NCBI RefSeq assembly: GCF_000702945.1
Contig: NZ_JNLE01000005.1
Location: 1,488,001 to 1,552,000, forward strand
DNA from: Clostridium sp. KNHs205
GTDB taxonomy: Bacteria; Bacillota; Clostridia; Lachnospirales; Lachnospiraceae
DNA length: 64,000 nucleotides
Direction of reading: 5' to 3'
Shown here: piece after piece, positions 1 to 64,000 of the stretch
Layout: every line of letters starts with the position of its first letter
How positions within the stretch are numbered: position 1 is the stretch's first letter
The notes under the pieces: model-generated
The model's database searches: none
What the model saw: only the letters and a program-made list of their open reading frames with translations
What the model was told of the DNA's origin: nothing
Translations under genes and position numbers: made by a program

Positions 1-998
1 CCATCCAATGCTACAGAATACCAGGATTCATCGAAATAGCTTTTTTTAAAGATAAGTGAATCATTTTCGCTGGCAACGCATTTATGTATAGGGTGAGACC
101 AGCTAAAAATAAATATGCCGTCTTTTTTCAGATAAGATGCAATCCTGGTAAAAGTACTTTCAAGATCAGTAGCCCAGCCCACACCATAAACTGAATAAAC
201 ATAGTCAAAATAATCTACTGGTATTCCACATTCTTCTTCCATGGGAGAACAGATTAATTTTGCTGAATAACCACAGGCTGATAAATACTGCTCCGCCTTT
301 TCTATCTGATTCTCAGAAATGTCTATCCCCCATAATTCAGAAGCATTGTGGTCCCCATGGTATTGCAGTGAATGCCCGGTTCCGCAGCCTATTTCTAACA
401 ACTTTTTCCCTGAAACATCCCCAAAGAGATGACACTTTTCCTCCGAGACAAATGCTCCATACATAGGAAGTGCCGTTGTACCTATTACCTCATTTCCTTT
501 TGTGTCCCAAAAAGAACCGTTGGTTTTATGAATATCCTTCTTGTCCATATCAACCGTAATGGCATATCCGACTTCACCAGCTCCTATAATATTAGTTCTG
601 TGATTAGGATTCTTTTTCATACCAATCCCCTCCATTAATATTAGTTTGAAGGTCAGGCGTGGAAATGTTTTCAGCGCTACCCCTTCGTCTCGAGCCAAAG
701 AAGGCGCTGCTCCGTGAAACCGGCTGAAGGCTCTTGAAAAAGCAGCTTGAGAATCATATCCATAGCGCATAGCTATATCTATTATTTTTTCACCTTTTCT
801 GATATCTTCTGCAGCTACTGATAATCGCCTGCGGCGAATGTATTCGGACAATGGGATCTGTGCTAAAAAAGAAAAAATTCGGCGAAATTCCCACTCTGAA
901 CAGTTCAATATTTTTGCTGCCGCATAATAGTCAATATCTCCAGATAGATTATTTTCAACATAATCAAGTGCTTGGTTCATACACCTCTGCCAATCCAT
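1..998 (-). CDS. AraC-type HTH fused to SAM-dependent methyltransferase (3' end cut by window)
   Basis: Reading leftward from an ATG at 998 (RBS GGAGGTGAGG just upstream) there is one uninterrupted frame to the window edge, so the C-terminus is missing. Residues about 1-105 are an AraC/XylS double helix-turn-helix: the second HTH reads IAMRYGYDSQAAFSRAFSR followed by FHGAAPS. From about residue 127 the frame continues into a class I methyltransferase with the SAM-binding motif LLEIGCGTGHS near residues 200-210, then GIDISENQIEKA. An internal ATG at 620 has its own GGAGGGG ribosome binding site, so the methyltransferase could also be made alone. AraC domains fused to other enzymes are known (Ada is one); the target here is unknown. 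Both domain calls are firm, the substrate is not inferable. Confidence 0.8.
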   Translation of the reverse strand, partial: MDWQRCMNQALDYVENNLSGDIDYYAAAKILNCSEWEFRRIFSFLAQIPLSEYIRRRRLSVAAEDIRKGEKIIDIAMRYGYDSQAAFSRAFSRFHGAAPSLARDEGVALKTFPRLTFKLILMEGIGMKKNPNHRTNIIGAGEVGYAITVDMDKKDIHKTNGSFWDTKGNEVIGTTALPMYGAFVSEEKCHLFGDVSGKKLLEIGCGTGHSLQYHGDHNASELWGIDISENQIEKAEQYLSACGYSAKLICSPMEEECGIPVDYFDYVYSVYGVGWATDLESTFTRIASYLKKDGIFIFSWSHPIHKCVASENDSLIFKKSYFDESWYSVALD

Positions 999-1298
999 AA
1001 CCTCACCTCCTGTTACTAATATAGCAAGAATTCAGGGACAAATCATTGCATTAGGTGTATTTAGATGCAATGGGAATGATATTTGAAATATATATTATAC
1101 TAATATAATATCATAGATACAGCTATATTGGATTTACTTTTATTAAAGGGTAGGATACTCATTTAGAGCTGTAAAAAAAGTATAACGGTAAATATCGTAC
1201 TCATTAAAATAACAACTGGTGGTTTATTAAATGATTTTAATAAAGAAAGCCTGGAAATCATTTTTATATGGCTTCCCAGGCTAGTTTCCCAATTACTA

Positions 1299-1310
1299 TT
1301 ACTCAAACTC
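1299..1310 (-). repeat. att-like copy of guaA 3' end (leftmost)
   Basis: The + strand reads TTACTCAAACTC, i.e. GAGTTTGAGTAA on the minus strand, close to the real guaA end GAGTTTGAATAA at 13234. A GGCTTCCCAGG arm lies about 20 bases to its left, as at the guaA terminator. It probably marks the outer end of the island region. Confidence 0.5.
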
Positions 1311-1490
1311 CAGATTGACAGTTTGGTGTATAAACAGAAATCATCGATTTTAAGGGCTTTTTAGGAAGATAAATAACTATAAAATGATATAAAAAAATGA
1401 AAAAATACAATTTTAATGCAATGGAGTACATTCATATTCTACTATTTCTTTAATGACAATAAATTCAAAATCTCAATATTACTTTCAAAG

Positions 1491-1520
1491 TAGACGTTCG
1501 GAAATGATCGTCTATTTTTT
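1491..1520 (+). terminator. terminator-like hairpin
   Basis: TAGACG (1491-1496) pairs with CGTCTA (1509-1514) and is followed by TTTTTT. No clear upstream + strand gene accompanies it, so it may be the leftover end of a deleted gene. Confidence 0.5.
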
Positions 1521-1646
1521 ATTTGAGAAAAGAATCTTTATATGACATATAGTATTAAGCAAACAGCTAAGATACTTTTAACAATAATTGTATTTAACAT
1601 ATATGAATGATATAATAATCTTATCCTTTGGATATGGAGGCATCAA

Positions 1647-2510
1647 ATGATGACATATTTAAAAACTAATCCCAGTATAATTATTTCTACACTTTCACTG
1701 ATTGTAGCACTTTTGGCATTTATGGTGAATCGAAAAACATCCAAATTAAACAGCTATAATCAAAAGGCATGTTATAATGTTTTTTTGATTAAAAAAGGCT
1801 TATTGGCACATTTGAAAAATAAATATGATTTTAATGTCAAAATATATCCCTCTATATTATCAGAGGTTATTCCTTTTAATTATAGCTTATGTATTCGACC
1901 CTACATTGGCGGTATCTACAGAACACAGATTTTTTCTACTTTTGACAATGAGTACTCTCTAGGTATAGATAGAACACTTCCTGTAATTTTATTAGCAAAG
2001 CCCAAAGGTCTTTCCCCTAAAAAGTATGCCAATAAAGCAGAGTACTATCTGTCTTCTACTCCCCAATTTCCATATGCGTATGCCTCTGGAAAATTTGATG
2101 AAAATACTAGAAAGCCTGATAGACAATTAAACCGGTATCATTTTTACATTGAAATTACAGATTATTGTAATAATATAGAAATATGGTACATGTCTTTTTC
2201 ACTTTTACTCAGCAACATTAAAGAAGGAAAAGGGAAATGGTATAAATGTACTTATTACCATGGGTATGAATATTATACTTTTAATGACATAAACATCGTA
2301 TCACCAAAAGATATTCCCAAAAATCTTGACCGAACAAATAATTTTACTAAGACAATAGAAGAAATTGTGGGGAAAAAAGAAAATTCTCTTGATTCTATTA
2401 ATTTAATTGAACATGGATTTGATAAAATGGAATATGATTTTCAGCTATATGAAATGAAAGAATATATAGCTTTTTTAAAAAGACTTCGTGAAAATAAATT
2501 ATATAATTAA
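1647..2510 (+). CDS. Hypothetical protein with one N-terminal membrane anchor
   Basis: A 287-residue protein that I do not recognise. Residues about 9-27 (SIIISTLSLIVALLAFMV) form a single membrane helix followed by basic residues (NRKTSK), which predicts an N-in anchored protein with a large soluble domain. The rest is rich in Tyr, Asn, Ile and Lys with no motif I can name. The start is supported by GGAGG six bases upstream. It sits alone between two att-like repeats (1299 and 2519), and its base composition is markedly more AT-rich than the core genes to the right, in line with horizontal transfer. It could be the sensor or effector of a lost cassette, but nothing in the sequence proves this. 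Confidence 0.7.
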   Translation: MMTYLKTNPSIIISTLSLIVALLAFMVNRKTSKLNSYNQKACYNVFLIKKGLLAHLKNKYDFNVKIYPSILSEVIPFNYSLCIRPYIGGIYRTQIFSTFDNEYSLGIDRTLPVILLAKPKGLSPKKYANKAEYYLSSTPQFPYAYASGKFDENTRKPDRQLNRYHFYIEITDYCNNIEIWYMSFSLLLSNIKEGKGKWYKCTYYHGYEYYTFNDINIVSPKDIPKNLDRTNNFTKTIEEIVGKKENSLDSINLIEHGFDKMEYDFQLYEMKEYIAFLKRLRENKLYN

Positions 2511-2518
2511 GCCTCTAA

Positions 2519-2530
2519 CTATTCAAACTC
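2519..2530 (-). repeat. att-like copy of guaA 3' end
   Basis: CTATTCAAACTC on the + strand, GAGTTTGAATAG on the minus strand, matching the guaA terminal codons except for the last stop base. It lies directly after the end of the membrane-anchored protein gene. No GGCTTCCC arm is visible next to this copy. Confidence 0.5.
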
Positions 2531-2650
2531 AGCGCCTAGAATCATTTATCAGATACATTTATTTCTGTTTATTGTTTATAAATCGCTGAAGTCCACATAT
2601 TATTTTGTTTTTCATATGGCGTGAAGATATTTTAGAATCAAAATAGAATC

Positions 2651-3071
2651 AATAATTTACTTGCTGGCGGTATTAATGAAGTGACCATAAGAAAATATGA
2701 AGCCGGTGACAAAAAAACCAAAACCTGACCAGCTTCTTAAAATTTCCAATGCTCTTGGCATAAGTATCAATTTATTTACGGATTTTGATATAGAAACAGT
2801 TTCAGATGTGCTGTCCTTAATCTTTAAAATGGACGAGCAGGTGGATGTGGGTTTTCAGGGAAAGAAGAATTCAAGGGGTGCGATTGATCCAAAGACATTG
2901 ACATTGCGTTTTAATCATCCACAGATAAATGAAAGACTATCTAAGTGGACACAGGCGAAAACTGCTTTACATAAGACTATTGATTCTAAGGATGAATTCG
3001 CAAGTGTTGAGGAATATAATTCTGAAGTAGCGGAATTGGAATATGTGAGAGAATTAAGCAGAGCATGGTGA
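2651..3071 (+). pseudogene. Truncated, frameshifted XRE-family regulator
   Basis: The upstream frame (from about 2651) reads GGINEVTIRKYEAGDKK, the recognition helix of a Cro/C1-type HTH, then runs into a stop. The frame starting at 2697 continues the same protein as KPKPDQLLKISNALGISI. The switch occurs at a run of seven A at 2711-2717, so one extra A has broken the gene, and the first half of the HTH is missing altogether. The C-terminal part resembles in layout the intact regulator at 8500-9441 (HTH, linker, then a Trp-containing segment with WTQAKTALHK here and WYRAKSQLL there). A copy of that regulator's operator half-site TATTTCTGT lies upstream at 2560-2568, pointing to a decayed relative of the same element type. 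The homopolymer could also be a sequencing error, but the missing N-terminus would remain. Confidence 0.7.
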
Positions 3072-3149
3072 ATAGTAATTTGATAGTGAAGAAGGATACC
3101 CTTCGCTTATATTCTAAAATTCTTTAATACAAATGGAAGGATAACAATT

Positions 3150-4055
3150 ATGAACTTAAAAAAATTCAAATCTGTATATGGAAATGATCAAATCTTGGAG
3201 GAAAACTTTGTAACATTTAGGATTTGGGCTGAAAATACCTATATTTCATTTAAAAAATATTTCGATATACAAAAAGCGGAGTTACAACAGTTTTCATCTC
3301 CTAATGAAGATTTTAACTTCTCAGACTCCTACCAAGAATTTATCCAGGAATGGGATTATATATCTATATTCAATATAATTAATGTGTATAGTGAAATGAA
3401 TTGGCCACTTGATGAAAAACACTCATCACAATCAGTTCAATTCTACCCAGAGCATGATGCATTTGGATATCAAACCTACTTTTCTGATATATATCAAAAA
3501 GTCCAAGGAATCAAAGATAATATTGAATTCTTTTATGCATTAATAATATTAATTGATGGAATACAAAAAAATACTCCTCTTTATGCACACTATGCATCTA
3601 TAATATATAAAGGTGTAAAAAAATATGAATTAAGTAGTGCAAGAGTAGTTTTAGAAACTAAGGAAACTAAAAAGGTATTTGTTGCTATGAGTTTTGATAA
3701 AAAATTAAAAACTGCAAGATCAAATATCGAAAAAGCAATCAAAGATACTGGATATACTCCTATACTTATTGATGTTAAAGAACACAATAATCAAATTGTA
3801 CCAGAAATCTTTAAAGAAATATCAGATAGTCATTTTATAATTGCCGATTTAACAGGGCAAAGAGGTGGTGTATATTTTGAAGCTGGTTATGCTCTAGCTA
3901 ATAATAAGCCTTTAATTCTTTCATGCGCACAAACCGAATTTAAAAAAGTGCATTTTGATGTTGCACAAATCAACACTATCTTTTGGGAAGATGAATATGA
4001 TCTATATGAAAGATTAAAGGCACGCATTGATTCAACAATTGGCAATGCTATATAA
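3150..4055 (+). CDS. Nucleoside 2-deoxyribosyltransferase/TIR-like domain protein
   Basis: A 301-residue soluble protein. The N-terminal part, about residues 1-165, is unrecognised and looks helical. The C-terminal 130 residues have the signature of the nucleoside deoxyribosyltransferase-like fold: KKVFVAMSF at 174-182, then IIADLTGQRGGVYFEAGYA at about 230-248, followed by NNKPLIL. In that family the Asp of ADLTG and the Glu of FEAGYA line the nucleotide pocket. Related TIR/NDT-like domains act as NAD or nucleotide hydrolysing effectors in phage defence, but metabolic members exist too. Its position as a lone AT-rich gene between att-like repeats makes an effector role more attractive than purine salvage. 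The start has AAGGA upstream (AATGGAAGGATAACAATT). Confidence 0.65.
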   Translation: MNLKKFKSVYGNDQILEENFVTFRIWAENTYISFKKYFDIQKAELQQFSSPNEDFNFSDSYQEFIQEWDYISIFNIINVYSEMNWPLDEKHSSQSVQFYPEHDAFGYQTYFSDIYQKVQGIKDNIEFFYALIILIDGIQKNTPLYAHYASIIYKGVKKYELSSARVVLETKETKKVFVAMSFDKKLKTARSNIEKAIKDTGYTPILIDVKEHNNQIVPEIFKEISDSHFIIADLTGQRGGVYFEAGYALANNKPLILSCAQTEFKKVHFDVAQINTIFWEDEYDLYERLKARIDSTIGNAI

Positions 4056-4112
4056 AGACGAATCAGTACAACAACTCTTAAAATAGAATCAAACTAGAAT
4101 CACAAAAAAAAC

Positions 4113-4149
4113 AACGCTACAACCCTTCATTTTACTGGGTTGTAGCGTT
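4113..4149. terminator. Strong hairpin, likely bidirectional terminator
   Basis: AACGCTACAACCC (4113-4125) pairs perfectly with GGGTTGTAGCGTT (4137-4149). The minus strand side is followed by a run of eight T. It would stop transcripts from the left-pointing DUF262 operon and possibly the right-pointing gene ending at 4055. Confidence 0.65.
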
Positions 4150-4157
4150 TCTTCATG

Positions 4158-4169
4158 TCACTCAAACTC
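4158..4169 (-). repeat. att-like copy of guaA 3' end
   Basis: TCACTCAAACTC, identical over these 12 bases to the copy at 9861-9872. The minus strand reads GAGTTTGAGTGA. It directly follows the hairpin at 4113-4149, as the copy at 9861 follows its own hairpin. Confidence 0.5.
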
Positions 4170-4227
4170 TTGCTGGGCATTTTACCACAACTCGCCAAAT
4201 GCATAAGGCTTCCCAGACTCGTTGCTA

Positions 4228-4239
4228 CTATTCAAACTC
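4228..4239 (-). repeat. att-like copy of guaA 3' end
   Basis: CTATTCAAACTC. On the minus strand ATC GAG TTT GAA TAG would encode the same Ile-Glu-Phe-Glu-stop that ends guaA. GGCTTCCCAG lies about 20 bases to the left. Only 60 bases separate it from the copy at 4158, so two element ends abut here. Confidence 0.55.
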
Positions 4240-4404
4240 GATAGTTAGTACTATATATTGTATTTCATTATTTCTTTTTGCACTATATTTTGTATTTTTA
4301 TTCTGTATATTCCATCATTTCCATTGATTTTTGAAGAATTTTGCTGACAAAATGACGACATTTCGTTTTACAACTACTTGTTTTTCTACAATTTAATTAG
4401 GTTT

Positions 4405-5631
4405 TTAAGACGCACCATTTTCATTTTTCTCTAAAATTGAAATAATATCCGTCGATATATTATTTCTAAATTTCAAAGCATTAAATGACCTATTAAACAC
4501 CTTGTTTTTCTTATATAAATAGGACATAAGATTTCTCATATTTGTACTTGACGCATTGTACGTATCATCTCCTAATGGACTATTTTCCATAATCGTTTTT
4601 ATGTCTTCAAGCAATAATGGATGATTCAAATCTACATCAAAGTAATAAAATATCGTGGCTAGAACCATAGATACACCTGTATGGAACTTAGTTGAGCGCT
4701 TGTCTTCTCCCTTAAAAATTGCAATAGAAAACGGATATTCTACTGCCTCTGCTAACTTCAACATAAAAAAGTTAAATTTATTAAATTCATTTTTTATTGC
4801 TTGGAGTGTTTCGCTCCCTGTTTTGTATGCATTTGAACGTTCCTCAAGATATTTATTTGCAATCTCAACTCCATCTTTATACATTACATTTGGTCCATTA
4901 TTTATGATGCTTAAAATTATACATAGTTCCTGATGATTTCTTTGTTTATTTTTTCTATCACTTGTAACATTATATATTTTTATAAGCTGTGCGGACATAT
5001 CTGCTTTTTCAATATTTTCAATATTGTGGTTCAGAAAATTAGTAATATAAAGACTAGTAGATGAATAAAAGGTCGCCATTGACATTTCATGTCTTTCAAG
5101 AGGCTTAGTATTTCGATTATATCTTTTAAATAACTCAATCTCCATGTCATCACTCGAAAATGACTCAAACTCTAATACAGAAAGATGACTTCCAAGAATT
5201 TTAAATTTTATTTCTTTATCAAGTTGAGAAAATCTCTTATTTTTAAATTTTTCATTATCTTTTAAAAGTTCTAAGTCAGTAAGAGAAAATTTATCCTTTA
5301 TAAACCTATAAATAGCAGTCAATCTATGTTGTCCATCCATAACATGTCTTAGCTGAATCCCATCGTTTCCAGTTCTAACCAAAAATATTTCAGGAATAGG
5401 AATTCCTACTATAATTGACTCAATTATTGAGCTTTCTTCCTTTGCTTTTGATCGGTATTCTCTTTGATAATCTGGACTTAAAATAATCCCCTGCAAGAAT
5501 TCCAGTTGATCTTCCTCACTTAATTCTTCACTAGCTTTCTTTAGATATCTTTCACCTTTATCTATAAAATTAACCATGTCCTGAATGGATATAAGTGGTC
5601 TAGTATACTCTACTTTTAACGGTAATTCCAT
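4405..5631 (-). CDS. DUF262 (GmrS/ParB-like) domain protein
   Basis: A 408-residue protein starting at an ATG at 5631 preceded by AAGGAGACCGTAATA. DUF262 hallmarks are present: SPDYQREYR (52-60) corresponds to the P-x-YQR motif, and VMDGQHRLTAIYRF (97-110) is the DGQHR nucleotide-binding motif shared with ParB-fold nucleases. In GmrSD type IV restriction enzymes DUF262 is the NTP-dependent half and is fused to a DUF1524 HNH nuclease. I see no H-N-H motif in the C-terminal 250 residues, so the partner nuclease function is missing or supplied elsewhere. The gene begins 16 bases after the end of the FRG-domain gene, so the two are very likely cotranscribed. A role in phage or plasmid defence is inferred from the domain and island location. 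Confidence 0.75.
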   Translation of the reverse strand: MELPLKVEYTRPLISIQDMVNFIDKGERYLKKASEELSEEDQLEFLQGIILSPDYQREYRSKAKEESSIIESIIVGIPIPEIFLVRTGNDGIQLRHVMDGQHRLTAIYRFIKDKFSLTDLELLKDNEKFKNKRFSQLDKEIKFKILGSHLSVLEFESFSSDDMEIELFKRYNRNTKPLERHEMSMATFYSSTSLYITNFLNHNIENIEKADMSAQLIKIYNVTSDRKNKQRNHQELCIILSIINNGPNVMYKDGVEIANKYLEERSNAYKTGSETLQAIKNEFNKFNFFMLKLAEAVEYPFSIAIFKGEDKRSTKFHTGVSMVLATIFYYFDVDLNHPLLLEDIKTIMENSPLGDDTYNASSTNMRNLMSYLYKKNKVFNRSFNALKFRNNISTDIISILEKNENGAS

Positions 5632-5647
5632 TATTACGGTCTCCTTC

Positions 5648-6823
5648 CTACATATGTTCTTTAATAAATCGAATAGTTTTAACCATATTATCTTTATCTG
5701 GATATATATTTTCAAATGTTATACCTAATTTAAACAGCTCTTTTAATATATCTTCTTTGCAATTCTTATCAATTACAGCTATTTTGGTATAGTTCGACAG
5801 CATTGCATCCAATGAGTCGCTTGCTTCCACCTTTAAAAAACAACCTTTTTGAAAATGTATCCGTTCATTACAATTTCCCACACGAACAAAGTATGATTTA
5901 TCAGAATATTCTCGCTGTAAAGCCATTTTTAATTCATTATCTGAAAAATCAACAAGTTTTCGTTCTGACTTTATTGTACTTTTGTTATGCGATAGAGCAT
6001 CGACAAAATAAACTATAGAATGATTATCTATATAGTCATATTCTTCCACTGCAAAAAGTAGGGATATCAGATGGGCTTCTGTAAAATCTAAATAATTAGT
6101 TGGTAAGCCAAAGTGCTGACCATATGCTCTCAATTCTTCATTGTTCTTTTTTTCTGTTTTATCATCATAATATAGTACACGTTGCTTAAATGTTGATTCA
6201 TATTGAGACAAATGTCCTATGTAACCATCTTTGTATAACCTATGCAGAGATGGTTCTAATTTATATGTACAATCCTTCTGGCCTCTCGATACATAATTAT
6301 TTTCTTCAAACGTACTTATAAACTCAATATATGCACCTACGCTATCAATAAAAATTATGTTATCTAAGGGAACCCCTAGTTTTTTTGATAACGTTTCCAC
6401 AACATTATCATCGCCCCATTTTTTAATGTCTGAAATTCTACTTTTGATCATACTTTCTTCCGAAAAATCATATTTAATTTGAAGAATATTGTCTTGTATT
6501 TCAACCTCATCTGGCTCAAGGATTTTAGAAAATAATGAGTATACCATTTTTTTATCATTATCAATTATTTCTGCTTCAACGTCACCCTGAATAATTTCTA
6601 TTGACTGTTCGATTTTTATTTTTTGAAAGACGTTGAAGAGAATTTTTTGCTTTTCTTCTTCATTTTCATTTTTTTTAATAAATTCATCAATTTCTTGATC
6701 TGTCTTTTCTAACTTTTCAATTGATTTAAAGTCTCTGATTTCAGGTTTTTGTAATATTTCATCAACATCATTTGTATTATTCATGATAACGGATACTATT
6801 TTATACAAATCATCTAATACCAC
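5648..6823 (-). CDS. FRG-domain protein
   Basis: A 391-residue protein with a GTG start at 6823 placed eight bases after AGGAGG. The C-terminal half carries the FRG domain: YVSRGQ (177-182), LEPSLHR (189-195) and YGQHFGLPTNYLDFT (234-248), the Arg-Gly-Gln and QHxGLPTxLLDxT signatures. The first 160 residues are acidic, charged and unrecognised, and may be a sensing or interaction region. The FRG domain occurs mostly in poorly characterised proteins of phages and genomic islands; its biochemistry is not established to my knowledge. The gene is first in a two-gene operon with DUF262. Lys-, Asp- and Ile-rich composition matches the rest of the island rather than the core genome. Confidence 0.75.
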   Translation of the reverse strand: MVLDDLYKIVSVIMNNTNDVDEILQKPEIRDFKSIEKLEKTDQEIDEFIKKNENEEEKQKILFNVFQKIKIEQSIEIIQGDVEAEIIDNDKKMVYSLFSKILEPDEVEIQDNILQIKYDFSEESMIKSRISDIKKWGDDNVVETLSKKLGVPLDNIIFIDSVGAYIEFISTFEENNYVSRGQKDCTYKLEPSLHRLYKDGYIGHLSQYESTFKQRVLYYDDKTEKKNNEELRAYGQHFGLPTNYLDFTEAHLISLLFAVEEYDYIDNHSIVYFVDALSHNKSTIKSERKLVDFSDNELKMALQREYSDKSYFVRVGNCNERIHFQKGCFLKVEASDSLDAMLSNYTKIAVIDKNCKEDILKELFKLGITFENIYPDKDNMVKTIRFIKEHM

Positions 6824-6920
6824 CTATATTTCCTCCTATCGTATTTTATCAGCATATATTTCCATATGTTTTTATCAATAATCTTTGCTCTTTTCATAAA
6901 CTTGTTGTAAGTCTTTCCAA

Positions 6921-6965
6921 TTGGTTGGTTTGGTTGAATTGGTTGAATTGGTTGATTTGGTTGAT
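6921..6965. repeat. Five 9-bp tandem repeats
   Basis: The unit TTGGTTGAA/T is repeated five times without interruption (the first copy is TTGGTTGGT). It lies between the replication initiator gene and the FRG operon. Short direct repeats next to a replication gene can be initiator-binding iterons, but no experiment-independent proof is visible. Confidence 0.75.
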
Positions 6966-6976
6966 TTTTTATCCAA

Positions 6977-7987
6977 TCACCTTTCCTGTATTATCCAACG
7001 ACCATTTCTGTTTGATCCATACCGTTTGATTTTTTTATCATCTTTCAACTTCTTAATGTTATATTTTACTTGATTTGAAGTCCAACCTAATGCTTCCTGT
7101 ATCTCAATTGTTTTTATTTGAGGTTTTTCACTTAGTAATAATAATAATGCTTCTTCTGCACTGCTATCATTTTGACTTTTATGACCAGATACCTTTCCAT
7201 CATTTATACTACTTGCATCGTAGGTTTCACCATTATTAAAAGTAATGGTTCTATCTGTGGCGATAATCTCACTCATATAGTCAAGCAAAGCATCTACCAT
7301 TGCACCATCTCCATCAAAAACCAAAGTTTCGTAACTGATTAGATATTTCAGTTCCTCTATGACACGTGCTTTGATTTCATATTGTGATAACTGGCACTCC
7401 CTACATTCTTGTAATAGATGGTGATAAGATAAGATTTGACACAGCTCACAATATTCAAACCTTTCTATCAGCTCTTGCATTGGAACCAGACTTTTTGATA
7501 TCGTAGGTCTTACTTCCATCTCTCCATCCTTCCTCTGAAAGATTGATTGATGATTATTTACTCTTTTGTTATTTACTTTGTTATTAATTACTTGTGTTGG
7601 ATGTTCCGTATGCGGTATGCCCGTAATCGAAGGAACCGTTTTCGATTTCTCCGTGAACGGATTTACCGTAATCGGATTTTCCAATTGCGGTGGAACTGGT
7701 ACCTGATGCACTTCAATCACATTTTTACCAAAGCGCCCTCTCCCAGTTCTCTCTTGTCCACCAGTCAGATATCCTCTTTTCATTAATTCATTCACACTAG
7801 AACGGATACAATCTACTCCGTCTGGTAGAATTTTTGAAAAGCCTTTCAAATTAAAATCCCAATTGTCTGATAGGGACAATATCGTTACCAGCATTCCTCG
7901 ATCTCTCAAACTAAGCTTTTTATCAAGTAAAATATCTTTGCTTACATTCACATATAGTCCCTGGGTTTTATTCTTTAAAACTGCCAA
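6977..7987 (-). CDS. Replication initiator-like protein (RepA_N/DUF6017 type)
   Basis: A 336-residue protein with a TTG start (7987) behind AAAGGAG. The N-terminal 100 residues are a winged-helix domain typical of RepA/DnaD-like initiators of Firmicute plasmids and integrative elements (LSLRDRGMLVTILSLSDNW, then SSVNELMKRGYL). A polar linker follows (about 100-165). The segment from about 170 to 260 (ELIERFEYCELCQILSYHHL ... ATDRTITFNNGETYDASSI) resembles DUF6017, found at the end of such proteins. The last 60 residues form an additional winged helix (TIEIQEALGWTSNQVKYNIK). The TTG start and the antisense RNA candidate in its leader suggest tight dosage control. It argues that this island comes from an ICE or plasmid-like element. 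Confidence 0.7.
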   Translation of the reverse strand: MAVLKNKTQGLYVNVSKDILLDKKLSLRDRGMLVTILSLSDNWDFNLKGFSKILPDGVDCIRSSVNELMKRGYLTGGQERTGRGRFGKNVIEVHQVPVPPQLENPITVNPFTEKSKTVPSITGIPHTEHPTQVINNKVNNKRVNNHQSIFQRKDGEMEVRPTISKSLVPMQELIERFEYCELCQILSYHHLLQECRECQLSQYEIKARVIEELKYLISYETLVFDGDGAMVDALLDYMSEIIATDRTITFNNGETYDASSINDGKVSGHKSQNDSSAEEALLLLLSEKPQIKTIEIQEALGWTSNQVKYNIKKLKDDKKIKRYGSNRNGRWIIQER

Positions 7988-8004
7988 AAAATCACTCCTT
8001 TCAA

Positions 8005-8033
8005 TTGAAAAGGGGCGGCGACTATGCTAGAAT
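8005..8033 (+). promoter_or_regulatory. Promoter for candidate antisense RNA
   Basis: TTGAAA (8005-8010), a 17-base spacer, TAGAAT (8028-8033). It points rightward, against the rep gene leader, and no protein gene lies on this strand until 8500. Confidence 0.55.
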
Positions 8034-8039
8034 ACATTT

Positions 8040-8101
8040 ATATGTAACGTACATGCATAGTCATGTGCCCAAGCTCCTGCGCCAACAGGAGCTTTTTCTT
8101 T
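8040..8101 (+). ncRNA. Candidate antisense RNA controlling the rep gene
   Basis: A transcript from the promoter at 8005-8033 would be about 60 bases and end at a strong terminator: AAGCTCCTG (8071-8079) pairs with CAGGAGCTT (8086-8094), loop CGCCAA, then TTTCTTTT. It is fully complementary to the untranslated leader of the minus-strand rep mRNA that starts at 7987. In the mRNA the loop reads UUGGCG, which contains a YUNR (UUGG) U-turn motif common in antisense recognition loops of plasmid copy-control systems. No coding potential was seen. Existence of the RNA is inference. Confidence 0.55.
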
Positions 8102-8121
8102 TCTCTAAACTTCATCATCAG

Positions 8122-8313
8122 TTACCTCTTCATACATGCTTCTTCGTAGTAGATACGGTTGATTTTCCCACTCATTACAAGCAATTTCGGATTTTCTTTT
8201 TTCATTCGTTCCGATAATTCCTTAATAATGGCGTATCCTTTGCTTCGGCAAACTCCCCAATCAGCACATACCTCGTTTACATCTACATAAACTGGTTTTT
8301 CCATCACTTCCAT
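8122..8313 (-). CDS. Excisionase-like small DNA-binding protein
   Basis: A 63-residue basic protein with a clear RBS (GAGGAGAGAAACGT before ATG). The sequence VDVNEVCADWGVCRSKGYAI reads as a winged-helix HTH of the MerR/excisionase superfamily, followed by a C-terminal RIYYEEACMKR. Proteins of this size and layout sit beside replication and regulator genes in Firmicute integrative elements and serve as Xis or as regulators. It lies upstream of rep on the same strand and diverges from the XRE regulator at 8500, so both may share the operator region 8340-8435. No integrase partner is present in the window. Confidence 0.6.
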   Translation of the reverse strand: MEVMEKPVYVDVNEVCADWGVCRSKGYAIIKELSERMKKENPKLLVMSGKINRIYYEEACMKR

Positions 8314-8379
8314 ACGTTTCTCTCCTCTCGTGTAATATTTGGAATAGAAATAAATTTATTACTATCTTGATTTTATTAT

Positions 8380-8401
8380 ACAGAAATATATTTATTTCTG
8401 T
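8380..8401. promoter_or_regulatory. Palindromic operator between divergent regulators
   Basis: Arms ACAGAAATA (8380-8388) and TATTTCTGT (8393-8401) flank TATT. Half-sites recur at 8346-8352 (AGAAATA) and 8425-8433 (TATTTCTGT). The position between the excisionase-like gene and the XRE gene is that of an autoregulated lysogeny-type switch. The same 9-base half-site occurs at 2560-2568 upstream of the decayed regulator. Confidence 0.6.
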
Positions 8402-8499
8402 CAAGTACAAATTAGAAAGATTTTTATTTCTGTTCTTTCTATTTTTTCTATTCTATGATAAAATGGGTTCATCATTAAGAAAATGAGGTGATTTTTGAG

Positions 8500-9441
8500 A
8501 TGTCAGTTGGACACAAAATAAGAGCCATACGTGATCTAAGAAGTATGACTCAAAAAGAACTTGGTATCAAAGCTGGATTTTCAGCAGCTACTGCCGATGT
8601 TCGAATACGACAGTATGAAAGTCATAAAATGATTCCAAAAGAAGATAAGTTAAAAGAGATTGCAGCCGCTCTTGATGTAGATGTAAGTGCATTAAAAGAT
8701 CATGATATCTATTCTGATCTAGATCTGATGCAGATCTTATTTGAATTAGAGGAAAATCACGGACTGGTAATAGAAAAAGAAGCTGGTCGGTATGTATTGT
8801 CATTTGACGAGTCACATCCATTGTTTCGATACACCAATTATAAGCTCGACAGCTGGTACCGAGCCAAATCACAACTTCTATCCAATTCAGAAGATTCGGG
8901 ATATGATGATAAAGAATATTTACTTTGGAAATACAGATTCCCACTTGATACTATGGAAATAGAGAAAACGAATGCGGCTAAAGTACAGGAAAAATACAAG
9001 CCATTTGTGAATAACACCTATAGTATAAAAAAGGTTAATGAATTCATTCTTTTATTTGAGAGATTAATTAGAAGTGGATTTGATATACAGATTGCATCAG
9101 CTCCTGAAAGATCTGGTATCGGAACCTTTGTTTGCTGTGCTATATTTAAACATTCAGAATTATTAGAAGCTACTGGCGAAGCCGCCAATGCTTATGCAGA
9201 GTATCTTTCCATGGTAAGTTATCTGGAGAAGTCAGGAATTGAGATTGAACGAGAGACGAACTCGTTTGATGGTGAAACCTTGTTAGGGGTTTACTTTTAT
9301 AGTTCTGTATTGTCCACTGCGCTGAATCATACGGTACGAGAAATAATTAAGGCTTACAAAGAAGGTATGTTGGATGATAAGATTATGCAGATACAGTATA
9401 AGGATTCGTTGCAGACATTTAATGTACCGATCAAAGATTAA
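8500..9441 (+). CDS. XRE-family transcriptional regulator of the integrative element
   Basis: A 313-residue protein. I chose the ATG at 8500 because GAGGTG lies nine bases upstream; a GTG at 8488 would overlap that RBS. Residues about 5-65 are a Cro/C1 HTH (KIRAIRDLRSMTQKELGIKA, then RIRQYESHKMIPKEDKLKEI). The long C-terminal part (70-313) lacks an ImmA protease motif and is of unknown function; it may sense a ligand or oligomerise. It is divergent from the excisionase-like gene across an AT-rich region with operator palindromes and probably represses both directions. A degraded gene with a similar layout is found at 2651-3071. Confidence 0.75.
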   Translation: MSVGHKIRAIRDLRSMTQKELGIKAGFSAATADVRIRQYESHKMIPKEDKLKEIAAALDVDVSALKDHDIYSDLDLMQILFELEENHGLVIEKEAGRYVLSFDESHPLFRYTNYKLDSWYRAKSQLLSNSEDSGYDDKEYLLWKYRFPLDTMEIEKTNAAKVQEKYKPFVNNTYSIKKVNEFILLFERLIRSGFDIQIASAPERSGIGTFVCCAIFKHSELLEATGEAANAYAEYLSMVSYLEKSGIEIERETNSFDGETLLGVYFYSSVLSTALNHTVREIIKAYKEGMLDDKIMQIQYKDSLQTFNVPIKD

Positions 9442-9499
9442 TAATGTACGTTTTCGCATTATTAATCAAATATTAATTATACTAAGGAGCTAACTTACA

Positions 9500-9801
9500 A
9501 TGGATGTAAATAGAATTTTAATTTCTTCTGTGCAGATAAAAAATTTTAGATCTATTAGAAACGAAACTTTAAAAGTCAATAATTTTAATATTTTTGTTGG
9601 TTTAAATGATGCAGGAAAATCTAACTTTTTAAAACCACTTAATCTATTTTTTAATAATCAAACAGATTACAATACTCCGTTTAATTTCTCGATAGATTTT
9701 TCATTTTTATTTCCAAAAAAGGACATAACACTCGTGAAATTAAGATTATAATAAAGTTCATCGTTCCAGAAGGCTATAAAGGATCCAGATTAATAACTTG
9801 A
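9500..9801 (+). pseudogene. Truncated OLD/RecF-like AAA ATPase
   Basis: The N-terminus is that of an OLD-family or AAA_15/21 ATPase: VQIKNFRSIRNETL, then the Walker A FVGLNDAGKSN followed by FLKPLNLFF. The frame stops at 9751, but after a run of six A at 9715-9720 another frame continues plausibly as REIKIIIKFIVPEGYKGS before a stop at 9801. Intact relatives are hundreds of residues longer, so the remaining ATPase and Toprim parts are lost. The break coincides with the hairpin and att-like repeat at 9821-9872, so the gene seems to have been cut by an element junction. Such ATPases are frequent in defence loci (OLD, Gabija GajA). RBS AAGGAG lies before the ATG. Confidence 0.7.
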
Positions 9802-9820
9802 AAAAAAACGATGAAAAAAC

Positions 9821-9849
9821 TGGGAAGTCGCTTATTTAGCGGCTTCCCA
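9821..9849 (-). terminator. Copy of the guaA terminator hairpin
   Basis: TGGGAAGTCGC pairs with GCGGCTTCCCA. On the minus strand the hairpin is followed by CAGTTTTTTC. It closely resembles the guaA terminator at 13193-13223 and stands the same distance from an att-like repeat, as expected for a duplicated insertion-site end. Confidence 0.7.
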
Positions 9850-9860
9850 TCGTTATTAGG

Positions 9861-9872
9861 TCACTCAAACTC
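9861..9872 (-). repeat. att-like copy of guaA 3' end
   Basis: TCACTCAAACTC (minus strand GAGTTTGAGTGA), preceded on the left by CGTTATTAGG. The guaA end has CGTTATTATG at the equivalent place, so similarity extends over roughly 30 bases. It separates the nitroreductase cassette from the replication/defence segment. Confidence 0.6.
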
Positions 9873-9991
9873 GGCCCGTTTACTTATTGTACGAAACATA
9901 TTTGTTTAGTTTTCATTTGTAATAAGCCCTTATTTTATCTCTATTTCACATTTTATTTTGGTTCGTAAAGCGAACGTATTGTGCATTCATC

Positions 9992-10870
9992 TTACAGCGT
10001 TCTCTTATTTCTGCGAATGGCAGCAAGCCTGTCCATATCACCATGCTTGATGGCATTGTCCAGTGCCTCTACAATCTTATCTTTTCTCTTCAAAAAATCC
10101 GGTCCGGTCATATTTGCCGCTACTGTGTGATGCGTAATGAAAGAGCAATCACAGTTCAAATTCTCAACAAATGTTTTAAGTTCCTCCAGCATTTCCTTTT
10201 CACTTAAAGGTTCAAATTCACCTCGCTGTGCTTCTTCTAACAAAGGTGTTCCCGGAAAGAGCGTAAGGCCTCCGGTACCTACTAGCATCGGTTTGCACTG
10301 GCTGAATATCTTTGCTGAATTAATGGCATGCTCATGGCTGTGCTCTCTTCCGGCAACACCATTTAAGAACGTCATCCAATAATTGATTCCGGCTTCCTCC
10401 AACTTATGACACTGCTCCAGGATATCACTTGCGTGATATCCCTTATTGATGCGGTCCAGCGTCCAGTCATCGCCACTTTCAATACCAAGAGAGACTTCAT
10501 TCATGCCCAGTTCCTTCAGACTTTTTAACTCTTCCACAGTCTTATTTTTAAGATCTGATACTCTGCCCTGTGTATATATGACTTCCATATTTGGAAGATA
10601 TTTTTTTATCATTTTCAGAATTGGTGCCAGTTTGTCATAGCTCATTGCCAACGGATTGGCGGACAAAAGCTGTATAGTCTTAGCCTCGGGTACCATTTCT
10701 GCAAGTTCTTTAAGGTCTTCCTCAATCCACTCCATTGGTTGCAATCTAAAAGGCACATCCTTATACATAGTGCAGAACTTGCAACTATTATGTGTACAAC
10801 CTTGTGTAATTTGAAGTAGTGGAAATGTTGGCCAATATGGATTCCTGTATACTGTATCTGTAAAATGCAT
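9992..10870 (-). CDS. Radical SAM protein (Elp3/HemN-like)
   Basis: A 292-residue protein with RBS AGGAGGTG. The 4Fe-4S cluster cysteines are C25, C30 and C33 in GCTHNSCKFC, a Cx4Cx2C variant of the usual Cx3Cx2C that is known in some B12-independent radical SAM families. The barrel motifs SLGIESGDD and NYWMTFLNG follow, as does GTGGLTLFPGTP. It lies 15 bases after the nitronate monooxygenase gene and ends the three-gene operon under the divergent TetR regulator. The substrate is unknown; I see no SPASM or B12-binding domain. Confidence 0.8.
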   Translation of the reverse strand: MHFTDTVYRNPYWPTFPLLQITQGCTHNSCKFCTMYKDVPFRLQPMEWIEEDLKELAEMVPEAKTIQLLSANPLAMSYDKLAPILKMIKKYLPNMEVIYTQGRVSDLKNKTVEELKSLKELGMNEVSLGIESGDDWTLDRINKGYHASDILEQCHKLEEAGINYWMTFLNGVAGREHSHEHAINSAKIFSQCKPMLVGTGGLTLFPGTPLLEEAQRGEFEPLSEKEMLEELKTFVENLNCDCSFITHHTVAANMTGPDFLKRKDKIVEALDNAIKHGDMDRLAAIRRNKRTL

Positions 10871-10885
10871 CTAATTCACCTCCTC

Positions 10886-11839
10886 TTAACATCCATATCC
10901 ATTTGCAAGCTCATTTACGATATCCTCGCAGGAATCGATTGTCTTTATGAGACTTGCTGCACTTGATACGGAATTGATACCTGCTTCCATATCTCCTTTA
11001 AGCATTCCTGCGTAGAAGCTTCCTATAGACGGCTTCAGGTTTCCTTTATTGTTTTCTTCTATAGCTTCCTTAGCCACCTTATGCGGAGTTGCTCTCCATT
11101 TAAGATATCCATCAGCCTCAGTTAAGACTACCAGATCATCTGCACCGGTATTTAAGATATCATCCTTTGTTGCCTGTGCAGCCCTGCATTCCTTGGATAG
11201 GACAAAACGTGTTCCTGCATAAGCGCCTTCTGCTCCAACGCAAGCACTGGCCTTTGCCATCGCCTCATTCACGATTCCACCGGCAGCAAGTACCGGTATT
11301 TTTACCGCTTCAGCAATCAGCGCTGTCTTCACCATCGTTCCGGTCGCTTCGACAGGCATTCCACCTCCCTCATCACATCCTGTAGCAATGATCACATCAA
11401 CACCGGCTTCCTCTGCTGCTTTTGCAGATGCCACAGTTGGATACATGTCGCGGTAGATGATCTTAAACCCTGCATCTTTCCACTCTCTAATCTGCGCAGA
11501 ATCAATCGATCCTATTGCTGCCAGAACTTTTACTCCTTCTTCTTTACAGATCTCGATAGTTGCTTTGGAAAAGCCTGCCCCATCAAACACAGAAGTCATC
11601 ACATTCATACCAAAAGGTTTGTCTGTCAGTTCCTTTGTCCTGCGGATCACTTTTCGCATTTCTTCCGCTGTTTCTTCTGGTGTTGCTTTTCCTGTCTCAA
11701 ATCCGGCATTGAATCCTAAGATTCCCAGTCCTCCTGCATTGGATACCGCTGCAACTAATTCCGGGGAAGTGATCCATGTCATAGGTGCCTGTACCACTGG
11801 TTTCGTAATTTCTAATACTTCACATACTCTGTTCATCAT
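10886..11839 (-). CDS. Nitronate monooxygenase / FabK-like flavoprotein
   Basis: A 317-residue TIM-barrel FMN protein. QAPMTWITSPELVAAVSNAG near the N-terminus, GGLGILGF, the phosphate-binding IPVLAAGGIV and GAYAGTRFV are signatures shared by nitronate monooxygenase (2-nitropropane dioxygenase) and FabK enoyl-ACP reductase. GCDEGGGMPV occupies the place where nitronate monooxygenases and FabK carry G-x-E-A-G-G-H, with the His replaced. Without that His, classical nitronate oxidation is uncertain, and an FMN-dependent reductase role is possible. RBS GGAGGCGCA. It is between the nitroreductase and radical SAM genes with 15-base gaps, so one operon. Confidence 0.8.
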   Translation of the reverse strand: MMNRVCEVLEITKPVVQAPMTWITSPELVAAVSNAGGLGILGFNAGFETGKATPEETAEEMRKVIRRTKELTDKPFGMNVMTSVFDGAGFSKATIEICKEEGVKVLAAIGSIDSAQIREWKDAGFKIIYRDMYPTVASAKAAEEAGVDVIIATGCDEGGGMPVEATGTMVKTALIAEAVKIPVLAAGGIVNEAMAKASACVGAEGAYAGTRFVLSKECRAAQATKDDILNTGADDLVVLTEADGYLKWRATPHKVAKEAIEENNKGNLKPSIGSFYAGMLKGDMEAGINSVSSAASLIKTIDSCEDIVNELANGYGC

Positions 11840-11853
11840 TGCGCCTCCATTTC

Positions 11854-12378
11854 TTAAAGATCAAATACAAAATCTTCTATCGGTTTTCTTTCATAGTGCC
11901 AGGCGTTCGCTTTCGCCCTGTCATTCGGATAACCAAGACCCAACATCATGACTGGAATCATATGATTCGGAAGTCCAAAGGTATCCACAACTGTCTTAGA
12001 ATCAAAACCCCTAACCCAAATCGTGTGCACGCCCAGCTCTTCCGCCTCATACATCATGGTTGCTGCCGCTATGCTGGCATCCTGTTCACCGGAATTGTAG
12101 TTTCTGTAATACTGATCACCTGGATTCATCCACACCTCCCTGACATCGTAGCAGACAAGGATCATCAGTGGCACATTGTAATGAAAATGAGTTACTGTCT
12201 TCAGCTTAGCCAATCCTTCCTCGCTGCGTATCAGGTAAAACTTCTGTGGCTGATAATTGCAAGCTGTCGGGACAGTCCGACCTGCTTCAAGGATCTTATC
12301 CAGCTTTTCCTGTTCTACAGGGCGGCTGTCGAAGAATCTCTCCGAGTATCTATTCTTTGCAAGTTCCAAAAATTCCAT
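11854..12378 (-). CDS. Nitroreductase family protein
   Basis: A 174-residue FMN-dependent nitroreductase-like enzyme. The N-terminus NRYSERFFDSRPVEQEKLDKI and the C-terminal PNHMIPVMMLGLGYPNDRAK are typical of the NfsB/NfnB superfamily, as is TACNYQPQKFYLI for the FMN site. Members reduce nitro groups, quinones or flavins using NAD(P)H and act as homodimers. First gene of the operon divergent from the TetR gene, suggesting induction by an electrophilic or nitroaromatic compound. The cassette lies between the real guaA 3' end and an att-like copy. Confidence 0.85.
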   Translation of the reverse strand: MEFLELAKNRYSERFFDSRPVEQEKLDKILEAGRTVPTACNYQPQKFYLIRSEEGLAKLKTVTHFHYNVPLMILVCYDVREVWMNPGDQYYRNYNSGEQDASIAAATMMYEAEELGVHTIWVRGFDSKTVVDTFGLPNHMIPVMMLGLGYPNDRAKANAWHYERKPIEDFVFDL

Positions 12379-12440
12379 ATGTTTACCGCCTTTCCAATCT
12401 TGTTATCTTTTCTTTATGTTCTACATTTTATAATCCATTC

Positions 12441-12469
12441 TTGCAAAAGTACACATACAGAATTATAAT
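12441..12469 (+). promoter_or_regulatory. Promoter of the TetR gene
   Basis: TTGCAA (12441-12446), 17-base spacer, TATAAT (12464-12469). The segment 12379-12523 also has to hold the leftward nitroreductase promoter; no convincing TetR palindrome was picked out by eye. Confidence 0.6.
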
Positions 12470-12523
12470 TATGATAGATATTTTTACATGTTTTATATTT
12501 TGTAAGAAATGGAGGGCATAATC

Positions 12524-13051
12524 ATGGCTGATCGAACAAAAATATGGATTGCTGATACTATGCGGAAACTCATGGCAAAAAAGCCAATCGACAAGATTCG
12601 TGTGACAGAAATATGCAGGGAGGCGGAGATCGAGCGCCCGACTTTCTATTATCACTTCAATGATAAATATGACTTGATGGCATGGATTTTCTTCCAATCC
12701 GCTTATAATACAGATGTGTTGGACTTGGAATCTGCCGCCAGTGCACTTGACCAGATGAAAAAAGACTTCATATTTTACAAAAGAGCCTACGAGGATAACT
12801 CGCAAACTCCCATGTGGCAATATATGCTTGAATATTTCTCTGACCGCTATACACAGCTTGCAGTGACTTTATGCGGTACAAATACTCTGGATGAACAGAC
12901 AAAATATAGCATCCGTCTTTACTGCTATGGAGCTCTCGGTATGACCAGAGAATGGCTCTTTAATGACAATATCACACCATCAAAGACTGTCATTCAGATG
13001 ATGTTTAACTCTATGCCGGAGTCACTAAAGGCGATATATTTTCAATCCTAA
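12524..13051 (+). CDS. TetR/AcrR-family regulator
   Basis: A 175-residue protein. The ATG at 12524 is preferred because GGAGGG precedes it at proper spacing; the ATG at 12509 lies within the RBS. The N-terminal HTH reads IDKIRVTEICREAEIERPTF then YYHFNDKYDLMAWIF, the canonical TetR recognition helix (xRPTFYYHFxDKxDL), similar to the DhaS/TetR_C-like group. The C-terminal ligand domain is short. It faces away from the nitroreductase operon and is its most likely repressor. Confidence 0.85.
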   Translation: MADRTKIWIADTMRKLMAKKPIDKIRVTEICREAEIERPTFYYHFNDKYDLMAWIFFQSAYNTDVLDLESAASALDQMKKDFIFYKRAYEDNSQTPMWQYMLEYFSDRYTQLAVTLCGTNTLDEQTKYSIRLYCYGALGMTREWLFNDNITPSKTVIQMMFNSMPESLKAIYFQS

Positions 13052-13167
13052 AATCTTCACGCATAATACTTGTGGAAACCAAAATTCTCCTGGAATTCGG
13101 GCTTTTTAGGCAAGAATATATCCCACAAAAACTTTACCCTCGCTTATTCTTCATAATCATATTATTC

Positions 13168-13185
13168 TGCTGACATTTTGCTGAC
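13168..13185 (+). repeat. Paired TGCTGAC direct repeats near the guaA att site
   Basis: TGCTGAC occurs at 13168-13174 and 13179-13185, spaced 11 bases start to start, about 50 bases from the guaA 3' end. Another copy with a related neighbour (TGACGAC) lies at 4342-4348, about 100 bases from the att-like copy at 4228. Integrase arm-type sites are short direct repeats placed like this; the interpretation is tentative. Confidence 0.35.
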
Positions 13186-13192
13186 GCAAAAA

Positions 13193-13223
13193 CCGGGAAG
13201 CCGCTAATTTAGAGGCTTCCCGG
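13193..13223 (-). terminator. guaA terminator
   Basis: CCGGGAAGCC (13193-13202) pairs perfectly with GGCTTCCCGG (13214-13223). On the minus strand it is followed by TTTTTGCG and lies 11 bases after the guaA stop codon. Confidence 0.85.
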
Positions 13224-13233
13224 CGTTATTATG

Positions 13234-13245
13234 TTATTCAAACTC
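13234..13245 (-). repeat. guaA 3' end, presumed integration target
   Basis: TTATTCAAACTC is the complement of GAG TTT GAA TAA, the last codons of guaA. Five further copies with one to three changes occur downstream to position 1299. The 3' end of guaA is an established integration hot spot for genomic islands in bacteria. Confidence 0.6.
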
Positions 13246-14769
13246 TATAGTAGCCGGTGGTTTCCCCGTACAATCATAGAGTACTCTATTTACATGTTTC
13301 ACTTCATTTACAATCCTTGAAGACACCTTACCAAGTACTTCCCAAGGCAGCTCTGCTGCCTCCGCAGTCATAAAGTCTGTCGTTGTAACAGCTCTTAACG
13401 CTACTGCATAGTCATAGGTTCTCTCATCCCCCATAACACCAACTGAACGCATATTAGTAAGAGCGGCAAAATACTGTCCGATGCTTCTGTCTATACCTGC
13501 ATTTGCAATCTCTTCACGGTAGATAGCATCCGCATCCTGTATTATCTTAACCTTTTCTTCTGTTACATCTCCGATAATACGGATAGCAAGTCCAGGTCCG
13601 GGGAAAGGCTGTCTGTATACCAGGTTTTCAGGTATTCCAAGCTCAAGACCGGCTTTACGTACTTCATCCTTGAACAAATCTCTTAAAGGCTCGATTATCT
13701 CCTTGAAATCCACATAGTCAGGAAGTCCGCCTACATTGTGGTGGCTCTTGATAACAGCAGATTTTCCCAAGCCGCTTTCGATAACATCGGGATAGATGGT
13801 TCCCTGTACTAAGAAATCTACCGTACCGATTTTCTTTGCTTCTTCTTCAAATACACGGATGAACTCTTCACCAATGATCTTTCTCTTTGCTTCCGGTTCG
13901 GAAACACCGGCTAATTTATCATAAAATCTCTGCTGTGCATTTACCCTGATAAAATTCAGGTCAAACTGCTCGGTAAAGATCTTCTCAACTTCATCTCCTT
14001 CGTTCTTACGAAGTAAGCCGTGATCTACGAAGATACAGGTTAACTGCTTTCCTACTGCTTTGCTGATCATAACTGCAGCAACAGAAGAATCAACACCACC
14101 GGATAATGCACAGAGAACTTTTTTGTCACCAATCTTTTCTTTCAGACTGATAATGGATTGCTCTGTAAAGGAATCCATTTTCCAGTCTCCGGAGCAACGG
14201 CATATTTCATAAAGGAAGTTATAAAGCATCTTGGTTCCTTCCTGGGTATGAACTACTTCAGGATGGAACTGTACTCCATAAAGTTTCTTTGCTTCCAGCT
14301 CAAGTCCTGCAGCCGGGCAGGAATCAGAGGTTGCGGTTACTTCAAAGCCTTCCGGTAATTTCTCTACATAGTCAGTATGGCTCATCCAGCAGACTGAGGT
14401 CTCGGTAACTCCTTTGAATAACAGGGATTTCGCATTGACTGTTACATCTGTCTTACCATACTCTCTCTTTGTTGCGCTGGTAACTTTACCTCCTAAAAGG
14501 TGCGTCATCAGCTGGCAGCCATAACAGATACCAAGCACCGGTATACCAAGTTCGAAGATTTCCTTATCGCAGTGAGGTGCATCTTCTGCATATACACTTG
14601 CAGGACCTCCTGTAAAGATGATACCTTTGGGTGCTATTTCTTTAATCTTTTCAATGCTTGTATTGTAGGGCAATACTTCACAGTATACATTACATTCTCG
14701 AACTCTTCTTGCAATGAGCTGATTATACTGTCCGCCAAAATCAAGGACAATTACCATTTCCTTATCCAC
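13234..14769 (-). CDS. guaA: GMP synthase (glutamine-hydrolysing)
   Basis: A 511-residue enzyme converting XMP to GMP with glutamine and ATP, the last step of guanine nucleotide synthesis. The class I amidotransferase domain has the nucleophile C82 in GICYGCQ and the H169/E171 pair in GVQFHPEV. The ATP pyrophosphatase PP-loop SGGVDSS is at 223-229, and the dimerisation domain ends IEFE. The GTG start is behind AGGAGG at the usual distance. Length matches the family. Its 3' end appears to serve as the attachment site for the islands to its left, and insertion leaves the coding sequence intact. Confidence 0.98.
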
Positions 14770-14872
14770 TGGTTTTTCCTCCTAATGCTGTTTGTATATT
14801 CATTTTTCTCAACAGTGACCGTTAATATTCTTCTGTATCCTCTATAGGAAATCCAGACCAAAATATTTTTTT

Positions 14873-14901
14873 ATTATATCAGACTTTCTTACAACTGGCA
14901 A
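14873..14901 (-). promoter_or_regulatory. guaA promoter
   Basis: On the minus strand TTGCCA (14896-14901), 17-base spacer, TATAAT (14873-14878). The roughly 95-base leader to the GTG start shows no obvious purine riboswitch. Confidence 0.6.
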
Positions 14902-14979
14902 TGCTATATTAATTACCCTATTTATAACTATTCTTTACCTTATTTATTAAAGGAATAAAACTAACATCAATAAGAGAAA

Positions 14980-15000
14980 AAGCAGCTCGCAAAGCTGCTT
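14980..15000. terminator. Terminator hairpin between guaA and the uvrA operon
   Basis: AGCAGCT pairs with AGCTGCT around CGCAA; U-rich on both sides (TTTTATG on +, TTTTTCTC on minus). It probably ends leftward transcription from uvrA-yfbR. Confidence 0.65.
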
Positions 15001-15166
15001 TTATGACAACAACCATTATTACAATTATTGTAACTTACCAATATTATAATAAGAACAAAGAAATATCGTATTACAAGATCCAGCTAACATCATCATTAAG
15101 AATTCTAAAATAACACCTTATTAAAAATTCCTTATAATAATTCCTTAAAATAGTTTTTTAAAATAG

Positions 15167-15208
15167 TTTCTTATACTAAGTTTCTTATACTAAGTTTCTT
15201 ATACTAAG
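15167..15208. repeat. Three 14-bp tandem repeats in AT-rich spacer
   Basis: TTTCTTATACTAAG occurs three times in a row. The surrounding gap (15001-15521) has related degenerate TTCCTTAAAATA-like units and no gene. Confidence 0.75.
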
Positions 15209-15521
15209 TTTTTTAAAATAACTTCTTGCCTCATTATAACCTGAAATTGAACTAATTAAATTTATAGCCAGCTTTATCTGTGTTATTATTTAATCCAAAC
15301 CAAATCGTGTAAAGGATACTCACCATGAACTACCCGAATAATAAAATCAGAATCACATAAAAGCAAACATCTAAATTATCTAACAAGATAATTAAACCTC
15401 AACTTGTTTATTGCAATTTACGTATAAAATATATTAAAATAATTCCCTAAAATAATTTCTTTCTACTAGACCATTTGCAAAAAATCAACTGCAAAAAATA
15501 GTCTAACTATCATATCACCCA

Positions 15522-16103
15522 TCAGGTCAATTCGTCCAGATTCTTATAGTAGGACTCCATAAACTCCCCCATAAAGATCTCTGCCTCTTCCACCTGTAGT
15601 TCTTTAATCGCTTCCGTTATACTTTCCTTGGCACTTGAGAACTCCGTATTACCGGCCTTCTCCTCCTGAATACATTTTATAAGGGCTGAAAGCTTATCTG
15701 CTGCTTTTACCAGTTTCCATATGTATTCTTCTTCCTGCTTGGGAAAAAATATAGATTCATAATCTTCTTTAAAATCCTCCGGCAGCATAGAGAGCAGTCT
15801 TCTTGCCGCTTCTGCTTCAATCTCCTTAAAGGCTCCCTGTATGTTTCCGTTATAATATTTGATTGGTGTTGGCATATCCCCAGTAATTATCTCAGTGGAA
15901 TCATGGAAGAGAGCTATTAAAGCGGCTCTCTCCCCATTTAAGTTCTTATTTAATCTTTTATTTCCTATGACCGCAAGGGCATGGGCTAATATACTGACCT
16001 CAAGTGTATGTTCAGAGACATTTTCAGGTCTGGAATTTCTCATTAATGCCCAACGCTCAATATATTTCATGCGAGACATCATGGCATAAAAATTATTCTC
16101 CAT
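15522..16103 (-). CDS. yfbR: HD-domain 5'-deoxynucleotidase (YfbR-like)
   Basis: A 193-residue HD-superfamily phosphohydrolase. Metal ligands are H32 (SEHTLEVS), the HD pair H67-D68 (LFHDSTEI) and the Asp of KAADKLSALI near residue 137. The pattern with RMKYIERWALMRN at the N-terminus and TGDMPTPIKY after the HD pair matches E. coli YfbR (199 residues), which dephosphorylates deoxynucleoside 5'-monophosphates. Its ATG directly follows the uvrA stop codon, and GAGGCGG at the uvrA end serves as RBS, so the two are translationally linked. This may couple nucleotide-pool cleanup to excision repair, but the link is inference. Confidence 0.85.
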   Translation of the reverse strand: MENNFYAMMSRMKYIERWALMRNSRPENVSEHTLEVSILAHALAVIGNKRLNKNLNGERAALIALFHDSTEIITGDMPTPIKYYNGNIQGAFKEIEAEAARRLLSMLPEDFKEDYESIFFPKQEEEYIWKLVKAADKLSALIKCIQEEKAGNTEFSSAKESITEAIKELQVEEAEIFMGEFMESYYKNLDELT

Positions 16104-18956
16104 TTATACTACCGCCTCTTTATGATCTTCCAGCATCTTCTTAATATAGTATCCGGTATAGGATTTAGGAGACGCTGCTACTTCTTCCGGTGTACCTTTG
16201 GCAATTACTGTACCGCCTTTGTCTCCGCCTTCCGGTCCCATATCGATAATATAATCCGCTGTCTTGATAACCTCCAGATTATGCTCAATGACCACAACTG
16301 AATTCCCTCCCTCAGAGAGTCGTCTCAGTATCTCAATAAGCTTATGAACATCCGCAAAATGAAGTCCTGTAGTAGGCTCATCCAGAATATATATGGTCTT
16401 TCCTGTACTTCTCTTACTTAATTCAGTGGCAAGCTTGATTCTCTGTGCTTCACCACCGGATAACGTGGTTGAGGGTTGTCCCAGTCTGATATAAGATAAG
16501 CCTACATCATAAAGGGTCTCAATCTTTCTTCGGATAGAAGGCATATTTTCAAAGAATTTCATTGCTTCTTCTACTGTCATGTCAAGAACATCATAGATAT
16601 TCTTACCCTTATAACGTACTTCAAGAGTTTCACGGTTGTAACGTTTACCGCCGCACACTTCACAAGGTACATATACATCGGGAAGGAAGTTCATCTCGAT
16701 CTTTAAGATACCATCACCGGAGCAGGCCTCACAGCGACCACCTTTTACATTAAAGCTGAATCTTCCTTTGGTATAGCCCTTCATTTTTGCATCAGCTGTT
16801 GCTGAGAATAAGTCTCTTATCTGGTCAAATACACCAGTATAGGTTGCAGGATTGGATCTTGGTGTCCTTCCAATAGGTGACTGATCGATGTTGATTACTT
16901 TATCCAGCTTGTCTATGCCAATCATAGCCTCATGTTTACCGGGAATACAACGTGCCCTGTTTAAGTCTCTGGATAATCTCTTATTAAGTATTTCTGTTAC
17001 CAGTGAGCTCTTACCGGAACCGGATACTCCGGTTACACAGGTCATAATGCCTAAAGGTATATCCACAGAAACATTCTTAAGATTGTTCTCGGTAGCACCT
17101 TTTATAGTCAGGTATCCCGTAGGTTTCCTGCGTTCATCAGGAACGGGAATTTTGATTCTTCCGCTTAGATAAGCACCGGTGATGGATTCTTCCACCTTCA
17201 TAATCTCCTGGGCAGTTCCCGCTGCAATTACCTCACCACCGTGTTCACCGGCTCCGGGCCCTATATCGATAATATAGTCTGCTGCAAACATGGTGTCTTC
17301 ATCATGTTCAACTACTATTAGTGTATTTCCTAACTCTTTCAGGTTCTTAAGAGTCTTAAGAAGTTTGTCGTTATCTCTCTGGTGGAGTCCAATACTAGGT
17401 TCATCCAGAATATAAGCAACACCTACAAGTCCGGAACCAATCTGTGTTGCCAGACGTATTCTCTGTGCTTCCCCACCGGATAGGGAACCAGTAGCACGGG
17501 AAAGAGAAAGATAATCTAGTCCTACATCCATTAAGAAACCGACTCTTGCGCAAATTTCCTTTAACACCAGTTCACCGATTTTAAGCTGGGTAGGTGTCAG
17601 TTTGAGATTTTTTAAAAAAGAACTTAAATCTCTGATGGAATAATCCGTTACTTCTGATATATTTTTATCTCCCACAGTTACTGCCAGAGAACCTTTTTTC
17701 AGTCTTCGTCCTCCGCATTCCTTACAGGGGGTAGTCTTCATAAAGCTTTCATATTCTTGTTTCGTTGTTTCTGAACCGGTCTCACGGTAACGGCGTTCCA
17801 GATTCTTAATGAGACCTTCAAAAGCAACATCATATACGCCTTCGCCTCTTTGTCCCTTATATCTTACCTTAACGACTTTTCCGTTGGTGCCGTGCATAAG
17901 CATATGCTTGATATTATCCGGAAGTTCCTCATAAGGTGTATTAAGGTTAAAGTTATATTCCTTTGAAAGTGCTTCCAAGGTACATCTGGTATAACTGCTC
18001 CTATCTGTTGCAGACTGCCAGCCAAGAGCAGCAATAGCTCCGTCTGCCAGACTGATAGAACCATCGGGAATTATCAGTTCTTCTGCAAATTCCATCTTGA
18101 TACCCAGCCCGTGGCATTCCGGGCAGGCTCCAAAAGGATTATTAAAAGAGAAGCTTCTTGGCTCGATTTCTTCAATGCTTATATTACAATCCGGGCAGGC
18201 AAAGTTCTGACTGAAGCTTAAGGGCTTTTCTCCTGCTACGTCTATCATTAACAGACCTTCTGAAAGTTTCAGAACACTTTCAATAGAGTCGGAAAGACGT
18301 TTCTCAATTCCTTCCTTCACAATCAGACGGTCTACAATAATCTCAATATTATGTTTAATATTCTTTTCCAGTTTAATCTCTTCTGTCAGTTCGTATAGAT
18401 GGCCGTCAATCATAACTCGGATATAGCCGCTTTTCTTAGCCTGCTCCAGTAATTTGACATGTTCACCTTTTCTTCCCCTTACAACAGGTGCCAGAAGCTG
18501 AATTCTGCTGCCTTCCTTTAACCGCATGATTTCATCTACCATCTGATCCACGGTCTGCTTCTTGATTTCCTTACCGCACTTAGGGCAATGAGGAATTCCT
18601 ACTCTGGCATAAAGCAAGCGGAAATAATCATAGATTTCTGTAACGGTTCCTACAGTGGAACGGGGATTACGGTTGGTAGACTTCTGGTCAATGGAGATTG
18701 CCGGTGACAGACCTTCAATGCTCTCTACATTGGGTTTTTCCATCTGTCCCAAGAACTGTCTCGCATAAGATGAGAGAGATTCCATATATCTTCTCTGTCC
18801 CTCTGCATATATGGTATCAAAGGCCAGAGAGGACTTACCGGATCCGCTTAAGCCTGTTAACACTACAAATTCATCCCTGGGGATATTTACTGTGACATTC
18901 TTTAAATTATGTTCCTTGGCTCCTCTTATCTTTATATAATGTTTCTTATCAGCCAT
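16104..18956 (-). CDS. uvrA: Excinuclease ABC subunit A
   Basis: A 950-residue damage-recognition ATPase of nucleotide excision repair. I start at [20 protein letters not shown] (18956, RBS AGAGG) and not the earlier in-frame ATG at 18998. It has two ABC cassettes: Walker [15 protein letters not shown] near the N-terminus and [15 protein letters not shown] around residue 630; signature LSGGEAQRI appears twice. Zinc modules CPKCGKE, CPDC...[12 protein letters not shown] and CEAC...CEVCGGKRY are complete. It lies downstream of uvrB with a 600-base gap and is followed without space by the yfbR-like gene. No clear LexA box was found upstream. Confidence 0.98.
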
Positions 18957-19350
18957 TTTAACCTCTTTCTTCCTATCAAAGCTCAGCTTGATATTCATTA
19001 AATAGCAGTACTTCTATGTTTTACTAAACTTGTTGCCAGTGTCCAGACATCATCATTCATTTTGGCGCATTTAATGCTGTCTGTATATATTTAATTAATT
19101 CCTGTTATGGTTAGAAATCTCAATATCGTGAAAAATCCAATATCTTTTCTTTTTGAAATCATATCATAACGCATAAATTAGCATATTATTAACTACAAAG
19201 AATCTATAAATAAAAATACGGATTGAATATCTGTCGTCTCTGTCTTGCGAACAAGGCTTTAAATAGTTGGTTGTATCATATTCGCAAACTGTAACTAACT
19301 GCCTGGACAAATCTCACCTAATACAACATCTGTAATTTAAGCTAATACCA

Positions 19351-19436
19351 CTAATGCTTTGTTGTCATGATACTATCCTCTTCCGTAAGAGAAGAAAGCA
19401 GCCTGGAAGAATGCCGCTAATGCTTTGTTGTCATGA
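19351..19436. repeat. 20-bp direct repeat pair between uvrB and uvrA
   Basis: CTAATGCTTTGTTGTCATGA occurs exactly at 19351-19370 and 19417-19436. The 19000-19575 gap holds no ORF with a ribosome binding site. The two copies could be a duplication scar or sites for a regulator of uvrA. Confidence 0.7.
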
Positions 19437-19575
19437 CAGGACAGCTTACACGGCTTTACAGCGGATGGCTGTATAAGCCTATTCCTCATTCTCTGATTTG
19501 TTTCCGCATAAATATCAGGCATAAATATCAAGTACAAATATTTATTCATTTTCGCATAAAGACAGTACCAATACT

Positions 19576-21564
19576 CTAGTCTTCCATATCATGGAGCTGC
19601 TTCTTTAATTCCATCAAATGATCTCTTAACTCGGCTGCAAGTTCGAAATTCAGCTCTGCAGCTGCTGTCTGCATATCCTTGGTAACTTTCTTGACAACTG
19701 CCTCCAGCTCTTTGCGGGACATGGATTCCGGATCCTTATCCATCTTATAGAAGTTCTTATCGGCCTTTTTCGAGATTCGTATTAGTTCTCGTACCTTCTT
19801 CTGAATGGTGGTAGGTGTTATACCATGCTCTTCATTATATTTCTGCTGGATGGCTCTTCTTCGGTTGGTCTCTGATATCGCTTTATTCATCGAATCTGTC
19901 ATCTTATCCGCATACATGATAACTCTTCCTTCTGAGTTACGGGCTGCACGTCCGATTGTCTGGATAAGCGAAGTCTCTGAACGTAAGAAACCTTCCTTAT
20001 CAGCGTCTAAGATGGCTACCAGAGTGATTTCCGGAATATCAAGACCTTCCCTAAGTAAGTTAATACCCACCAATACATCGAATACATCCATACGCATGTC
20101 ACGAATAATTTCAGATCGTTCCAGGGTATCGATATCAGAATGGAGATATTTCACACGGATTCCAACTTCTCTCATATAAGCAGTCAGATCCTCTGCCATC
20201 CTCTTGGTCAGTGTGGTAACTAATATCTTATTCTTATTCGCTACTTCCTTATTTACTTCGCCAATCAGGTCATCAATCTGCCCGTTAACAGGTCTGACCA
20301 TAACCTCCGGGTCCAAAAGACCGGTAGGTCTGATAATCTGTTCCGTACGTAATAATTCGTGTTCTTTCTCGTAAACAGAGGGGGTTGCAGATACAAACAT
20401 CATCTGATTAATCTTATTCTCAAACTCTTCAAAATTCAAAGGTCTGTTGTCCTTAGCAGATGGCAGACGGAAACCATAGTTAACCAAGGTACTCTTTCTG
20501 GCCTGGTCGCCTGCATACATACCTCTAATCTGTGGTATGGTAATATGGGACTCATCCACGATAATTAAGAAGTCATCGGGAAAATAATCTATCAGGGTAT
20601 GAGGAGTACTTCCCGGTTCCAGTCCCGAAAGATGTCTGGAGTAATTCTCAATACCTGAGCAGAAGCCGGTCTCCCGAAGCATCTCTATATCAAAGTTCGT
20701 TCTCTCTGCAATTCTCTGAGCTTCCAGGAGCTTGTCTTCACTCTTAAAATAGAGTACTCTTTCATCTAATTCTTCCTGAATTGTCTTAATAGCACCCTCT
20801 AACTTTTCCTGTGATACTACGTAATGGGAAGCCGGAAAGATTGCCATGTGTTCCAAGGTACATTTAATTTCTCCTGTAAGTACATCAATCTCTGTTATCC
20901 GGTCAATCTCATCACCAAAGAATTCCACACGGACAGCCCTGTCATCGGAAGTAACAGGGAATATCTCTACCACATCTCCGTTAACACGGAAGGTACCACG
21001 CTTGAAATCCATATTGTTTCTGGTATATTGAAGGTCTACCAGCTTTCTTAATATCTCATCCCTCTCCCTTACCATTCCGGGACGTAAGGATATTACCATC
21101 TCCTGATAGTCAATGGGATCTCCTAAACCATAGATACAGGACACACTGGCTACAATAATTACATCTCTTCGTTCTGATAAGGCTGCTGTAGCAGAATGCC
21201 TCAGCTTATCAATCTCATCGTTAATTGCTGAATCCTTCTCAATATAGGTATCTGTTGAAGGCACATAAGCTTCCGGCTGATAATAATCATAATAGCTGAC
21301 AAAGTACTCTACGGAATTCTCAGGAAAAAACTCTTTAAATTCACCATACAGCTGCGCTGCCAGGGTCTTATTATGTGCTATTACCAGAGTTGGCCGGTTA
21401 AGCTCCTGAATAACATTGGCCATGGTAAAAGTCTTTCCGGAACCAGTTACGCCAAGGAGAGTCTCAAACTGGTTTCCTTCCCGGAAACCTTGCAAAAGCT
21501 GCTTTATCGCCTCTGGCTGATCTCCAGTAGGAGCATATTCCGAAACAAGCTTAAATTCACTCAT
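19576..21564 (-). CDS. uvrB: Excinuclease ABC subunit B
   Basis: A 662-residue DNA helicase-like component of excision repair. Start chosen at [17 protein letters not shown] (21564, RBS GAAAGGA); the 14-residue upstream extension lacks an RBS. Walker A is [10 protein letters not shown]. The beta-hairpin region with [20 protein letters not shown] holds DNA. The helicase motifs SATPSVYE and QTIGRAARN are present, and the C-terminal UVR domain ([18 protein letters not shown]) binds UvrC. A LexA-like box and a good promoter lie about 190-235 bases upstream. Confidence 0.98.
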
Positions 21565-21749
21565 TTTACTATCCTTTCTTATAGCGCACTGCCTTCTTAC
21601 GACCATCTGACTTATGGGGTGTTACGACACTTGCAGAACGCTGCATCCTTCCTCGTTAACTTCGTCTATATAAGTATGGGTTTCTGATCTTCCTTTCTAA
21701 ACCGGAATCCAGAATAACCAGTATATTTACCTAATATCAATTTCATGTC

Positions 21750-21778
21750 ATTATATCATACCTGTAAATTGAATGCAA
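21750..21778 (-). promoter_or_regulatory. uvrB promoter
   Basis: Minus strand TTGCAT (21773-21778), 17-base spacer, TATAAT (21750-21755). The leader to the uvrB ATG is about 180 bases. Confidence 0.65.
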
Positions 21779-21786
21779 TAATTTTT

Positions 21787-21800
21787 CGAATGTTTGTTCT
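21787..21800. promoter_or_regulatory. LexA (SOS) box upstream of uvrB
   Basis: CGAATGTTTGTTCT fits the Firmicute consensus CGAACNNNNGTTCG with two changes. It sits just upstream of the -35 element. The dinB promoter at 60250 has a related box beginning AGAACAAA on its coding strand. Confidence 0.6.
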
Positions 21801-21817
21801 GTATTTGCATAGAGAAA

Positions 21818-21883
21818 AACAGCCAGCTGTTATCGGTTTTCTTGTCACATTTTACAATAATCTCCGATTATAAGCTGGCTGTT
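21818..21883 (-). terminator. Long hairpin terminator after ctpA
   Basis: AACAGCCAGCT and AGCTGGCTGTT form the base of a long stem that also pairs ATCGG with CCGAT; the minus strand continues with GTTTTTCTC. It closes the ftsE-ftsX-peptidase-ctpA transcript before uvrB. Confidence 0.7.
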
Positions 21884-22048
21884 CACTATATGATTATTTA
21901 TGGGTATTGCTTCAAATTCGATTTGACGAAAAGACCCGTGGCACGCTGCTAGCACCCCATGCTCTGCCTCGCTCAGAGGAGCAAGACAGAGCTCAAAAAG
22001 TGTCTCTGTGAACTATTTTCGGCAAATTAACACTTTCACTTTATCTAC

Positions 22049-23302
22049 TTATTTTTTTGCTTTTATTTCTTTGTTCAGAATACTGATAGCCTTTTGAAGC
22101 TGATTATCTTCCTTCTTCTCAATTACGACTTTCTTACGAAGTGCTTCATCAAGCTCAACTGTTACATCAGGAGAAATACCAATCTTATGGATGTTTCTAC
22201 CCTTAGGAGTATAATATTTGGATACGGTAACTTTAATTGCAGTCCCATCGGTTAAAGGAAGAATGGACTGAACAATACCTTTACCAAAGCTTGTAGTTCC
22301 GACGATTGTTCCCTTTTCATAATCCTGAATGGCACCGGCAAAGATTTCAGAAGCACTTGCGCTGTTTCCGTTAATCAGCACAGCCAAAGGTTTATTAAAT
22401 TCCTCTTTGCCGTCGGATTTGTATTCATCACGGTTGCCGTATTTGTCTTCTGTATATACAATCAATCCGTTGGGGAGCATACGGTCCAGCATATCTACCA
22501 CGGTATCAAGTAATCCTCCCGGGTTATTTCTGATGTCAATTACAAGACCTTTCTGTCCCTGTTTCTCAAGGTCTGCAAGTGCCTGTCGGAACTGTTCTGC
22601 TGTAACCTCATCAAACTCAGAGATAGCAATATATCCTATCTTATTATCAAGCATTTCATACTCAATGGTAGGCACTTCTACTTTACGTCTGGTTATTGTA
22701 AATTCAATGGGATCAGCTTCACCTTCCCTGACAATGGTTACATTAACAGTGGTACCTTCTTCTCCTTTGATTTTACCGACAACTTCCGTGATATCTTTGC
22801 CTGTTACTTCTTCCTCATTTACTTTATAAAGTACATCTCCCGGCAGAAGACCTGCTTCATAAGCAGGACCGCCTACAAAAGGTTTCACGATTGAGAGTAC
22901 TCCCGTCTTAACATCGGAGGAAACTGTTGCACCAATACCATAATATACACCGCTGGAGGATTCCATTAAGGCCGTATACTCCTCTTTGGTATAATATACG
23001 GAATAAGGATCATCAAGACTTTGCAGAAGCCCTTTGTAAATACCCTCTGCCATGGTATTCTTATCTACCTTTTCCATATAATACTTATCTATCAGGCCTT
23101 CCAGTTTATCGATTTTCTTAAGGATATCCTGATCTGTTACCTGCGCTGCAGCAGATGCACTGGTATTCTCTGTCTTAACAGAATCATTTTCCCTCAGCAG
23201 GTTCTCATTTATCTTATTGGCAAAGACCGTTACAACAATTGCTACAATAACAAAAGTTGCAGCTAACCCGGATAAAAATCCGTTCAGAAATTTATTCTTC
23301 AT
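22049..23302 (-). CDS. ctpA: Carboxyl-terminal processing protease (S41, PDZ)
   Basis: A 417-residue membrane-anchored serine protease. Residues about 8-28 (GFLSGLAATFVIVAIVVTVF) form the signal anchor. The S41 N-terminal helical region runs to about 110, a PDZ domain follows (YYGIGATVSSDVKTGVLSIV, GLLPGDVLYKVNEEEV), then the protease with the nucleophile Ser in NGNSASASEIFAGA and the Lys in TTSFGKGIVQ. Members trim envelope and cell-wall hydrolase proteins. Last gene in the ftsEX cluster, suggesting it controls the neighbouring M23 hydrolase, as CtpA-type proteases do in other bacteria. Confidence 0.93.
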   Translation of the reverse strand: MKNKFLNGFLSGLAATFVIVAIVVTVFANKINENLLRENDSVKTENTSASAAAQVTDQDILKKIDKLEGLIDKYYMEKVDKNTMAEGIYKGLLQSLDDPYSVYYTKEEYTALMESSSGVYYGIGATVSSDVKTGVLSIVKPFVGGPAYEAGLLPGDVLYKVNEEEVTGKDITEVVGKIKGEEGTTVNVTIVREGEADPIEFTITRRKVEVPTIEYEMLDNKIGYIAISEFDEVTAEQFRQALADLEKQGQKGLVIDIRNNPGGLLDTVVDMLDRMLPNGLIVYTEDKYGNRDEYKSDGKEEFNKPLAVLINGNSASASEIFAGAIQDYEKGTIVGTTSFGKGIVQSILPLTDGTAIKVTVSKYYTPKGRNIHKIGISPDVTVELDEALRKKVVIEKKEDNQLQKAISILNKEIKAKK

Positions 23303-23399
23303 TGCTTTTACCTCTTTTCCGGGTCAGTCGGTACAATGGCTGCCCCTAATTTTAAAGTCGTTGTATATCGCAAGGGTATTTTATTGAATTCTTTTCTCG

Positions 23400-24758
23400 T
23401 TAGTAACTGACGTAGTTCATGGGATTCTTATATTCACCGTTTACAGTGACAGCAAAGTGCAGATGAGGTCCGGTGGATATTCCTGTTGACCCTACGAGAG
23501 CTATCGACTGTCCCTGGCTCACTTCATCGCCTACCGATACCAGAAGCTTAGAACAATGCATATAGATCGTATAGGTACTGTTACCATGATAAATCATAAT
23601 GTAATTACCACCAGAAACACTATAAGAGGCGGTTACAACACTTCCTCCAGCAGCCGCAACAATCGTTGTACCGGTAGGGGCGCCAATGTCAATTCCTTTA
23701 TGGTATGTACTGGCACCTTCCGTAGGCTGGTCACGGTAACCAAATCCGGAGGTTATTCTGCTGCTTGAAGGAACAGGCCACTTAAAGCCGTTTACCGTAG
23801 TTCCTGAAGAACCGCTATCACCTGAGGAGGAATTGTTGCCCGTAGAATTATTGTCTGAATCAGAGGAGTTTTGATTCTTGGCTTCTTCCTGCTTTCTTCG
23901 CTCTTCCTCTTCTTTTCTTTTACGTTCTTCCTCTTCTTTCCTTCTGCGCTCTTCTTCTTCGATTCTCTTTCTCTCAGCTTCTAACAATTGCTCGATAGCC
24001 GCTTCTTGATCCGCGATTTTCTGCGTATATTCAGCTGACAGTGCCTCTGACTGGTTTATACTCTTCTGGTACTTGACAACTTCCGCATTCTTATCCTTCA
24101 GCAATCTCTCGATGGTACCCTGTTCAAAGGTAAGTTCATCCTTTAAGGTATTCAAATCCTCCAGTACTACCTTTTGTTCGGCTTCTTTTTTTGTTACTTC
24201 TTCTTTTAGTTTCTTGTAGCCTTCTAAAAGCCCGTTATCATACTCTGTGATTTTCTCCTTATATTCCATTTGATTCAGCATATCGGAAAAATCCTCTGAC
24301 TGCAGGAGTATTTCAAGAATACCTGTATCGCCGTTCTCATACATATATTTAATACGGCTCTTCATAACAGAATACTGGTCTTTTTCTTTCTCTTTCGCTT
24401 TTACTAAATCTTCTTCAATAATTTTCAAATCACTTTCTGCTGTCTTTATCTTCTCATTGAGTTTATCAACTTCCTCGGTAAGATCATTCAGCTCCAAATC
24501 TAATTTCTCGATATATTTAAGTATATCATCTTTTTCTTTTTCTAATTCCTTAATTTTCGATTCAGTTTCTTCCTTTTTTCGTTCAAGGGCTGTCTTATTC
24601 TGTTTCGCTTTATCAATTTCACCAGCATAACTCAAGATATTCTGAGTAGCAAATATCAGAACCAATAATACTATCGGAACAAGCTTTAATTTTCTATGTA
24701 CTAATTTTTTAAAATCAACAGGACGGCCTTTTCGATCTGTAAACTGTATCCTCTTCAT
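23400..24758 (-). CDS. Coiled-coil M23 peptidoglycan hydrolase activator (EnvC/PcsB-like)
   Basis: About 452 residues. A membrane helix (LVPIVLLVLIFATQNILSY, near 30-48) is followed by roughly 220 residues of coiled coil. A charged Glu/Arg/Lys repeat then precedes a Ser/Gly/Asn linker. The C-terminal M23 LytM domain has TYHKGIDIGAPTGT, MHCSKL and GPHLHFAV, which supply the zinc ligands H, D and HxH, so it may be catalytic. FtsEX drives such proteins to split septal peptidoglycan. Order ftsE-ftsX-this gene supports that partnership. The ATG at 24758 has AAGAGG upstream; the GTG at 24764 is less likely. Confidence 0.88.
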   Translation of the reverse strand: MKRIQFTDRKGRPVDFKKLVHRKLKLVPIVLLVLIFATQNILSYAGEIDKAKQNKTALERKKEETESKIKELEKEKDDILKYIEKLDLELNDLTEEVDKLNEKIKTAESDLKIIEEDLVKAKEKEKDQYSVMKSRIKYMYENGDTGILEILLQSEDFSDMLNQMEYKEKITEYDNGLLEGYKKLKEEVTKKEAEQKVVLEDLNTLKDELTFEQGTIERLLKDKNAEVVKYQKSINQSEALSAEYTQKIADQEAAIEQLLEAERKRIEEEERRRKEEEERKRKEEEERRKQEEAKNQNSSDSDNNSTGNNSSSGDSGSSGTTVNGFKWPVPSSSRITSGFGYRDQPTEGASTYHKGIDIGAPTGTTIVAAAGGSVVTASYSVSGGNYIMIYHGNSTYTIYMHCSKLLVSVGDEVSQGQSIALVGSTGISTGPHLHFAVTVNGEYKNPMNYVSY

Positions 24759-24788
24759 TCGCACCTCTTCCCCTTTTTCATTGCATGT

Positions 24789-25703
24789 CTACTTGCCTTC
24801 TTTTAAACGCAGCTGCTTTCTAACAGTGAGATAGCTGCCAAAGAATCCGATTCCCACTCCCAAAATAAGGCTTAAGGGAACCAGTGTTTTAAATATACCA
24901 TTAACTTCAATAAATTGAAAGGTCCTGAAGATATTATTATATTTTCCAGATATGTAATCTATCAATCTATTATACATAAAATATAGAAATACCAACGGAA
25001 TTACCGAGCCCAAAAACCCAATTGTAATTCCTTCTACAATAAACGGTGCCCGGATAAAGGAATCCTTTGCTCCGATTAATTTCATAATTGAAATCTCTTC
25101 TCTTCTTACGGCAATACCCATTGTTACAGTTGTATTAATGAGGAATATGGCCACACCAAAGAGTATAATGATAATCGCTCCCGACACATAACCTACTAAG
25201 GCATTAAAGGTTTTAAAGGTATCTGCGATTGTGTCCGAATGATTAACCTGCCTTACTCCATCCAGTCTTTCAATAAAAGATACCAGGTCCTTTTGCATGG
25301 AGACATCATTTAATTTTACCGTATAGGATGCAGAATCCTTGAGAGGATTATCTTCCCCAAAGCTTTCTGCCAATTCTTTATTCAGATATTTTTCTTTATA
25401 GTTATTCCAGGTTTCCTCTGCGGAGACAAAGGTGATCGAAGCCACTTCTGCTCTTGTTCTGATCTCATCCCCTATAGTATCTATCTGATCCTGGCTGATG
25501 CCTTTGTCAAAAAATACTGTTACACCTACAGAGGTCTCAGCTGTCTTAACCATAAATTGAAAATTAGCAACCACAAAGTAAAAGATACCAAAAAGAAACA
25601 AGCAGGCTCCAATAGTTCCCACGGAAGCTGCTGAGAACATCCTGTTTCTGCGGATATTCTTAAAACCCTGTTTCATGCTGTAAATTATCGTACTAATACG
25701 CAT
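24789..25703 (-). CDS. ftsX: Cell-division ABC transporter permease
   Basis: A 304-residue membrane protein starting at MRISTIIYSMKQGFKNIRRN, whose ATG overlaps the ftsE end by 11 bases and has AAGAGGTGG upstream. The layout is FtsX: an N-terminal helix after the amphipathic KQGFKNIRRNRMFS, an extracellular loop domain (about 50-165), then three more helices (about 170-190, 220-245, 270-295) with the conserved RREEISIMKLIGAKDSFIRA coupling segment. It transmits the ATP cycle of FtsE to the periplasmic-side hydrolase encoded next. Confidence 0.95.
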   Translation of the reverse strand: MRISTIIYSMKQGFKNIRRNRMFSAASVGTIGACLFLFGIFYFVVANFQFMVKTAETSVGVTVFFDKGISQDQIDTIGDEIRTRAEVASITFVSAEETWNNYKEKYLNKELAESFGEDNPLKDSASYTVKLNDVSMQKDLVSFIERLDGVRQVNHSDTIADTFKTFNALVGYVSGAIIIILFGVAIFLINTTVTMGIAVRREEISIMKLIGAKDSFIRAPFIVEGITIGFLGSVIPLVFLYFMYNRLIDYISGKYNNIFRTFQFIEVNGIFKTLVPLSLILGVGIGFFGSYLTVRKQLRLKEGK

Positions 25704-26424
25704 GGGAATATCCACCTCTTTGCTCATCGCTGATTAATATGCCTTTACTCATAGTAATCACTCTCTTTTGCATTTTGTCTACAATTTCCTTGTTATGTGT
25801 TACTACAACTACGGTTGTTCCTCTTTTGTTAATATCCTCAAGCAAACGCATAATTTCCCAGGAATTCTTAGGGTCCAGGTTACCGGTAGGTTCGTCTGCC
25901 AGTAAAATGACCGGATTATTCACGAGGGCTCTGGCTAAGGCAACTCTTTGCTGTTCACCGCCGGAAAGCTCTGTAGGCAGGGATTTCTGCTTATCTAAGA
26001 GCCCCATAAGGGATAGCATAAGGGGAACCTGTCTTCTGATAGTACTTGCGGACACCTCGATTACCCGCTGGGCAAAGGCAACATTTTCATAAACGTTTCG
26101 ATCTTTTAACAATCGGAAATTCTGGAACACAACTCCGATTCCTCTTCTGTATTTTGCAACCTGTCTATGTCTCATTCTTGTCAAATCTTTAAAATTTACA
26201 TATATTTTCCCGCTGGTGGGTTCAATTTCCTTTAAAATCAATTTTATCAGCGTTGATTTTCCTGAACCGCTGCTGCCAACTATAAACACGAACTCTCCTT
26301 TTGTAATCTGAAAGCTTATATTATTGATAGCCGGAGTCCCCTTTTGATAGGACTTTGATACTTTGTCAAAAACTATCACCGGAGCATCTGCTTCTTCCAA
26401 ACTCTTATTTCTATTGTTATTCAT
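25693..26424 (-). CDS. ftsE: Cell-division ABC transporter ATPase
   Basis: A 243-residue cytoplasmic ATPase. Start at MNNNRNKSLEEADAPVIVFD (26424), behind AAAGGTG. Walker A GSSGSGKSTLIKLI, Q-loop region VVFQNFRLLKDRNVYENVAF typical of FtsE, signature LSGGEQQRVALARAL, Walker B ILLADEPTGNLD. The protein is slightly longer at both ends than the usual 225-230 residues. It pairs with FtsX to regulate septal wall hydrolysis. Confidence 0.96.
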   Translation of the reverse strand: MNNNRNKSLEEADAPVIVFDKVSKSYQKGTPAINNISFQITKGEFVFIVGSSGSGKSTLIKLILKEIEPTSGKIYVNFKDLTRMRHRQVAKYRRGIGVVFQNFRLLKDRNVYENVAFAQRVIEVSASTIRRQVPLMLSLMGLLDKQKSLPTELSGGEQQRVALARALVNNPVILLADEPTGNLDPKNSWEIMRLLEDINKRGTTVVVVTHNKEIVDKMQKRVITMSKGILISDEQRGGYSHAY

Positions 26425-26539
26425 TCCCAACACCTTTCTAAAACCTGGTGAACTCCTCATCCTTTTTGTAATTAATAGCTTATGAATACCGAACGTATAG
26501 ATACTGAATTAATAAATATAGAACCAATAAGTACTGTCC

Positions 26540-26830
26540 AATAAATACCTATCTATTACCAATCTATAAGTAACAATTTTTATAAGCAACATTCCGTAAA
26601 TATTAATCCGTAAGTAACGATTTATAGGTAACGTTTCTCAAGTAACAATCCAAAATTCCATATGTAACGATTTATAAGTAACGTTTCTTAAGTAACAATC
26701 CGTAAGTACCAATCTATAAGTAATTTCATATGTACTAATTCATAAGTACCTATTCATATGTGTTAATCCATAAGTACTAATTATAAGTATGGACTTATAA
26801 TTAGTATTCCATAATTTCTAATCCATAAAT
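26540..26830. repeat. Degenerate AT-rich tandem repeats upstream of ftsE
   Basis: Units like AAGTAACAATTTATAAGTAAC recur about ten times with drift in length (13-30 bases). The 26425-26993 gap shows no ORF, and the repeats lie in the region that must hold the ftsE promoter and the end of the next gene. Confidence 0.6.
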
Positions 26831-26993
26831 ACTGATTCTATATACCAGTGATAAAGTATTTATCTCAAAACTGTCAAAGAACATATCTAAATATATAACA
26901 ATATAAATGAATCCTGTGTAAAAGAATAGAGGGGGGCTCTCAAAGAGAAAGCCTTACCCTCTTACTAAACACTATGATATCTCCAGCTTTTCT

Positions 26994-28082
26994 CTAGTAT
27001 TCCAGTGTTTCCATGTACTTCATATATTTAACAACCATTAATGCAATCTTGAAGGTGATAGCATCTTCAAAAACCCTTAAATCCAGATTAGTGCTCTTCT
27101 GAAGCTTATCCAGACGGTAAACCAGAGTATTTCTATGAATATATAACTGTCTGGAAGTCTCTGATACGTTCAGATTATTCTCAAAGAATTTGTTGATGGT
27201 AGTTAAAGTTTCCTCATCAAATTCATCAGGAGATTTTCCGTCAAAGATTTCCTTTATGAACATCTTGCATAAAGGCATGGGAAGCTGGTAAATAAGTCGT
27301 CCAATACCCAAATTACTGTAAGCCATTACATTTCTGTCACTGTAGAAGATCTTTCCAACGTCCAGCGCCATCTTAGCTTCTTTATAAGATCTTGAAACAT
27401 CCTTAATCTCATTTACGATAGTACCAAAGGCTACATGAACCTTAGTCATTGCTTCTGTGTTAAGCATGTCCAAAATTATCTTAGCCGTCTTATTCATATC
27501 GTCATAAGTTTCATTGGGCTTTAACTCTTTTACCAGGATAATGTTCTTCTCATCAACTGCAGTTATAAAATCCTTGGTCTTGCCTGAGAAAAGTCCTCTT
27601 ACGGTTTCAAGAGCATTGATGTCCTTCTCGTTCTTTGTCTCAATTATGAAGACAACTCTTCTGACATCAGTCTCGATATGAAGCTTTTTTGCTCTGTTGT
27701 AGATATCTACTAACAAGAGATTGTCAAGGAGAAGGTTCTTAATAAAGTTATCCTTATCATATCTCTCCTTATAAGCAACTAACAGGTTCTGTATCTGGAA
27801 AGAAGCAATCTTACCTACCATATAGACATCATCACTGTCGCCTTTTGCTAATATTACATATTCCAACTGGTGCTCATCAAAAACCTTAAAGAACTGATAA
27901 CCCTGAAGCACCTGGCTGTCGGCAGGGGATTCCACAAAGTTCAGAACTGCATTTTCATAGTCATCTGCATTATTTATAGTAGTTGCCAGAGTTTTTCCTT
28001 CTGTATCCATTACACAGAGATCTATTCTGGTAATACCTTTTAAGCCTTCAATGGTGCTCTGCAGAATTTGATTCGATATCAT
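26994..28082 (-). CDS. CdaR/PucR-type transcriptional regulator
   Basis: A 362-residue protein; start at MISNQILQSTIEGLKGITRI (28082) with AAAGGAGTGACAAT. The N-terminal 120 residues resemble the sugar-diacid recognition domain, the middle a GGDEF-like PucR region (RGLFSGKTKDFITAVDEKN), and the end the PucR C-terminal HTH: NLNVSETSRQLYIHRNTLVY RLDKLQ. The recognition helix with IHRNTL is the family hallmark. Members activate uptake and degradation of sugar acids or purines. It precedes the orphan sugar ATPase gene by about 1 kb, on the same strand. Confidence 0.88.
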   Translation of the reverse strand: MISNQILQSTIEGLKGITRIDLCVMDTEGKTLATTINNADDYENAVLNFVESPADSQVLQGYQFFKVFDEHQLEYVILAKGDSDDVYMVGKIASFQIQNLLVAYKERYDKDNFIKNLLLDNLLLVDIYNRAKKLHIETDVRRVVFIIETKNEKDINALETVRGLFSGKTKDFITAVDEKNIILVKELKPNETYDDMNKTAKIILDMLNTEAMTKVHVAFGTIVNEIKDVSRSYKEAKMALDVGKIFYSDRNVMAYSNLGIGRLIYQLPMPLCKMFIKEIFDGKSPDEFDEETLTTINKFFENNLNVSETSRQLYIHRNTLVYRLDKLQKSTNLDLRVFEDAITFKIALMVVKYMKYMETLEY

Positions 28083-28529
28083 ATTGTCACTCCTTTTTTT
28101 ATTCGTACTTAAAACCAAAAATTTATAACCCTTATTTTAGCATTGTTTTCGTAGAAAGTAAACTAAATTTACACAAATTTAATAATATTATTCGTACAAT
28201 ACTGTTAATTCCTCTGGTTTTCTATATAGTTTATTTACTAAACTTTTATTGGGCGTTAGTATTCTTACTTTTAATTTTAAAAAGCTACTTTATAATACTG
28301 ACCTTCAGATTTTATAACTATACAAATAATTTGCATTATCAGTTAAGTTAAGTATAAACCTTGTACATGTGTATTAATAAGAACTTCTTGTTTTTTGCGG
28401 ATACTACTTTTATTCTTTTATATATAGCATCCATTCATAAGCTACTGGTTCCATACATAAACTAGGTTAAGTCATTCGCTAGATTCAAGAATAACTAAGT
28501 TAGGCCCTAAGCTGGGTCTTTCCATAGTA

Positions 28530-28875
28530 TAGCTTAGGTCACGAGCTGGTTTCAGGTATATAATTACCTCGGTCTTGCGCTGGTTTCAGATATTTTATTG
28601 CCTCGATTTTGCGCTGCTCAGATATATAAATGCCTCGGTCTCGCACTGGTTCAGGTATGTAATTGCCTCAATTTTGAGCTGGTCTCAGATATATAATTGC
28701 CTTGATCTTGCGCTGGTTTCAGGTATATAATTGCCTCAATCTTGTGCTGATTTCAGCTATATAATTGCCTTGATCTTACGATGGTTTCAGATATGTAATT
28801 ACCCCTATCTTGCGCGAGTCACAGGTATATAATTGCCTCAATCTTGCATTGGTTTCAGATATATAACAGCCTCTG
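28530..28875. repeat. About ten 34-36-bp tandem repeats
   Basis: A unit close to TTGCCTCAATCTTGCGCTGG followed by TTTCAGATATATAA recurs with several substitutions per copy. There are no unique spacers, so it is not a CRISPR array. It fills most of the roughly 900-base gap between msmX and the CdaR-like gene (28083-29005), where no gene is visible. Confidence 0.85.
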
Positions 28876-29005
28876 CCATAAATTAGTTTTATGCATTTAT
28901 TGACTTTCGTCTATGATTAGGCCATGCGCCATGCGTATTATTTGCTAAAGCAAAAAGTAAGCAACTTCTGTGGATCCCCCTATAATTGATTTTATAAAGC
29001 AAAAA

Positions 29006-29030
29006 CAGAGAACCCATAAGAGTTCTCTGC
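29006..29030 (-). terminator. msmX terminator
   Basis: GCAGAGAACTC and GGGTTCTCTG form the stem, followed by TTTTTGC on the minus strand, 80 bases after the msmX stop. Confidence 0.75.
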
Positions 29031-29106
29031 TTATATTAATAATAAATTATATTTGCTTTTAAACAGTGATTAATGTACCGCTTTACCATCCTTGATAATA
29101 GAATGA

Positions 29107-30219
29107 TTAGTGTGTAATAACCTGCTCTGTCTCTTTATCAAATACATGAATCTTAGTTAAGTCAAATGCTACCTTGATTGTATCGCCAGGTCTAGCAGTT
29201 GTACGAGGATTTACTCTTGCAGTTACATCGAACTGATCTACTGAGAAATACAGGTAAACTTCAGCACCTAATAACTCGTATACTCTTACAGTTGCATTAA
29301 CAACACTGTCAGGTGAGCTGCTGATGAACATTTCTTCATCTTTCACATCTTCAGGACGAATTCCTAAGATAACAGTCTTATTCTCATATCCGCCTTCAAG
29401 AACCTTCTTGCCTTTAGCTTCAGGTAATTTGATGGAGTGTGAACCAAACTTTAAGGAAACTGTGCTGCCATCTTTTACTACAGTAGCTTCGATTACGTTC
29501 ATCTGAGGTGAACCAATAAAGGTTGCTACGAATAAATTGTTAGGCATGTTGTACAGGTTCTGAGGAGAATCAACCTGCTGAACAACACCGTCTTTCATTA
29601 CAACGATTCTTGTTCCAAGTGTCATAGCCTCTGTCTGATCATGTGTAACGTAGATGATAGTTGTCTGAAGTCTCTGATGTAACTTGGAGATCTCAATACG
29701 CATCTGTACTCTTAGCTTAGCATCCAAGTTGGATAAAGGCTCATCCATAAGGAATACTTTAGGATTACGAACGATAGCACGACCCATGGCAACACGCTGT
29801 CTCTGTCCACCGGATAAAGCCTTAGGCTTACGGTCTAATAAGTGCTCAATGTCAAGGATCTTAGCTGCTTCACGTACTAATTTCTCGATCTGGTCTTTAG
29901 GAGTTTTTCTTAACTTAAGACCAAATGCCATATTATCATAAACAGACATGTGAGGATATAAAGCGTAGTTCTGGAAAACCATCGCGATATCTCTGTCTTT
30001 GGGTTCTACATCATTTACTAACTTATCGGCAATCCATAACTCACCGCCTGTGATTTCCTCCAGACCTGCGATCATACGTAATGTTGTGGACTTTCCACAA
30101 CCTGAGGGTCCTACGAAGATGATGAATTCTTTGTCAGCGATTTCAAGATTAAAATCTTTAACAGCTACAAAACCGTTGGGGTATGTTTTGTTGATGTTCT
30201 TTAAAGATAAACTTGCCAT
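29107..30219 (-). CDS. msmX: Sugar ABC transporter ATPase (multitask, MsmX/UgpC type)
   Basis: A 370-residue CUT1-family ATPase. Walker A FVGPSGCGKSTTLRMIAGLE, signature LSGGQRQRVAMGRAI, Walker B VFLMDEPLSNLD, H-loop YVTHDQTEAMTLG, then a C-terminal TOBE/OB regulatory domain with ILGIRPEDVKDEE. No permease or binding-protein genes flank it, and it has its own terminator. That is the usual arrangement of the shared ATPase that energises many sugar importers in Firmicutes. RBS GGGAGGAAATTAT. Confidence 0.93.
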   Translation of the reverse strand: MASLSLKNINKTYPNGFVAVKDFNLEIADKEFIIFVGPSGCGKSTTLRMIAGLEEITGGELWIADKLVNDVEPKDRDIAMVFQNYALYPHMSVYDNMAFGLKLRKTPKDQIEKLVREAAKILDIEHLLDRKPKALSGGQRQRVAMGRAIVRNPKVFLMDEPLSNLDAKLRVQMRIEISKLHQRLQTTIIYVTHDQTEAMTLGTRIVVMKDGVVQQVDSPQNLYNMPNNLFVATFIGSPQMNVIEATVVKDGSTVSLKFGSHSIKLPEAKGKKVLEGGYENKTVILGIRPEDVKDEEMFISSSPDSVVNATVRVYELLGAEVYLYFSVDQFDVTARVNPRTTARPGDTIKVAFDLTKIHVFDKETEQVITH

Positions 30220-30416
30220 TTTATAATTTCCTCCCTAAATTTTAATGCCATCATGTGCTCTGTCTTGTACTATTACTATATGTCTAACTATACACTATTA
30301 GCACAATGAAAGCCATATCCCAATTCCACAAATTAATTTTTGCCATTTTGTGTACTTTGTATATTCAACTTAAAAATAAGTACTTTTACCGATATTTTGT
30401 TGACTGCCCGTTAATT

Positions 30417-31292
30417 TTACTGTCTATATTCTCTAAAACCCTCGCCCATAACCTCTCTGGCATCACTCACAATGATGAAAGCTCTGGGGTCGACTTCCGC
30501 AACCAGTTCTTTTAATTCAACAATTTCCTTCTTGGAAACTACACAAAACAGCATTTTCTTTTCCTTATTTGAGTACATACCGGTAGCAGAAATACCGGTG
30601 ACCCCCCTGTCCAGGTCAGCTATAATGCGCTCAGCAATTTTTTCATAATGCTCAGAAATGATATAGGCCATTTTGGCAAACTTAAGACCTTCCAGAATGC
30701 TGTCAGATATTTTTGCAGTGATGTATACAGCAATTATTGCGTAAAGTGCCTTTGTAATACCAAAGCTTATAATACCGATAGTAACTACGATAGCATCTAT
30801 AACAATAAGAATTCTTGGAACTGTATGATAAGGAATAAATTTATGAATTATCATAGCTAACATGTCCGTACCACCGGTAGAGGCATTGGCAGCAAATACA
30901 AGACCAATTCCTACTCCTCCGATTACTCCGCCAAAAACCGCTGCCAGCAGATAGTCGTGTCCCAGAAAATTAATATCAGAAGGTACGAGAGCAAGGGCTA
31001 AGGTGAAACTGATCTCCGCTAAAAAAGCATGTTTAACAAAAGTCTTACCACGAACCAGTATAGCTGCAATAAATAAAGGTACATTCAGCGCCAGGTTGGT
31101 AATCCAGATGGGTATTCCGTCCTCAATAACCAAACCAGTCAGCTTCTTTATAACAATAGCAAGACCGGACAAGCCTCCTGTTACCATTTCCATTGGTTCA
31201 TATACCAGGTTCACAGACACTGCCATTAAGATTGTTCCTACTATAATAAGTATATAGTGGGTAAACTTATTTTTATAAACATGCATTTCCAT
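30417..31292 (-). CDS. YitT family membrane protein
   Basis: A 291-residue protein with five or six membrane helices (about 12-32, 58-78, 85-100, 105-130, 150-180) and glycine-rich turns (GGVIGGVGIGLVFAANASTGG), the DUF161 region. The C-terminal cytoplasmic DUF2179 domain contains RGVTGISATGMYSNKEKKML. The family is widespread in Firmicutes with no settled biochemical role. Monocistronic, RBS AAAGGTGATACG. Confidence 0.88.
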   Translation of the reverse strand: MEMHVYKNKFTHYILIIVGTILMAVSVNLVYEPMEMVTGGLSGLAIVIKKLTGLVIEDGIPIWITNLALNVPLFIAAILVRGKTFVKHAFLAEISFTLALALVPSDINFLGHDYLLAAVFGGVIGGVGIGLVFAANASTGGTDMLAMIIHKFIPYHTVPRILIVIDAIVVTIGIISFGITKALYAIIAVYITAKISDSILEGLKFAKMAYIISEHYEKIAERIIADLDRGVTGISATGMYSNKEKKMLFCVVSKKEIVELKELVAEVDPRAFIIVSDAREVMGEGFREYRQ

Positions 31293-31545
31293 ATCGTATC
31301 ACCTTTTCTGTAGGTATTTTTCAACTATTATTAAGCTAAACTTAATATTTAACTTTAAAATTTGTTATGGCCCGGATATACTTTTATCATATCACTGTAT
31401 ATTCTTATTTAATTTTAGCCCTTTCACGGTTCTTTATACTTTTGATTTTAATCAGAGTTGTGAAGACAAAATTAACTCATGGATATTTTATCCATTAAGA
31501 GCCATTTTATAGTATAACAGAAAAGTTTTAGATAGACAAGACAGA
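31293..31545. other. Spacer without recognised feature
   Basis: About 250 AT-rich bases between yitT and the secreted-protein pair; it must contain the yitT promoter, but I cannot single one out. No ORF seen. Confidence 0.5.
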
Positions 31546-34500
31546 TTAATGAGTACCTCTTGAGGTCCAATCTCCGTTGACATTTTTATTAGCATAATAG
31601 ATGATGTAGTCACCATCCTGAAAATTAAAGGTTATACCGCCATAACTGGTCTTCTGATACTGATACCCTTCTCTTTTCCACATGTTACAATAGCCGTTAG
31701 TGCTGTTCTTTTCATTAATATAGCTTAGATTTAGTGTGCCGTGTTTTACCGTTGTAATGTCAAAGTTCACGATGATATAGCCTTCTTTTAGCCAAAAGGA
31801 TTCCTTATAATTCAACCCTCCATTATTTATAGCATATTGAGTTACATCAAAGCCTTTTGGTACTATATGTACTTCCGCCGGCAGATAATATTCACCATAC
31901 CATTTCTGTACGCTGGTTGCGACTTGTTTTGCCGTTACTCCTGAGGGAATCTGTGTGATGGTACCAACATACATCCTAAGGCTGGAAGGTAACATGATAT
32001 TCATAAAATTATATACCTTTTTATGCTGTGATTTGATTTTTTGTAACGTTACTCCCTCAAAAAAAGCTGTCTTTTCAAGTTCACTTTCCGGAATACCCAG
32101 GTAAGGATCTCCTGTCTTGATGGACTTATCATTCTCAAGGTCAATATTTCCACCCATCTTAACCATGACATTTTGCTTGCCACCAAAAGTTTCAGAGTAG
32201 TAAATATCAACTTCCTTACGATTGTTACCCTTCTTATCTACATAGTAGAACTTAGGCTGTATTCTTACATAATCATCCTTCTCTGCCATACTACCAACTG
32301 TAGTAAGCGAAAAACGTGTCATGTACCCGGTTTTTAAGATACCCTGATTCTTATATACAGGATGGCTGCCGTTTACCATTGTTAGTGTGTACTTAGCATC
32401 CTGTCCATTACTGTTTCCATTCTGATCTTTTGTACCAACAGTATATTTAAATCCGGTCATTTTAAGGGAATTAGACAAACGAAATACTTTTTCCCAAATT
32501 GGATAGTCTGTAACATCGTAGATATTTAATCCGTAAATTCTTCCGGATATCTGAACAATAGAGTTATCTTCTGCTGCATAATTATCAAGTCGTGTATTTG
32601 CCACGTCTTCAACTTTTTCCAACTTATCATTCGCAGCTGCGTTAATAGCAGTACTCCTATACCGGATTTCATATCTTCCTTCAGGAACCCATATGGGTAC
32701 ATAGAACAATGTGTTTTCAGTAACGCTAGTCCAGGTATTTTGGGGAATGTATGTCCCGCTTGTTGAGCTACCTTTGTATACATCAAATGCAAATTTAACT
32801 TGCCTGCTTGCTATGTATTTTGAATAATCTCGGTATCCGTATCCTTTTATATCCCTGTGACTTCCCGTTGTTGGAAGTGTTACATAAAAAGGTCTATCAA
32901 GTACCAGGGATGCATAAACCGGATCTGGTGTAATCATCTGGTTGTCTTTCCGGTTATCCTGTACCATTCCATCACATACAACCGGAGTATGTACTACCAC
33001 TGGATTTATATCACTGATTTCATATTGTTCTTCAATTTCAAATATCGTTTCGTTTCCGATATTAACAATAGGTTTGTAATTAACTATTCCCTCGCTTGAG
33101 TACTCTTCATTTGCCAATGTTCCTGGTATAACTAATCCAGATTTAAAGAAAACATTATCTCTTACCTCCTCTTGTCCTTCCGGAATGGCAATGGGATTAG
33201 TTGTTTCTTCTTCCTTTATTGCATCTGATATGATTGTTTGTCCATTAAATACTAACTTATCATTTTTACATTTAATCTTGACGATGGCTGCTTCCGCTTT
33301 ATCTTTCCAATCCTCTGTAGGTATCGAAGGTTCTGTAGATTCACCATTGATAGTTTCTCCCGGCAACCTAACTGTTTTCACTTCTCCATCATTAAGAGGA
33401 GTAACTAAGTGTTCGCTTTCCTCTGTAGAATTCGTATAACTCACTGTGGGTGAAGTATAACTTGCGGGAGTCATTTCTACTTTACCACCTGGTAAGGCAT
33501 CATTAAGTACTATTGCTTTATCAAGGCCGTATACCACTAAGGCATCAATATACCAATATGAATATTTACGCTCGATGTAATATGTCTTCGTTATTGGAAC
33601 AATGGAGCTTTTATCATGCTTTTCTCCCTTTGTATCCGTTTCCGTCCAGGTAAGTGTATAATTCTTTGTTACATTTACCGGATAGACTTTCGTTCCGGAT
33701 TTTTTGATAAAGTTATAAGCGGAAAGATACTTACTTGTTTTTACATTGGCATAGAGACTTTCTGTGCCTGGGATTCCGTCCAGGACATCGTAAGTTTCAT
33801 TCCCCCTGGTATCTGCAGCTATTACGGCTGTTGGATCTATTATTTCAACCTCCCTTGACATATTGTCCTCTGTTTCACTGGGGAGTTTCTCACTGAATTT
33901 ACGGTACATTGCAACAATCTTAAGTCCCTTGTCTTTGACTGTATATTCCCTATCCCTTAAATAGCTGATTGCTGAAGCATATTCACTTGCTGATAAAAAG
34001 GGATTGATATCCGTTTTTCGATTTCCTACGTTCTTCTTTGGCTCTCGAAGATTAACATAATAGAGTCTGTAAAGATAGTATTTTGTACCGTCTATATGAT
34101 CCGATATCTTAGTGCTATTGGTTGTGAAGATTGTATTTTTAGTCTGTGCTGTATAGCTTTTTGAATCGTGCAGCGTGCTTGTACCATTACTATAAATTCT
34201 TCTTTCAATTGCAATTGGTTCTTTGTTGTCAGTTCCGTAATGGAATTCAAGTTCAAGATCAAAACGATCTTCAAAATCAGATGTATCATTCCAAGTCTCC
34301 GCTGTTGCAATTCCATAAGGTTTTCCGGATAAATTATAGTATTCAAAATTATTTTCTTTATCACCATACACGGTGTGAAAAATACCATTAAAATATATAG
34401 TATCATTTTCTTTGACTTCATCTAATTTCGTTTTACTAAATGCCGCATTTACTTGGCTAATATTAAAAGTAAATGTTGTATATACTTTTCCATCAGCACC

Positions 34501-34788
34501 ATTCACAGATTTTTTCTGTCCATCTTCAAGCTTAAAAATAGCATATTCTTTGTCTTTTCGTGGAAATCCTTTTGTTTTATCTCTACGAACCGTAAATCCT
34601 ATGGTTTTCCATCTTATTTCGGAAGTAGCTTTTGTATCTCTTGTTGTAAATGTTATATCACCATTCTTTATATTCATTCTTAAATCTGGTTTATCATCAT
34701 CGTCATCAGCATAAGTTATAATGCTAGGCAGCAATATAATCATCAAGCAAAACAAAATGAATATTATTCCCTTTATAATTCTTTCCAT
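31546..34788 (-). CDS. Large secreted protein, DUF5704-like
   Basis: A 1080-residue protein with a signal peptide (KGIIFILFCLMIILLPSIIT, cleavage near YA-DDDDD). The rest is extracellular, rich in Thr, Tyr, Asn and Ser, with beta-rich segments and no cysteine-rich or LPXTG motif. The overall composition and its pairing with an S-layer-homology-like protein fit the DUF5704 family of Clostridia, whose function is unknown. It starts 14 bases after the neighbouring gene ends, so the two form an operon. The final stretch (NENSTNGYCNMWKREGYQYQ type) suggests a globular end domain. Surface assembly or adhesion is a guess. Confidence 0.6.
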   Translation of the reverse strand: MERIIKGIIFILFCLMIILLPSIITYADDDDDKPDLRMNIKNGDITFTTRDTKATSEIRWKTIGFTVRRDKTKGFPRKDKEYAIFKLEDGQKKSVNGADGKVYTTFTFNISQVNAAFSKTKLDEVKENDTIYFNGIFHTVYGDKENNFEYYNLSGKPYGIATAETWNDTSDFEDRFDLELEFHYGTDNKEPIAIERRIYSNGTSTLHDSKSYTAQTKNTIFTTNSTKISDHIDGTKYYLYRLYYVNLREPKKNVGNRKTDINPFLSASEYASAISYLRDREYTVKDKGLKIVAMYRKFSEKLPSETEDNMSREVEIIDPTAVIAADTRGNETYDVLDGIPGTESLYANVKTSKYLSAYNFIKKSGTKVYPVNVTKNYTLTWTETDTKGEKHDKSSIVPITKTYYIERKYSYWYIDALVVYGLDKAIVLNDALPGGKVEMTPASYTSPTVSYTNSTEESEHLVTPLNDGEVKTVRLPGETINGESTEPSIPTEDWKDKAEAAIVKIKCKNDKLVFNGQTIISDAIKEEETTNPIAIPEGQEEVRDNVFFKSGLVIPGTLANEEYSSEGIVNYKPIVNIGNETIFEIEEQYEISDINPVVVHTPVVCDGMVQDNRKDNQMITPDPVYASLVLDRPFYVTLPTTGSHRDIKGYGYRDYSKYIASRQVKFAFDVYKGSSTSGTYIPQNTWTSVTENTLFYVPIWVPEGRYEIRYRSTAINAAANDKLEKVEDVANTRLDNYAAEDNSIVQISGRIYGLNIYDVTDYPIWEKVFRLSNSLKMTGFKYTVGTKDQNGNSNGQDAKYTLTMVNGSHPVYKNQGILKTGYMTRFSLTTVGSMAEKDDYVRIQPKFYYVDKKGNNRKEVDIYYSETFGGKQNVMVKMGGNIDLENDKSIKTGDPYLGIPESELEKTAFFEGVTLQKIKSQHKKVYNFMNIMLPSSLRMYVGTITQIPSGVTAKQVATSVQKWYGEYYLPAEVHIVPKGFDVTQYAINNGGLNYKESFWLKEGYIIVNFDITTVKHGTLNLSYINEKNSTNGYCNMWKREGYQYQKTSYGGITFNFQDGDYIIYYANKNVNGDWTSRGTH

Positions 34789-34802
34789 TTCTGATATTTT
34801 CC

Positions 34803-36053
34803 TTATTCTCCTTTGTAAAAATAATCGTCCAAAGCATCATCAAATATAGCAAAATCACTTCCATTACTAGAACCATTTGCAGTTGCAAGTTCAATATCAT
34901 AAACCCCCTCAAACCATTTATCTCTAATTAATCCCTGAAAATTCACATGTTTTCTTGAAAAGAATAAATCTTCTTGGGCTTTTTTTTCACCAGGAAAAGA
35001 TACTTTAAATTTTACATATACTCTTATTCTATAACTCTGGTCAAAGTATAAAGAAGATGGCTCAACAGAAATCACCGAACTTTTTATGACTACTTTATTT
35101 TTCTTAACAGAACTCACATATGTTTTTATATCATCAGTTGTCTTTTTATTAGATGATGCATTACTATAAACAAAATATGTTTTCCTTAAGTTGTTTACCC
35201 ATGTATTATTGACAGTACGATAATCTATGTTTAAACGATATTTTAGATTATCTTCAACTTTCTTTACCCAGGTATCAGCGAATTGATAAATACTTGTGGG
35301 GTCTGAAGCTTCATTTTCTTTCTCTCTTGCAATATATGCTGCAGATGCATAGTCCTTTCCCTCTACTGGTTCCCATGAATATGTAGCCCTTTGGTACATA
35401 AACTTCATTTCATAAAAAGAATTTGGATAAGCTTCTAATATGTAAGGATAACTTTTTGCATTCTTCGGAAGATTTGTTGTCCTTATCAACTGCCCATCAG
35501 GACTAAGTTTTGCCCTGCCTTTCGTATTCTTCAGCAAAGCTACAACTTTTTTTGCATCTGCAGTAGTCAAATAATCATAGCCATCAAATGCTCTGTTCTG
35601 TATGTACATTCCATTGCTTTTTCCAACAATAAGACCTTTTGCATAAACCTTTGCAACAGCTTCTCTTTTCCCTGCAGGTATTTTCTTAATATCAGAAATT
35701 CTTTTGGCTAGAATAATTTCAAGTAACTCAGCATCAACTTTATCACCATTTAAATATTCATCGGCACGATTAAGAAGTACTGCTGCATCCACTCTTGTTA
35801 GATCTGCTTTATAATCTTTGAAATCCCCTTCTTTAACAATTCCGGCAGCTAATGCAGCTTTCAAATAAGGACTTTTAGCTGTAGTATCTACTTCAAGTCC
35901 TACAGCAGGTACCAGCAGCTTAATAAAATTATAAATTTTAATTTTATTACTTGCTGCCGCTGAAGTCTGCGCTGGTATTAAAATACACGAAAATATAATA
36001 GTTAAAACTAGTAATAGGCATATTCCTCTGTTTTTAAGTATTTTCTTAGTCAT
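34803..36053 (-). CDS. Secreted protein with S-layer-homology-like repeats
   Basis: A 416-residue protein with a signal peptide (GICLLLVLTIIFSCILIPAQ, cleavage near TSAAA). Two SLH-like segments follow: around residues 45-105 (YLKAALAAGIVKEGDFKDYK then LTRVDAAVLLNRA) and 110-180 (AVAKVYAKGLIVGKSNGMYI then LTTADAKKVVALL). SLH modules bind secondary cell-wall polymers. The C-terminal 230 residues are unrecognised. First gene of the pair with the 1080-residue protein, so it may anchor its partner at the wall. Confidence 0.65.
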   Translation of the reverse strand: MTKKILKNRGICLLLVLTIIFSCILIPAQTSAAASNKIKIYNFIKLLVPAVGLEVDTTAKSPYLKAALAAGIVKEGDFKDYKADLTRVDAAVLLNRADEYLNGDKVDAELLEIILAKRISDIKKIPAGKREAVAKVYAKGLIVGKSNGMYIQNRAFDGYDYLTTADAKKVVALLKNTKGRAKLSPDGQLIRTTNLPKNAKSYPYILEAYPNSFYEMKFMYQRATYSWEPVEGKDYASAAYIAREKENEASDPTSIYQFADTWVKKVEDNLKYRLNIDYRTVNNTWVNNLRKTYFVYSNASSNKKTTDDIKTYVSSVKKNKVVIKSSVISVEPSSLYFDQSYRIRVYVKFKVSFPGEKKAQEDLFFSRKHVNFQGLIRDKWFEGVYDIELATANGSSNGSDFAIFDDALDDYFYKGE

Positions 36054-36786
36054 TATAATATTCCCTCCATCATCTTTCTTTTGTAAAAAATATTTAATTT
36101 CTTATACAGAATAGTTCCAATACAGAAATCCTTATCCGAACAAAGAATAACCACCAACAAAAGCATTCATTACGAAAATTTATTTCAAATTTGCATCATT
36201 TGGTTAGTTTTCAAATTTATCAGATATTCTGTCTAGGATTCTCCTATTTTTTCTGAAATTCTTTATTTTTTTACTAATTTTACCACACCAACTATGAAAT
36301 GACTATATTCATAATCGGTTAATTTTGAGATACTTTCACAAATTTTAGTTAGTTAGCTGAATGTTTCTGATAATCTTGATTATTGAATGGAATTTGTTAA
36401 ACAGACTAAACATAGTGTAACTCAAGAAAAATATTAATATTAGACGTTTATTACTCAATTAGACTAATTAGATATAATGATAATTATTGATTCCCAGCAT
36501 CTATCTTTTATTTATTCCTGGTAAGTAGGGAATAATTAATTTCCAGACAGCAAGAATAAAAAACTCTTACAGTACTATAACATATATTTCCACTTTAAGC
36601 AAGCATTCCTTCTATATAATTTATACTTCACACTTCATCCTTTCTATAAATTTCATACTTCATTTCATACTTCATTATATTTTCAATTTCATACTCTACT
36701 CTACTACCGGTACATACTACCTCTACCGTTATAGAGCAAATTTCATAATATTTTGTATCCCATCACCACTGGACACATACTCAACT
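36054..36786. other. Long AT-rich spacer, no gene seen
   Basis: About 730 bases between the secreted-protein operon and glyS. Neither strand has an ORF with an RBS. It presumably holds the promoter of the secreted-protein operon. A short CTTCATACTTCA-type repetition occurs near 36600-36690. Confidence 0.55.
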
Positions 36787-36837
36787 AATAAGAACATATC
36801 GCAAAAAAGCTGTATAATAAAACGATATGTTCTTATT
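36787..36837 (-). terminator. glyS terminator-like hairpin
   Basis: AATAAGAACATATCG (36787-36801) pairs perfectly with CGATATGTTCTTATT (36823-36837) across a 21-base loop. It lies 55 bases beyond the glyS stop. Confidence 0.6.
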
Positions 36838-36891
36838 AAAATAACACAGCGGACAAATATAAATATTTTAAGAATCCATCCAAATCACCTG

Positions 36892-38262
36892 CTATTCAAA
36901 ATCAAATTCTCCATCAAAATAATCCTTTAACTCTGCATAGGGTATTTTTACCTGAGTCATGGTATCTCTGTCTCTGATGGTTACAATTCCTGAGTCAAGA
37001 GTCTCATCATCTATTGTGATTGCATAAGGTGTACCGATAGCATCACCCCTGCGGTATCGTTTTCCGATATTTCCGGCATCGTCATAGGTTACCATATATC
37101 TCTTCTTCAAAGCATTGTATATCTCTGTAGCTTTCTCACCATGGCGTTTTTTGATCAAAGGCAGGATATTTATTTTAACCGGCGCCAAAGCTGGTGGAAT
37201 ACGAAGTACCAGTCTGGTGTCTCCTTTATCCAATTCTTCCTCTGCAAGAGCTTCCAGCAATACCGCAAGTACGACTCTATCCAGACCACAGGTGGATTCT
37301 ATTATATAAGGAATGAACTTTTCCTTGGTCTCTTCCTCATAGTATTCAAGGCTTTTTCCGGAATACTCCTGATGCCTTGTCAGGTCAAAATCCGTACGGT
37401 TATGGGTTCCGTTAATCTCTCCCCAGCCAAAAGGAAAGAGATATTCGATATCACAGGCAGACTTTGCATAGTGGGCAAGTTTTTCATGGTCATGATACCT
37501 TAAATGTTCTCTGTCTATTCCCAAGAATTGAAAGAACTCAATACCATAGTTTTTGAAATACTCATATAACGCCTCGTCTTCTCCTTTTTTACAAAAGGTC
37601 TGGTATTCCATCTGCTCAAATTCTATGGTACGAAAAGTGAAATTTCCGGGAGTAATTTCATTTCGAAAGGCTTTTCCAATCTGACCAATTCCAAAGGGCA
37701 GTTTGGTTCGCATGGTCCTCATTACATTCAGGAAATTCACATACTCTCCCTGGGCATTTTCCGGTCTCAGATATATTGTTGCGGAAGTCTCTGCCGTAAC
37801 TCCCCTCTGTGTGGCAAACATCAGGTTAAACTGTCTTATATCCGTATAATCCGATTTGCCGCATTTCGGACAGGGTATCTTCTTCTGTATATAATGAAGC
37901 ATTTCCTCCTGGGTCATGGTATCTGCATTTATTTCATCTGTATAATCATTTATCAGGTTATCGGCCCGATGTCTTGCATTACAGCTCGTACAGTCTAATA
38001 AGGGGTCTGAAAAGCCTGCCAGATGTCCGCTGGCTTCCCATACTGTGGGATTCATCAGAATATCTGAATCCAGTTCGTAACTGTTATCTCTTGCCTGTAT
38101 AAAATAATATCTCCAGGCCTCCTTGATATTGTTCTTCAGTCGCGTTCCAAGGGGACCATAATCCCAGGTATTGGCAAGCCCTCCGTATATTTCACTTCCC
38201 TGGAAAATAAATCCGTACTGGCTGCAATATGCTGATAAATCCTCCATTGTAAATTTCTTCAT
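36892..38262 (-). CDS. glyS: Glycyl-tRNA synthetase (single-chain type)
   Basis: A 456-residue class II synthetase of the homodimeric alpha2 type. Signatures: SQYGFIFQGSEIYGGLANTW at the start, LRPENAQGEYVNF, motif 2 FGIGQIGKAFRNEITPGNFT, and motif 3 STCGLDRVVLAVLLEAL, with the C-terminal anticodon-binding domain from about 350. Zinc-type cysteines CTSC and CPKCGKSDYTD occur in the insertion. RBS AGGAGG. Expression is controlled by a glycine T-box leader. Confidence 0.97.
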   Translation of the reverse strand: MKKFTMEDLSAYCSQYGFIFQGSEIYGGLANTWDYGPLGTRLKNNIKEAWRYYFIQARDNSYELDSDILMNPTVWEASGHLAGFSDPLLDCTSCNARHRADNLINDYTDEINADTMTQEEMLHYIQKKIPCPKCGKSDYTDIRQFNLMFATQRGVTAETSATIYLRPENAQGEYVNFLNVMRTMRTKLPFGIGQIGKAFRNEITPGNFTFRTIEFEQMEYQTFCKKGEDEALYEYFKNYGIEFFQFLGIDREHLRYHDHEKLAHYAKSACDIEYLFPFGWGEINGTHNRTDFDLTRHQEYSGKSLEYYEEETKEKFIPYIIESTCGLDRVVLAVLLEALAEEELDKGDTRLVLRIPPALAPVKINILPLIKKRHGEKATEIYNALKKRYMVTYDDAGNIGKRYRRGDAIGTPYAITIDDETLDSGIVTIRDRDTMTQVKIPYAELKDYFDGEFDFE

Positions 38263-38639
38263 AATAAAACCTCCTTATTCTTATTGGAATTTAATACGAG
38301 CCACAAGCTATGGGTGTTAAGTAACCCTTATGAATATAAGCTTTTACTGGCAGTTATCTGATAATAAAAAACAGCAATTACCACTTAAATACATAATATA
38401 ATTTTTTAAGAAGAGCATAGTGCCCTTTCGTAGGATTCTCTACCTGGATTAGAGGGTCAGAATTATTTTTCACTGCATTTCTACAGCCCGGAATACTCCC
38501 TGTAATAGGAAGTATTTTCTATAGCAGACAGAGAATCTGGATTGACAGGCTCTGTCACTGACCTGCTGCTACGCTTGTGACAATCTTACTTAAGCGGGGC
38601 ATGCCTCCCCAGTTTTTATCTCCATTCCCTATTGCATAA

Positions 38640-38925
38640 AAAAAAGCCCTAAGCAATCAATAATTGCTTAGGGCGAACATTATATGTCCGTGGTACCACC
38701 TAATTTCAGGATAACCTGCACTCTATTACGGTACGAGCATACACTTTATACCGCTTTCCCTGGTAACGGTGGAAGTTCCGTTGGCCTCTACTAGGGTTAC
38801 CCCGTTCAATCCACAGCTTAAGGGCGCCTTCCCTGCACTTTTTCATGAAGATTCGCACCAACCATCTTCTCTCTGTTATCAAAGCAGCAGTTACTATTCC
38901 CTGTCATAGCCTTTTCGTATTGGAT
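38640..38925 (-). promoter_or_regulatory. T-box leader of glyS
   Basis: Read on the minus strand: stem I starts with GAAGATGGTTGGTGCGAATC (GNTG box), the T-box motif TTAGGTGGTACCACGG is at 38688-38703, and the terminator pairs GCCCTAAGCAAT with ATTGCTTAGGGC (38645-38674) before a run of T. A candidate specifier is GGC in AGTAGA-GGC-CAACGG, a Gly codon; the same frame in the ilvB leader gives a Leu codon. Uncharged tRNA-Gly would relieve termination. About 380 bases separate the terminator from the glyS ATG, with no ORF. Confidence 0.9.
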
Positions 38926-38927
38926 GT

Positions 38928-38956
38928 ATTGTAACACAGCTCACTCCCGGAGGCAA
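38928..38956 (-). promoter_or_regulatory. glyS leader promoter
   Basis: Minus strand TTGCCT (38951-38956), 17-base spacer, TACAAT (38928-38933), immediately upstream of T-box stem I. Confidence 0.65.
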
Positions 38957-38973
38957 GAGAAAAATACACATTT

Positions 38974-39909
38974 TTATACCTCTCTTTTCCGCATCCAGTA
39001 ATGCTCTCTGCCTTCTATCTCTATCGGTGTAAATCCACTTTTACCCGAAGCTGCTATACGCTCAATTGCCTCTGGTTCTACTTTATGCAACACAATTTCA
39101 CTATGATAAATCTTAAAAAATATGTGGCTGGATATCTCAAGCAGCTCCCTTAAATAAACTTCTTTCTCAAAACCCGATAAAATATCCATTCTTAGAACTC
39201 CAATATTTCGGTTTTTCTTCTGATATTTCCTGTCATAAGTTTCAATGGTACCTATGACCTTCCCTGTTGGTTTATCTATGACAGCAAAACGTATAAAATA
39301 TCTATTAGCGTAATCCTGATTAAGCCATCCTTCTATCACCTGCTCCATTCTGTCTGCAAAGTCAAACTCCTCTGGCGGACAGCCATCTCTATTTATTAAT
39401 TTTGAGACCGTAGAATCTCTGTAACATATCTGTAAGTCCTCTGCATCTTCTTTGATAACAAGCCTAAGCTTAAAATGCTCTGTTTCATATACAGGACATT
39501 TTTCATAAGGGTTACATCTTCCAAACTGCAGAAGCTCCATAATCTCATCCTCGGAATCAAGACAGTCATAATCTCCTTTTCCTCCCTGCGGGTCATGATA
39601 GAAAATTCCATTACTGTAATTCTCTCGTAAGCGTTCCAGCAGTGCCCTTTCCCCGAATTGAGCGGCATATTGATTAAAGGCTCTCACCCGAACATTCTGG
39701 AAAATTCCTTCCTTGCAAGGATACTCACTGCACTGATAGCATCCCTCCAACTCTTTTTTTGCTGCACAAGCATAAATGGCACAGGCACTCTTATTGAAAT
39801 GTCCCTTATCAGCACACCCCTTCGCTTTACATCCCGGACATTCCTCGCTACTGCATAATACACAGGCTAAACCACACATAGCCAGTCCTTTATTTTCATA
39901 ATAACTCAT
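38974..39909 (-). CDS. DUF3795 cysteine-rich domain fused to GNAT acetyltransferase
   Basis: A 311-residue protein. Residues 10-70 hold eleven or more cysteines in DUF3795 spacing (MCGLACVLCSSEECPGCKAK, CADKGHF, CAIYACAAKKELEGCYQC, YPCKEG), a presumed metal-binding module. Residues about 145-311 are a GNAT domain (HFKLRLVIKEDAEDLQICYR, VIGTIETYDRK, RMDILSGFEKEVYLRELLEI). The two modules are usually separate proteins; here they form one frame without interruption. RBS AGGAGG. The substrate is unknown. Confidence 0.75.
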   Translation of the reverse strand: MSYYENKGLAMCGLACVLCSSEECPGCKAKGCADKGHFNKSACAIYACAAKKELEGCYQCSEYPCKEGIFQNVRVRAFNQYAAQFGERALLERLRENYSNGIFYHDPQGGKGDYDCLDSEDEIMELLQFGRCNPYEKCPVYETEHFKLRLVIKEDAEDLQICYRDSTVSKLINRDGCPPEEFDFADRMEQVIEGWLNQDYANRYFIRFAVIDKPTGKVIGTIETYDRKYQKKNRNIGVLRMDILSGFEKEVYLRELLEISSHIFFKIYHSEIVLHKVEPEAIERIAASGKSGFTPIEIEGREHYWMRKREV

Positions 39910-40015
39910 TTATCTTACCTCCTTTTTTAAAGAAGATAACATATGAATAACGACAACTATCTGTCGCTATTTAAAAATTATTAATAGATATTTTATATGT
40001 CACTTCACATATTAG

Positions 40016-40195
40016 GCTTTTTCAAATTTTAAGCTTTTCTCACATTTTAGCTCTTCTCATATCTTATGCTCTTCTTACATTTTAGGCCCTTCTCACATTC
40101 TAGGCCCTTCTCACATTTTAAGCCCTTTCGCATTTTAACCTCTTCTCATATATTAGGCTCTTCTCACATTTTAAACTCTTCTTACATGTTGTTAA
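40016..40195. repeat. About nine 17-18-bp tandem repeats
   Basis: The unit CTTCTCACATTTTAGGCC recurs with substitutions (CTTCTTACATTTTAGGCCCT and similar). It lies between the DUF3795-GNAT gene and the SDR promoter; there are no spacers of CRISPR type. Confidence 0.8.
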
Positions 40196-40241
40196 AAGGC
40201 TCAGGAATTTGCAGCAGTAGCTATTCAGAGTTTCAATAAGT

Positions 40242-40270
40242 TTGCAATCCTTGTCCTTTTCCGATATAAT
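40242..40270 (+). promoter_or_regulatory. Promoter of the SDR gene
   Basis: TTGCAA (40242-40247), 17-base spacer, TATAAT (40265-40270). Confidence 0.7.
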
Positions 40271-40302
40271 CTATAGCAATAAAGTTAATTTCGGGAGGTC
40301 CT

Positions 40303-41034
40303 ATGAAATCCAAAACCATACTGATAACCGGTGCTTCCAGAGGTATTGGAAAAGCTATTGCTTTGCGTTATGCCAGAGAAGGTTTTCGTATAGCCATAAC
40401 TGGCAGAAGCCATAAGAATGAACTGATGCGGACCAAAGCAGAGGTAGAGAGTCTTGGCTCACCTTGTTTGGCTTATCTGGGTGATATGGGCAGTTACGCT
40501 GCTGTTACAGAACTCTTTGGTCTAATCAGGAAAACCTTTGGCCCAGTGCATATACTGGTTAATAATGCCGGTATTTCCCACGTAGGGTTATTTACCGATA
40601 CGGATATTGATACCTGGAATTCCATTCTCTCCTCCAATCTTACTTCCGTTTATAACTGCTGTAATCAGGCGGTTCCTGATATGATACGAGCCAAACAGGG
40701 TAAGATTATCAATATATCCTCCGTCTGGGGTATTAGCGGTGCCTCCTGTGAAGTAGCCTACTCTGCTTCTAAAGGCGGAATGAATGCTTTTACAAAAGCA
40801 CTTGCAAAAGAACTTGCCCCCAGTAATATTCAGGTAAACGCTATTGCCTGCGGTGCTATTGATACTTCAATGAATTCCTTCTTATCCGTTACCGATAAAG
40901 AATCCCTGGAAGAAGAAATTCCCGCAGGCCGCATGGGGCGAACAGAGGAAGTAGCTGAACTTGTGTGGCAATTATCTAACGGGAACGATTATTTAAACGG
41001 ACAGGTCATAGCTTTGGATGGTGCTTGGATCTAA
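40303..41034 (+). CDS. Short-chain dehydrogenase/reductase (FabG-like)
   Basis: A 243-residue classical SDR. NAD(P)-binding TGASRGIG at 9-16, NNAG at 87-90, catalytic Ser in INISSVWG (about 139-140), Y153 and K157 in YSASK. The basic R13 and RSH at 35-37 suggest NADPH. Sequence and length match 3-oxoacyl-ACP reductase FabG, but it stands alone, outside any fatty-acid gene cluster, so the substrate is open. RBS GGGAGG, own promoter, and a compound hairpin downstream. Confidence 0.88.
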   Translation: MKSKTILITGASRGIGKAIALRYAREGFRIAITGRSHKNELMRTKAEVESLGSPCLAYLGDMGSYAAVTELFGLIRKTFGPVHILVNNAGISHVGLFTDTDIDTWNSILSSNLTSVYNCCNQAVPDMIRAKQGKIINISSVWGISGASCEVAYSASKGGMNAFTKALAKELAPSNIQVNAIACGAIDTSMNSFLSVTDKESLEEEIPAGRMGRTEEVAELVWQLSNGNDYLNGQVIALDGAWI

Positions 41035-41147
41035 TGCAGAACTGGTTAATATTTCTACCAAAACATTAATACCGATAAGTTCTATAGCAATATCATCCAG
41101 CCAATTATGCATCAGGTTAACTGCTAATCTTTCGTTCATCTTGATAA

Positions 41148-41255
41148 ATAAAAAAACTTTGTGCAAGAGGATATCCCTTAAGCGCCCCACAAAGTTAGAC
41201 CTGAAAAATCTAACTTTGTGGGGTCGGTTTACCCTCATCACAAAGTCTTTTTTAT
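41148..41255. repeat. Nested fold-back element after the SDR gene
   Basis: Outer arms ATAAAAAAACTTTGTG (41148-41163) and CACAAAGTCTTTTTTAT (41239-41255) resemble the SDR terminator. Nested inside is a perfect 15-base palindrome, CCCCACAAAGTTAGA (41185-41199) with TCTAACTTTGTGGGG (41209-41223). The inner arms resemble IS150-type inverted-repeat ends and a similar palindrome at 59584-59635. Confidence 0.6.
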
Positions 41256-41341
41256 GTAATACTTCTTATTCTATAATCAAAAATTATAAAAAATACTATC
41301 TTTACTATACCGCAAATAAACTCCCTTCTAGAAATTCATAC

Positions 41342-42409
41342 TCAGGAATGCTGATAATTCGAAAGGTTATTCAATGTTTCTGCCATACCGACTATCTCGT
41401 CTACAAATTCAACGATTGTCTTCATAGCCTCTTCCTGCTGCCTGGTTATTTCCAAGGTGGAGCTGCTCATATCACTAGTCTGGGCTACGGAATTGTTAAT
41501 CTGTGAAGTAAATTGCTGTATGCCATCAACTGCTTTTCTGGAATCATCGGACATACGGTTGATCTCTTTTGCAACCACTGCAAAACCACGTCCGGCTTCT
41601 CCTGCCCTGGCCGCTTCTATGGAGGCATTGAGACCCAGCATTTTTGTCTGGTTAGCAAGACCTTTCACATTCTCAGAGAGCTTCTCTATTTTTTCAGATA
41701 CCGTACTTACATTCTTTATCTCATTGTTTAACTGAGACTGGTATTCTGTTACATTAGTGGCTGTAGCCGTTAATTCCTCCACGGTGGACATCATCTGCGT
41801 TACACTGTCATAGAGCTTTTCTACGATTCCTTTCAGTATAAGACGCTGATAGCCCATTTGGGAAATCTCACTGGTAACAATAAATAACAAATCTGCAGCC
41901 GCTCTTAGCTGTTCCTCTGAGACAATCTTTACATTGTCAAGGGCCTTCACGTACTCATCAGGATCTACCCCGATTTCTTCTGCTATCTTAATGTATTTCT
42001 CCTTCTGCGGTGCCTCCGGCAAGACCTGCCCTCCCAGAACAGAGCCAATCTGCTTTCCGTTTATGATAATGGGTGCTCCAAAATCCATAAGGCCGCTGCC
42101 ACAATAGTATACTGCCGGTTTACCCGTTCTGGCACTTTCCTTACCACCGAAAGCATCACTTTCTCTGCATCTTCTTGCGCCTTCCTTGGTCTGCCTGGAC
42201 AGCTTCATACAAAAGTCAGTAAAATTTGATGGCTGAGTAACCGGTACCCCATTATCATCGGTGGTCAATCCTGCTACTCCCATAGCCTTAGAAAATGCAT
42301 CCTGAAACTTCTGCAAAAACTCCACACTAATAATCTCTGTTAATGAAATATTGTCCAGCTCCTGATAATTCCCTCTTCTGTCTTTACTTCTTGCCGCATC
42401 ATCTGTCAT
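41342..42409 (-). CDS. Soluble PocR-domain methyl-accepting-type signalling protein
   Basis: A 355-residue cytoplasmic protein starting at [10 protein letters not shown] (42409, RBS ATAGGAG). Residues about 20-190 are a PocR sensory domain ([38 protein letters not shown]). The C-terminal part is a chemotaxis signalling helix hairpin with [20 protein letters not shown], the conserved MCP tip. There are no membrane helices or HAMP domain. PocR domains bind small ligands such as propanediol-type compounds. No che genes are in the window, so the output pathway is elsewhere. Confidence 0.85.
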
Positions 42410-42552
42410 AATTGCTCCTATCCGCTTTGGGAAAATCCCTGCAATTTTATTGAATAACAATTTAAGACTGAACCAATATGCTCCATCCGCCATATTTAGG
42501 TATATTATACCAAATAATTCATTATCATTCAACTATTTTACGACAATTTACA

Positions 42553-43101
42553 CTATAATAAGACTTGTTTTGATGTCCTTTCATACAGATATTCCTTTGC
42601 TTCAAAATGTCTTTTACCGTCCATACTGTCATATGCCCTATCCTTTGTATAGTGAAAACCTAACTTTTCCATAACTTTTCCGGAATTGGGGTTCTCCTTG
42701 GCGTGATAGGCAAATAATCTTGTCTGCTCCAAATCCTTAACAGCGAACTCCAGTATCTTTGCCACTGCTTCTGTTGTATATCCCTGATTCCAGCAGTCTC
42801 TCATCAGGTTATAACCAACTGTGAACATACCTCTCTCTTCCTTAAAATATATTCCTCCGCTTCCAATAAGTTTATTGTCAGATTTTCTTACAAATCCCCA
42901 GTCATATTTATCCTCTGCTGCTATGTTTGCTTGAATACTTTGAAGCCATTCCCTTGTTACCTCTATATCAGAATGGGTGCTCCAGCTCATATATTTTGCA
43001 ACTTCGGGATCACTTGCCCAGTTCGTAAAGATTTCTTCTGCATCCGATTCTTTTAAAGGGTGAAGAAGAAGTCTTTCTGTTTCCAATACCGGTGTTAGCA
43101 T
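42553..43101 (-). CDS. GNAT acetyltransferase (RimJ/RimL-like)
   Basis: A 182-residue protein of the Acetyltransf_3 type: LETERLLLHPLKESDAEEIF, GFVRKSDNKLIGSGGIYF, RGMFTVGYNLMRDCWNQGYT (the acetyl-CoA loop region) and LFAYHAKENPNSGKVMEKLG. Homologues acetylate protein N-termini or small molecules. It lies four bases after the methyltransferase gene on the same strand, so the two are cotranscribed. Confidence 0.88.
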   Translation of the reverse strand: MLTPVLETERLLLHPLKESDAEEIFTNWASDPEVAKYMSWSTHSDIEVTREWLQSIQANIAAEDKYDWGFVRKSDNKLIGSGGIYFKEERGMFTVGYNLMRDCWNQGYTTEAVAKILEFAVKDLEQTRLFAYHAKENPNSGKVMEKLGFHYTKDRAYDSMDGKRHFEAKEYLYERTSKQVLL

Positions 43102-43105
43102 AAAC

Positions 43106-43903
43106 TCACTCCTTTCTCAGAATGTCCAGGCTGTGATTAGTTGCACCAATCAAATCCTGCCTCTCACATATGGTTAAATGGTATCTAATATAGTAATCAA
43201 ATAATTCATCATCCATTTCTTCAATTACTTCTCTCATATAGTTGGTAGCACCGTCTGTGGCTATTAAGTTAACCCTTTCCACTCCCATACCTTTGGTCAG
43301 CTCCTTTATATCCTCTGTCCTTACCAGTTCAAAAAGATCCTTGGGTGTGGATATACAATGAAAATCTTCTGTCAGCATGTTCTTCTCCAGACATTCTCTT
43401 AATTTGTTCTGTTCAAAACAATACTGCAGCACCGTAGCATCATTCATACAGTATGCTGCCAAAATATAACCGCCTGTTTTCGTAACCCGGACAGCCTCTC
43501 TTAAAGCCTGTTTCTTCTCTTCTTCCTTATATAGGTGGTACATTGGCCCAAGGACCAAAGTCATATCAAAGGTTTCACTTGGATATACAGATAAATCCAA
43601 GACATTGCCTTGTATTGCAGTAATCTTATATTCCTCTTTTATTTTGGACTTCAGGATATTCAGATTATGTTCTATTAACTCAACAGAATCTATCAGGTAT
43701 CCTTCCCTGGCAAGTGCTATTGAATACCTTCCGGTGCCTGCTCCAACCTCCAGAATACGGTATTCTGCCTGGTCTTTCTCTGGAAGATATTTGTGAATGT
43801 AGGTCATTGTGGTTAGATATTCCACCTGCCCGAATTTACGCAATAGCCTCCCTTCCTCATCATAACCGCTGTAGTACTGTTCCAAATAATTGACTGCTTC
43901 CAT
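43106..43903 (-). CDS. Class I SAM-dependent methyltransferase
   Basis: A 265-residue protein beginning MEAVNYLEQYYSGYDEEGRL (43903; RBS AAAGGAG). The SAM site is ILEVGAGTGRYSIALAREGY, followed by the acidic end of beta2 (VELIEHN) and TLVLGPMYHLYKEEEKKQAL. The latter pattern with MYHL is common in small-molecule methyltransferases of Clostridia. A hairpin terminator lies just upstream at 43957-43986, so it either has a short leader promoter or depends on read-through. Confidence 0.85.
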   Translation of the reverse strand: MEAVNYLEQYYSGYDEEGRLLRKFGQVEYLTTMTYIHKYLPEKDQAEYRILEVGAGTGRYSIALAREGYLIDSVELIEHNLNILKSKIKEEYKITAIQGNVLDLSVYPSETFDMTLVLGPMYHLYKEEEKKQALREAVRVTKTGGYILAAYCMNDATVLQYCFEQNKLRECLEKNMLTEDFHCISTPKDLFELVRTEDIKELTKGMGVERVNLIATDGATNYMREVIEEMDDELFDYYIRYHLTICERQDLIGATNHSLDILRKE

Positions 43904-43956
43904 TATGTACTCTCCTTTCAAAATTAACTCCGGACCAATGTATTCTGCAAACAAAA

Positions 43957-43986
43957 AACCGGTGTCTGCTTATACAAACACCGGTT
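43957..43986 (-). terminator. Terminator after the small ORF
   Basis: AACCGGTGT pairs with ACACCGGTT across 12 bases, then TTTTTTG on the minus strand, 24 bases beyond the stop of the small ORF at 44010. Confidence 0.75.
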
Positions 43987-44009
43987 AGATAATATACTTT
44001 TGGTCTGTT

Positions 44010-44159
44010 TCAGAATATAAAAAGTTCCTTATGACCTGGTCCGGTATCTGTATTATTAGATATACGAGGGGATGGCACGTTAGTATAACCGGCGTTAACA
44101 GAGTAACCCCAGCTCATAAAATACACAACTTTTGTTATTTTCATGCTTGCTTGTGCCAT
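44010..44159 (-). CDS. Candidate 49-residue small protein
   Basis: An ORF too short for most gene callers. It begins MAQASMKITKVVYFMSWGYS and ends GPGHKELFIF. AGAAGGACATT precedes the ATG at ideal spacing, and a Rho-independent terminator follows 24 bases after the stop, so it has the layout of a self-contained gene. The N-terminal third is basic and hydrophobic (KITKVVYFM); the rest is polar and Asn/Gly/Pro-rich, without cysteine. I do not recognise it. A secreted peptide, a RiPP-like precursor or a leader peptide for the next gene are all possible; no modification enzymes are nearby apart from the downstream methyltransferase. Confidence 0.4.
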   Translation of the reverse strand: MAQASMKITKVVYFMSWGYSVNAGYTNVPSPRISNNTDTGPGHKELFIF

Positions 44160-44439
44160 AATGTCCTTCTTTCTTCCAATTACAGCTTTATCTGTAATCC
44201 CGCATATATGTCATCTGTCAATGACAGTTCCTTTACCAGACGGTCATAAAATAAGTTTGGTATTTAACTTCTAAGTAAACAAAAGCCATTTAATCCATAT
44301 TCTTATGTCGAAGATTTAGATTAAAACCTCAACTTATATAAATACTTTTTTTGTCATTATAATCATTTTACTGAAAATGTCAATTCTTTTCACCTAATTT
44401 ATGATATAATCTTAGAACTTTTCAGTTAACTCTCCGACT

Positions 44440-44595
44440 TTCTCTACAGGTTCGCTCACTTACTCTACCAGTTCTCTCACTTCCTCTACCGGTTCTCTCA
44501 CTTACTCTACCGGTTCTCTTACTTACTCTACCAGTTCTCTCACTTACTCTACTGGTTCTCTCACTTACTCTACCGGTTCTCCCTCTTCCTCTACC
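44440..44595. repeat. About seven 21-bp tandem repeats spanning the lysS stop codon
   Basis: The unit CTCACTTACTCTACCGGTTCT recurs with few changes. The first unit includes the lysS codons Glu-Pro-Val-Glu-stop, so the array seems to have grown from the gene end. Its length (21 bases) keeps the reading frame. Confidence 0.85.
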
Positions 44596-46049
44596 GGCCT
44601 CATAAGCGGAAACAGTATCAGATCCTTCAGATTCTCTTCCCCTGTTAATACCTGAAGGATACGGTCAACACCCATACCCCAGCCGGAAATAGGCGGCATA
44701 CCGTACTCCATGGCAGTAATATAATCTTTGTCCATGACCATGGCCTCTTCATCCCCTTTACCATGGGAAGCTGCCTGCTGCTGTAAACGATTGTACTGCT
44801 CAATTGGGTCTACCAGTTCGGAATAGCCGTTAATTACCTCTGCACCGTTGACAATAAGCTGAAACCGGTCGGTAATTTCTGCATTATCATCCTTTGCTCT
44901 AGCCAGCGGAGAAAGGTCAATGGGGTGTTCCACCAGAAATACCGGGCCTGTAAGCCTGGGTCTGCTGACCTTCTTATACAGCTGGTCTATGAGATTTCCC
45001 CTTCCAAGGTTTTGAAGCTCCCCTGAGGTTTCCAGCTTGATATTCTGTCTCATAATTTCCTTAAGTAATTCTTCTGCACTTTGAAAATTATCGATATCAA
45101 TACCACAGTCCCTCTCTATCAGCTCCTTAAAGGTCACTACCGGCCACTCTCCCTCAAAGCTGAGTGTCCGCCCATTTACTTCTATTGTTTTACTGCCAAA
45201 TACTTCATAGACAGCCTGTGCCAGGAGCCTTTGGGTAAACTTCATATTGTCCTTGTAGTTGGCATATGCCAGATAGCATTCCAGCATGGTAAAATCCTGC
45301 AGATGTGTTGGGTCAATTCCTTCATTACGAAAACATCTTGCAAATTCAAATACTTTATTAAACCCGCCAACTACAGCTCTCTTTAGATAAGTTTCCGGTG
45401 CAATACGAAGATACACCTCCATATCCAAGGCATTATGATGAGAAACAAATGGCTTTGCAAGGGCGCCAGAAGGTTTGTTAATAAGTACCGGCGTTTCAAT
45501 CTCAATATAAGCCTCATCTTCCAGAAATCTTCTGACCGCCTTAACAAAGCTGCTCTTTAAGAGGAATCTGTCCCTGGTTTTCTGGTTCATGATAAGGTCC
45601 AGATATCTCTTGCGGTAACAGCTGTCCTTGTCATTTAATCCATGAAACTTTTCCGGCAGCGGCTTAAGCGCCTTCCCCAAAAAAGTGAACTGCTCTGCCC
45701 TTACTGTCTTCTCACCGGCCTGGGTAGTAAATATCTCACCGGTTACTCCAACAAAATCTCCAAGATCCAGCTGCTTCTTTACAAATTGATAGACCTCTTC
45801 TCCCAATACATCCTTCTTAAGAGCAATCTGAACTCTTCCTTCAATATCTCCTAATACTCCAAAGGTAAGCTTTCCCATACGTCTAATGGACAGCAGTCTG
45901 CCAGCTATACTAACTGCTGCGGTACCATCCTTTAGATTTCCTGCCTCCTTTAAGGAATGGGAAAGTGGAAATCTCTCCGGGGAGGGGTTTACCGTCTCCC
46001 TTATCTGGCTTAACTTTTCTCTTCTTATAATTTCCTGTTCTGTTAACAT
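44565..46049 (-). CDS. lysS: Lysyl-tRNA synthetase (class II)
   Basis: A 494-residue enzyme starting at MLTEQEIIRREKLSQIRE (46049, RBS AAAGGAG). OB-fold anticodon-binding domain (about 50-150, VSIAGRLLSIRRMGKLTFGV), then the class II core: motif 2 FEFARCFRNEGIDPTHLQDF and motif 3 PPISGWGMGVDRILQVLTG. The C-terminus EEEGEPVE is part of a 21-base tandem array that continues beyond the stop. Expression is under a T-box leader. Confidence 0.97.
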   Translation of the reverse strand: MLTEQEIIRREKLSQIRETVNPSPERFPLSHSLKEAGNLKDGTAAVSIAGRLLSIRRMGKLTFGVLGDIEGRVQIALKKDVLGEEVYQFVKKQLDLGDFVGVTGEIFTTQAGEKTVRAEQFTFLGKALKPLPEKFHGLNDKDSCYRKRYLDLIMNQKTRDRFLLKSSFVKAVRRFLEDEAYIEIETPVLINKPSGALAKPFVSHHNALDMEVYLRIAPETYLKRAVVGGFNKVFEFARCFRNEGIDPTHLQDFTMLECYLAYANYKDNMKFTQRLLAQAVYEVFGSKTIEVNGRTLSFEGEWPVVTFKELIERDCGIDIDNFQSAEELLKEIMRQNIKLETSGELQNLGRGNLIDQLYKKVSRPRLTGPVFLVEHPIDLSPLARAKDDNAEITDRFQLIVNGAEVINGYSELVDPIEQYNRLQQQAASHGKGDEEAMVMDKDYITAMEYGMPPISGWGMGVDRILQVLTGEENLKDLILFPLMRPVEEEGEPVE

Positions 46050-46114
46050 ATGTTCTCCTTTACTATGCATCTACCACTTCTTAATTGTTAAGAATAAATT
46101 TTTGTTCATTGTCT

Positions 46115-46292
46115 TTACACTTAATGTCTTTGCATTTTATTGTCTTTGCATTTGCTATTTTTTCATTTACCGCCTTTGCATTTGTTGTCTTTGCATTTGC
46201 TATCTTTTCGTTTACCGCCTTTGTATTAACTATCTGTTCGTTTACTGCCTTTTCGCTTATTGTATATTCGTTTATTGTCTGTTCGTTTATTC
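46115..46292. repeat. About twelve 15-bp tandem repeats in the lysS leader
   Basis: Units such as TTGTCTTTGCATTTG and CTATCTTTTCGTTTA follow with a strict 15-base period. The sense RNA would be purine-rich. The array lies between the T-box terminator and the lysS ATG and keeps + strand frames open by chance. Confidence 0.85.
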
Positions 46293-46329
46293 TTTTATGT
46301 TCATGTCACCAGGACAATAATTCTTATAA

Positions 46330-46636
46330 TAAAAAAAACCCTCCTCCCTGATTTTATTCAAGGACGAGAGCTTATGCTTCGTGTTACCACCCTGTTTCAT
46401 TCCCTTTTCACAAAAGGAACCTCTTCAAGTACGGACCTCCGGCTTATTAGTCATCGGTCGATACTCTGGCGCTGTAATGGGCGCTCCCATCGTAGCCTCA
46501 GGAGAATGTCTCTTTCGGTACGCGGCTCCGAGGCTTTTTTTCCACCATACCTTTTGCGCCTCTTCTCAGCAAACTGAGGCTCTCTGTGGCATCCATTATA
46601 GTGTACTCTTCTCTTCACTGCCTTTGATTTATAAAT
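46330..46636 (-). promoter_or_regulatory. T-box leader of lysS
   Basis: Minus strand T-box motif CAGGGTGGTAACACGA at 46379-46394. The terminator stem CTCTCGTCCTTG with CAGGGAGGAGGG, then eight T, is at 46332-46372. A GNTG-like box (ATGGTGGAA) is in stem I. Alternate pairing of the T-box with the terminator arm is the usual mechanism. The specifier was not located with confidence; Lys is inferred from the gene. Confidence 0.8.
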
Positions 46637-46643
46637 TTTTGTT

Positions 46644-46672
46644 ATGATAGCATATATTTTTAAGTCTGTCAA
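46644..46672 (-). promoter_or_regulatory. lysS leader promoter
   Basis: Minus strand TTGACA (46667-46672), 17-base spacer, TATCAT (46644-46649), directly upstream of the T-box RNA. Confidence 0.65.
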
Positions 46673-46726
46673 CATTCTGACTTTTGATGCTTTTAATTTA
46701 CTAGCTTTTATACTTTTAACGACTGA

Positions 46727-46880
46727 CTTTTTTTATTTAATAACTGACTTTCATTTCATTTAATAACCGGCTTTTTTCGTTTAATAACCGACTTTTTTCG
46801 TTTAATAACCGGCTTTTTTCATTTAATAACCGGCTTTTTTCATTTAATAACCGGCTTTTTTCATTTAATAACCGACTTTT
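46727..46880. repeat. About seven 21-bp tandem repeats
   Basis: The unit TTTAATAACCGGCTTTTTTC, plus one base, recurs with minor changes. It separates the XRE-BtrH gene from the lysS leader promoter; no ORF. Confidence 0.85.
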
Positions 46881-46980
46881 ACTGCTTTTAGCGAGTTTAG
46901 TGATAGCTGTAAAATTGATACTAACTTATTAATATTTGGATTCGTTCAATAGAAGCCAGGTTTTAAGTAAGCGATTATCA

Positions 46981-48735
46981 TTATTCAGCTCTTAATTCCT
47001 TAAGCACTTTCTCTGCAGCAGCTACTATTTCTCTTTCTATATCCAGTACCTGCTTTAACAGCTCTGCCTGCTTTTTGCGAAAGTCTCTACTGAAATTACG
47101 TCCCGTATCAATTTCATTATAATGTACCTTTTCCGTAGCTGTCTTCTTTGACTGTTCTCTGAAATTCTTAAGGCTTTCTGCAATTTCATTATAATTTGTA
47201 CTTAACAGGCTAATTGACTTTTGATACTCTTCAGGAGCAAAGGCTGCAGCTTCCTTTAAATAAACCCCTGCGCTTCTTCTGGCATCAATAAGATTTAAGA
47301 GGGTGGTATCATTGACACCGATTCTTCTGTCAATATCCTCGTACCTGCTATGGCCATCCCATAATTCTTCTTTTAACAGACCCTCAATCCATCTCTCATA
47401 TGCTTCCTGTCCCTGGTAATAACCGTTCTGCACAGATGCCCGGAAAGACTTTATCAGTAACTCCAGTGAGGCAAGCAAGCTTTCATAATCCGAAGGTTTA
47501 TCTCTTCTTTCTCCGATATGTGTTATCAGAAAAGGCCAGAAATCCGCCTCCAAATAATCCATCCCTTTTTCTTTTAACAGCTCTCCGTCAAAATAAGTTC
47601 TGCAAAGGAGCGTCTTGCCATTATCTCTATAACCGGTTATAACACCCCATTCCGGTGCAATCCTTAGATTAATGGCAATAACAGGTTTTCCTTCATTAAT
47701 GTCGGCAACAATTCTATGCCTCTCTGCTGTCCTTTCTTCTTTTCTAAGACGTTCAGCCCAGATTTGTTCATAGCCTGCCGCTTTAAAGAGTGGGGTGGAG
47801 TAATCATAGGCCACCAGCGCATCCACGGCGCTGTAATCCCAGACCTCTGTAAAGGCAATACGGTAGCAGGCACCGGAAAGTCCCATCAGCTGTTCGTAGG
47901 TACAGGTCTCTCCCAGATATTGAAAAGCTCTGGTCAGCGCCCCTGCCCAGGTACAGTCCATGCCCTTTTCCCATTCCAGAGGAGCAATACCGGCCAGCTC
48001 CGCACAGGACGTATCTTTTCTGTATAAATCCTTCCCGTCTTTTGAGTAACACAGCGCTTCACCTTCTCTGCAGCTGACGACACGAATCCCGTCCCCGTTA
48101 CTGTAGATCAGCGTCAGATATTCCTGTTTCTCTGTCTTTGTAGAACTCGGGAAACTCTCATGACCTACAGGTATTTCCTTCCAGGCAAAATAATCATAGT
48201 GTTTTATCTTTACCATGCAGTCCCTGTAATCCTCCCGATTGCCATAAAATGCACCGATAATCTGTCTGTTGTCCTCCTTTTTGTACCTGCCTTCCTTAAG
48301 GTTCAGGGACAGAAAACCATCTTCTGTAACATAGTCGTGAAAGATTCCATCCGGTGTTCGGTAAGTTACTGCCAGTATTTTAAGCCGCTCACTCTCCTTT
48401 ATAAAACCCATGGTCTTTGCATTTGCACTGATGTACAGGGCATTTCCGTTAATATTGCTGTTAAGTATCCTTGTAACATCCACCTGAGTTTCTCCGTCCG
48501 TAAACACGGCTTCCAAAACAACCAGTTCCTGGGGTAATAACAGGGAATCTATGGAGGTCCCAAGAACACCTGCTATACCAGGTAAAAGATACGTTTCCGG
48601 AAGACTTTTACCGTTCTCCCATTTACTTACTGCCTGGGGCGTTACGTGAAGCAGCTCTGCAAAACGTTCACCTGTCAGATTCTTTGCTTTTCTTAATACC
48701 GCAATCCTGCTTCCGACTTTTTCATTATCTATCAT
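46981..48735 (-). CDS. XRE-family HTH protein with BtrH-like cysteine-peptidase fold
   Basis: A 584-residue protein. Residues 5-62 are a Cro/C1 HTH (RIAVLRKAKNLTGERFAELL, VTPQAVSKWENGKSLPE). The middle region, about 255-400, resembles the BtrH N-terminal/C39-like fold: MDCTWAGALTRAFQYLGETC with the candidate nucleophile C261, then GKPVIAINLRIAPEWGVITG. Canonical members carry His before the VV-GY strand; here it is Trp-Gly, so catalysis is doubtful. The C-terminal 130 residues are helical with a coiled-coil character. It may be a regulator whose ligand is a peptide or acyl carrier. Monocistronic. Confidence 0.7.
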   Translation of the reverse strand: MIDNEKVGSRIAVLRKAKNLTGERFAELLHVTPQAVSKWENGKSLPETYLLPGIAGVLGTSIDSLLLPQELVVLEAVFTDGETQVDVTRILNSNINGNALYISANAKTMGFIKESERLKILAVTYRTPDGIFHDYVTEDGFLSLNLKEGRYKKEDNRQIIGAFYGNREDYRDCMVKIKHYDYFAWKEIPVGHESFPSSTKTEKQEYLTLIYSNGDGIRVVSCREGEALCYSKDGKDLYRKDTSCAELAGIAPLEWEKGMDCTWAGALTRAFQYLGETCTYEQLMGLSGACYRIAFTEVWDYSAVDALVAYDYSTPLFKAAGYEQIWAERLRKEERTAERHRIVADINEGKPVIAINLRIAPEWGVITGYRDNGKTLLCRTYFDGELLKEKGMDYLEADFWPFLITHIGERRDKPSDYESLLASLELLIKSFRASVQNGYYQGQEAYERWIEGLLKEELWDGHSRYEDIDRRIGVNDTTLLNLIDARRSAGVYLKEAAAFAPEEYQKSISLLSTNYNEIAESLKNFREQSKKTATEKVHYNEIDTGRNFSRDFRKKQAELLKQVLDIEREIVAAAEKVLKELRAE

Positions 48736-49035
48736 AGTAGCTCCTATCTGTGTGCGTTAACACATGTTTAAAATACTCACTAACAGTTATATTTTATTTT
48801 TACAATCTACTCTCCATAAGGATCATATCCATCCTCTGGTCTTAGGAAAGATTCGTTTGTAATGTAATGCTACAGCGCTGTATTTATACTATAATAGTTA
48901 ATGGAGCCTTTTTCCATCTATTCAGGATTAAGTTTTGCAATTATTTCTAAACCACCGGTTGATAATCAGCAATATCTTCATCTGATTTGTTGTACTGTTA
49001 CTAGTGCCTGCTGCTATTTCCTGCGACAACTACAA
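48736..49035. other. Spacer downstream of ilvN
   Basis: About 300 bases, no ORF with an RBS. The palindrome TACAGCGCTGTA at 48871-48882 may be an operator for the XRE-BtrH gene starting at 48735; no terminator for ilvBN was recognised. Confidence 0.5.
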
Positions 49036-49560
49036 CTACCTGTCTGCCATACTAATCGCTTCAATAGCCACACTTCCACCTTTGATTACCTCAATGCGGT
49101 TGGGAAAGGAACTCTTAAACAGCTTAATCAGTGCATTATTTTTACTCTCCGTATGAACACATTCCAGAAGCAGATTACTGCGGTCACAGTCTATTACGGA
49201 TATTCCATAAATCTGCGCAATACGGAATACCTCCTCTTTCTCTCCTGCATTCAGGCTGTTAACTTTTATAAACAATATTTCCTTCATATGGATTGGAATA
49301 TCAGTAAAATCCACTACCTTGATTACCTCAACGCATCGGTTCAACTGTTTCTTAATCTGCTCAAAGGTACTCTCATCACTGGTAACACTGATGGTCATTC
49401 TGGAGATTGTCTCATCCTCCGTCTCGCCAACGGTCAGACTGTCCAGATTGTAGGATTTCCCGGAAAAAAGTCCGGAGATCTTTGCAAGAACTCCAATCTC
49501 ATTCTCAACATAAAGAGAAATCCATCTCTTTTTTATGATATTCTCTGCTGCTTTTCCCAT
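49036..49560 (-). CDS. ilvN: Acetolactate synthase regulatory subunit
   Basis: A 174-residue subunit with an N-terminal ACT domain (WISLYVENEIGVLAKISGLF SGKSYN) and the C-terminal half typical of the long form. It binds valine or other branched-chain amino acids and confers feedback inhibition on IlvB. It follows ilvB by 55 bases in the same operon. Confidence 0.95.
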   Translation of the reverse strand: MGKAAENIIKKRWISLYVENEIGVLAKISGLFSGKSYNLDSLTVGETEDETISRMTISVTSDESTFEQIKKQLNRCVEVIKVVDFTDIPIHMKEILFIKVNSLNAGEKEEVFRIAQIYGISVIDCDRSNLLLECVHTESKNNALIKLFKSSFPNRIEVIKGGSVAIEAISMADR

Positions 49561-49615
49561 CTTTCTCCTGCCTTCCTCTATCTTATTATCCTGTACAATG
49601 TACTTTTCCTCTGTT

Positions 49616-51337
49616 CTAATCCATTACCATTTCGCTTAAAGGTTTACCGGTAGGAACAATAGGGTACACATTAGCTTCGGGCTCTATGATGAATTCTATG
49701 AGAGTAGGCGTATCTGTCCTCTTAAGGGCAGCCTCCAGTGCTCCATCAATGTCCTCGGTTTTTTCTACCCGGATTCCTGCTGCATCATAGCTTTCCGCCA
49801 GTTTTACAAAATCAGGCGAGTATTTCGGACAGCATTTTTCAGGATTCTTACAATCCTTAGCACAGCTTCTTCTGGCAGTGAGGCAGGTATAGGCATAACG
49901 CCCTCCATAGAACATTTCCTGCCACTGGCGTACATTTCCAAGATAAGAGTTGTTAAAGACACAAAGAATCAAGGGAAGCTCCAAAGCAACTGCCGTTGCC
50001 ATCTCCTGTATGTTCATCTGCATTCCGCCGTCACCGGAAATACATACTACGGGAGTACCTGGGTTACCAAGCTGCGCTCCGATGGCAGCCGGCAGTCCGT
50101 AGCCCATTGTGCCAAGTCCGCCGGAGGTCAGAAGCTTTCTGTTATGATCCATTTCAAGATACTGTGTGGTCCACATCTGATTCTGTCCTACATCCGTTAC
50201 TACAATAAGGTCTTTAAATTTATTATTAATTTTATTAATAATTATTTCCGGCGTCATACCTTCGTATTTCTTCATTTCCAAAGGATACTCCTGCTTCCAG
50301 CTCTTAACCTCTTCTGTCCACTCCTTAACAGGCAAAGCTTCCGCTTCCTCCAATATCTTTAAGATAGCGGTTTTGGCATCGGCTACAATAGGTATATCCA
50401 CCTGAATATTTCTGGAGATGGAAGCCGCATCAATATCAATATGAATGATCGAAGCCAGCTTGGCAAACTCTGTAATCTTTCCGGTTATTCGGTCATTGAA
50501 CCTGGTACCGATGGAAAAGAGCACATCGCATTCACTAATTGCACGATTGGCTGCATAGTTACCATGAATTCCGATGTTGCCGATGTACAGAGGATGATTT
50601 GTGGGTATCGCGCCTTTTCCCATTATGGTAGTAATTACCGGCATACCGGTAAGTTCGGCCAGACGGGTAAACTCTCTGCCCGCATCGGCGATGTTAACGC
50701 CGCCGCCTACTAAGAACAAGGGCTTCTTCGCCTGACTTAAGATACTCAGTGCTCTCCTTACCTGTCCTACATGGACACCCGTGTTGGGCTTATACCCTCT
50801 GATGGATACTTCCTTGGGATACTCGTCACTTCCCATAGCCTGCTGAATATCCTTTGGCAGGTCAACTACTACCGGCCCCGGCTTACCGGACCTTGCAATA
50901 AAGAAAGCTTCTTTGATAATCCTACCCAGGTCTTTTCTGTCTCTTACCGTTATGGCATGTTTACAGATATTTCTGGAAATACCTACGATATCTACCTCCT
51001 GAAAGGCATCGTTGCCAATCAGATGAGTGGGTACCTGTCCCGTAAAGCAAACCAAAGGAACGCTGTCATAGTTGGCAGTTGCAATACCGGTAACCAGATT
51101 GGTGGCACCTGGTCCGCTGGTAACCAGACAGACACCCACTTTACCTGTTGACCGGGCATAACCGTCTGCAGCATGTATCAACCCCTGTTCATGTCTTGGC
51201 AGAATTACCTCGATACCCTCTGAATCATAAAGGGCATCAAACAAATCGATTACCTGTCCTCCCGGATAGGCAAAGAGTGTATCAACACCTTCTTCCTTCA
51301 GTGCTTTGATAAAAAGTGATGTTCCTTTCATTTCCAT
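49616..51337 (-). CDS. ilvB: Acetolactate synthase catalytic subunit
   Basis: A 573-residue thiamine-diphosphate enzyme that condenses pyruvate to acetolactate for valine, leucine and isoleucine synthesis. FAYPGGQVIDLFDAL and the catalytic Glu in LPRHEQGLIHAADGYA are near the N-terminus; the FAD region is in the middle; the ThDP/Mg motif is GDGGMQMNIQEMATA with NNSYLGNVRQW. A cysteine-rich insert (RSCAKDCKNPEKCCPKYSP, about 500-520) occurs also in other clostridial IlvB. RBS AAGGAGGAG; T-box control upstream. Confidence 0.96.
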   Translation of the reverse strand: MEMKGTSLFIKALKEEGVDTLFAYPGGQVIDLFDALYDSEGIEVILPRHEQGLIHAADGYARSTGKVGVCLVTSGPGATNLVTGIATANYDSVPLVCFTGQVPTHLIGNDAFQEVDIVGISRNICKHAITVRDRKDLGRIIKEAFFIARSGKPGPVVVDLPKDIQQAMGSDEYPKEVSIRGYKPNTGVHVGQVRRALSILSQAKKPLFLVGGGVNIADAGREFTRLAELTGMPVITTIMGKGAIPTNHPLYIGNIGIHGNYAANRAISECDVLFSIGTRFNDRITGKITEFAKLASIIHIDIDAASISRNIQVDIPIVADAKTAILKILEEAEALPVKEWTEEVKSWKQEYPLEMKKYEGMTPEIIINKINNKFKDLIVVTDVGQNQMWTTQYLEMDHNRKLLTSGGLGTMGYGLPAAIGAQLGNPGTPVVCISGDGGMQMNIQEMATAVALELPLILCVFNNSYLGNVRQWQEMFYGGRYAYTCLTARRSCAKDCKNPEKCCPKYSPDFVKLAESYDAAGIRVEKTEDIDGALEAALKRTDTPTLIEFIIEPEANVYPIVPTGKPLSEMVMD

Positions 51338-51429
51338 GGTTCTCCTCCTTCTAAACTGTACGGCAACTCTATATACCGCAAAATGGGACGCTAATAGTAC
51401 TTCTTCCTATTCCTCATAAGTTAAACGAA

Positions 51430-51780
51430 AAAAAGCCCTAAGCTAAAGTTTTAGCTTAGGGCGAATAATTATCCGTGTTACCACCTAAATTCAGAGAAAA
51501 TTCTCTGCACTCATTACGATACGGACTCTTGCCATAGTGCTCAAAGATATCGATACCGCTTTCCGTGTAACGGCAGAAAATTCCGTTGAAGTCTACTAAA
51601 AAACAGCCTGTTTCCATAGGTTTACCGGCCGTTCCCGTTGGGTTCACTGCTCAAAGGCTACTTCCATACTACCTGAATGAAGACTTTCACCAACCGTCTT
51701 CTCTCTGCAAATCGGATTAGTATGTACTCCTCCTTGTCACTGCATTTAATATATATATTTATTAACTTGTATATTTATTA
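51430..51780 (-). promoter_or_regulatory. T-box leader of ilvBN
   Basis: Minus strand stem I GAAGACGGTTGGTGAAAGTC, T-box TTAGGTGGTAACACGG at 51473-51488, terminator GCCCTAAGCTAAA with TTTAGCTTAGGGC at 51435-51463 before a run of T. By alignment to the glyS leader (AGTAGA-GGC-CAACGG) the candidate specifier here is CTT in AGTAGA-CTT-CAACGG, a Leu codon, fitting branched-chain control. Confidence 0.9.
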
Positions 51781-51786
51781 GTTTAC

Positions 51787-51815
51787 AATTTATCATATGC
51801 ACTTCAATCTGTCAA
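51787..51815 (-). promoter_or_regulatory. ilvB leader promoter
   Basis: Minus strand TTGACA (51810-51815), 17-base spacer, TAAATT (51787-51792). Confidence 0.65.
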
Positions 51816-51913
51816 CGAAAATTTGAAATACTTTTATTATTATAATATATTTCAAACACTATCAATACTTATTAAATGATTCAAGCGAAAAAACGTTCTT
51901 CCAAATGAGTACA

Positions 51914-52127
51914 GGCAAATTGTACAAACCAGAAACAACGAATGCGCCTATGGAAAGGTATTAGAAGTCCTTTTCTCTGGATATTTTGTGCTATATTCTA
52001 AAACAGATTGTTTGAGCGCAAGCGAGTTATCTGTTTTAGAATATGTCAAGCACAAAATACCCAGAGAATTAGGACTTCTTATACCTTGAAATCGAAGCAT
52101 ACGTTTTTCTGGTTTGCACAATTTGCC
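51914..52127. repeat. 214-bp imperfect fold-back element
   Basis: The left arm starts GGCAAATTGTACAAACCAGA and the right arm ends with its near complement TCTGGTTTGCACAATTTGCC. Pairing continues inward through AAGTCC...CTCTGG, TATTTTGTGC and ATATTCTAAAACAGAT to a 20-base centre. Arms are about 95 bases with roughly 80 percent complementarity by eye. No ORF. Confidence 0.8.
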
Positions 52128-52195
52128 GTCCCCTTGAGACTACCTGCCCTTTTGCCACTTCCGTCCCCTTGAAACTACCTGCCCTTTTGCCACTT
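52128..52195. repeat. Two 35-bp direct repeats beside the fold-back
   Basis: GTCCCCTTGAGACTACCTGC plus CCTTTTGCCACTT occurs twice with one substitution, starting at the right end of the fold-back element. Confidence 0.8.
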
Positions 52196-52200
52196 AAATT

Positions 52201-52788
52201 CTAATTCAGTTCCAAAAGCATAGCCTTCACATTATCCTGGTTACCAATCTCCTGAAAGCCGTTTTCCAGGTACATATTTACGCTTCCCCTATAATGTGTT
52301 TCCGCAGGAGTATCCGCAACTACAGGAAACGCTAGTAAATGGTCAAAACCTTTCTGTCTAAAGTCTTCCACTGCATATTGAAGCAGTAACCTTGCCACTC
52401 CCTGTCTTCGGTACTCAGGGTGTATCACATAACAGATGGTACAGCCTGTCCGCTTTCCCTCTATCAGATGGCTGACATCCTCTGACAGCCTCGGAAATCT
52501 TACGATGTCATTGGCACTGCACCAGCCGATGCATTTATCTCCGTCAAAGGCAAGATACCCTTTCATATTTCCCTTACGTATATCCTCCAGGGCTTCTGCC
52601 TTATTGGTCTCACCGCTTTTCGCTGCCCATTCTTCTATGCTGCAGTCGCTGTAATAAAACCGGCAGAAACAGGTTGCCCAATGGGGGGTAAGACTAAAGT
52701 CCAGATTTCCCAGAAAATCTGTAAATACCTCTCCGTTGCTGCTATCCAGAGGTTTAACCGTATAATTCATCCATTCCTTCTCCTTCAT
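52201..52788 (-). CDS. GNAT acetyltransferase
   Basis: A 195-residue GNAT protein. The acetyl-CoA site is in CYVIHPEYRRQGVARLLLQY (RRQGVA is the Q/RxxGxG/A motif), followed by the late strand NMYLENGFQEIG. The N-terminal part has several aromatic and cysteine residues (HWATCFCRFYYSDC), typical of a small clostridial subfamily with unknown substrates. The last ten bases of the adjoining direct repeats reach its stop codon. Confidence 0.82.
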   Translation of the reverse strand: MKEKEWMNYTVKPLDSSNGEVFTDFLGNLDFSLTPHWATCFCRFYYSDCSIEEWAAKSGETNKAEALEDIRKGNMKGYLAFDGDKCIGWCSANDIVRFPRLSEDVSHLIEGKRTGCTICYVIHPEYRRQGVARLLLQYAVEDFRQKGFDHLLAFPVVADTPAETHYRGSVNMYLENGFQEIGNQDNVKAMLLELN

Positions 52789-52850
52789 GGTTATTTTCGC
52801 TCATTCTATCAATTATGCCGCCCTCCGTCAAGGAAGGGATTGTTTTATAA

Positions 52851-53480
52851 TTATTTTCTCCCGGTAAGGTAATATACCGCTACCTGGGTACGGTGGGACA
52901 GATTGCCTTTCTCAAGAATGGTACTGATATGATTCTTTACGGTTCCTTCACTGATAAAAAGCTTCTCTGCAATTTCACGATTGGACAAGCCTTCTGCCAC
53001 AGCTCCGATAATATCCATCTCCCTGGCTGTGAAAATACTGCTGTCAAAGCCTGCATTTGCCCTGATAGCCGTGTCTTTGAATTTTGAAAAGACCTTTCCG
53101 TCCAAAATATTTATACCGTGATGAATGGATTTAATCATCTGCTTTAACTGCTCCGGAGTATGATTCTTAATGAGATAACCGTCTGCACCGTTCTTAATAG
53201 CCTTTTCTACCAGCTCATCCTCATCGAAGGTGGTCAGGATCAATATCTTTCCAAGGCTTCTCTGTACGATTTCCCGTGTTGCTTCGATGCCGTCCATAAC
53301 AGGCATCTGGATATCCATCAGCACCACATCTGCTTTCTCGGTCATTGCCAGTTCCAAAGCCTCTTTCCCGTTTTTAGCACAGCCTACCACCTTAAATTCT
53401 TCATCTACACTGAGAATTATGCGCATACCGTCTCTGACAAAATCACTGTCATCTGCAATTATCACCTTTATTTTCTCCAT
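52851..53480 (-). CDS. NarL/LuxR-type response regulator (LnrK-like)
   Basis: A 209-residue regulator. The receiver domain has DD at 10-11, the phosphoacceptor D56 in VVLMDIQMP and the Lys in LIKNHTPEQL. The LuxR-type HTH is FTAREMDIIGAVAEGLSNRE then IAEKLFISEGTVKNHIS. It lies 48 bases after its kinase and probably controls the ABC transporter genes of the same cluster. Confidence 0.93.
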   Translation of the reverse strand: MEKIKVIIADDSDFVRDGMRIILSVDEEFKVVGCAKNGKEALELAMTEKADVVLMDIQMPVMDGIEATREIVQRSLGKILILTTFDEDELVEKAIKNGADGYLIKNHTPEQLKQMIKSIHHGINILDGKVFSKFKDTAIRANAGFDSSIFTAREMDIIGAVAEGLSNREIAEKLFISEGTVKNHISTILEKGNLSHRTQVAVYYLTGRK

Positions 53481-53528
53481 TTTTTACTCCTTTACTGGCA
53501 CTGCAGAGAATCTCTGACCGTGGTTATT

Positions 53529-54668
53529 TTACGAAAGCGGAATTATCATATTAATCTGAAACCCCTCCTTGCTGCTGATATCAATATATCCGTTTACATT
53601 GCGTATCCGGTTTTTCATGCCCTGAATTCCCATCCCCTCTTTTAATAGTTCACAGCCGTTACCATTGTCCCTGATACTGCAGCGAATCACCTTATGCAGG
53701 ATGATAATCTCTATGTACAATTCTGTACAACCGGCATATTTCAGGGCATTGGTCACTGCTTCTATGGAATTGTCCAATATAACCTCCCAGACAGGCTCCG
53801 AAACCTCCCTGTCTTCACCGGTAATCGTAAATTCTGTCTTTATTCCGAACTTCTCCCTGCATTCCTCACTGAGCTGCACCAGCTTTAGATATGCCATCCG
53901 TTTCTTATCCGGCTTCTCTCTTCGTAAGATAACACGAATCTCATCCATACTGGTTCTTAAGCTGTCAATGACCGCCTGCATGATTCGCTCACTTTCCTCC
54001 GATTCCGTCTTCATTAGTACCTTACAGGCCTCCAGCTGATAGATAGAACCATTAATACTATGCCCCAGCTTATCATGAAGTGCCTGGGACAACACAGCCT
54101 TTTCCTCCAGCATCCGATTCTCAAAGGATAGGCTGCTTCTTGCCAATTGCTCCTTATAGACTGCATCCTGTATGTTGAGGCTGTCTTTAAGCTGATATTC
54201 CTTCTGCTCATAACCCTCAATGTATCGCTTGTATTTCTCTATGATGATATTATTCTGAAAATATATAATCATAAGAAACAAACAGTAAATGGCATACAGA
54301 TAGATATTTTCAGGTTGAAGCAGCAAGCCGGAAAAGGTAAACAAATAGGCTGTCATATGCAATCGAAAAAATACAGCCAGATCCAGTACGACCAGGGGAA
54401 ACAAAAACAGACCATTATTGCTTTTCTTAAATATCACAAGGAACATAATTGTTAATAACACTTCAAAACATAGAAAAATAAATTTCTTTTCTTTCTTCTC
54501 CACCAGCTCAATACCAAGGGCCGCAATCATGACTACAGCAAGAAGAAACCACTCCACACTGATGTTGTGAAGTGATTCCATACTGTTGCTGATAAAATAT
54601 CCAATCAGCATAATCATGCAAAATAATTTTACAGCAGAGAAATAATAGTGCTTTCCATTCACACCCAT
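53529..54668 (-). CDS. HisKA_3 sensor histidine kinase (LnrJ-like)
   Basis: A 379-residue kinase. About six membrane helices occupy residues 10-145 with almost no extracellular loops, a sensing mode typical for membrane-active antibiotics. The phosphoacceptor is H198 in QALHDKLGHSI, followed by the N-box EAVTNALKYAG and the G-box DNGNG. Cognate response regulator next downstream. Confidence 0.9.
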   Translation of the reverse strand: MGVNGKHYYFSAVKLFCMIMLIGYFISNSMESLHNISVEWFLLAVVMIAALGIELVEKKEKKFIFLCFEVLLTIMFLVIFKKSNNGLFLFPLVVLDLAVFFRLHMTAYLFTFSGLLLQPENIYLYAIYCLFLMIIYFQNNIIIEKYKRYIEGYEQKEYQLKDSLNIQDAVYKEQLARSSLSFENRMLEEKAVLSQALHDKLGHSINGSIYQLEACKVLMKTESEESERIMQAVIDSLRTSMDEIRVILRREKPDKKRMAYLKLVQLSEECREKFGIKTEFTITGEDREVSEPVWEVILDNSIEAVTNALKYAGCTELYIEIIILHKVIRCSIRDNGNGCELLKEGMGIQGMKNRIRNVNGYIDISSKEGFQINMIIPLS

Positions 54669-54843
54669 AGCCGCCCCCGAATTCTCCTGCTTTTTTAACC
54701 TGGCCCTGCTACCGGTTCTGACCGGCTTCCTGGCTTCATTTTAACATACCCCTCCTGCCTGTGCAACTGCTGCCCAGCTGTGAGACACAGCAAACCCATG
54801 CAGATATCTATAGAAATATCCAGAAAGTTTTGAGCCGATGCAG

Positions 54844-56097
54844 CTATTCCGTTCGTTTTATCCTTGTACCCAGATAACCAATACAAAGTATTACTATAAG
54901 GTAACTGCATACCACCAGGAGAAACATGCTGTATACACCACTTTTCTCTGCCATCAGCATTTCAGCTGCTTTTACAACCCAGCGCTGGGGCATCAGCATG
55001 GATAATTTCGTCCACCAGTCAGAGGCTCCATCTAAAGGAAAATACAGTCCAGCTAACATGGCTGATATAAACCACATGATAAAAGCAATATAATTAGCCG
55101 TCAATACATTGTTTACCAATATACCGATTACTACACTTAAGGTATTAAAGATAAGTCCCAGGCAAAAAACAAAAAAGAGATAGCTTGCAAAGGGAATACC
55201 ATAATCGGTTTTTACTAATAGCTTAATAGAAATCCCCATAATTCCTGTCTGCATCAAGACAGTTAAGATAATCATCATAAGCTTTGCCAGACTATAGCTC
55301 CCCACACTGGCTCTGGATAACAGAACGCGGTTATATACTCTGTTCTGACGTTCTTCAATAACATTAGCCGCTATAAACACGCCACTGAACAGGAAGGCAA
55401 TTGTAAGAAATGCCAGAGAATAACCGATACTGGAGCTGCTGTCCAGCTGTTTTGCGGTGAGATTTAAGGTTTCGCCAACTTCAATGCTGACAGATTCCTT
55501 AACCGGTTCTCCTTTTTCAGAAGTATTTATAAGAGAATATAGTTCTTCTTTCTGAAACCCTGTTAAAGCGGCATAACGGTAAAGCCCCTGAAGATACACA
55601 TTCAGATCATTGTAAAGCAAAGCATTCCTTCCATCCTCCATCCCCTCAAATACCCTCATACTGCTTTCCTGTCCTGCCAGTATCTCCGCTTCAAAGGAAG
55701 GCGGAATATATATAATCCCACCGATAACATTATGATTTGCTGAATAAAGTGCTCTCTCTCTGACCTCTTCTATATCCATTGCCTGTGATTTATAACGGTA
55801 TATTCGATAAGAGCCGTTTTTTGCCAATTTGTGTAAAATATATTCCGAAAGCTCACTTTGACTGCTGTCGTAAACCTTAATGTTTAATTTATTATTCGAT
55901 ATATTTAATATCAGCTTATTCTCCTGATCCATTTCCTGTATGGTATAGGCACTGTCCTGTGAATCTGCCGTATTAATATTCTGTACATTCAGAATGATAA
56001 CTGCCAGTATTGGCAGCAATATCAGAAAACAGAGATAACCCTTATTCCTTAAGAGCAATTTCATATTCATTTTTATTATTGTATTAAAACCATTCAT
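54844..56097 (-). CDS. ABC-2 type permease (LnrN-like)
   Basis: A 417-residue permease starting at MNGFNTIIKMNMKLLLRNKG (56097, RBS GGGGGA). One N-terminal helix (about 20-40), a long extracellular domain to about 210, then five helices, ending with a basic tail RIKRTE. ABC2_membrane_3 layout. Together with the adjoining permease it forms the membrane part of the exporter. Confidence 0.88.
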   Translation of the reverse strand: MNGFNTIIKMNMKLLLRNKGYLCFLILLPILAVIILNVQNINTADSQDSAYTIQEMDQENKLILNISNNKLNIKVYDSSQSELSEYILHKLAKNGSYRIYRYKSQAMDIEEVRERALYSANHNVIGGIIYIPPSFEAEILAGQESSMRVFEGMEDGRNALLYNDLNVYLQGLYRYAALTGFQKEELYSLINTSEKGEPVKESVSIEVGETLNLTAKQLDSSSSIGYSLAFLTIAFLFSGVFIAANVIEERQNRVYNRVLLSRASVGSYSLAKLMMIILTVLMQTGIMGISIKLLVKTDYGIPFASYLFFVFCLGLIFNTLSVVIGILVNNVLTANYIAFIMWFISAMLAGLYFPLDGASDWWTKLSMLMPQRWVVKAAEMLMAEKSGVYSMFLLVVCSYLIVILCIGYLGTRIKRTE

Positions 56098-56134
56098 AGT
56101 TTCCCCCATTCCACCGCTGAGACAGTATAAAAGC

Positions 56135-57250
56135 TTAACCTGCTTCCTCCGTTTTACGATTTATCATAAGTACACCAATTAAACTAAAGACAGCAATCAT
56201 TCCCAGGAGCATAAGGATGCATTTAGCAGTATAGTCGCTGTACCCTTTCACCGAGTACTCAACCAGCGTTCGGTTCAAATAATAAAAGGGGGATAGTTCT
56301 ATCAGAACTTTCGGCAAATGGGCATACATGTATGTCTGAAAGCACCCGCCCAAAAAACCTGCCACCCAGGTTATTACAAACCCCAGGACAATACCTACCC
56401 CTATATTGCGAAACAGTTGGAACAATACGATACCAAAAGCACTGGAGCCCATTGAAACCAGAAAGATTATTAAGGCAGACAGCAAAATATTTCCCCAGTG
56501 AATGTCATAAAGCATTACCGACAATGCCCAGGCTGCACTTACTTCCAGGAAGATAGCCAGAGTACAGGGAATAAATTTTCCCAGGTAATAGCTTAGGTTC
56601 GACAGATGAGATACCTTCATTCTCTTTGGTATTGCACTTTTTCTCTCACTGGAAATGACCGCCACCAGGGATACCATCCCGCACCAGGCGAAATAGACAA
56701 TATAGACAATACCATAATAATCCGTAGAGGAAGGCACCGGGTCTGTTTTCAGTTTCTCACTATGTACCTGCGGAGCCTTTATTTTCGGTATTTCCGTTAT
56801 ACCTTGCTCCCTGCTGTAGATTGCAAGATTCCTGGCCTCATTTACCTGGTAGAAGAAATTTGAAAATATATTCTCCGTAATTGCAGCCTCCGTATTCCTG
56901 TCATTGGATTTATATATAACATAAGAATCTTCTGCTTTGATATCAACAAAAACCGCTACTGCCTCACTCTTAAGCAGAACCTCCATGTCTCCCTCCGGAA
57001 ATTCCTGAAGAAGTATGCTATTTTCCTTGCAGACAGCCTGAAAAGGCTCCAGCAACTCTTTATAACCGCTGTCCTTTTCTACCCGGTATCCCACCTTGAA
57101 TTCTTCCATTTTATAAGCTGAATCAAGCATTTCCCGAAAAGCATTGGCCAGTAAAGCAATGGTGACCAGAGGGAAGATGAGCATCAGGATTAAGATCCAC
57201 TTACTCCGAAGCATCAGTTTCAAATTATTTTTCATCAGAATGAACGGCAT
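56135..57250 (-). CDS. ABC-2 type permease (LnrM-like)
   Basis: A 371-residue permease starting at MPFILMKNNLKLMLRSKW (57250). The ATG lies one base after the stop of the ATPase gene and uses its GGGGGAGAT as RBS, so translation is coupled. Layout is helix, extracellular domain (about 40-170), five C-terminal helices, as in its paralogue downstream. Confidence 0.88.
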   Translation of the reverse strand: MPFILMKNNLKLMLRSKWILILMLIFPLVTIALLANAFREMLDSAYKMEEFKVGYRVEKDSGYKELLEPFQAVCKENSILLQEFPEGDMEVLLKSEAVAVFVDIKAEDSYVIYKSNDRNTEAAITENIFSNFFYQVNEARNLAIYSREQGITEIPKIKAPQVHSEKLKTDPVPSSTDYYGIVYIVYFAWCGMVSLVAVISSERKSAIPKRMKVSHLSNLSYYLGKFIPCTLAIFLEVSAAWALSVMLYDIHWGNILLSALIIFLVSMGSSAFGIVLFQLFRNIGVGIVLGFVITWVAGFLGGCFQTYMYAHLPKVLIELSPFYYLNRTLVEYSVKGYSDYTAKCILMLLGMIAVFSLIGVLMINRKTEEAG

Positions 57251-57251
57251 G

Positions 57252-58022
57252 TTACATCTCCCCCTCTGCATAATCTCTCAGCTTTTTCCCGGTAAGGGTT
57301 AGAAATACCTCCTCTAAGGTCATTTGAGAATTATTGTCCGAAGTTACCAATTCCACAAGTTCTTCTTTGGTCCCGATGGCAACGATCTTTCCGTTGTCCA
57401 TAATTGCTATTCTGGTGCAGATAGCCTCTATTTCCTCCATGTAGTGACTGGTGTAAATAACAGTCGCTCCCTGTCTGTTGACATATTTGATTTTCTCCAG
57501 AATAAAATTTCTGGATTGAGGATCGATTCCAACCGTAGGTTCGTCAAATATAAGCAGTTCCGGCTTGTGTCCGATGGCACAGGCAATATTCAGCCTTCTT
57601 TTCATTCCGCCGGAAAAAGTCTTGGCAAACCCATTACGCTTATCCTCAAGCCCGACAAATTCAAGAGACTCTGTTACTGCTTTACGGAGTTTATCTCCTT
57701 TTATGCCATAAAGAGAAGTGAAGAGCTCCACATTCTCCCAGGCCTTCAGATTACCGTGAATGGCCAGCTCCTGCGGAATGTAGCCTAATTTCTGCTTTAT
57801 CTTTTTCATATCAGTCTTCGTATCCAGACCGAACAATTCGATACGCCCTGCCGTAGGCTTTACCAGGGAGCATACCATGTTCATGGTAGTGCTCTTGCCT
57901 GCTCCGTTGGGACCAAGAAGTCCAAATATCTCTCCTTTTTTGATATCCAGATTTATATGGTCCACCACCGGTTTATTATCATATTTCTTTGTCAGTCCTT
58001 CTAACTTTAATATAGAATCCAT
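57252..58022 (-). CDS. ABC transporter ATPase (LnrL-like)
   Basis: A 256-residue ATPase starting at MDSILKLEGLTKKYDNKPVV (58022, RBS GGAGGG). Walker A GLLGPNGAGKSTT at 35-47, signature FSGGMKRRLNIACAI, Walker B LLIFDEPTVGID, H-loop VIYTSHYMEEIEA. DrrA/CcmA-type. First gene of the five-gene cluster ATPase-permease-permease-kinase-regulator, the same content as Bacillus lnrLMN/lnrJK for linearmycin resistance. Confidence 0.93.
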   Translation of the reverse strand: MDSILKLEGLTKKYDNKPVVDHINLDIKKGEIFGLLGPNGAGKSTTMNMVCSLVKPTAGRIELFGLDTKTDMKKIKQKLGYIPQELAIHGNLKAWENVELFTSLYGIKGDKLRKAVTESLEFVGLEDKRNGFAKTFSGGMKRRLNIACAIGHKPELLIFDEPTVGIDPQSRNFILEKIKYVNRQGATVIYTSHYMEEIEAICTRIAIMDNGKIVAIGTKEELVELVTSDNNSQMTLEEVFLTLTGKKLRDYAEGEM

Positions 58023-58511
58023 CACTTTTCCCTCCATCCCCTGCCGCTGGTATACCAGCAATCCGTATTTAATTCATAGTACGAGCCTGCTTGCAATACT
58101 GCTAAAATGAAAAAAATAAAAATGTAACGCATTTTCCAATGTAACTCCTTGTACTTTGGCTCACTCCAATCAAAAACTTACTTCAGTATAGCAGTTAGAT
58201 ATCCATTCTTTAAGTGCCAAAAGATAGAAAAGGCTATGACAAAAGTCATAGCCCACTTTATTTTTTATTCTCAAAGTTTATAGTATCTTTCTTAATTGTT
58301 CACAATATCTTCAATATTCCTTCAAACTCTATACACATGTGAACGTTATAATAATATCATACATTAAAGAAACAAACACACAAACAAAATTTTTAAATCG
58401 GGTAAATCAAGGCTCCCCAACCTTGTTGACATAAACTTTTTTTCATAAATGGCCGGCAGAATTTCTGCCGGCCCCTCCTCTTTGTAGAGACATATTTATG
58501 GTATGGTCATT
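58023..58511. other. Spacer with hairpins
   Basis: About 490 bases. GGCTATGAC (58232-58240) pairs with GTCATAGCC (58245-58253), with T-rich flanks on both strands, so it is a likely terminator. A GC-rich palindrome GGCCGGCAG...CTGCCGGCC is at 58451-58473, 39 bases after the phosphatase stop, without a U tract. No ORF seen. Confidence 0.6.
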
Positions 58512-59270
58512 CTAGTATAAATACATATTTCCAAGTTCCTTTTCTTCCTCTTTTGTCACCTTTAATGCTTTACTGATAAACTCAGAAAAAGAACCGTAAT
58601 GTTTCTCAGCCGCAAGATAAGCCGCCTCCAGATATTCTGCTTTAACCGTCAGCGCCGTTTCTGCTATTTTACATCTTTCCTCTGAAAAGCCCTTCTCCTT
58701 TAATTCTTTAAGAAGTATGCTGTTCTCTTCTTTTCGTTGTTCATTGGTCTTTAGATAATCCCAAAATATATCTTCTTTTGCGACACCAAGAATGGTTAAA
58801 ATAATCGCAGCTGCCAGTCCGGTTCTATCCTTTCCTGCAAAACAGTGAAACAGCAAAGCCCCTTCCTTCTGCAACAGCAGCAGGTCTATCAGTTTCCGGT
58901 AGCTGTTTACAGCCTCTGTGTTTTGTATCATCTGTTCATAAAGACCACGCATATAGAAGTCTACGGTACCTATATCCGGTATGGTCTCAAAACTGCCCAT
59001 ATCTGCGCCTGCCTCATGTATTGCCTTTATAACGTCAATATTATGATAGACTGTACCTGTAATTCCGTCATCGGGATTCTCCCTGCATTCTCTTTCTCCT
59101 CTTAAATCTACGATGGTGCGCAATTGATATTCCTTTGTAAGTATTTCTTTATCATCTTCTGATAACCTTACCAGTTCACCTGATCGGAGCAGCCTGCAGG
59201 GAAGCAGCTTCCTGCCTCCGCTTCCTTCTAAGCCTCCAAGATCCCTGAAATTTACCGGCCTGAAATTCAT
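58512..59270 (-). CDS. Tyrosine/dual-specificity phosphatase
   Basis: A 252-residue protein of the Y_phosphatase3 type. The P-loop is HCFAGKDRTG (142-151) with nucleophile C143 and R149. NFRDLGGLEGSGGRKL near the start and the general acid region around D65-D67 match the family, which includes LipA of Listeria and phosphoinositide phosphatases. Monocistronic. The cellular substrate is unknown. Confidence 0.9.
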   Translation of the reverse strand: MNFRPVNFRDLGGLEGSGGRKLLPCRLLRSGELVRLSEDDKEILTKEYQLRTIVDLRGERECRENPDDGITGTVYHNIDVIKAIHEAGADMGSFETIPDIGTVDFYMRGLYEQMIQNTEAVNSYRKLIDLLLLQKEGALLFHCFAGKDRTGLAAAIILTILGVAKEDIFWDYLKTNEQRKEENSILLKELKEKGFSEERCKIAETALTVKAEYLEAAYLAAEKHYGSFSEFISKALKVTKEEEKELGNMYLY

Positions 59271-59583
59271 GAATGTTTCCGCCTTTCTGTGCTAAAACCA
59301 TAAGTCAGACTGTTACTGATTTTAAGTGTAGCAAAACCCTCCTGTATAGTCAAATTATAAGGTCAATATTTCTCATGAAAGTGTATCTGCTGTTTTTCTG
59401 CAGGATTTTAGTTGCATAGCAGGTATGCGCGTGAAAGAAAATAATAAATTGAAAAAATGTCGTTGAGCTTCTTTCGCTCCTTTTTATTAGTGGCATTATC
59501 GCAGGCCCTGCGATATGCAATGGGTATAATAATGAAATACCGTCTGCCCGTTTTTTTGTTTCATTATAAAAACAAGAACAGTT
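59271..59583. other. Spacer without recognised gene
   Basis: About 310 bases between the phosphatase gene and the IS-like palindrome. A short minus-strand ORF covering 59350-59598 overlaps the palindrome and has no recognisable sequence. It may be decayed insertion-sequence DNA. Confidence 0.45.
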
Positions 59584-59635
59584 TGAACTGCCCCCCATAA
59601 GTTAGACCCAAATTCTAACGTATGGGAGGTCAGTT
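59584..59635. repeat. IS150-end-like palindrome
   Basis: TGAACTGCCCCCCATAAGTT followed by AGA pairs imperfectly with TCTAACGTATGGGAGGTCAG. TGAACTGCCCCC...GTTAGA resembles inverted-repeat ends of IS150-group elements, here placed tail to tail with 7 bases between. It continues into TTTTTT, so it could act as a + strand terminator. Confidence 0.55.
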
Positions 59636-59655
59636 TTTTATGGATAGGTTATAAA

Positions 59656-60132
59656 TTAAAAGTTAAAAACTGTACTCCAATCAAAATTTCCTGAATCCTC
59701 TACATTTTTTGGCCAGCCGGAACACCAATCCGGCATTAGTGGATTTTCTACCCTGTCCAGACTGGGTGTGTACGGTTTGATATCTAATATCGGAGTACCA
59801 TCATCAGCATCTATATAGGCTAAATGGATAATTCCGTTTTCGTAATCAACAGAAGTAATATAGCAGCAAGTTAGTCCAATTGGATTTGGTCTCTCTGGTG
59901 AGCGGGTTGCAAAAGTGCCTAACAACTCTGGTGCATTTTTATAGGGACTTTTTTCAATAAGTTTTGATCTGGCATCAACATTATCACATCGATCAAACCA
60001 CCAGAACACATTAATATAACTAAAATCATTAATATTTGTAAGTCCAGGAATATACTCCTTATCAATTAATAATTTCATACCATCGTCATTTACTTGTATT
60101 TTTCCTATTGCTTTTAAATTGATTTGTTCCAT
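59656..60132 (-). CDS. trmO: tRNA m6t6A37 methyltransferase TrmO-like
   Basis: A 158-residue UPF0066/TsaA protein. The signature SPERPNPIGLT is at 78-88, with ILDIKPYTPSLDR later. Family members use SAM to methylate N6-threonylcarbamoyladenosine in tRNA. The Firmicute forms, like this one, lack the C-terminal extension of E. coli TrmO. It is divergent from the polymerase gene. Confidence 0.88.
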   Translation of the reverse strand: MEQINLKAIGKIQVNDDGMKLLIDKEYIPGLTNINDFSYINVFWWFDRCDNVDARSKLIEKSPYKNAPELLGTFATRSPERPNPIGLTCCYITSVDYENGIIHLAYIDADDGTPILDIKPYTPSLDRVENPLMPDWCSGWPKNVEDSGNFDWSTVFNF

Positions 60133-60241
60133 AAATAAAATCTCCTTTTTTATTATTTACGGCGCCGTTAATACCAGTATACTGGAATAAATTAACACTA
60201 CAACCCCTTTTTTCAAAAATAAAATTTACATTATCTCCCTC

Positions 60242-60270
60242 TTTACACCAGAACAAATGTTTGCTATAAT
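60242..60270 (+). promoter_or_regulatory. dinB promoter with embedded LexA box
   Basis: TTTACA (60242-60247), 17-base spacer, TATAAT (60265-60270). The spacer holds AGAACAAATGTTTG (60250-60263), matching the LexA consensus GAACNNNNGTTY at its core, so LexA would block RNA polymerase directly. Confidence 0.75.
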
Positions 60271-60291
60271 TTGTTTCAAGGAGGCGAACAT

Positions 60292-61557
60292 ATGTTTGAT
60301 TCGATAATTTTTCATGTGGATGTTAATTCTGCTTTTTTAAGCTGGGAAGCGGTACACCGATTAAAGCATTTAAGCGGTACACTGGATTTAAGAGAAATTC
60401 CTTCTGCTGTAGGAGGAGATGTTAAGAATCGCGGCGGCATCATACTTGCCAAGTCCATTCCTGCCAAAAAGTATGGAATAAAGACCGGCGAGACTCTTCA
60501 GGAAGCTCTAAGGAAATGTCCTGATTTGAAAGTGGTTTCGCCTCATTACAACCTCTATGACGAATGTTCTGCTGCTTTTTTTGATATTCTCAGGAGCTTT
60601 GCTCCCTCCGTAGAGGCATTTTCCGTAGATGAAGCCTACTGTGATATGACCGGAACCGCCGGTCTTTATGGACCTCCTGCCACAGTGGCGGCTCTGATAA
60701 AAGATACCATCCACAAGGAGCTTGGATTCACGGTTAACGTTGGTGTATCCAGTAACAAGCTTCTTGCCAAAATGGCTGGTGATTTTAAGAAGCCTAACCT
60801 GGTCCACACTCTCTTCCCCTCAGAAATTCCGGCAAAAATGTGGCCTTTGCCCGTTTCCGAGCTGTTCTTTGTAGGCAGAGCTACTGCTGCCAAATTGTTT
60901 TCCTTAGGTATTAAGACCATTGGAGAGCTTGCCGCCACGGATATCTCCATTCTGCGTTCCCATCTTAAGAAACATGGAGAGATCCTCTACCTTTTTTCCA
61001 ATGGAATGGATCCTTCTCGGGTAATTGATACACCTCCTGCCAATAAGGGTTACGGTAATTCCACTACCATTCCCTATGATATAAATGATCCTTCAGCAGC
61101 CAGGCTGATTCTCCTTTCTCTTAGTGAGACCGTAGGCACCAGGCTGCGCAAAGACTCTGTCAAGATTCAGGTAGTCGCTGTATCTATTACCTACTATGAC
61201 TTTACCTATGCTTCTCATCAGGTGACACTCTTTTCCGCCTCCAATGAGACCGGTGAGATTTTTACTGCTGCCAACAGGCTTTTTACGGAGCTATGGAACG
61301 GTATGCCGGTAAGAAAGCTTGGTATCCACACCAGTCATGCAAGACCCGATGACGGTATCGACCAACTGACTTTCTATAACCTGCACACTCTGGAGAAACA
61401 CAAAAGACTGGAACAGGCTGTTGACGGAATCAGAGATAAATACGGCAGCGATGCTGTTATGCGGGCGGTCTTTTTAAATAATCCTGTCTGTCATATGTCC
61501 GGGGGAGTAGCAAGAGAAAAATTATCAGTTAATTATGAGGAAGTGAATATAGAATGA
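60292..61557 (+). CDS. dinB: Y-family DNA polymerase (Pol IV-like)
   Basis: A 421-residue translesion polymerase starting at MFDSIIFHVDVNSAFLSWEA (60292; RBS AAGGAGGCGAAC). Catalytic carboxylates are D10 (HVDVNSA) and D113-E114 (SVDEAYCDMT). AVGGDVKNRGGIILAKSIPA, the fingers, and the HhH segment LFSLGIKTIGELA follow; the little finger starts near 235. No beta-clamp motif was sought beyond this. LexA control is indicated by the promoter. The stop overlaps the next ATG. Confidence 0.93.
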   Translation: MFDSIIFHVDVNSAFLSWEAVHRLKHLSGTLDLREIPSAVGGDVKNRGGIILAKSIPAKKYGIKTGETLQEALRKCPDLKVVSPHYNLYDECSAAFFDILRSFAPSVEAFSVDEAYCDMTGTAGLYGPPATVAALIKDTIHKELGFTVNVGVSSNKLLAKMAGDFKKPNLVHTLFPSEIPAKMWPLPVSELFFVGRATAAKLFSLGIKTIGELAATDISILRSHLKKHGEILYLFSNGMDPSRVIDTPPANKGYGNSTTIPYDINDPSAARLILLSLSETVGTRLRKDSVKIQVVAVSITYYDFTYASHQVTLFSASNETGEIFTAANRLFTELWNGMPVRKLGIHTSHARPDDGIDQLTFYNLHTLEKHKRLEQAVDGIRDKYGSDAVMRAVFLNNPVCHMSGGVAREKLSVNYEEVNIE

Positions 61558-61805
61558 ATATACCCGTTGATGTCATTGCCGTATTTGATTCTGTTGGTAA
61601 GGTCACACCTGCCTATGTACGCCTGGAGGATGAGAAACACACTCTGGTAACTTACAAAATTGAAGATATCTCACTTTCAAACGAGGAACGGTTTGCCGGA
61701 TTGTACCATCTGGTTTTTGTCTGTCATATACACAACGGTAACATAAAACAACAGCTGAAACTGTCCTTTAGTGTACAGAACCACCGTTGGCTGCTTCTAA
61801 CCTAA
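61554..61805 (+). CDS. Small protein coupled to the Y-family polymerase
   Basis: An 83-residue protein whose ATG overlaps the polymerase stop (ATGA), with GAGGAAGTG as RBS within the polymerase gene. The sequence looks like a small beta-rich fold (IPVDVIAVFDSVGKVTPAYV, LYHLVFVCHIHN) with no motif I know. Firmicute polymerases of this group often carry a small downstream partner (YolD is one), but this is not obviously YolD. LexA-controlled through the shared promoter. Confidence 0.7.
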   Translation: MNIPVDVIAVFDSVGKVTPAYVRLEDEKHTLVTYKIEDISLSNEERFAGLYHLVFVCHIHNGNIKQQLKLSFSVQNHRWLLLT

Positions 61806-61962
61806 GCGTTTCAGTTACACGGATATCCTTAGATTAGACCTATGTGTGAAAATTGCTTGTACCGTTTGTTTATAAGCACTGAATGTATTGATACTCAAAA
61901 CATGAAGAGTACTTTGTCCCTCAAGGGACTCCAAAATCCAAGGAGCTTTATATCAGACCGGC

Positions 61963-62805
61963 TTAGCGGCTTTTATATTCTTCCAAGAACAAATCAAAGT
62001 ATTTATAAAACTCCACCTTATCAGCTAAATGAACATTATGATCCGGGTTTGTCATTTCATAAGCTAAACAATGGGAGATCAAGGATTGCATCCTATCAAA
62101 ATCTTCATCAGAAACTGCAGCATTTCCTTTTGCTCTGATCAGTAATACCAGGCACTTAAGCTTTGGCAGCAGATGATACCAGTCCGTATAATAGGTACGA
62201 TAGGCTGCCATTGCCTGTGAACTGAACATCATATGATAGCCTTCCACGGTTTCTGTCAGACTGTTCATGAAATAATGATATTCCAGCTCAGAACCTGATG
62301 CATGTCTGATATAGGCTTTTGCTTCCTGCAAACTTGAAAAGGGCATGGGCCAGCCTTTTGTAAAAGGTGCTTCTTCTGGCAGCTGTTCTAAGGGCAGAGT
62401 ACTTCTCCTTTGCGGCCCCGAAGCTGACATATCAAGTATTGCCAGGGCATCTATATAATCAGGAAACACAGCCCCTAAATATCCGGCGATTCCTCCTCCC
62501 ATTGAATGTCCTACCAGTATCACTGAATCCACCTTCAGATAATCAAGCAGCTCTATTATATCTCCAGCCATTTCTTCTGCCGTATATCTTGCAATGGGTT
62601 TGCTGCTCAGACCGTGTCCTCTTTGGTCCGGAGCAATAATTCGATATTCCTTTCCATAACGGTTCATAAAGTCAACCCAGGTCTCAGCTCTTCCATACAT
62701 TCCATGCAGGCATAAAATAGTCTTATCACCACACTGAGTATCAAAATAAAACATGTCAATTTTCTTTAGCTTTGCAACTTTTCTGTAAATTTTAATTGTC
62801 TCCAT
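61963..62805 (-). CDS. Alpha/beta hydrolase
   Basis: A 280-residue enzyme starting at METIKIYRKVAKLKKIDMFY (62805, RBS AGAGG). Oxyanion region LCLHGMYG, nucleophile Ser in LVGHSMGGGIAGYLG, catalytic Asp near AILDMS or in the cap-following segment, and His in DHNVHLA near the C-terminus. Substrate unknown. The MarR-type operator AGTTTTATATCAAACT lies about 235 bases upstream, so it is probably part of the MarR regulon. Confidence 0.88.
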   Translation of the reverse strand: METIKIYRKVAKLKKIDMFYFDTQCGDKTILCLHGMYGRAETWVDFMNRYGKEYRIIAPDQRGHGLSSKPIARYTAEEMAGDIIELLDYLKVDSVILVGHSMGGGIAGYLGAVFPDYIDALAILDMSASGPQRRSTLPLEQLPEEAPFTKGWPMPFSSLQEAKAYIRHASGSELEYHYFMNSLTETVEGYHMMFSSQAMAAYRTYYTDWYHLLPKLKCLVLLIRAKGNAAVSDEDFDRMQSLISHCLAYEMTNPDHNVHLADKVEFYKYFDLFLEEYKSR

Positions 62806-63038
62806 ATTAGCCTCTTCCATAAAAATTGTATTTTCTGTTTATTTCACACTAAATCTTTTCCTTTTGAGATTAATTAGTTTTAGATTGATTAAATTTTATT
62901 TTCCAATTTCACATTGATTAATTTTTAGCTTCTATTAATTTTTAGCTTCTATTAATTTTTAGATTATGCAGTAAATTCTTTCATCTTTAGCTTAAAGAGT
63001 AGAATAAATAAATAGCAAGATTATCATTTTTTCAAATT
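62806..63038. repeat. AT-rich leader with short TTAATTTTTAGC repeats
   Basis: ATTAATTTTTAGCTTCT occurs two to three times near 62920-62960. No ORF. This would be the 5' leader of the hydrolase mRNA. Confidence 0.55.
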
Positions 63039-63054
63039 AGTTTTATATCAAACT
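63039..63054. promoter_or_regulatory. MarR-type operator upstream of the hydrolase
   Basis: AGTTTTATATCAAACT, identical to the 16 bases in the marR promoter at 63507-63522. It is a near-palindrome (AGTTT/AAACT arms). Confidence 0.7.
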
Positions 63055-63069
63055 TTTTTATTAAAAAAA

Positions 63070-63495
63070 TTATTTAAAATTATTTTTTATTTTTGTTAAA
63101 GTTTCAATTAGCCGTTCCTTCTCCTCCTGAGATATTTCATTATAGGCAGTAGCTATTAGTTCTTTTGAAATGGTTTCAAACATAGGCTTAAGTTCTTTTC
63201 CCTTTTCCGTTAAAGTAACAAATACTATACGGTTATCCTCATCATCCCTGGCTTTCTCAACATAACCCTGTTTCAGCAGTTTATCTACAAGAACGGTAAC
63301 CGTTGACTTATCTCTGCCTATCCTTTCAGTTAAGTCCTTCATAGATAGTTTGTCATTCTCAAACAGCTCACACAGAATATCCCCATGAGAAGTAACAAGG
63401 CCTTTTATTCCCCAGGCTTCCATTTGGGCTATAATAAAACTATTTGCATTTTCCCGTACTTTTGATATTAATGATATTATATCTCTTTCATTCAT
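63070..63495 (-). CDS. MarR-family regulator
   Basis: A 141-residue winged-helix protein: LVTSHGDILCELFENDKLSM, the recognition helix RIGRDKSTVTVLVDKLLKQG, and the wing with DDEDNRIVFVTLTEKGKEL. It sits directly downstream of a promoter that contains an operator-like palindrome, so autoregulation is likely. A second copy of the operator precedes the hydrolase gene. Confidence 0.93.
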   Translation of the reverse strand: MNERDIISLISKVRENANSFIIAQMEAWGIKGLVTSHGDILCELFENDKLSMKDLTERIGRDKSTVTVLVDKLLKQGYVEKARDDEDNRIVFVTLTEKGKELKPMFETISKELIATAYNEISQEEKERLIETLTKIKNNFK

Positions 63496-63501
63496 AATTG
63501 C

Positions 63502-63530
63502 ATTATAGTTTTATATCAAACTAATGTCAA
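63502..63530 (-). promoter_or_regulatory. marR promoter with operator
   Basis: Consensus promoter on the minus strand: TTGACA (63525-63530), 17-base spacer, TATAAT (63502-63507). The spacer is almost filled by AGTTTTATATCAAACT (63507-63522, read on +). Confidence 0.85.
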
Positions 63531-63760
63531 GACATATTTTCATCTTATCTAATCTTTCAGTATTTTAGACTAGTTCATATTCTATATATATCCTTCGGTT
63601 AATTTGCTGCTACTATCCTTTCTCATATTAATTAGCTATTATACCGCTTTTATTAACTGAAATCTCTGGCTTTGAGTTACACTATTGGATACAGGGAAGC
63701 TGACAGTGTCAGATTTCCCTGTATTCCATATAGTAAACCGCAAATTGGATATTCGGACAT

Positions 63761-64000
63761 TTATCTGCCTAAAGTAATCACCTTGGTAGATACTTTTTCC
63801 CCGAACCACTCGTCATGTTCTACGAATACCAGGGTAGGCTCTATTGCAAGAATTGCCTTCTCAAGCTGTTCTCTAAAATAAATATCCATATAATTGAGGG
63901 GTTCATCAAAGAGAATAAGATGATTTCCCAGAGACAGTGCCCTTGCGACTTCAATTTTCTTTAACTCTCCTCTGCTAAAGGTCTCCAGGGGCCGTTCAAA
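63761..64000 (-). CDS. ABC-F family ATPase, C-terminal fragment (window edge)
   Basis: The last 79 residues of a gene that starts beyond the window. Signature FSRGELKKIEVARALSLG, Walker B LILFDEPLNYMD and switch His VFVEHDEWF are characteristic of ABC-F ribosome-protection ATPases of the Lsa/Vga type, where DEPLNYMD replaces DEPTNHLD. They dislodge antibiotics such as lincosamides, pleuromutilins and streptogramins, or serve translation; which applies cannot be read from this fragment. A hairpin at about 63687-63729 (ATACAGGGAA with TTCCCTGTAT) follows the stop. Confidence 0.85.
   Translation of the reverse strand, partial: FERPLETFSRGELKKIEVARALSLGNHLILFDEPLNYMDIYFREQLEKAILAIEPTLVFVEHDEWFGEKVSTKVITLGR

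Follow-up and report, generated by a model that had tools for sequence, protein, structure and literature searches.

The FRG and DUF262 genes that stand side by side in the 64,000-nucleotide stretch of DNA analyzed here (hereafter the window) form a real, conserved and mobile two-gene module, for which a role in defence is plausible. The two genes are closely spaced, keep the core motifs of both families, have been brought together more than once and encode no nuclease domain that Pfam recognizes. Our preferred reading, to which we give a probability of about 0.55, is that they constitute one mobile phage-defence module in which the DUF262 protein would be the sensor and the FRG protein the effector, probably acting on NAD+.

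Results

Both genes are intact and lie on the minus strand. The FRG gene (5648-6823), the first of the pair, encodes 391 aa from a GTG start at 6823 and is preceded by an AGGAGG ribosome-binding site (6832-6837, minus strand). A gap of 16 nt (5632-5647, minus strand), which holds the AAGGAG ribosome-binding site of the second gene at 5641-5646, separates it from the stand-alone DUF262 gene (4405-5631; 408 aa, ATG start). Beyond the pair, at 4113-4149, we identified a 13-bp hairpin with a run of eight Ts on the minus strand (fold z −7.3 on the plus and −5.6 on the minus strand), which is probably the terminator of the pair; its loop of 11 nt is beyond the 8-nt loop limit of our terminator pattern scan, so it was not listed there. 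The terminator-like sites that the scan did list, four against 0.8 expected, all fall within the FRG and DUF262 genes. The GC content is 0.29-0.30 across 4-7 kb and, in 1-kb windows beyond 10 kb to the right, goes from 0.28 to 0.46, mostly about 0.40. The 5′ neighbor of the pair (6977-7987) resembles members of phage replication-initiation families, with a best E of 3.8e-11. The picture drawn in the earlier note, of an FRG and a stand-alone DUF262 gene 16 bases apart in AT-rich DNA beside a replication module, is therefore accurate.

The region 6977-9751 also holds what look like remnants of a mobile element: besides the replication-initiator-like gene, an excisionase-like ORF (similar to the ICEBs1 excisionase, E 9e-7, under the curated cut-off), an XRE-type repressor and a truncated AAA_15/OLD-like ATPase of which 83 aa of the N-terminal part remain (9500-9751), at a distance of 2.7 kb from the FRG gene. 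No integrase was found among the nine window proteins scanned.

Pfam FRG (PF08867) covers residues 176-263 of the FRG protein (6035-6298, minus strand; E 1.1e-14, 55.5 bits against a cut-off of 25), a core that includes R180 G181, Q236 H237, T242 and D246; R321, Q325 and F329 lie C-terminal to this stretch and outside it. Conservation was counted on 54 rows obtained without a motif pattern, which avoids the circularity of the viral rows fetched with QH-x-G-x-PT; an earlier count on 126 rows was partly circular, as it included such rows and followed the removal of 8 rows, out of 139, for want of a similar motif. In the 54-row set R180 and G181 are both found in 53 of 53 rows, F257 in 54 of 54, D246 and Q325 in 53 of 54, T242 in 52, Q236 and R195 in 51, H237 in 50, R321 and F329 in 49 of 53, and L363 in 50 of 52. 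Every one of these conserved residues is also present in the window protein, which at position 243 has N (R in 42 of the 54 rows, N in 8). Its N-terminal extension (residues 1-155; 6359-6823, minus strand; alignments A2 and A6) is found in all five members of clade I, described below, and is missing from the five aligned members of clade II (273-287 aa). Residues 1-70 were modelled as helices (block pLDDT 77-89), for which a fold comparison gave no significant match.

The best PADLOC model for the FRG protein was PDC-S15 (E 4.6e-31), and PDC-S15 models were its only PADLOC matches at E 0.1. The structure model of the FRG domain had a pLDDT below 50 over most of its length. Profile-profile comparison (hhalign) detected no similarity of FRG (131 rows) to RES (8 rows) or KptA (3 rows), but it also missed the link between RES and KptA, two ADP-ribosyltransferase families that served as control, and so had no power to decide on the fold. 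Searches of PDB sequences with the FRG alignments returned nothing for A3 and one insignificant match for A6 (OocQ, E 0.073). The earlier note knew of no activity for FRG, a view that has to be amended: a passage of PMC9503650 assigns Frg to the ADP-ribosyltransferase superfamily and names it a possible antiviral effector, with NADase activity as one possibility.

In the DUF262 protein, Pfam GmrSD_N (PF03235) covers residues 49-188 (5068-5487, minus strand; E 1.8e-17, 64.6 bits against a cut-off of 33.2), with DGQHR at 99-103 and F168-x-R170-x-N172. Residues D99, G100, R103, F168 and N172 are invariant in 19 aligned rows. Since the core motifs are intact in both proteins, neither looks dead. 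At E 0.1 we found no DUF1524 or HNH domain in this protein or in the eight other window proteins scanned (1.6 to 9.8 kb), nor did Pfam find one in five further paired DUF262 proteins scanned of the 20 paired. The same kind of scan found HNH in three of ten other DUF262 proteins (L014, L020 and L144), hence it can detect this domain. The absence of the usual DUF1524 nuclease, which the earlier note had asserted, is thus borne out, and a nuclease motif in the C-terminal part of the DUF262 protein, which it had named as evidence against its idea, did not turn up, as far as Pfam can tell. PADLOC models matching the DUF262 protein were NsnA (the best, E 1.2e-27), REase_II (8.6e-9) and PD-T4-2_A (3.7e-7). 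A DUF262 profile that includes the window protein finds the solved DUF262 proteins 7p9k (E 1.4e-8) and 20yv (2.6e-8), and SspE (6jiv) at merely 0.007; the structure model had a pLDDT of 38 and was unusable.

Next, we looked at relatives of the pair. A genome scan with the window DUF262 protein yielded four relatives in Lachnospiraceae (L024-L027), all four with an FRG gene directly upstream, 12-13 nt away as measured from the aligned start. Their DUF262 proteins are 75-80% and their FRG proteins 61-71% identical to those of the window; together with the window pair they form clade I. Among 358 genomes of the window's family (Lachnospiraceae by inference), the clade I DUF262 and FRG profiles match the same three, and the genes are adjacent in all three; the chance of both profiles picking the same three is 1.3e-7 if genomes are taken as independent, which related genomes are not. 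Two of the three, besides the window's own genome, may be those of L025 and L027. The surroundings differ among the relatives, with a DUF1016/YhcG PD-(D/E)XK gene and an integrase at L024, a C5-methyltransferase, an HpaII-type restriction gene and an AbiJ_NTD4 gene at L025, and another C5-methyltransferase at L026; the pair thus moves as a unit. A relative on a Sarcina plasmid (L028), whose DUF262 gene is decayed and in pieces and where the FRG profile found no FRG, was excluded from the pair counts and the tree.

The second clade came from viral contigs, scanned with the pattern QH-x-G-x-PT taken from the diverse FRG alignment. In the best 80 of 100 FRG relatives, DUF262 was directly downstream in four and absent there in 76; one further pair lies on a Hymenobacter plasmid (L143). 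With the DUF262 proteins of the four viral pairs and the Hymenobacter plasmid as seeds, a scan of viral contigs gave 19 DUF262 loci, 15 of them with FRG directly upstream, including the four contigs of the seeds themselves. Counting non-seed loci alone, FRG was directly upstream in 11 of 15, and the four misses were the four weakest matches. The DUF262 proteins of L160 and L161 are identical. In 20 of 20 loci a DUF262 start codon falls between −4 and +16 nt relative to the FRG stop; several of these loci have alternative candidate starts, and at L143 the annotated start is at +47. Mobile DNA borders pairs of both clades (integrases at L024, L142, L153 and L160, phage genes at L155 and L158), and a prophage setting fits clade II, several pairs of which adjoin integrase, portal and terminase genes. 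No matches came from viral scans with A1, A2 or the SIR2-linked DUF262, and a search of the E. coli genomes for the L121 pair was likewise negative.

To the earlier note, whether the two families share a conserved neighborhood elsewhere was, set down in advance, one of two points that could sink the idea; the pair proved to be conserved in two separate clades. In a DUF262 tree of 48 proteins, clade I (5 rows, SH-aLRT 100) and clade II (16 rows, two of them identical, SH-aLRT 99) each form a single group, and the two are separate. A single origin of the pairing was rejected: the DUF262 tree in which the 21 paired rows are held together gave an AU p of 3.3e-4, and the same constraint on the FRG tree (126 rows) a p of 7.5e-3. 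Both trees were quick searches with support by SH-aLRT only, and their long branches were flagged. Judging from these trees, the pairing arose at least twice, in two separate clades, and such repeated pairing speaks more strongly for a functional link than an arrangement inherited once would. Clade II by itself takes four changes on the FRG tree (two forced by starred branches), so some reshuffling of FRG and DUF262 is possible.

The broad families show no such link. Among 391 genomes of the window's class, FRG occurs in 36, DUF262 in 113 and both in 17, and the window's pair is the only adjacency among the places listed. Of 61 relatives, three have both families, side by side in the window's genome only. 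FRG lay beside DUF262 in one of the seven plasmid records inspected (out of 68), two phage DUF262 matches had no FRG beside them, and two annotated FRG records had no DUF262. At L109 the genes lie 2.2 kb apart in reversed order, which we counted as unpaired. The class genomes, read by hand, and the viral loci thus rule out a general association of the families, the pairing being confined to certain clades. A chance neighborhood is likewise ruled out, by the conserved pairs of clades I and II and by the match to the same three of 358 family genomes. With 76 of 80 viral FRG loci lacking a DUF262 directly downstream and no other adjacency among the class places listed, FRG can evidently occur without DUF262 and has other ways of working.

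DUF262 proteins outside the pairs have other partners. Three of them (L144, L145 and L146) group with clade II in the DUF262 tree (SH-aLRT 98). L144 is a DUF262-HNH fusion encoded between a DNA methyltransferase gene and a type III-like helicase gene, and at L145 and L146 a SIR2_2 gene begins 1 nt after the DUF262 gene. With a fused HNH domain in one of these sisters and a closely following SIR2 gene in the other two, the effector appears to be interchangeable, and FRG occupies the position that a nuclease or a SIR2 protein takes there. DUF262-SIR2 is a possible defence pair; the L145 SIR2 protein resembles the PADLOC model of ThsA (E 1.6e-31), an NAD+-degrading protein. The two loci (L145:2858-5855 and L146:3983-5885) are on plasmids of Hymenobacter and Sinorhizobium, and a PAPS-reductase-like gene precedes the DUF262 gene of L145. 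The more distant L014 and L020 join DUF262-HNH with an EcoRI-type methylase (adenine enzymes); with L144 they make three DUF262-HNH fusions whose neighbors are DNA methyltransferases of the EcoRI or N6/N4 type, and all three seem to be restriction-modification systems with DUF262 as their base. Other unpaired DUF262 genes adjoin a BsuBI/PstI-type restriction endonuclease (L017), an AAA_14/DUF4143 ATPase (L018) or a polysaccharide deacetylase (L010). In all, the neighbor scan of unpaired DUF262 genes covered ten proteins from nine loci, of which five had a recognized domain and five none or weak matches.

Finally, we considered defence genes near the pairs. Nuclease, restriction or C5-methyltransferase genes stand beside three of the four clade I relatives (L024, L025 and L026), the three whose neighbors were scanned. 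Within 4 kb, a C5-methyltransferase (Pfam PF00145) turns up in 6 of the 14 viral records of clade II and in 3 of 50 records with FRG only (p 0.0023); among those six, four belong to a single subclade. Anywhere in the record, the counts are 6 of 14 against 6 of 50 (p 0.017). The control comprised 50 of the 76 FRG-only records, and distances were mapped by hand. A first count of 8/19 against 2/76 was discarded as biased, because its profile had been built from the pair loci themselves. The earlier note had suggested looking for known defence genes around the pair, and the association that we found is moderate at best. No C5-methyltransferase was found in the window or on the Hymenobacter plasmid.

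Discussion

The pair is best understood beside the known DUF262 systems. GmrSD, BrxU and SspE have a DUF262 half with a DGQxR nucleotide-binding motif, which the window protein shares (family facts from a passage of PMC10952713). They also have DUF1524, whereas the window pair has no detectable DUF1524 or HNH domain, fused or adjacent, and a separate FRG gene instead. According to the same passage, DUF262 is an NTPase that in SspE activates DUF1524 upon sensing modified DNA, and DUF262 genes are required for defence in Menshen and Dazbog, both without DUF1524 (PMC10952713). In Menshen the DUF262 protein is NsnA, the best PADLOC model for the window protein, and works with an OLD-type nuclease. 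Unlike Menshen, the window has FRG as the partner, and none of the nine proteins scanned is an NsnB-like ATPase in intact form, the only NsnB match being the truncated 83-aa ATPase fragment (1.4e-10; nine proteins, 95 models). PD-T4-2 and Dazbog also have a DUF262 gene without DUF1524, as in the window pair, and the PD-T4-2_A model matches three clade II DUF262 proteins (1.5e-12 to 3.3e-18); the window FRG protein, which matched PDC-S15 models only, may differ from the partners in these systems. PDC-S15 is a PADLOC candidate family of FRG proteins that matched all four FRG proteins scanned (4.6e-31 to 2.8e-55). Its name we take to denote a single-gene system; here FRG is half of a conserved pair. 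The methyltransferase and DUF262-HNH systems L014 and L020 have the DUF262 reader in common with the pair, and some clade II pairs likewise adjoin a methyltransferase; the pair, however, has FRG where those systems have HNH, and the L014 and L020 methyltransferases are EcoRI-type adenine enzymes, not C5. We found no description of the FRG-DUF262 pair in the open literature searched, which leaves out most subscription papers, non-PMC preprints and supplements, so an earlier listing is possible.

Joining the proposal of FRG as an effector (in a passage of PMC9503650) with that of DUF262 as a sensor (in a passage of PMC10952713) gives a division of labor in which DUF262 senses and FRG kills. In the proposed mechanism, both proteins would be produced from a translationally coupled operon. 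The DGQxR nucleotide-binding half of DUF262 would read foreign or modified DNA and bind or hydrolyse NTP, as in GmrSD, BrxU and SspE. It would then switch on the separate FRG protein, presumably by direct contact, in place of a fused HNH or DUF1524 nuclease, and FRG, ADP-ribosyltransferase-like, would most likely consume NAD+ or modify a target with ADP-ribose, and so stop the infected cell. The earlier proposal of a nuclease-less variant with FRG as its effector is partly supported, by the conserved neighborhood and by the lack of a nuclease domain in Pfam scans; defence and an enzymatic activity of FRG are inferred.

Coupled genes on mobile DNA, here with integrases, phage genes, a plasmid (L143) and, by the window pair, a replication-initiator-like gene, would also suit a toxin-antitoxin or addiction module in which FRG is a toxin restrained by DUF262 and mainly keeps the mobile element in the cell. 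We consider this unlikely: unlike a plain antitoxin, the DUF262 protein has retained a nucleotide-binding motif, and its counterparts in GmrSD, BrxU and SspE act as sensors or NTPases; in most viral loci (76/80) FRG is not directly followed by DUF262; and related DUF262 proteins have HNH or SIR2 partners. FRG could also be an effector with no role for NAD+, through modification of nucleic acid or protein or by non-enzymatic means, and this seems quite improbable, given that the near-invariant R-G, T-x3-D and R-x3-Q over 54 diverse rows suit an enzyme and that SIR2 proteins are the partners in sister DUF262 pairs, in one case with a match to the ThsA model. The least probable is that DUF262 itself cuts DNA as a shortened GmrS-like restriction enzyme with FRG as an accessory, for although GmrS may combine NTPase and nuclease through a ParB/sulfiredoxin-like fold (suggested in a passage of PMC4619093), no HNH or DUF1524 appears in the window protein or in five other scanned proteins of the 20 paired, three unpaired ones do show HNH, and Eco94GmrSD mutants in the C-terminal D-H-N motif lost activity (reported in a passage of PMC4619093).

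The preferred reading, DUF262 as sensor and FRG as effector, has a more elaborate form that we hold to be a long shot. A C5-methyltransferase would mark self, DUF262 would read unmarked or wrongly marked DNA, and the ADP-ribosyltransferase-like FRG enzyme would destroy NAD+, in a suicidal kind of restriction-modification. DUF262 would then be a common reader that has been coupled, time and again, to HNH nucleases, SIR2 NADases or FRG enzymes, and the methyltransferase part would be absent from the window or encoded elsewhere.

DUF262 is widespread (113 of the 391 class genomes) and common to several defence systems, and a passage of PMC10952713 leaves open its role with partners other than DUF1524. 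The pair and the sister DUF262-HNH and DUF262-SIR2 arrangements make it testable whether one DNA reader serves unrelated killing enzymes. If the preferred reading is true, FRG, whose NADase activity is merely suggested in print, gains a defined partner and trigger, and the usual DNA-cutting part of DUF262 systems has been replaced by another protein.

Two further genes of this genome may touch on ADP-ribose or NAD chemistry. A second FRG gene (L169:4532-5860; G000:C5, about 547-548 kb), with no DUF262 match nearby, adjoins a gene with an Arr-ms (rifampin ADP-ribosyltransferase) domain. In the window, a gene convergent to the pair (3150-4055, plus strand), whose end adjoins the hairpin at 4113-4149, encodes a 301-aa protein whose C-terminal half matches a PADLOC TIR effector model (6.8e-12) and, under the Pfam cut-offs in either case, nucleoside deoxyribosyltransferase (2.9e-5) and DUF4062 (0.0018). 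Since a passage of PMC13174449 describes the DUF4062 proteins of the Swarozyc defence system as TIR-like NADases, this gene may be a second NAD-consuming candidate, convergent to the pair.
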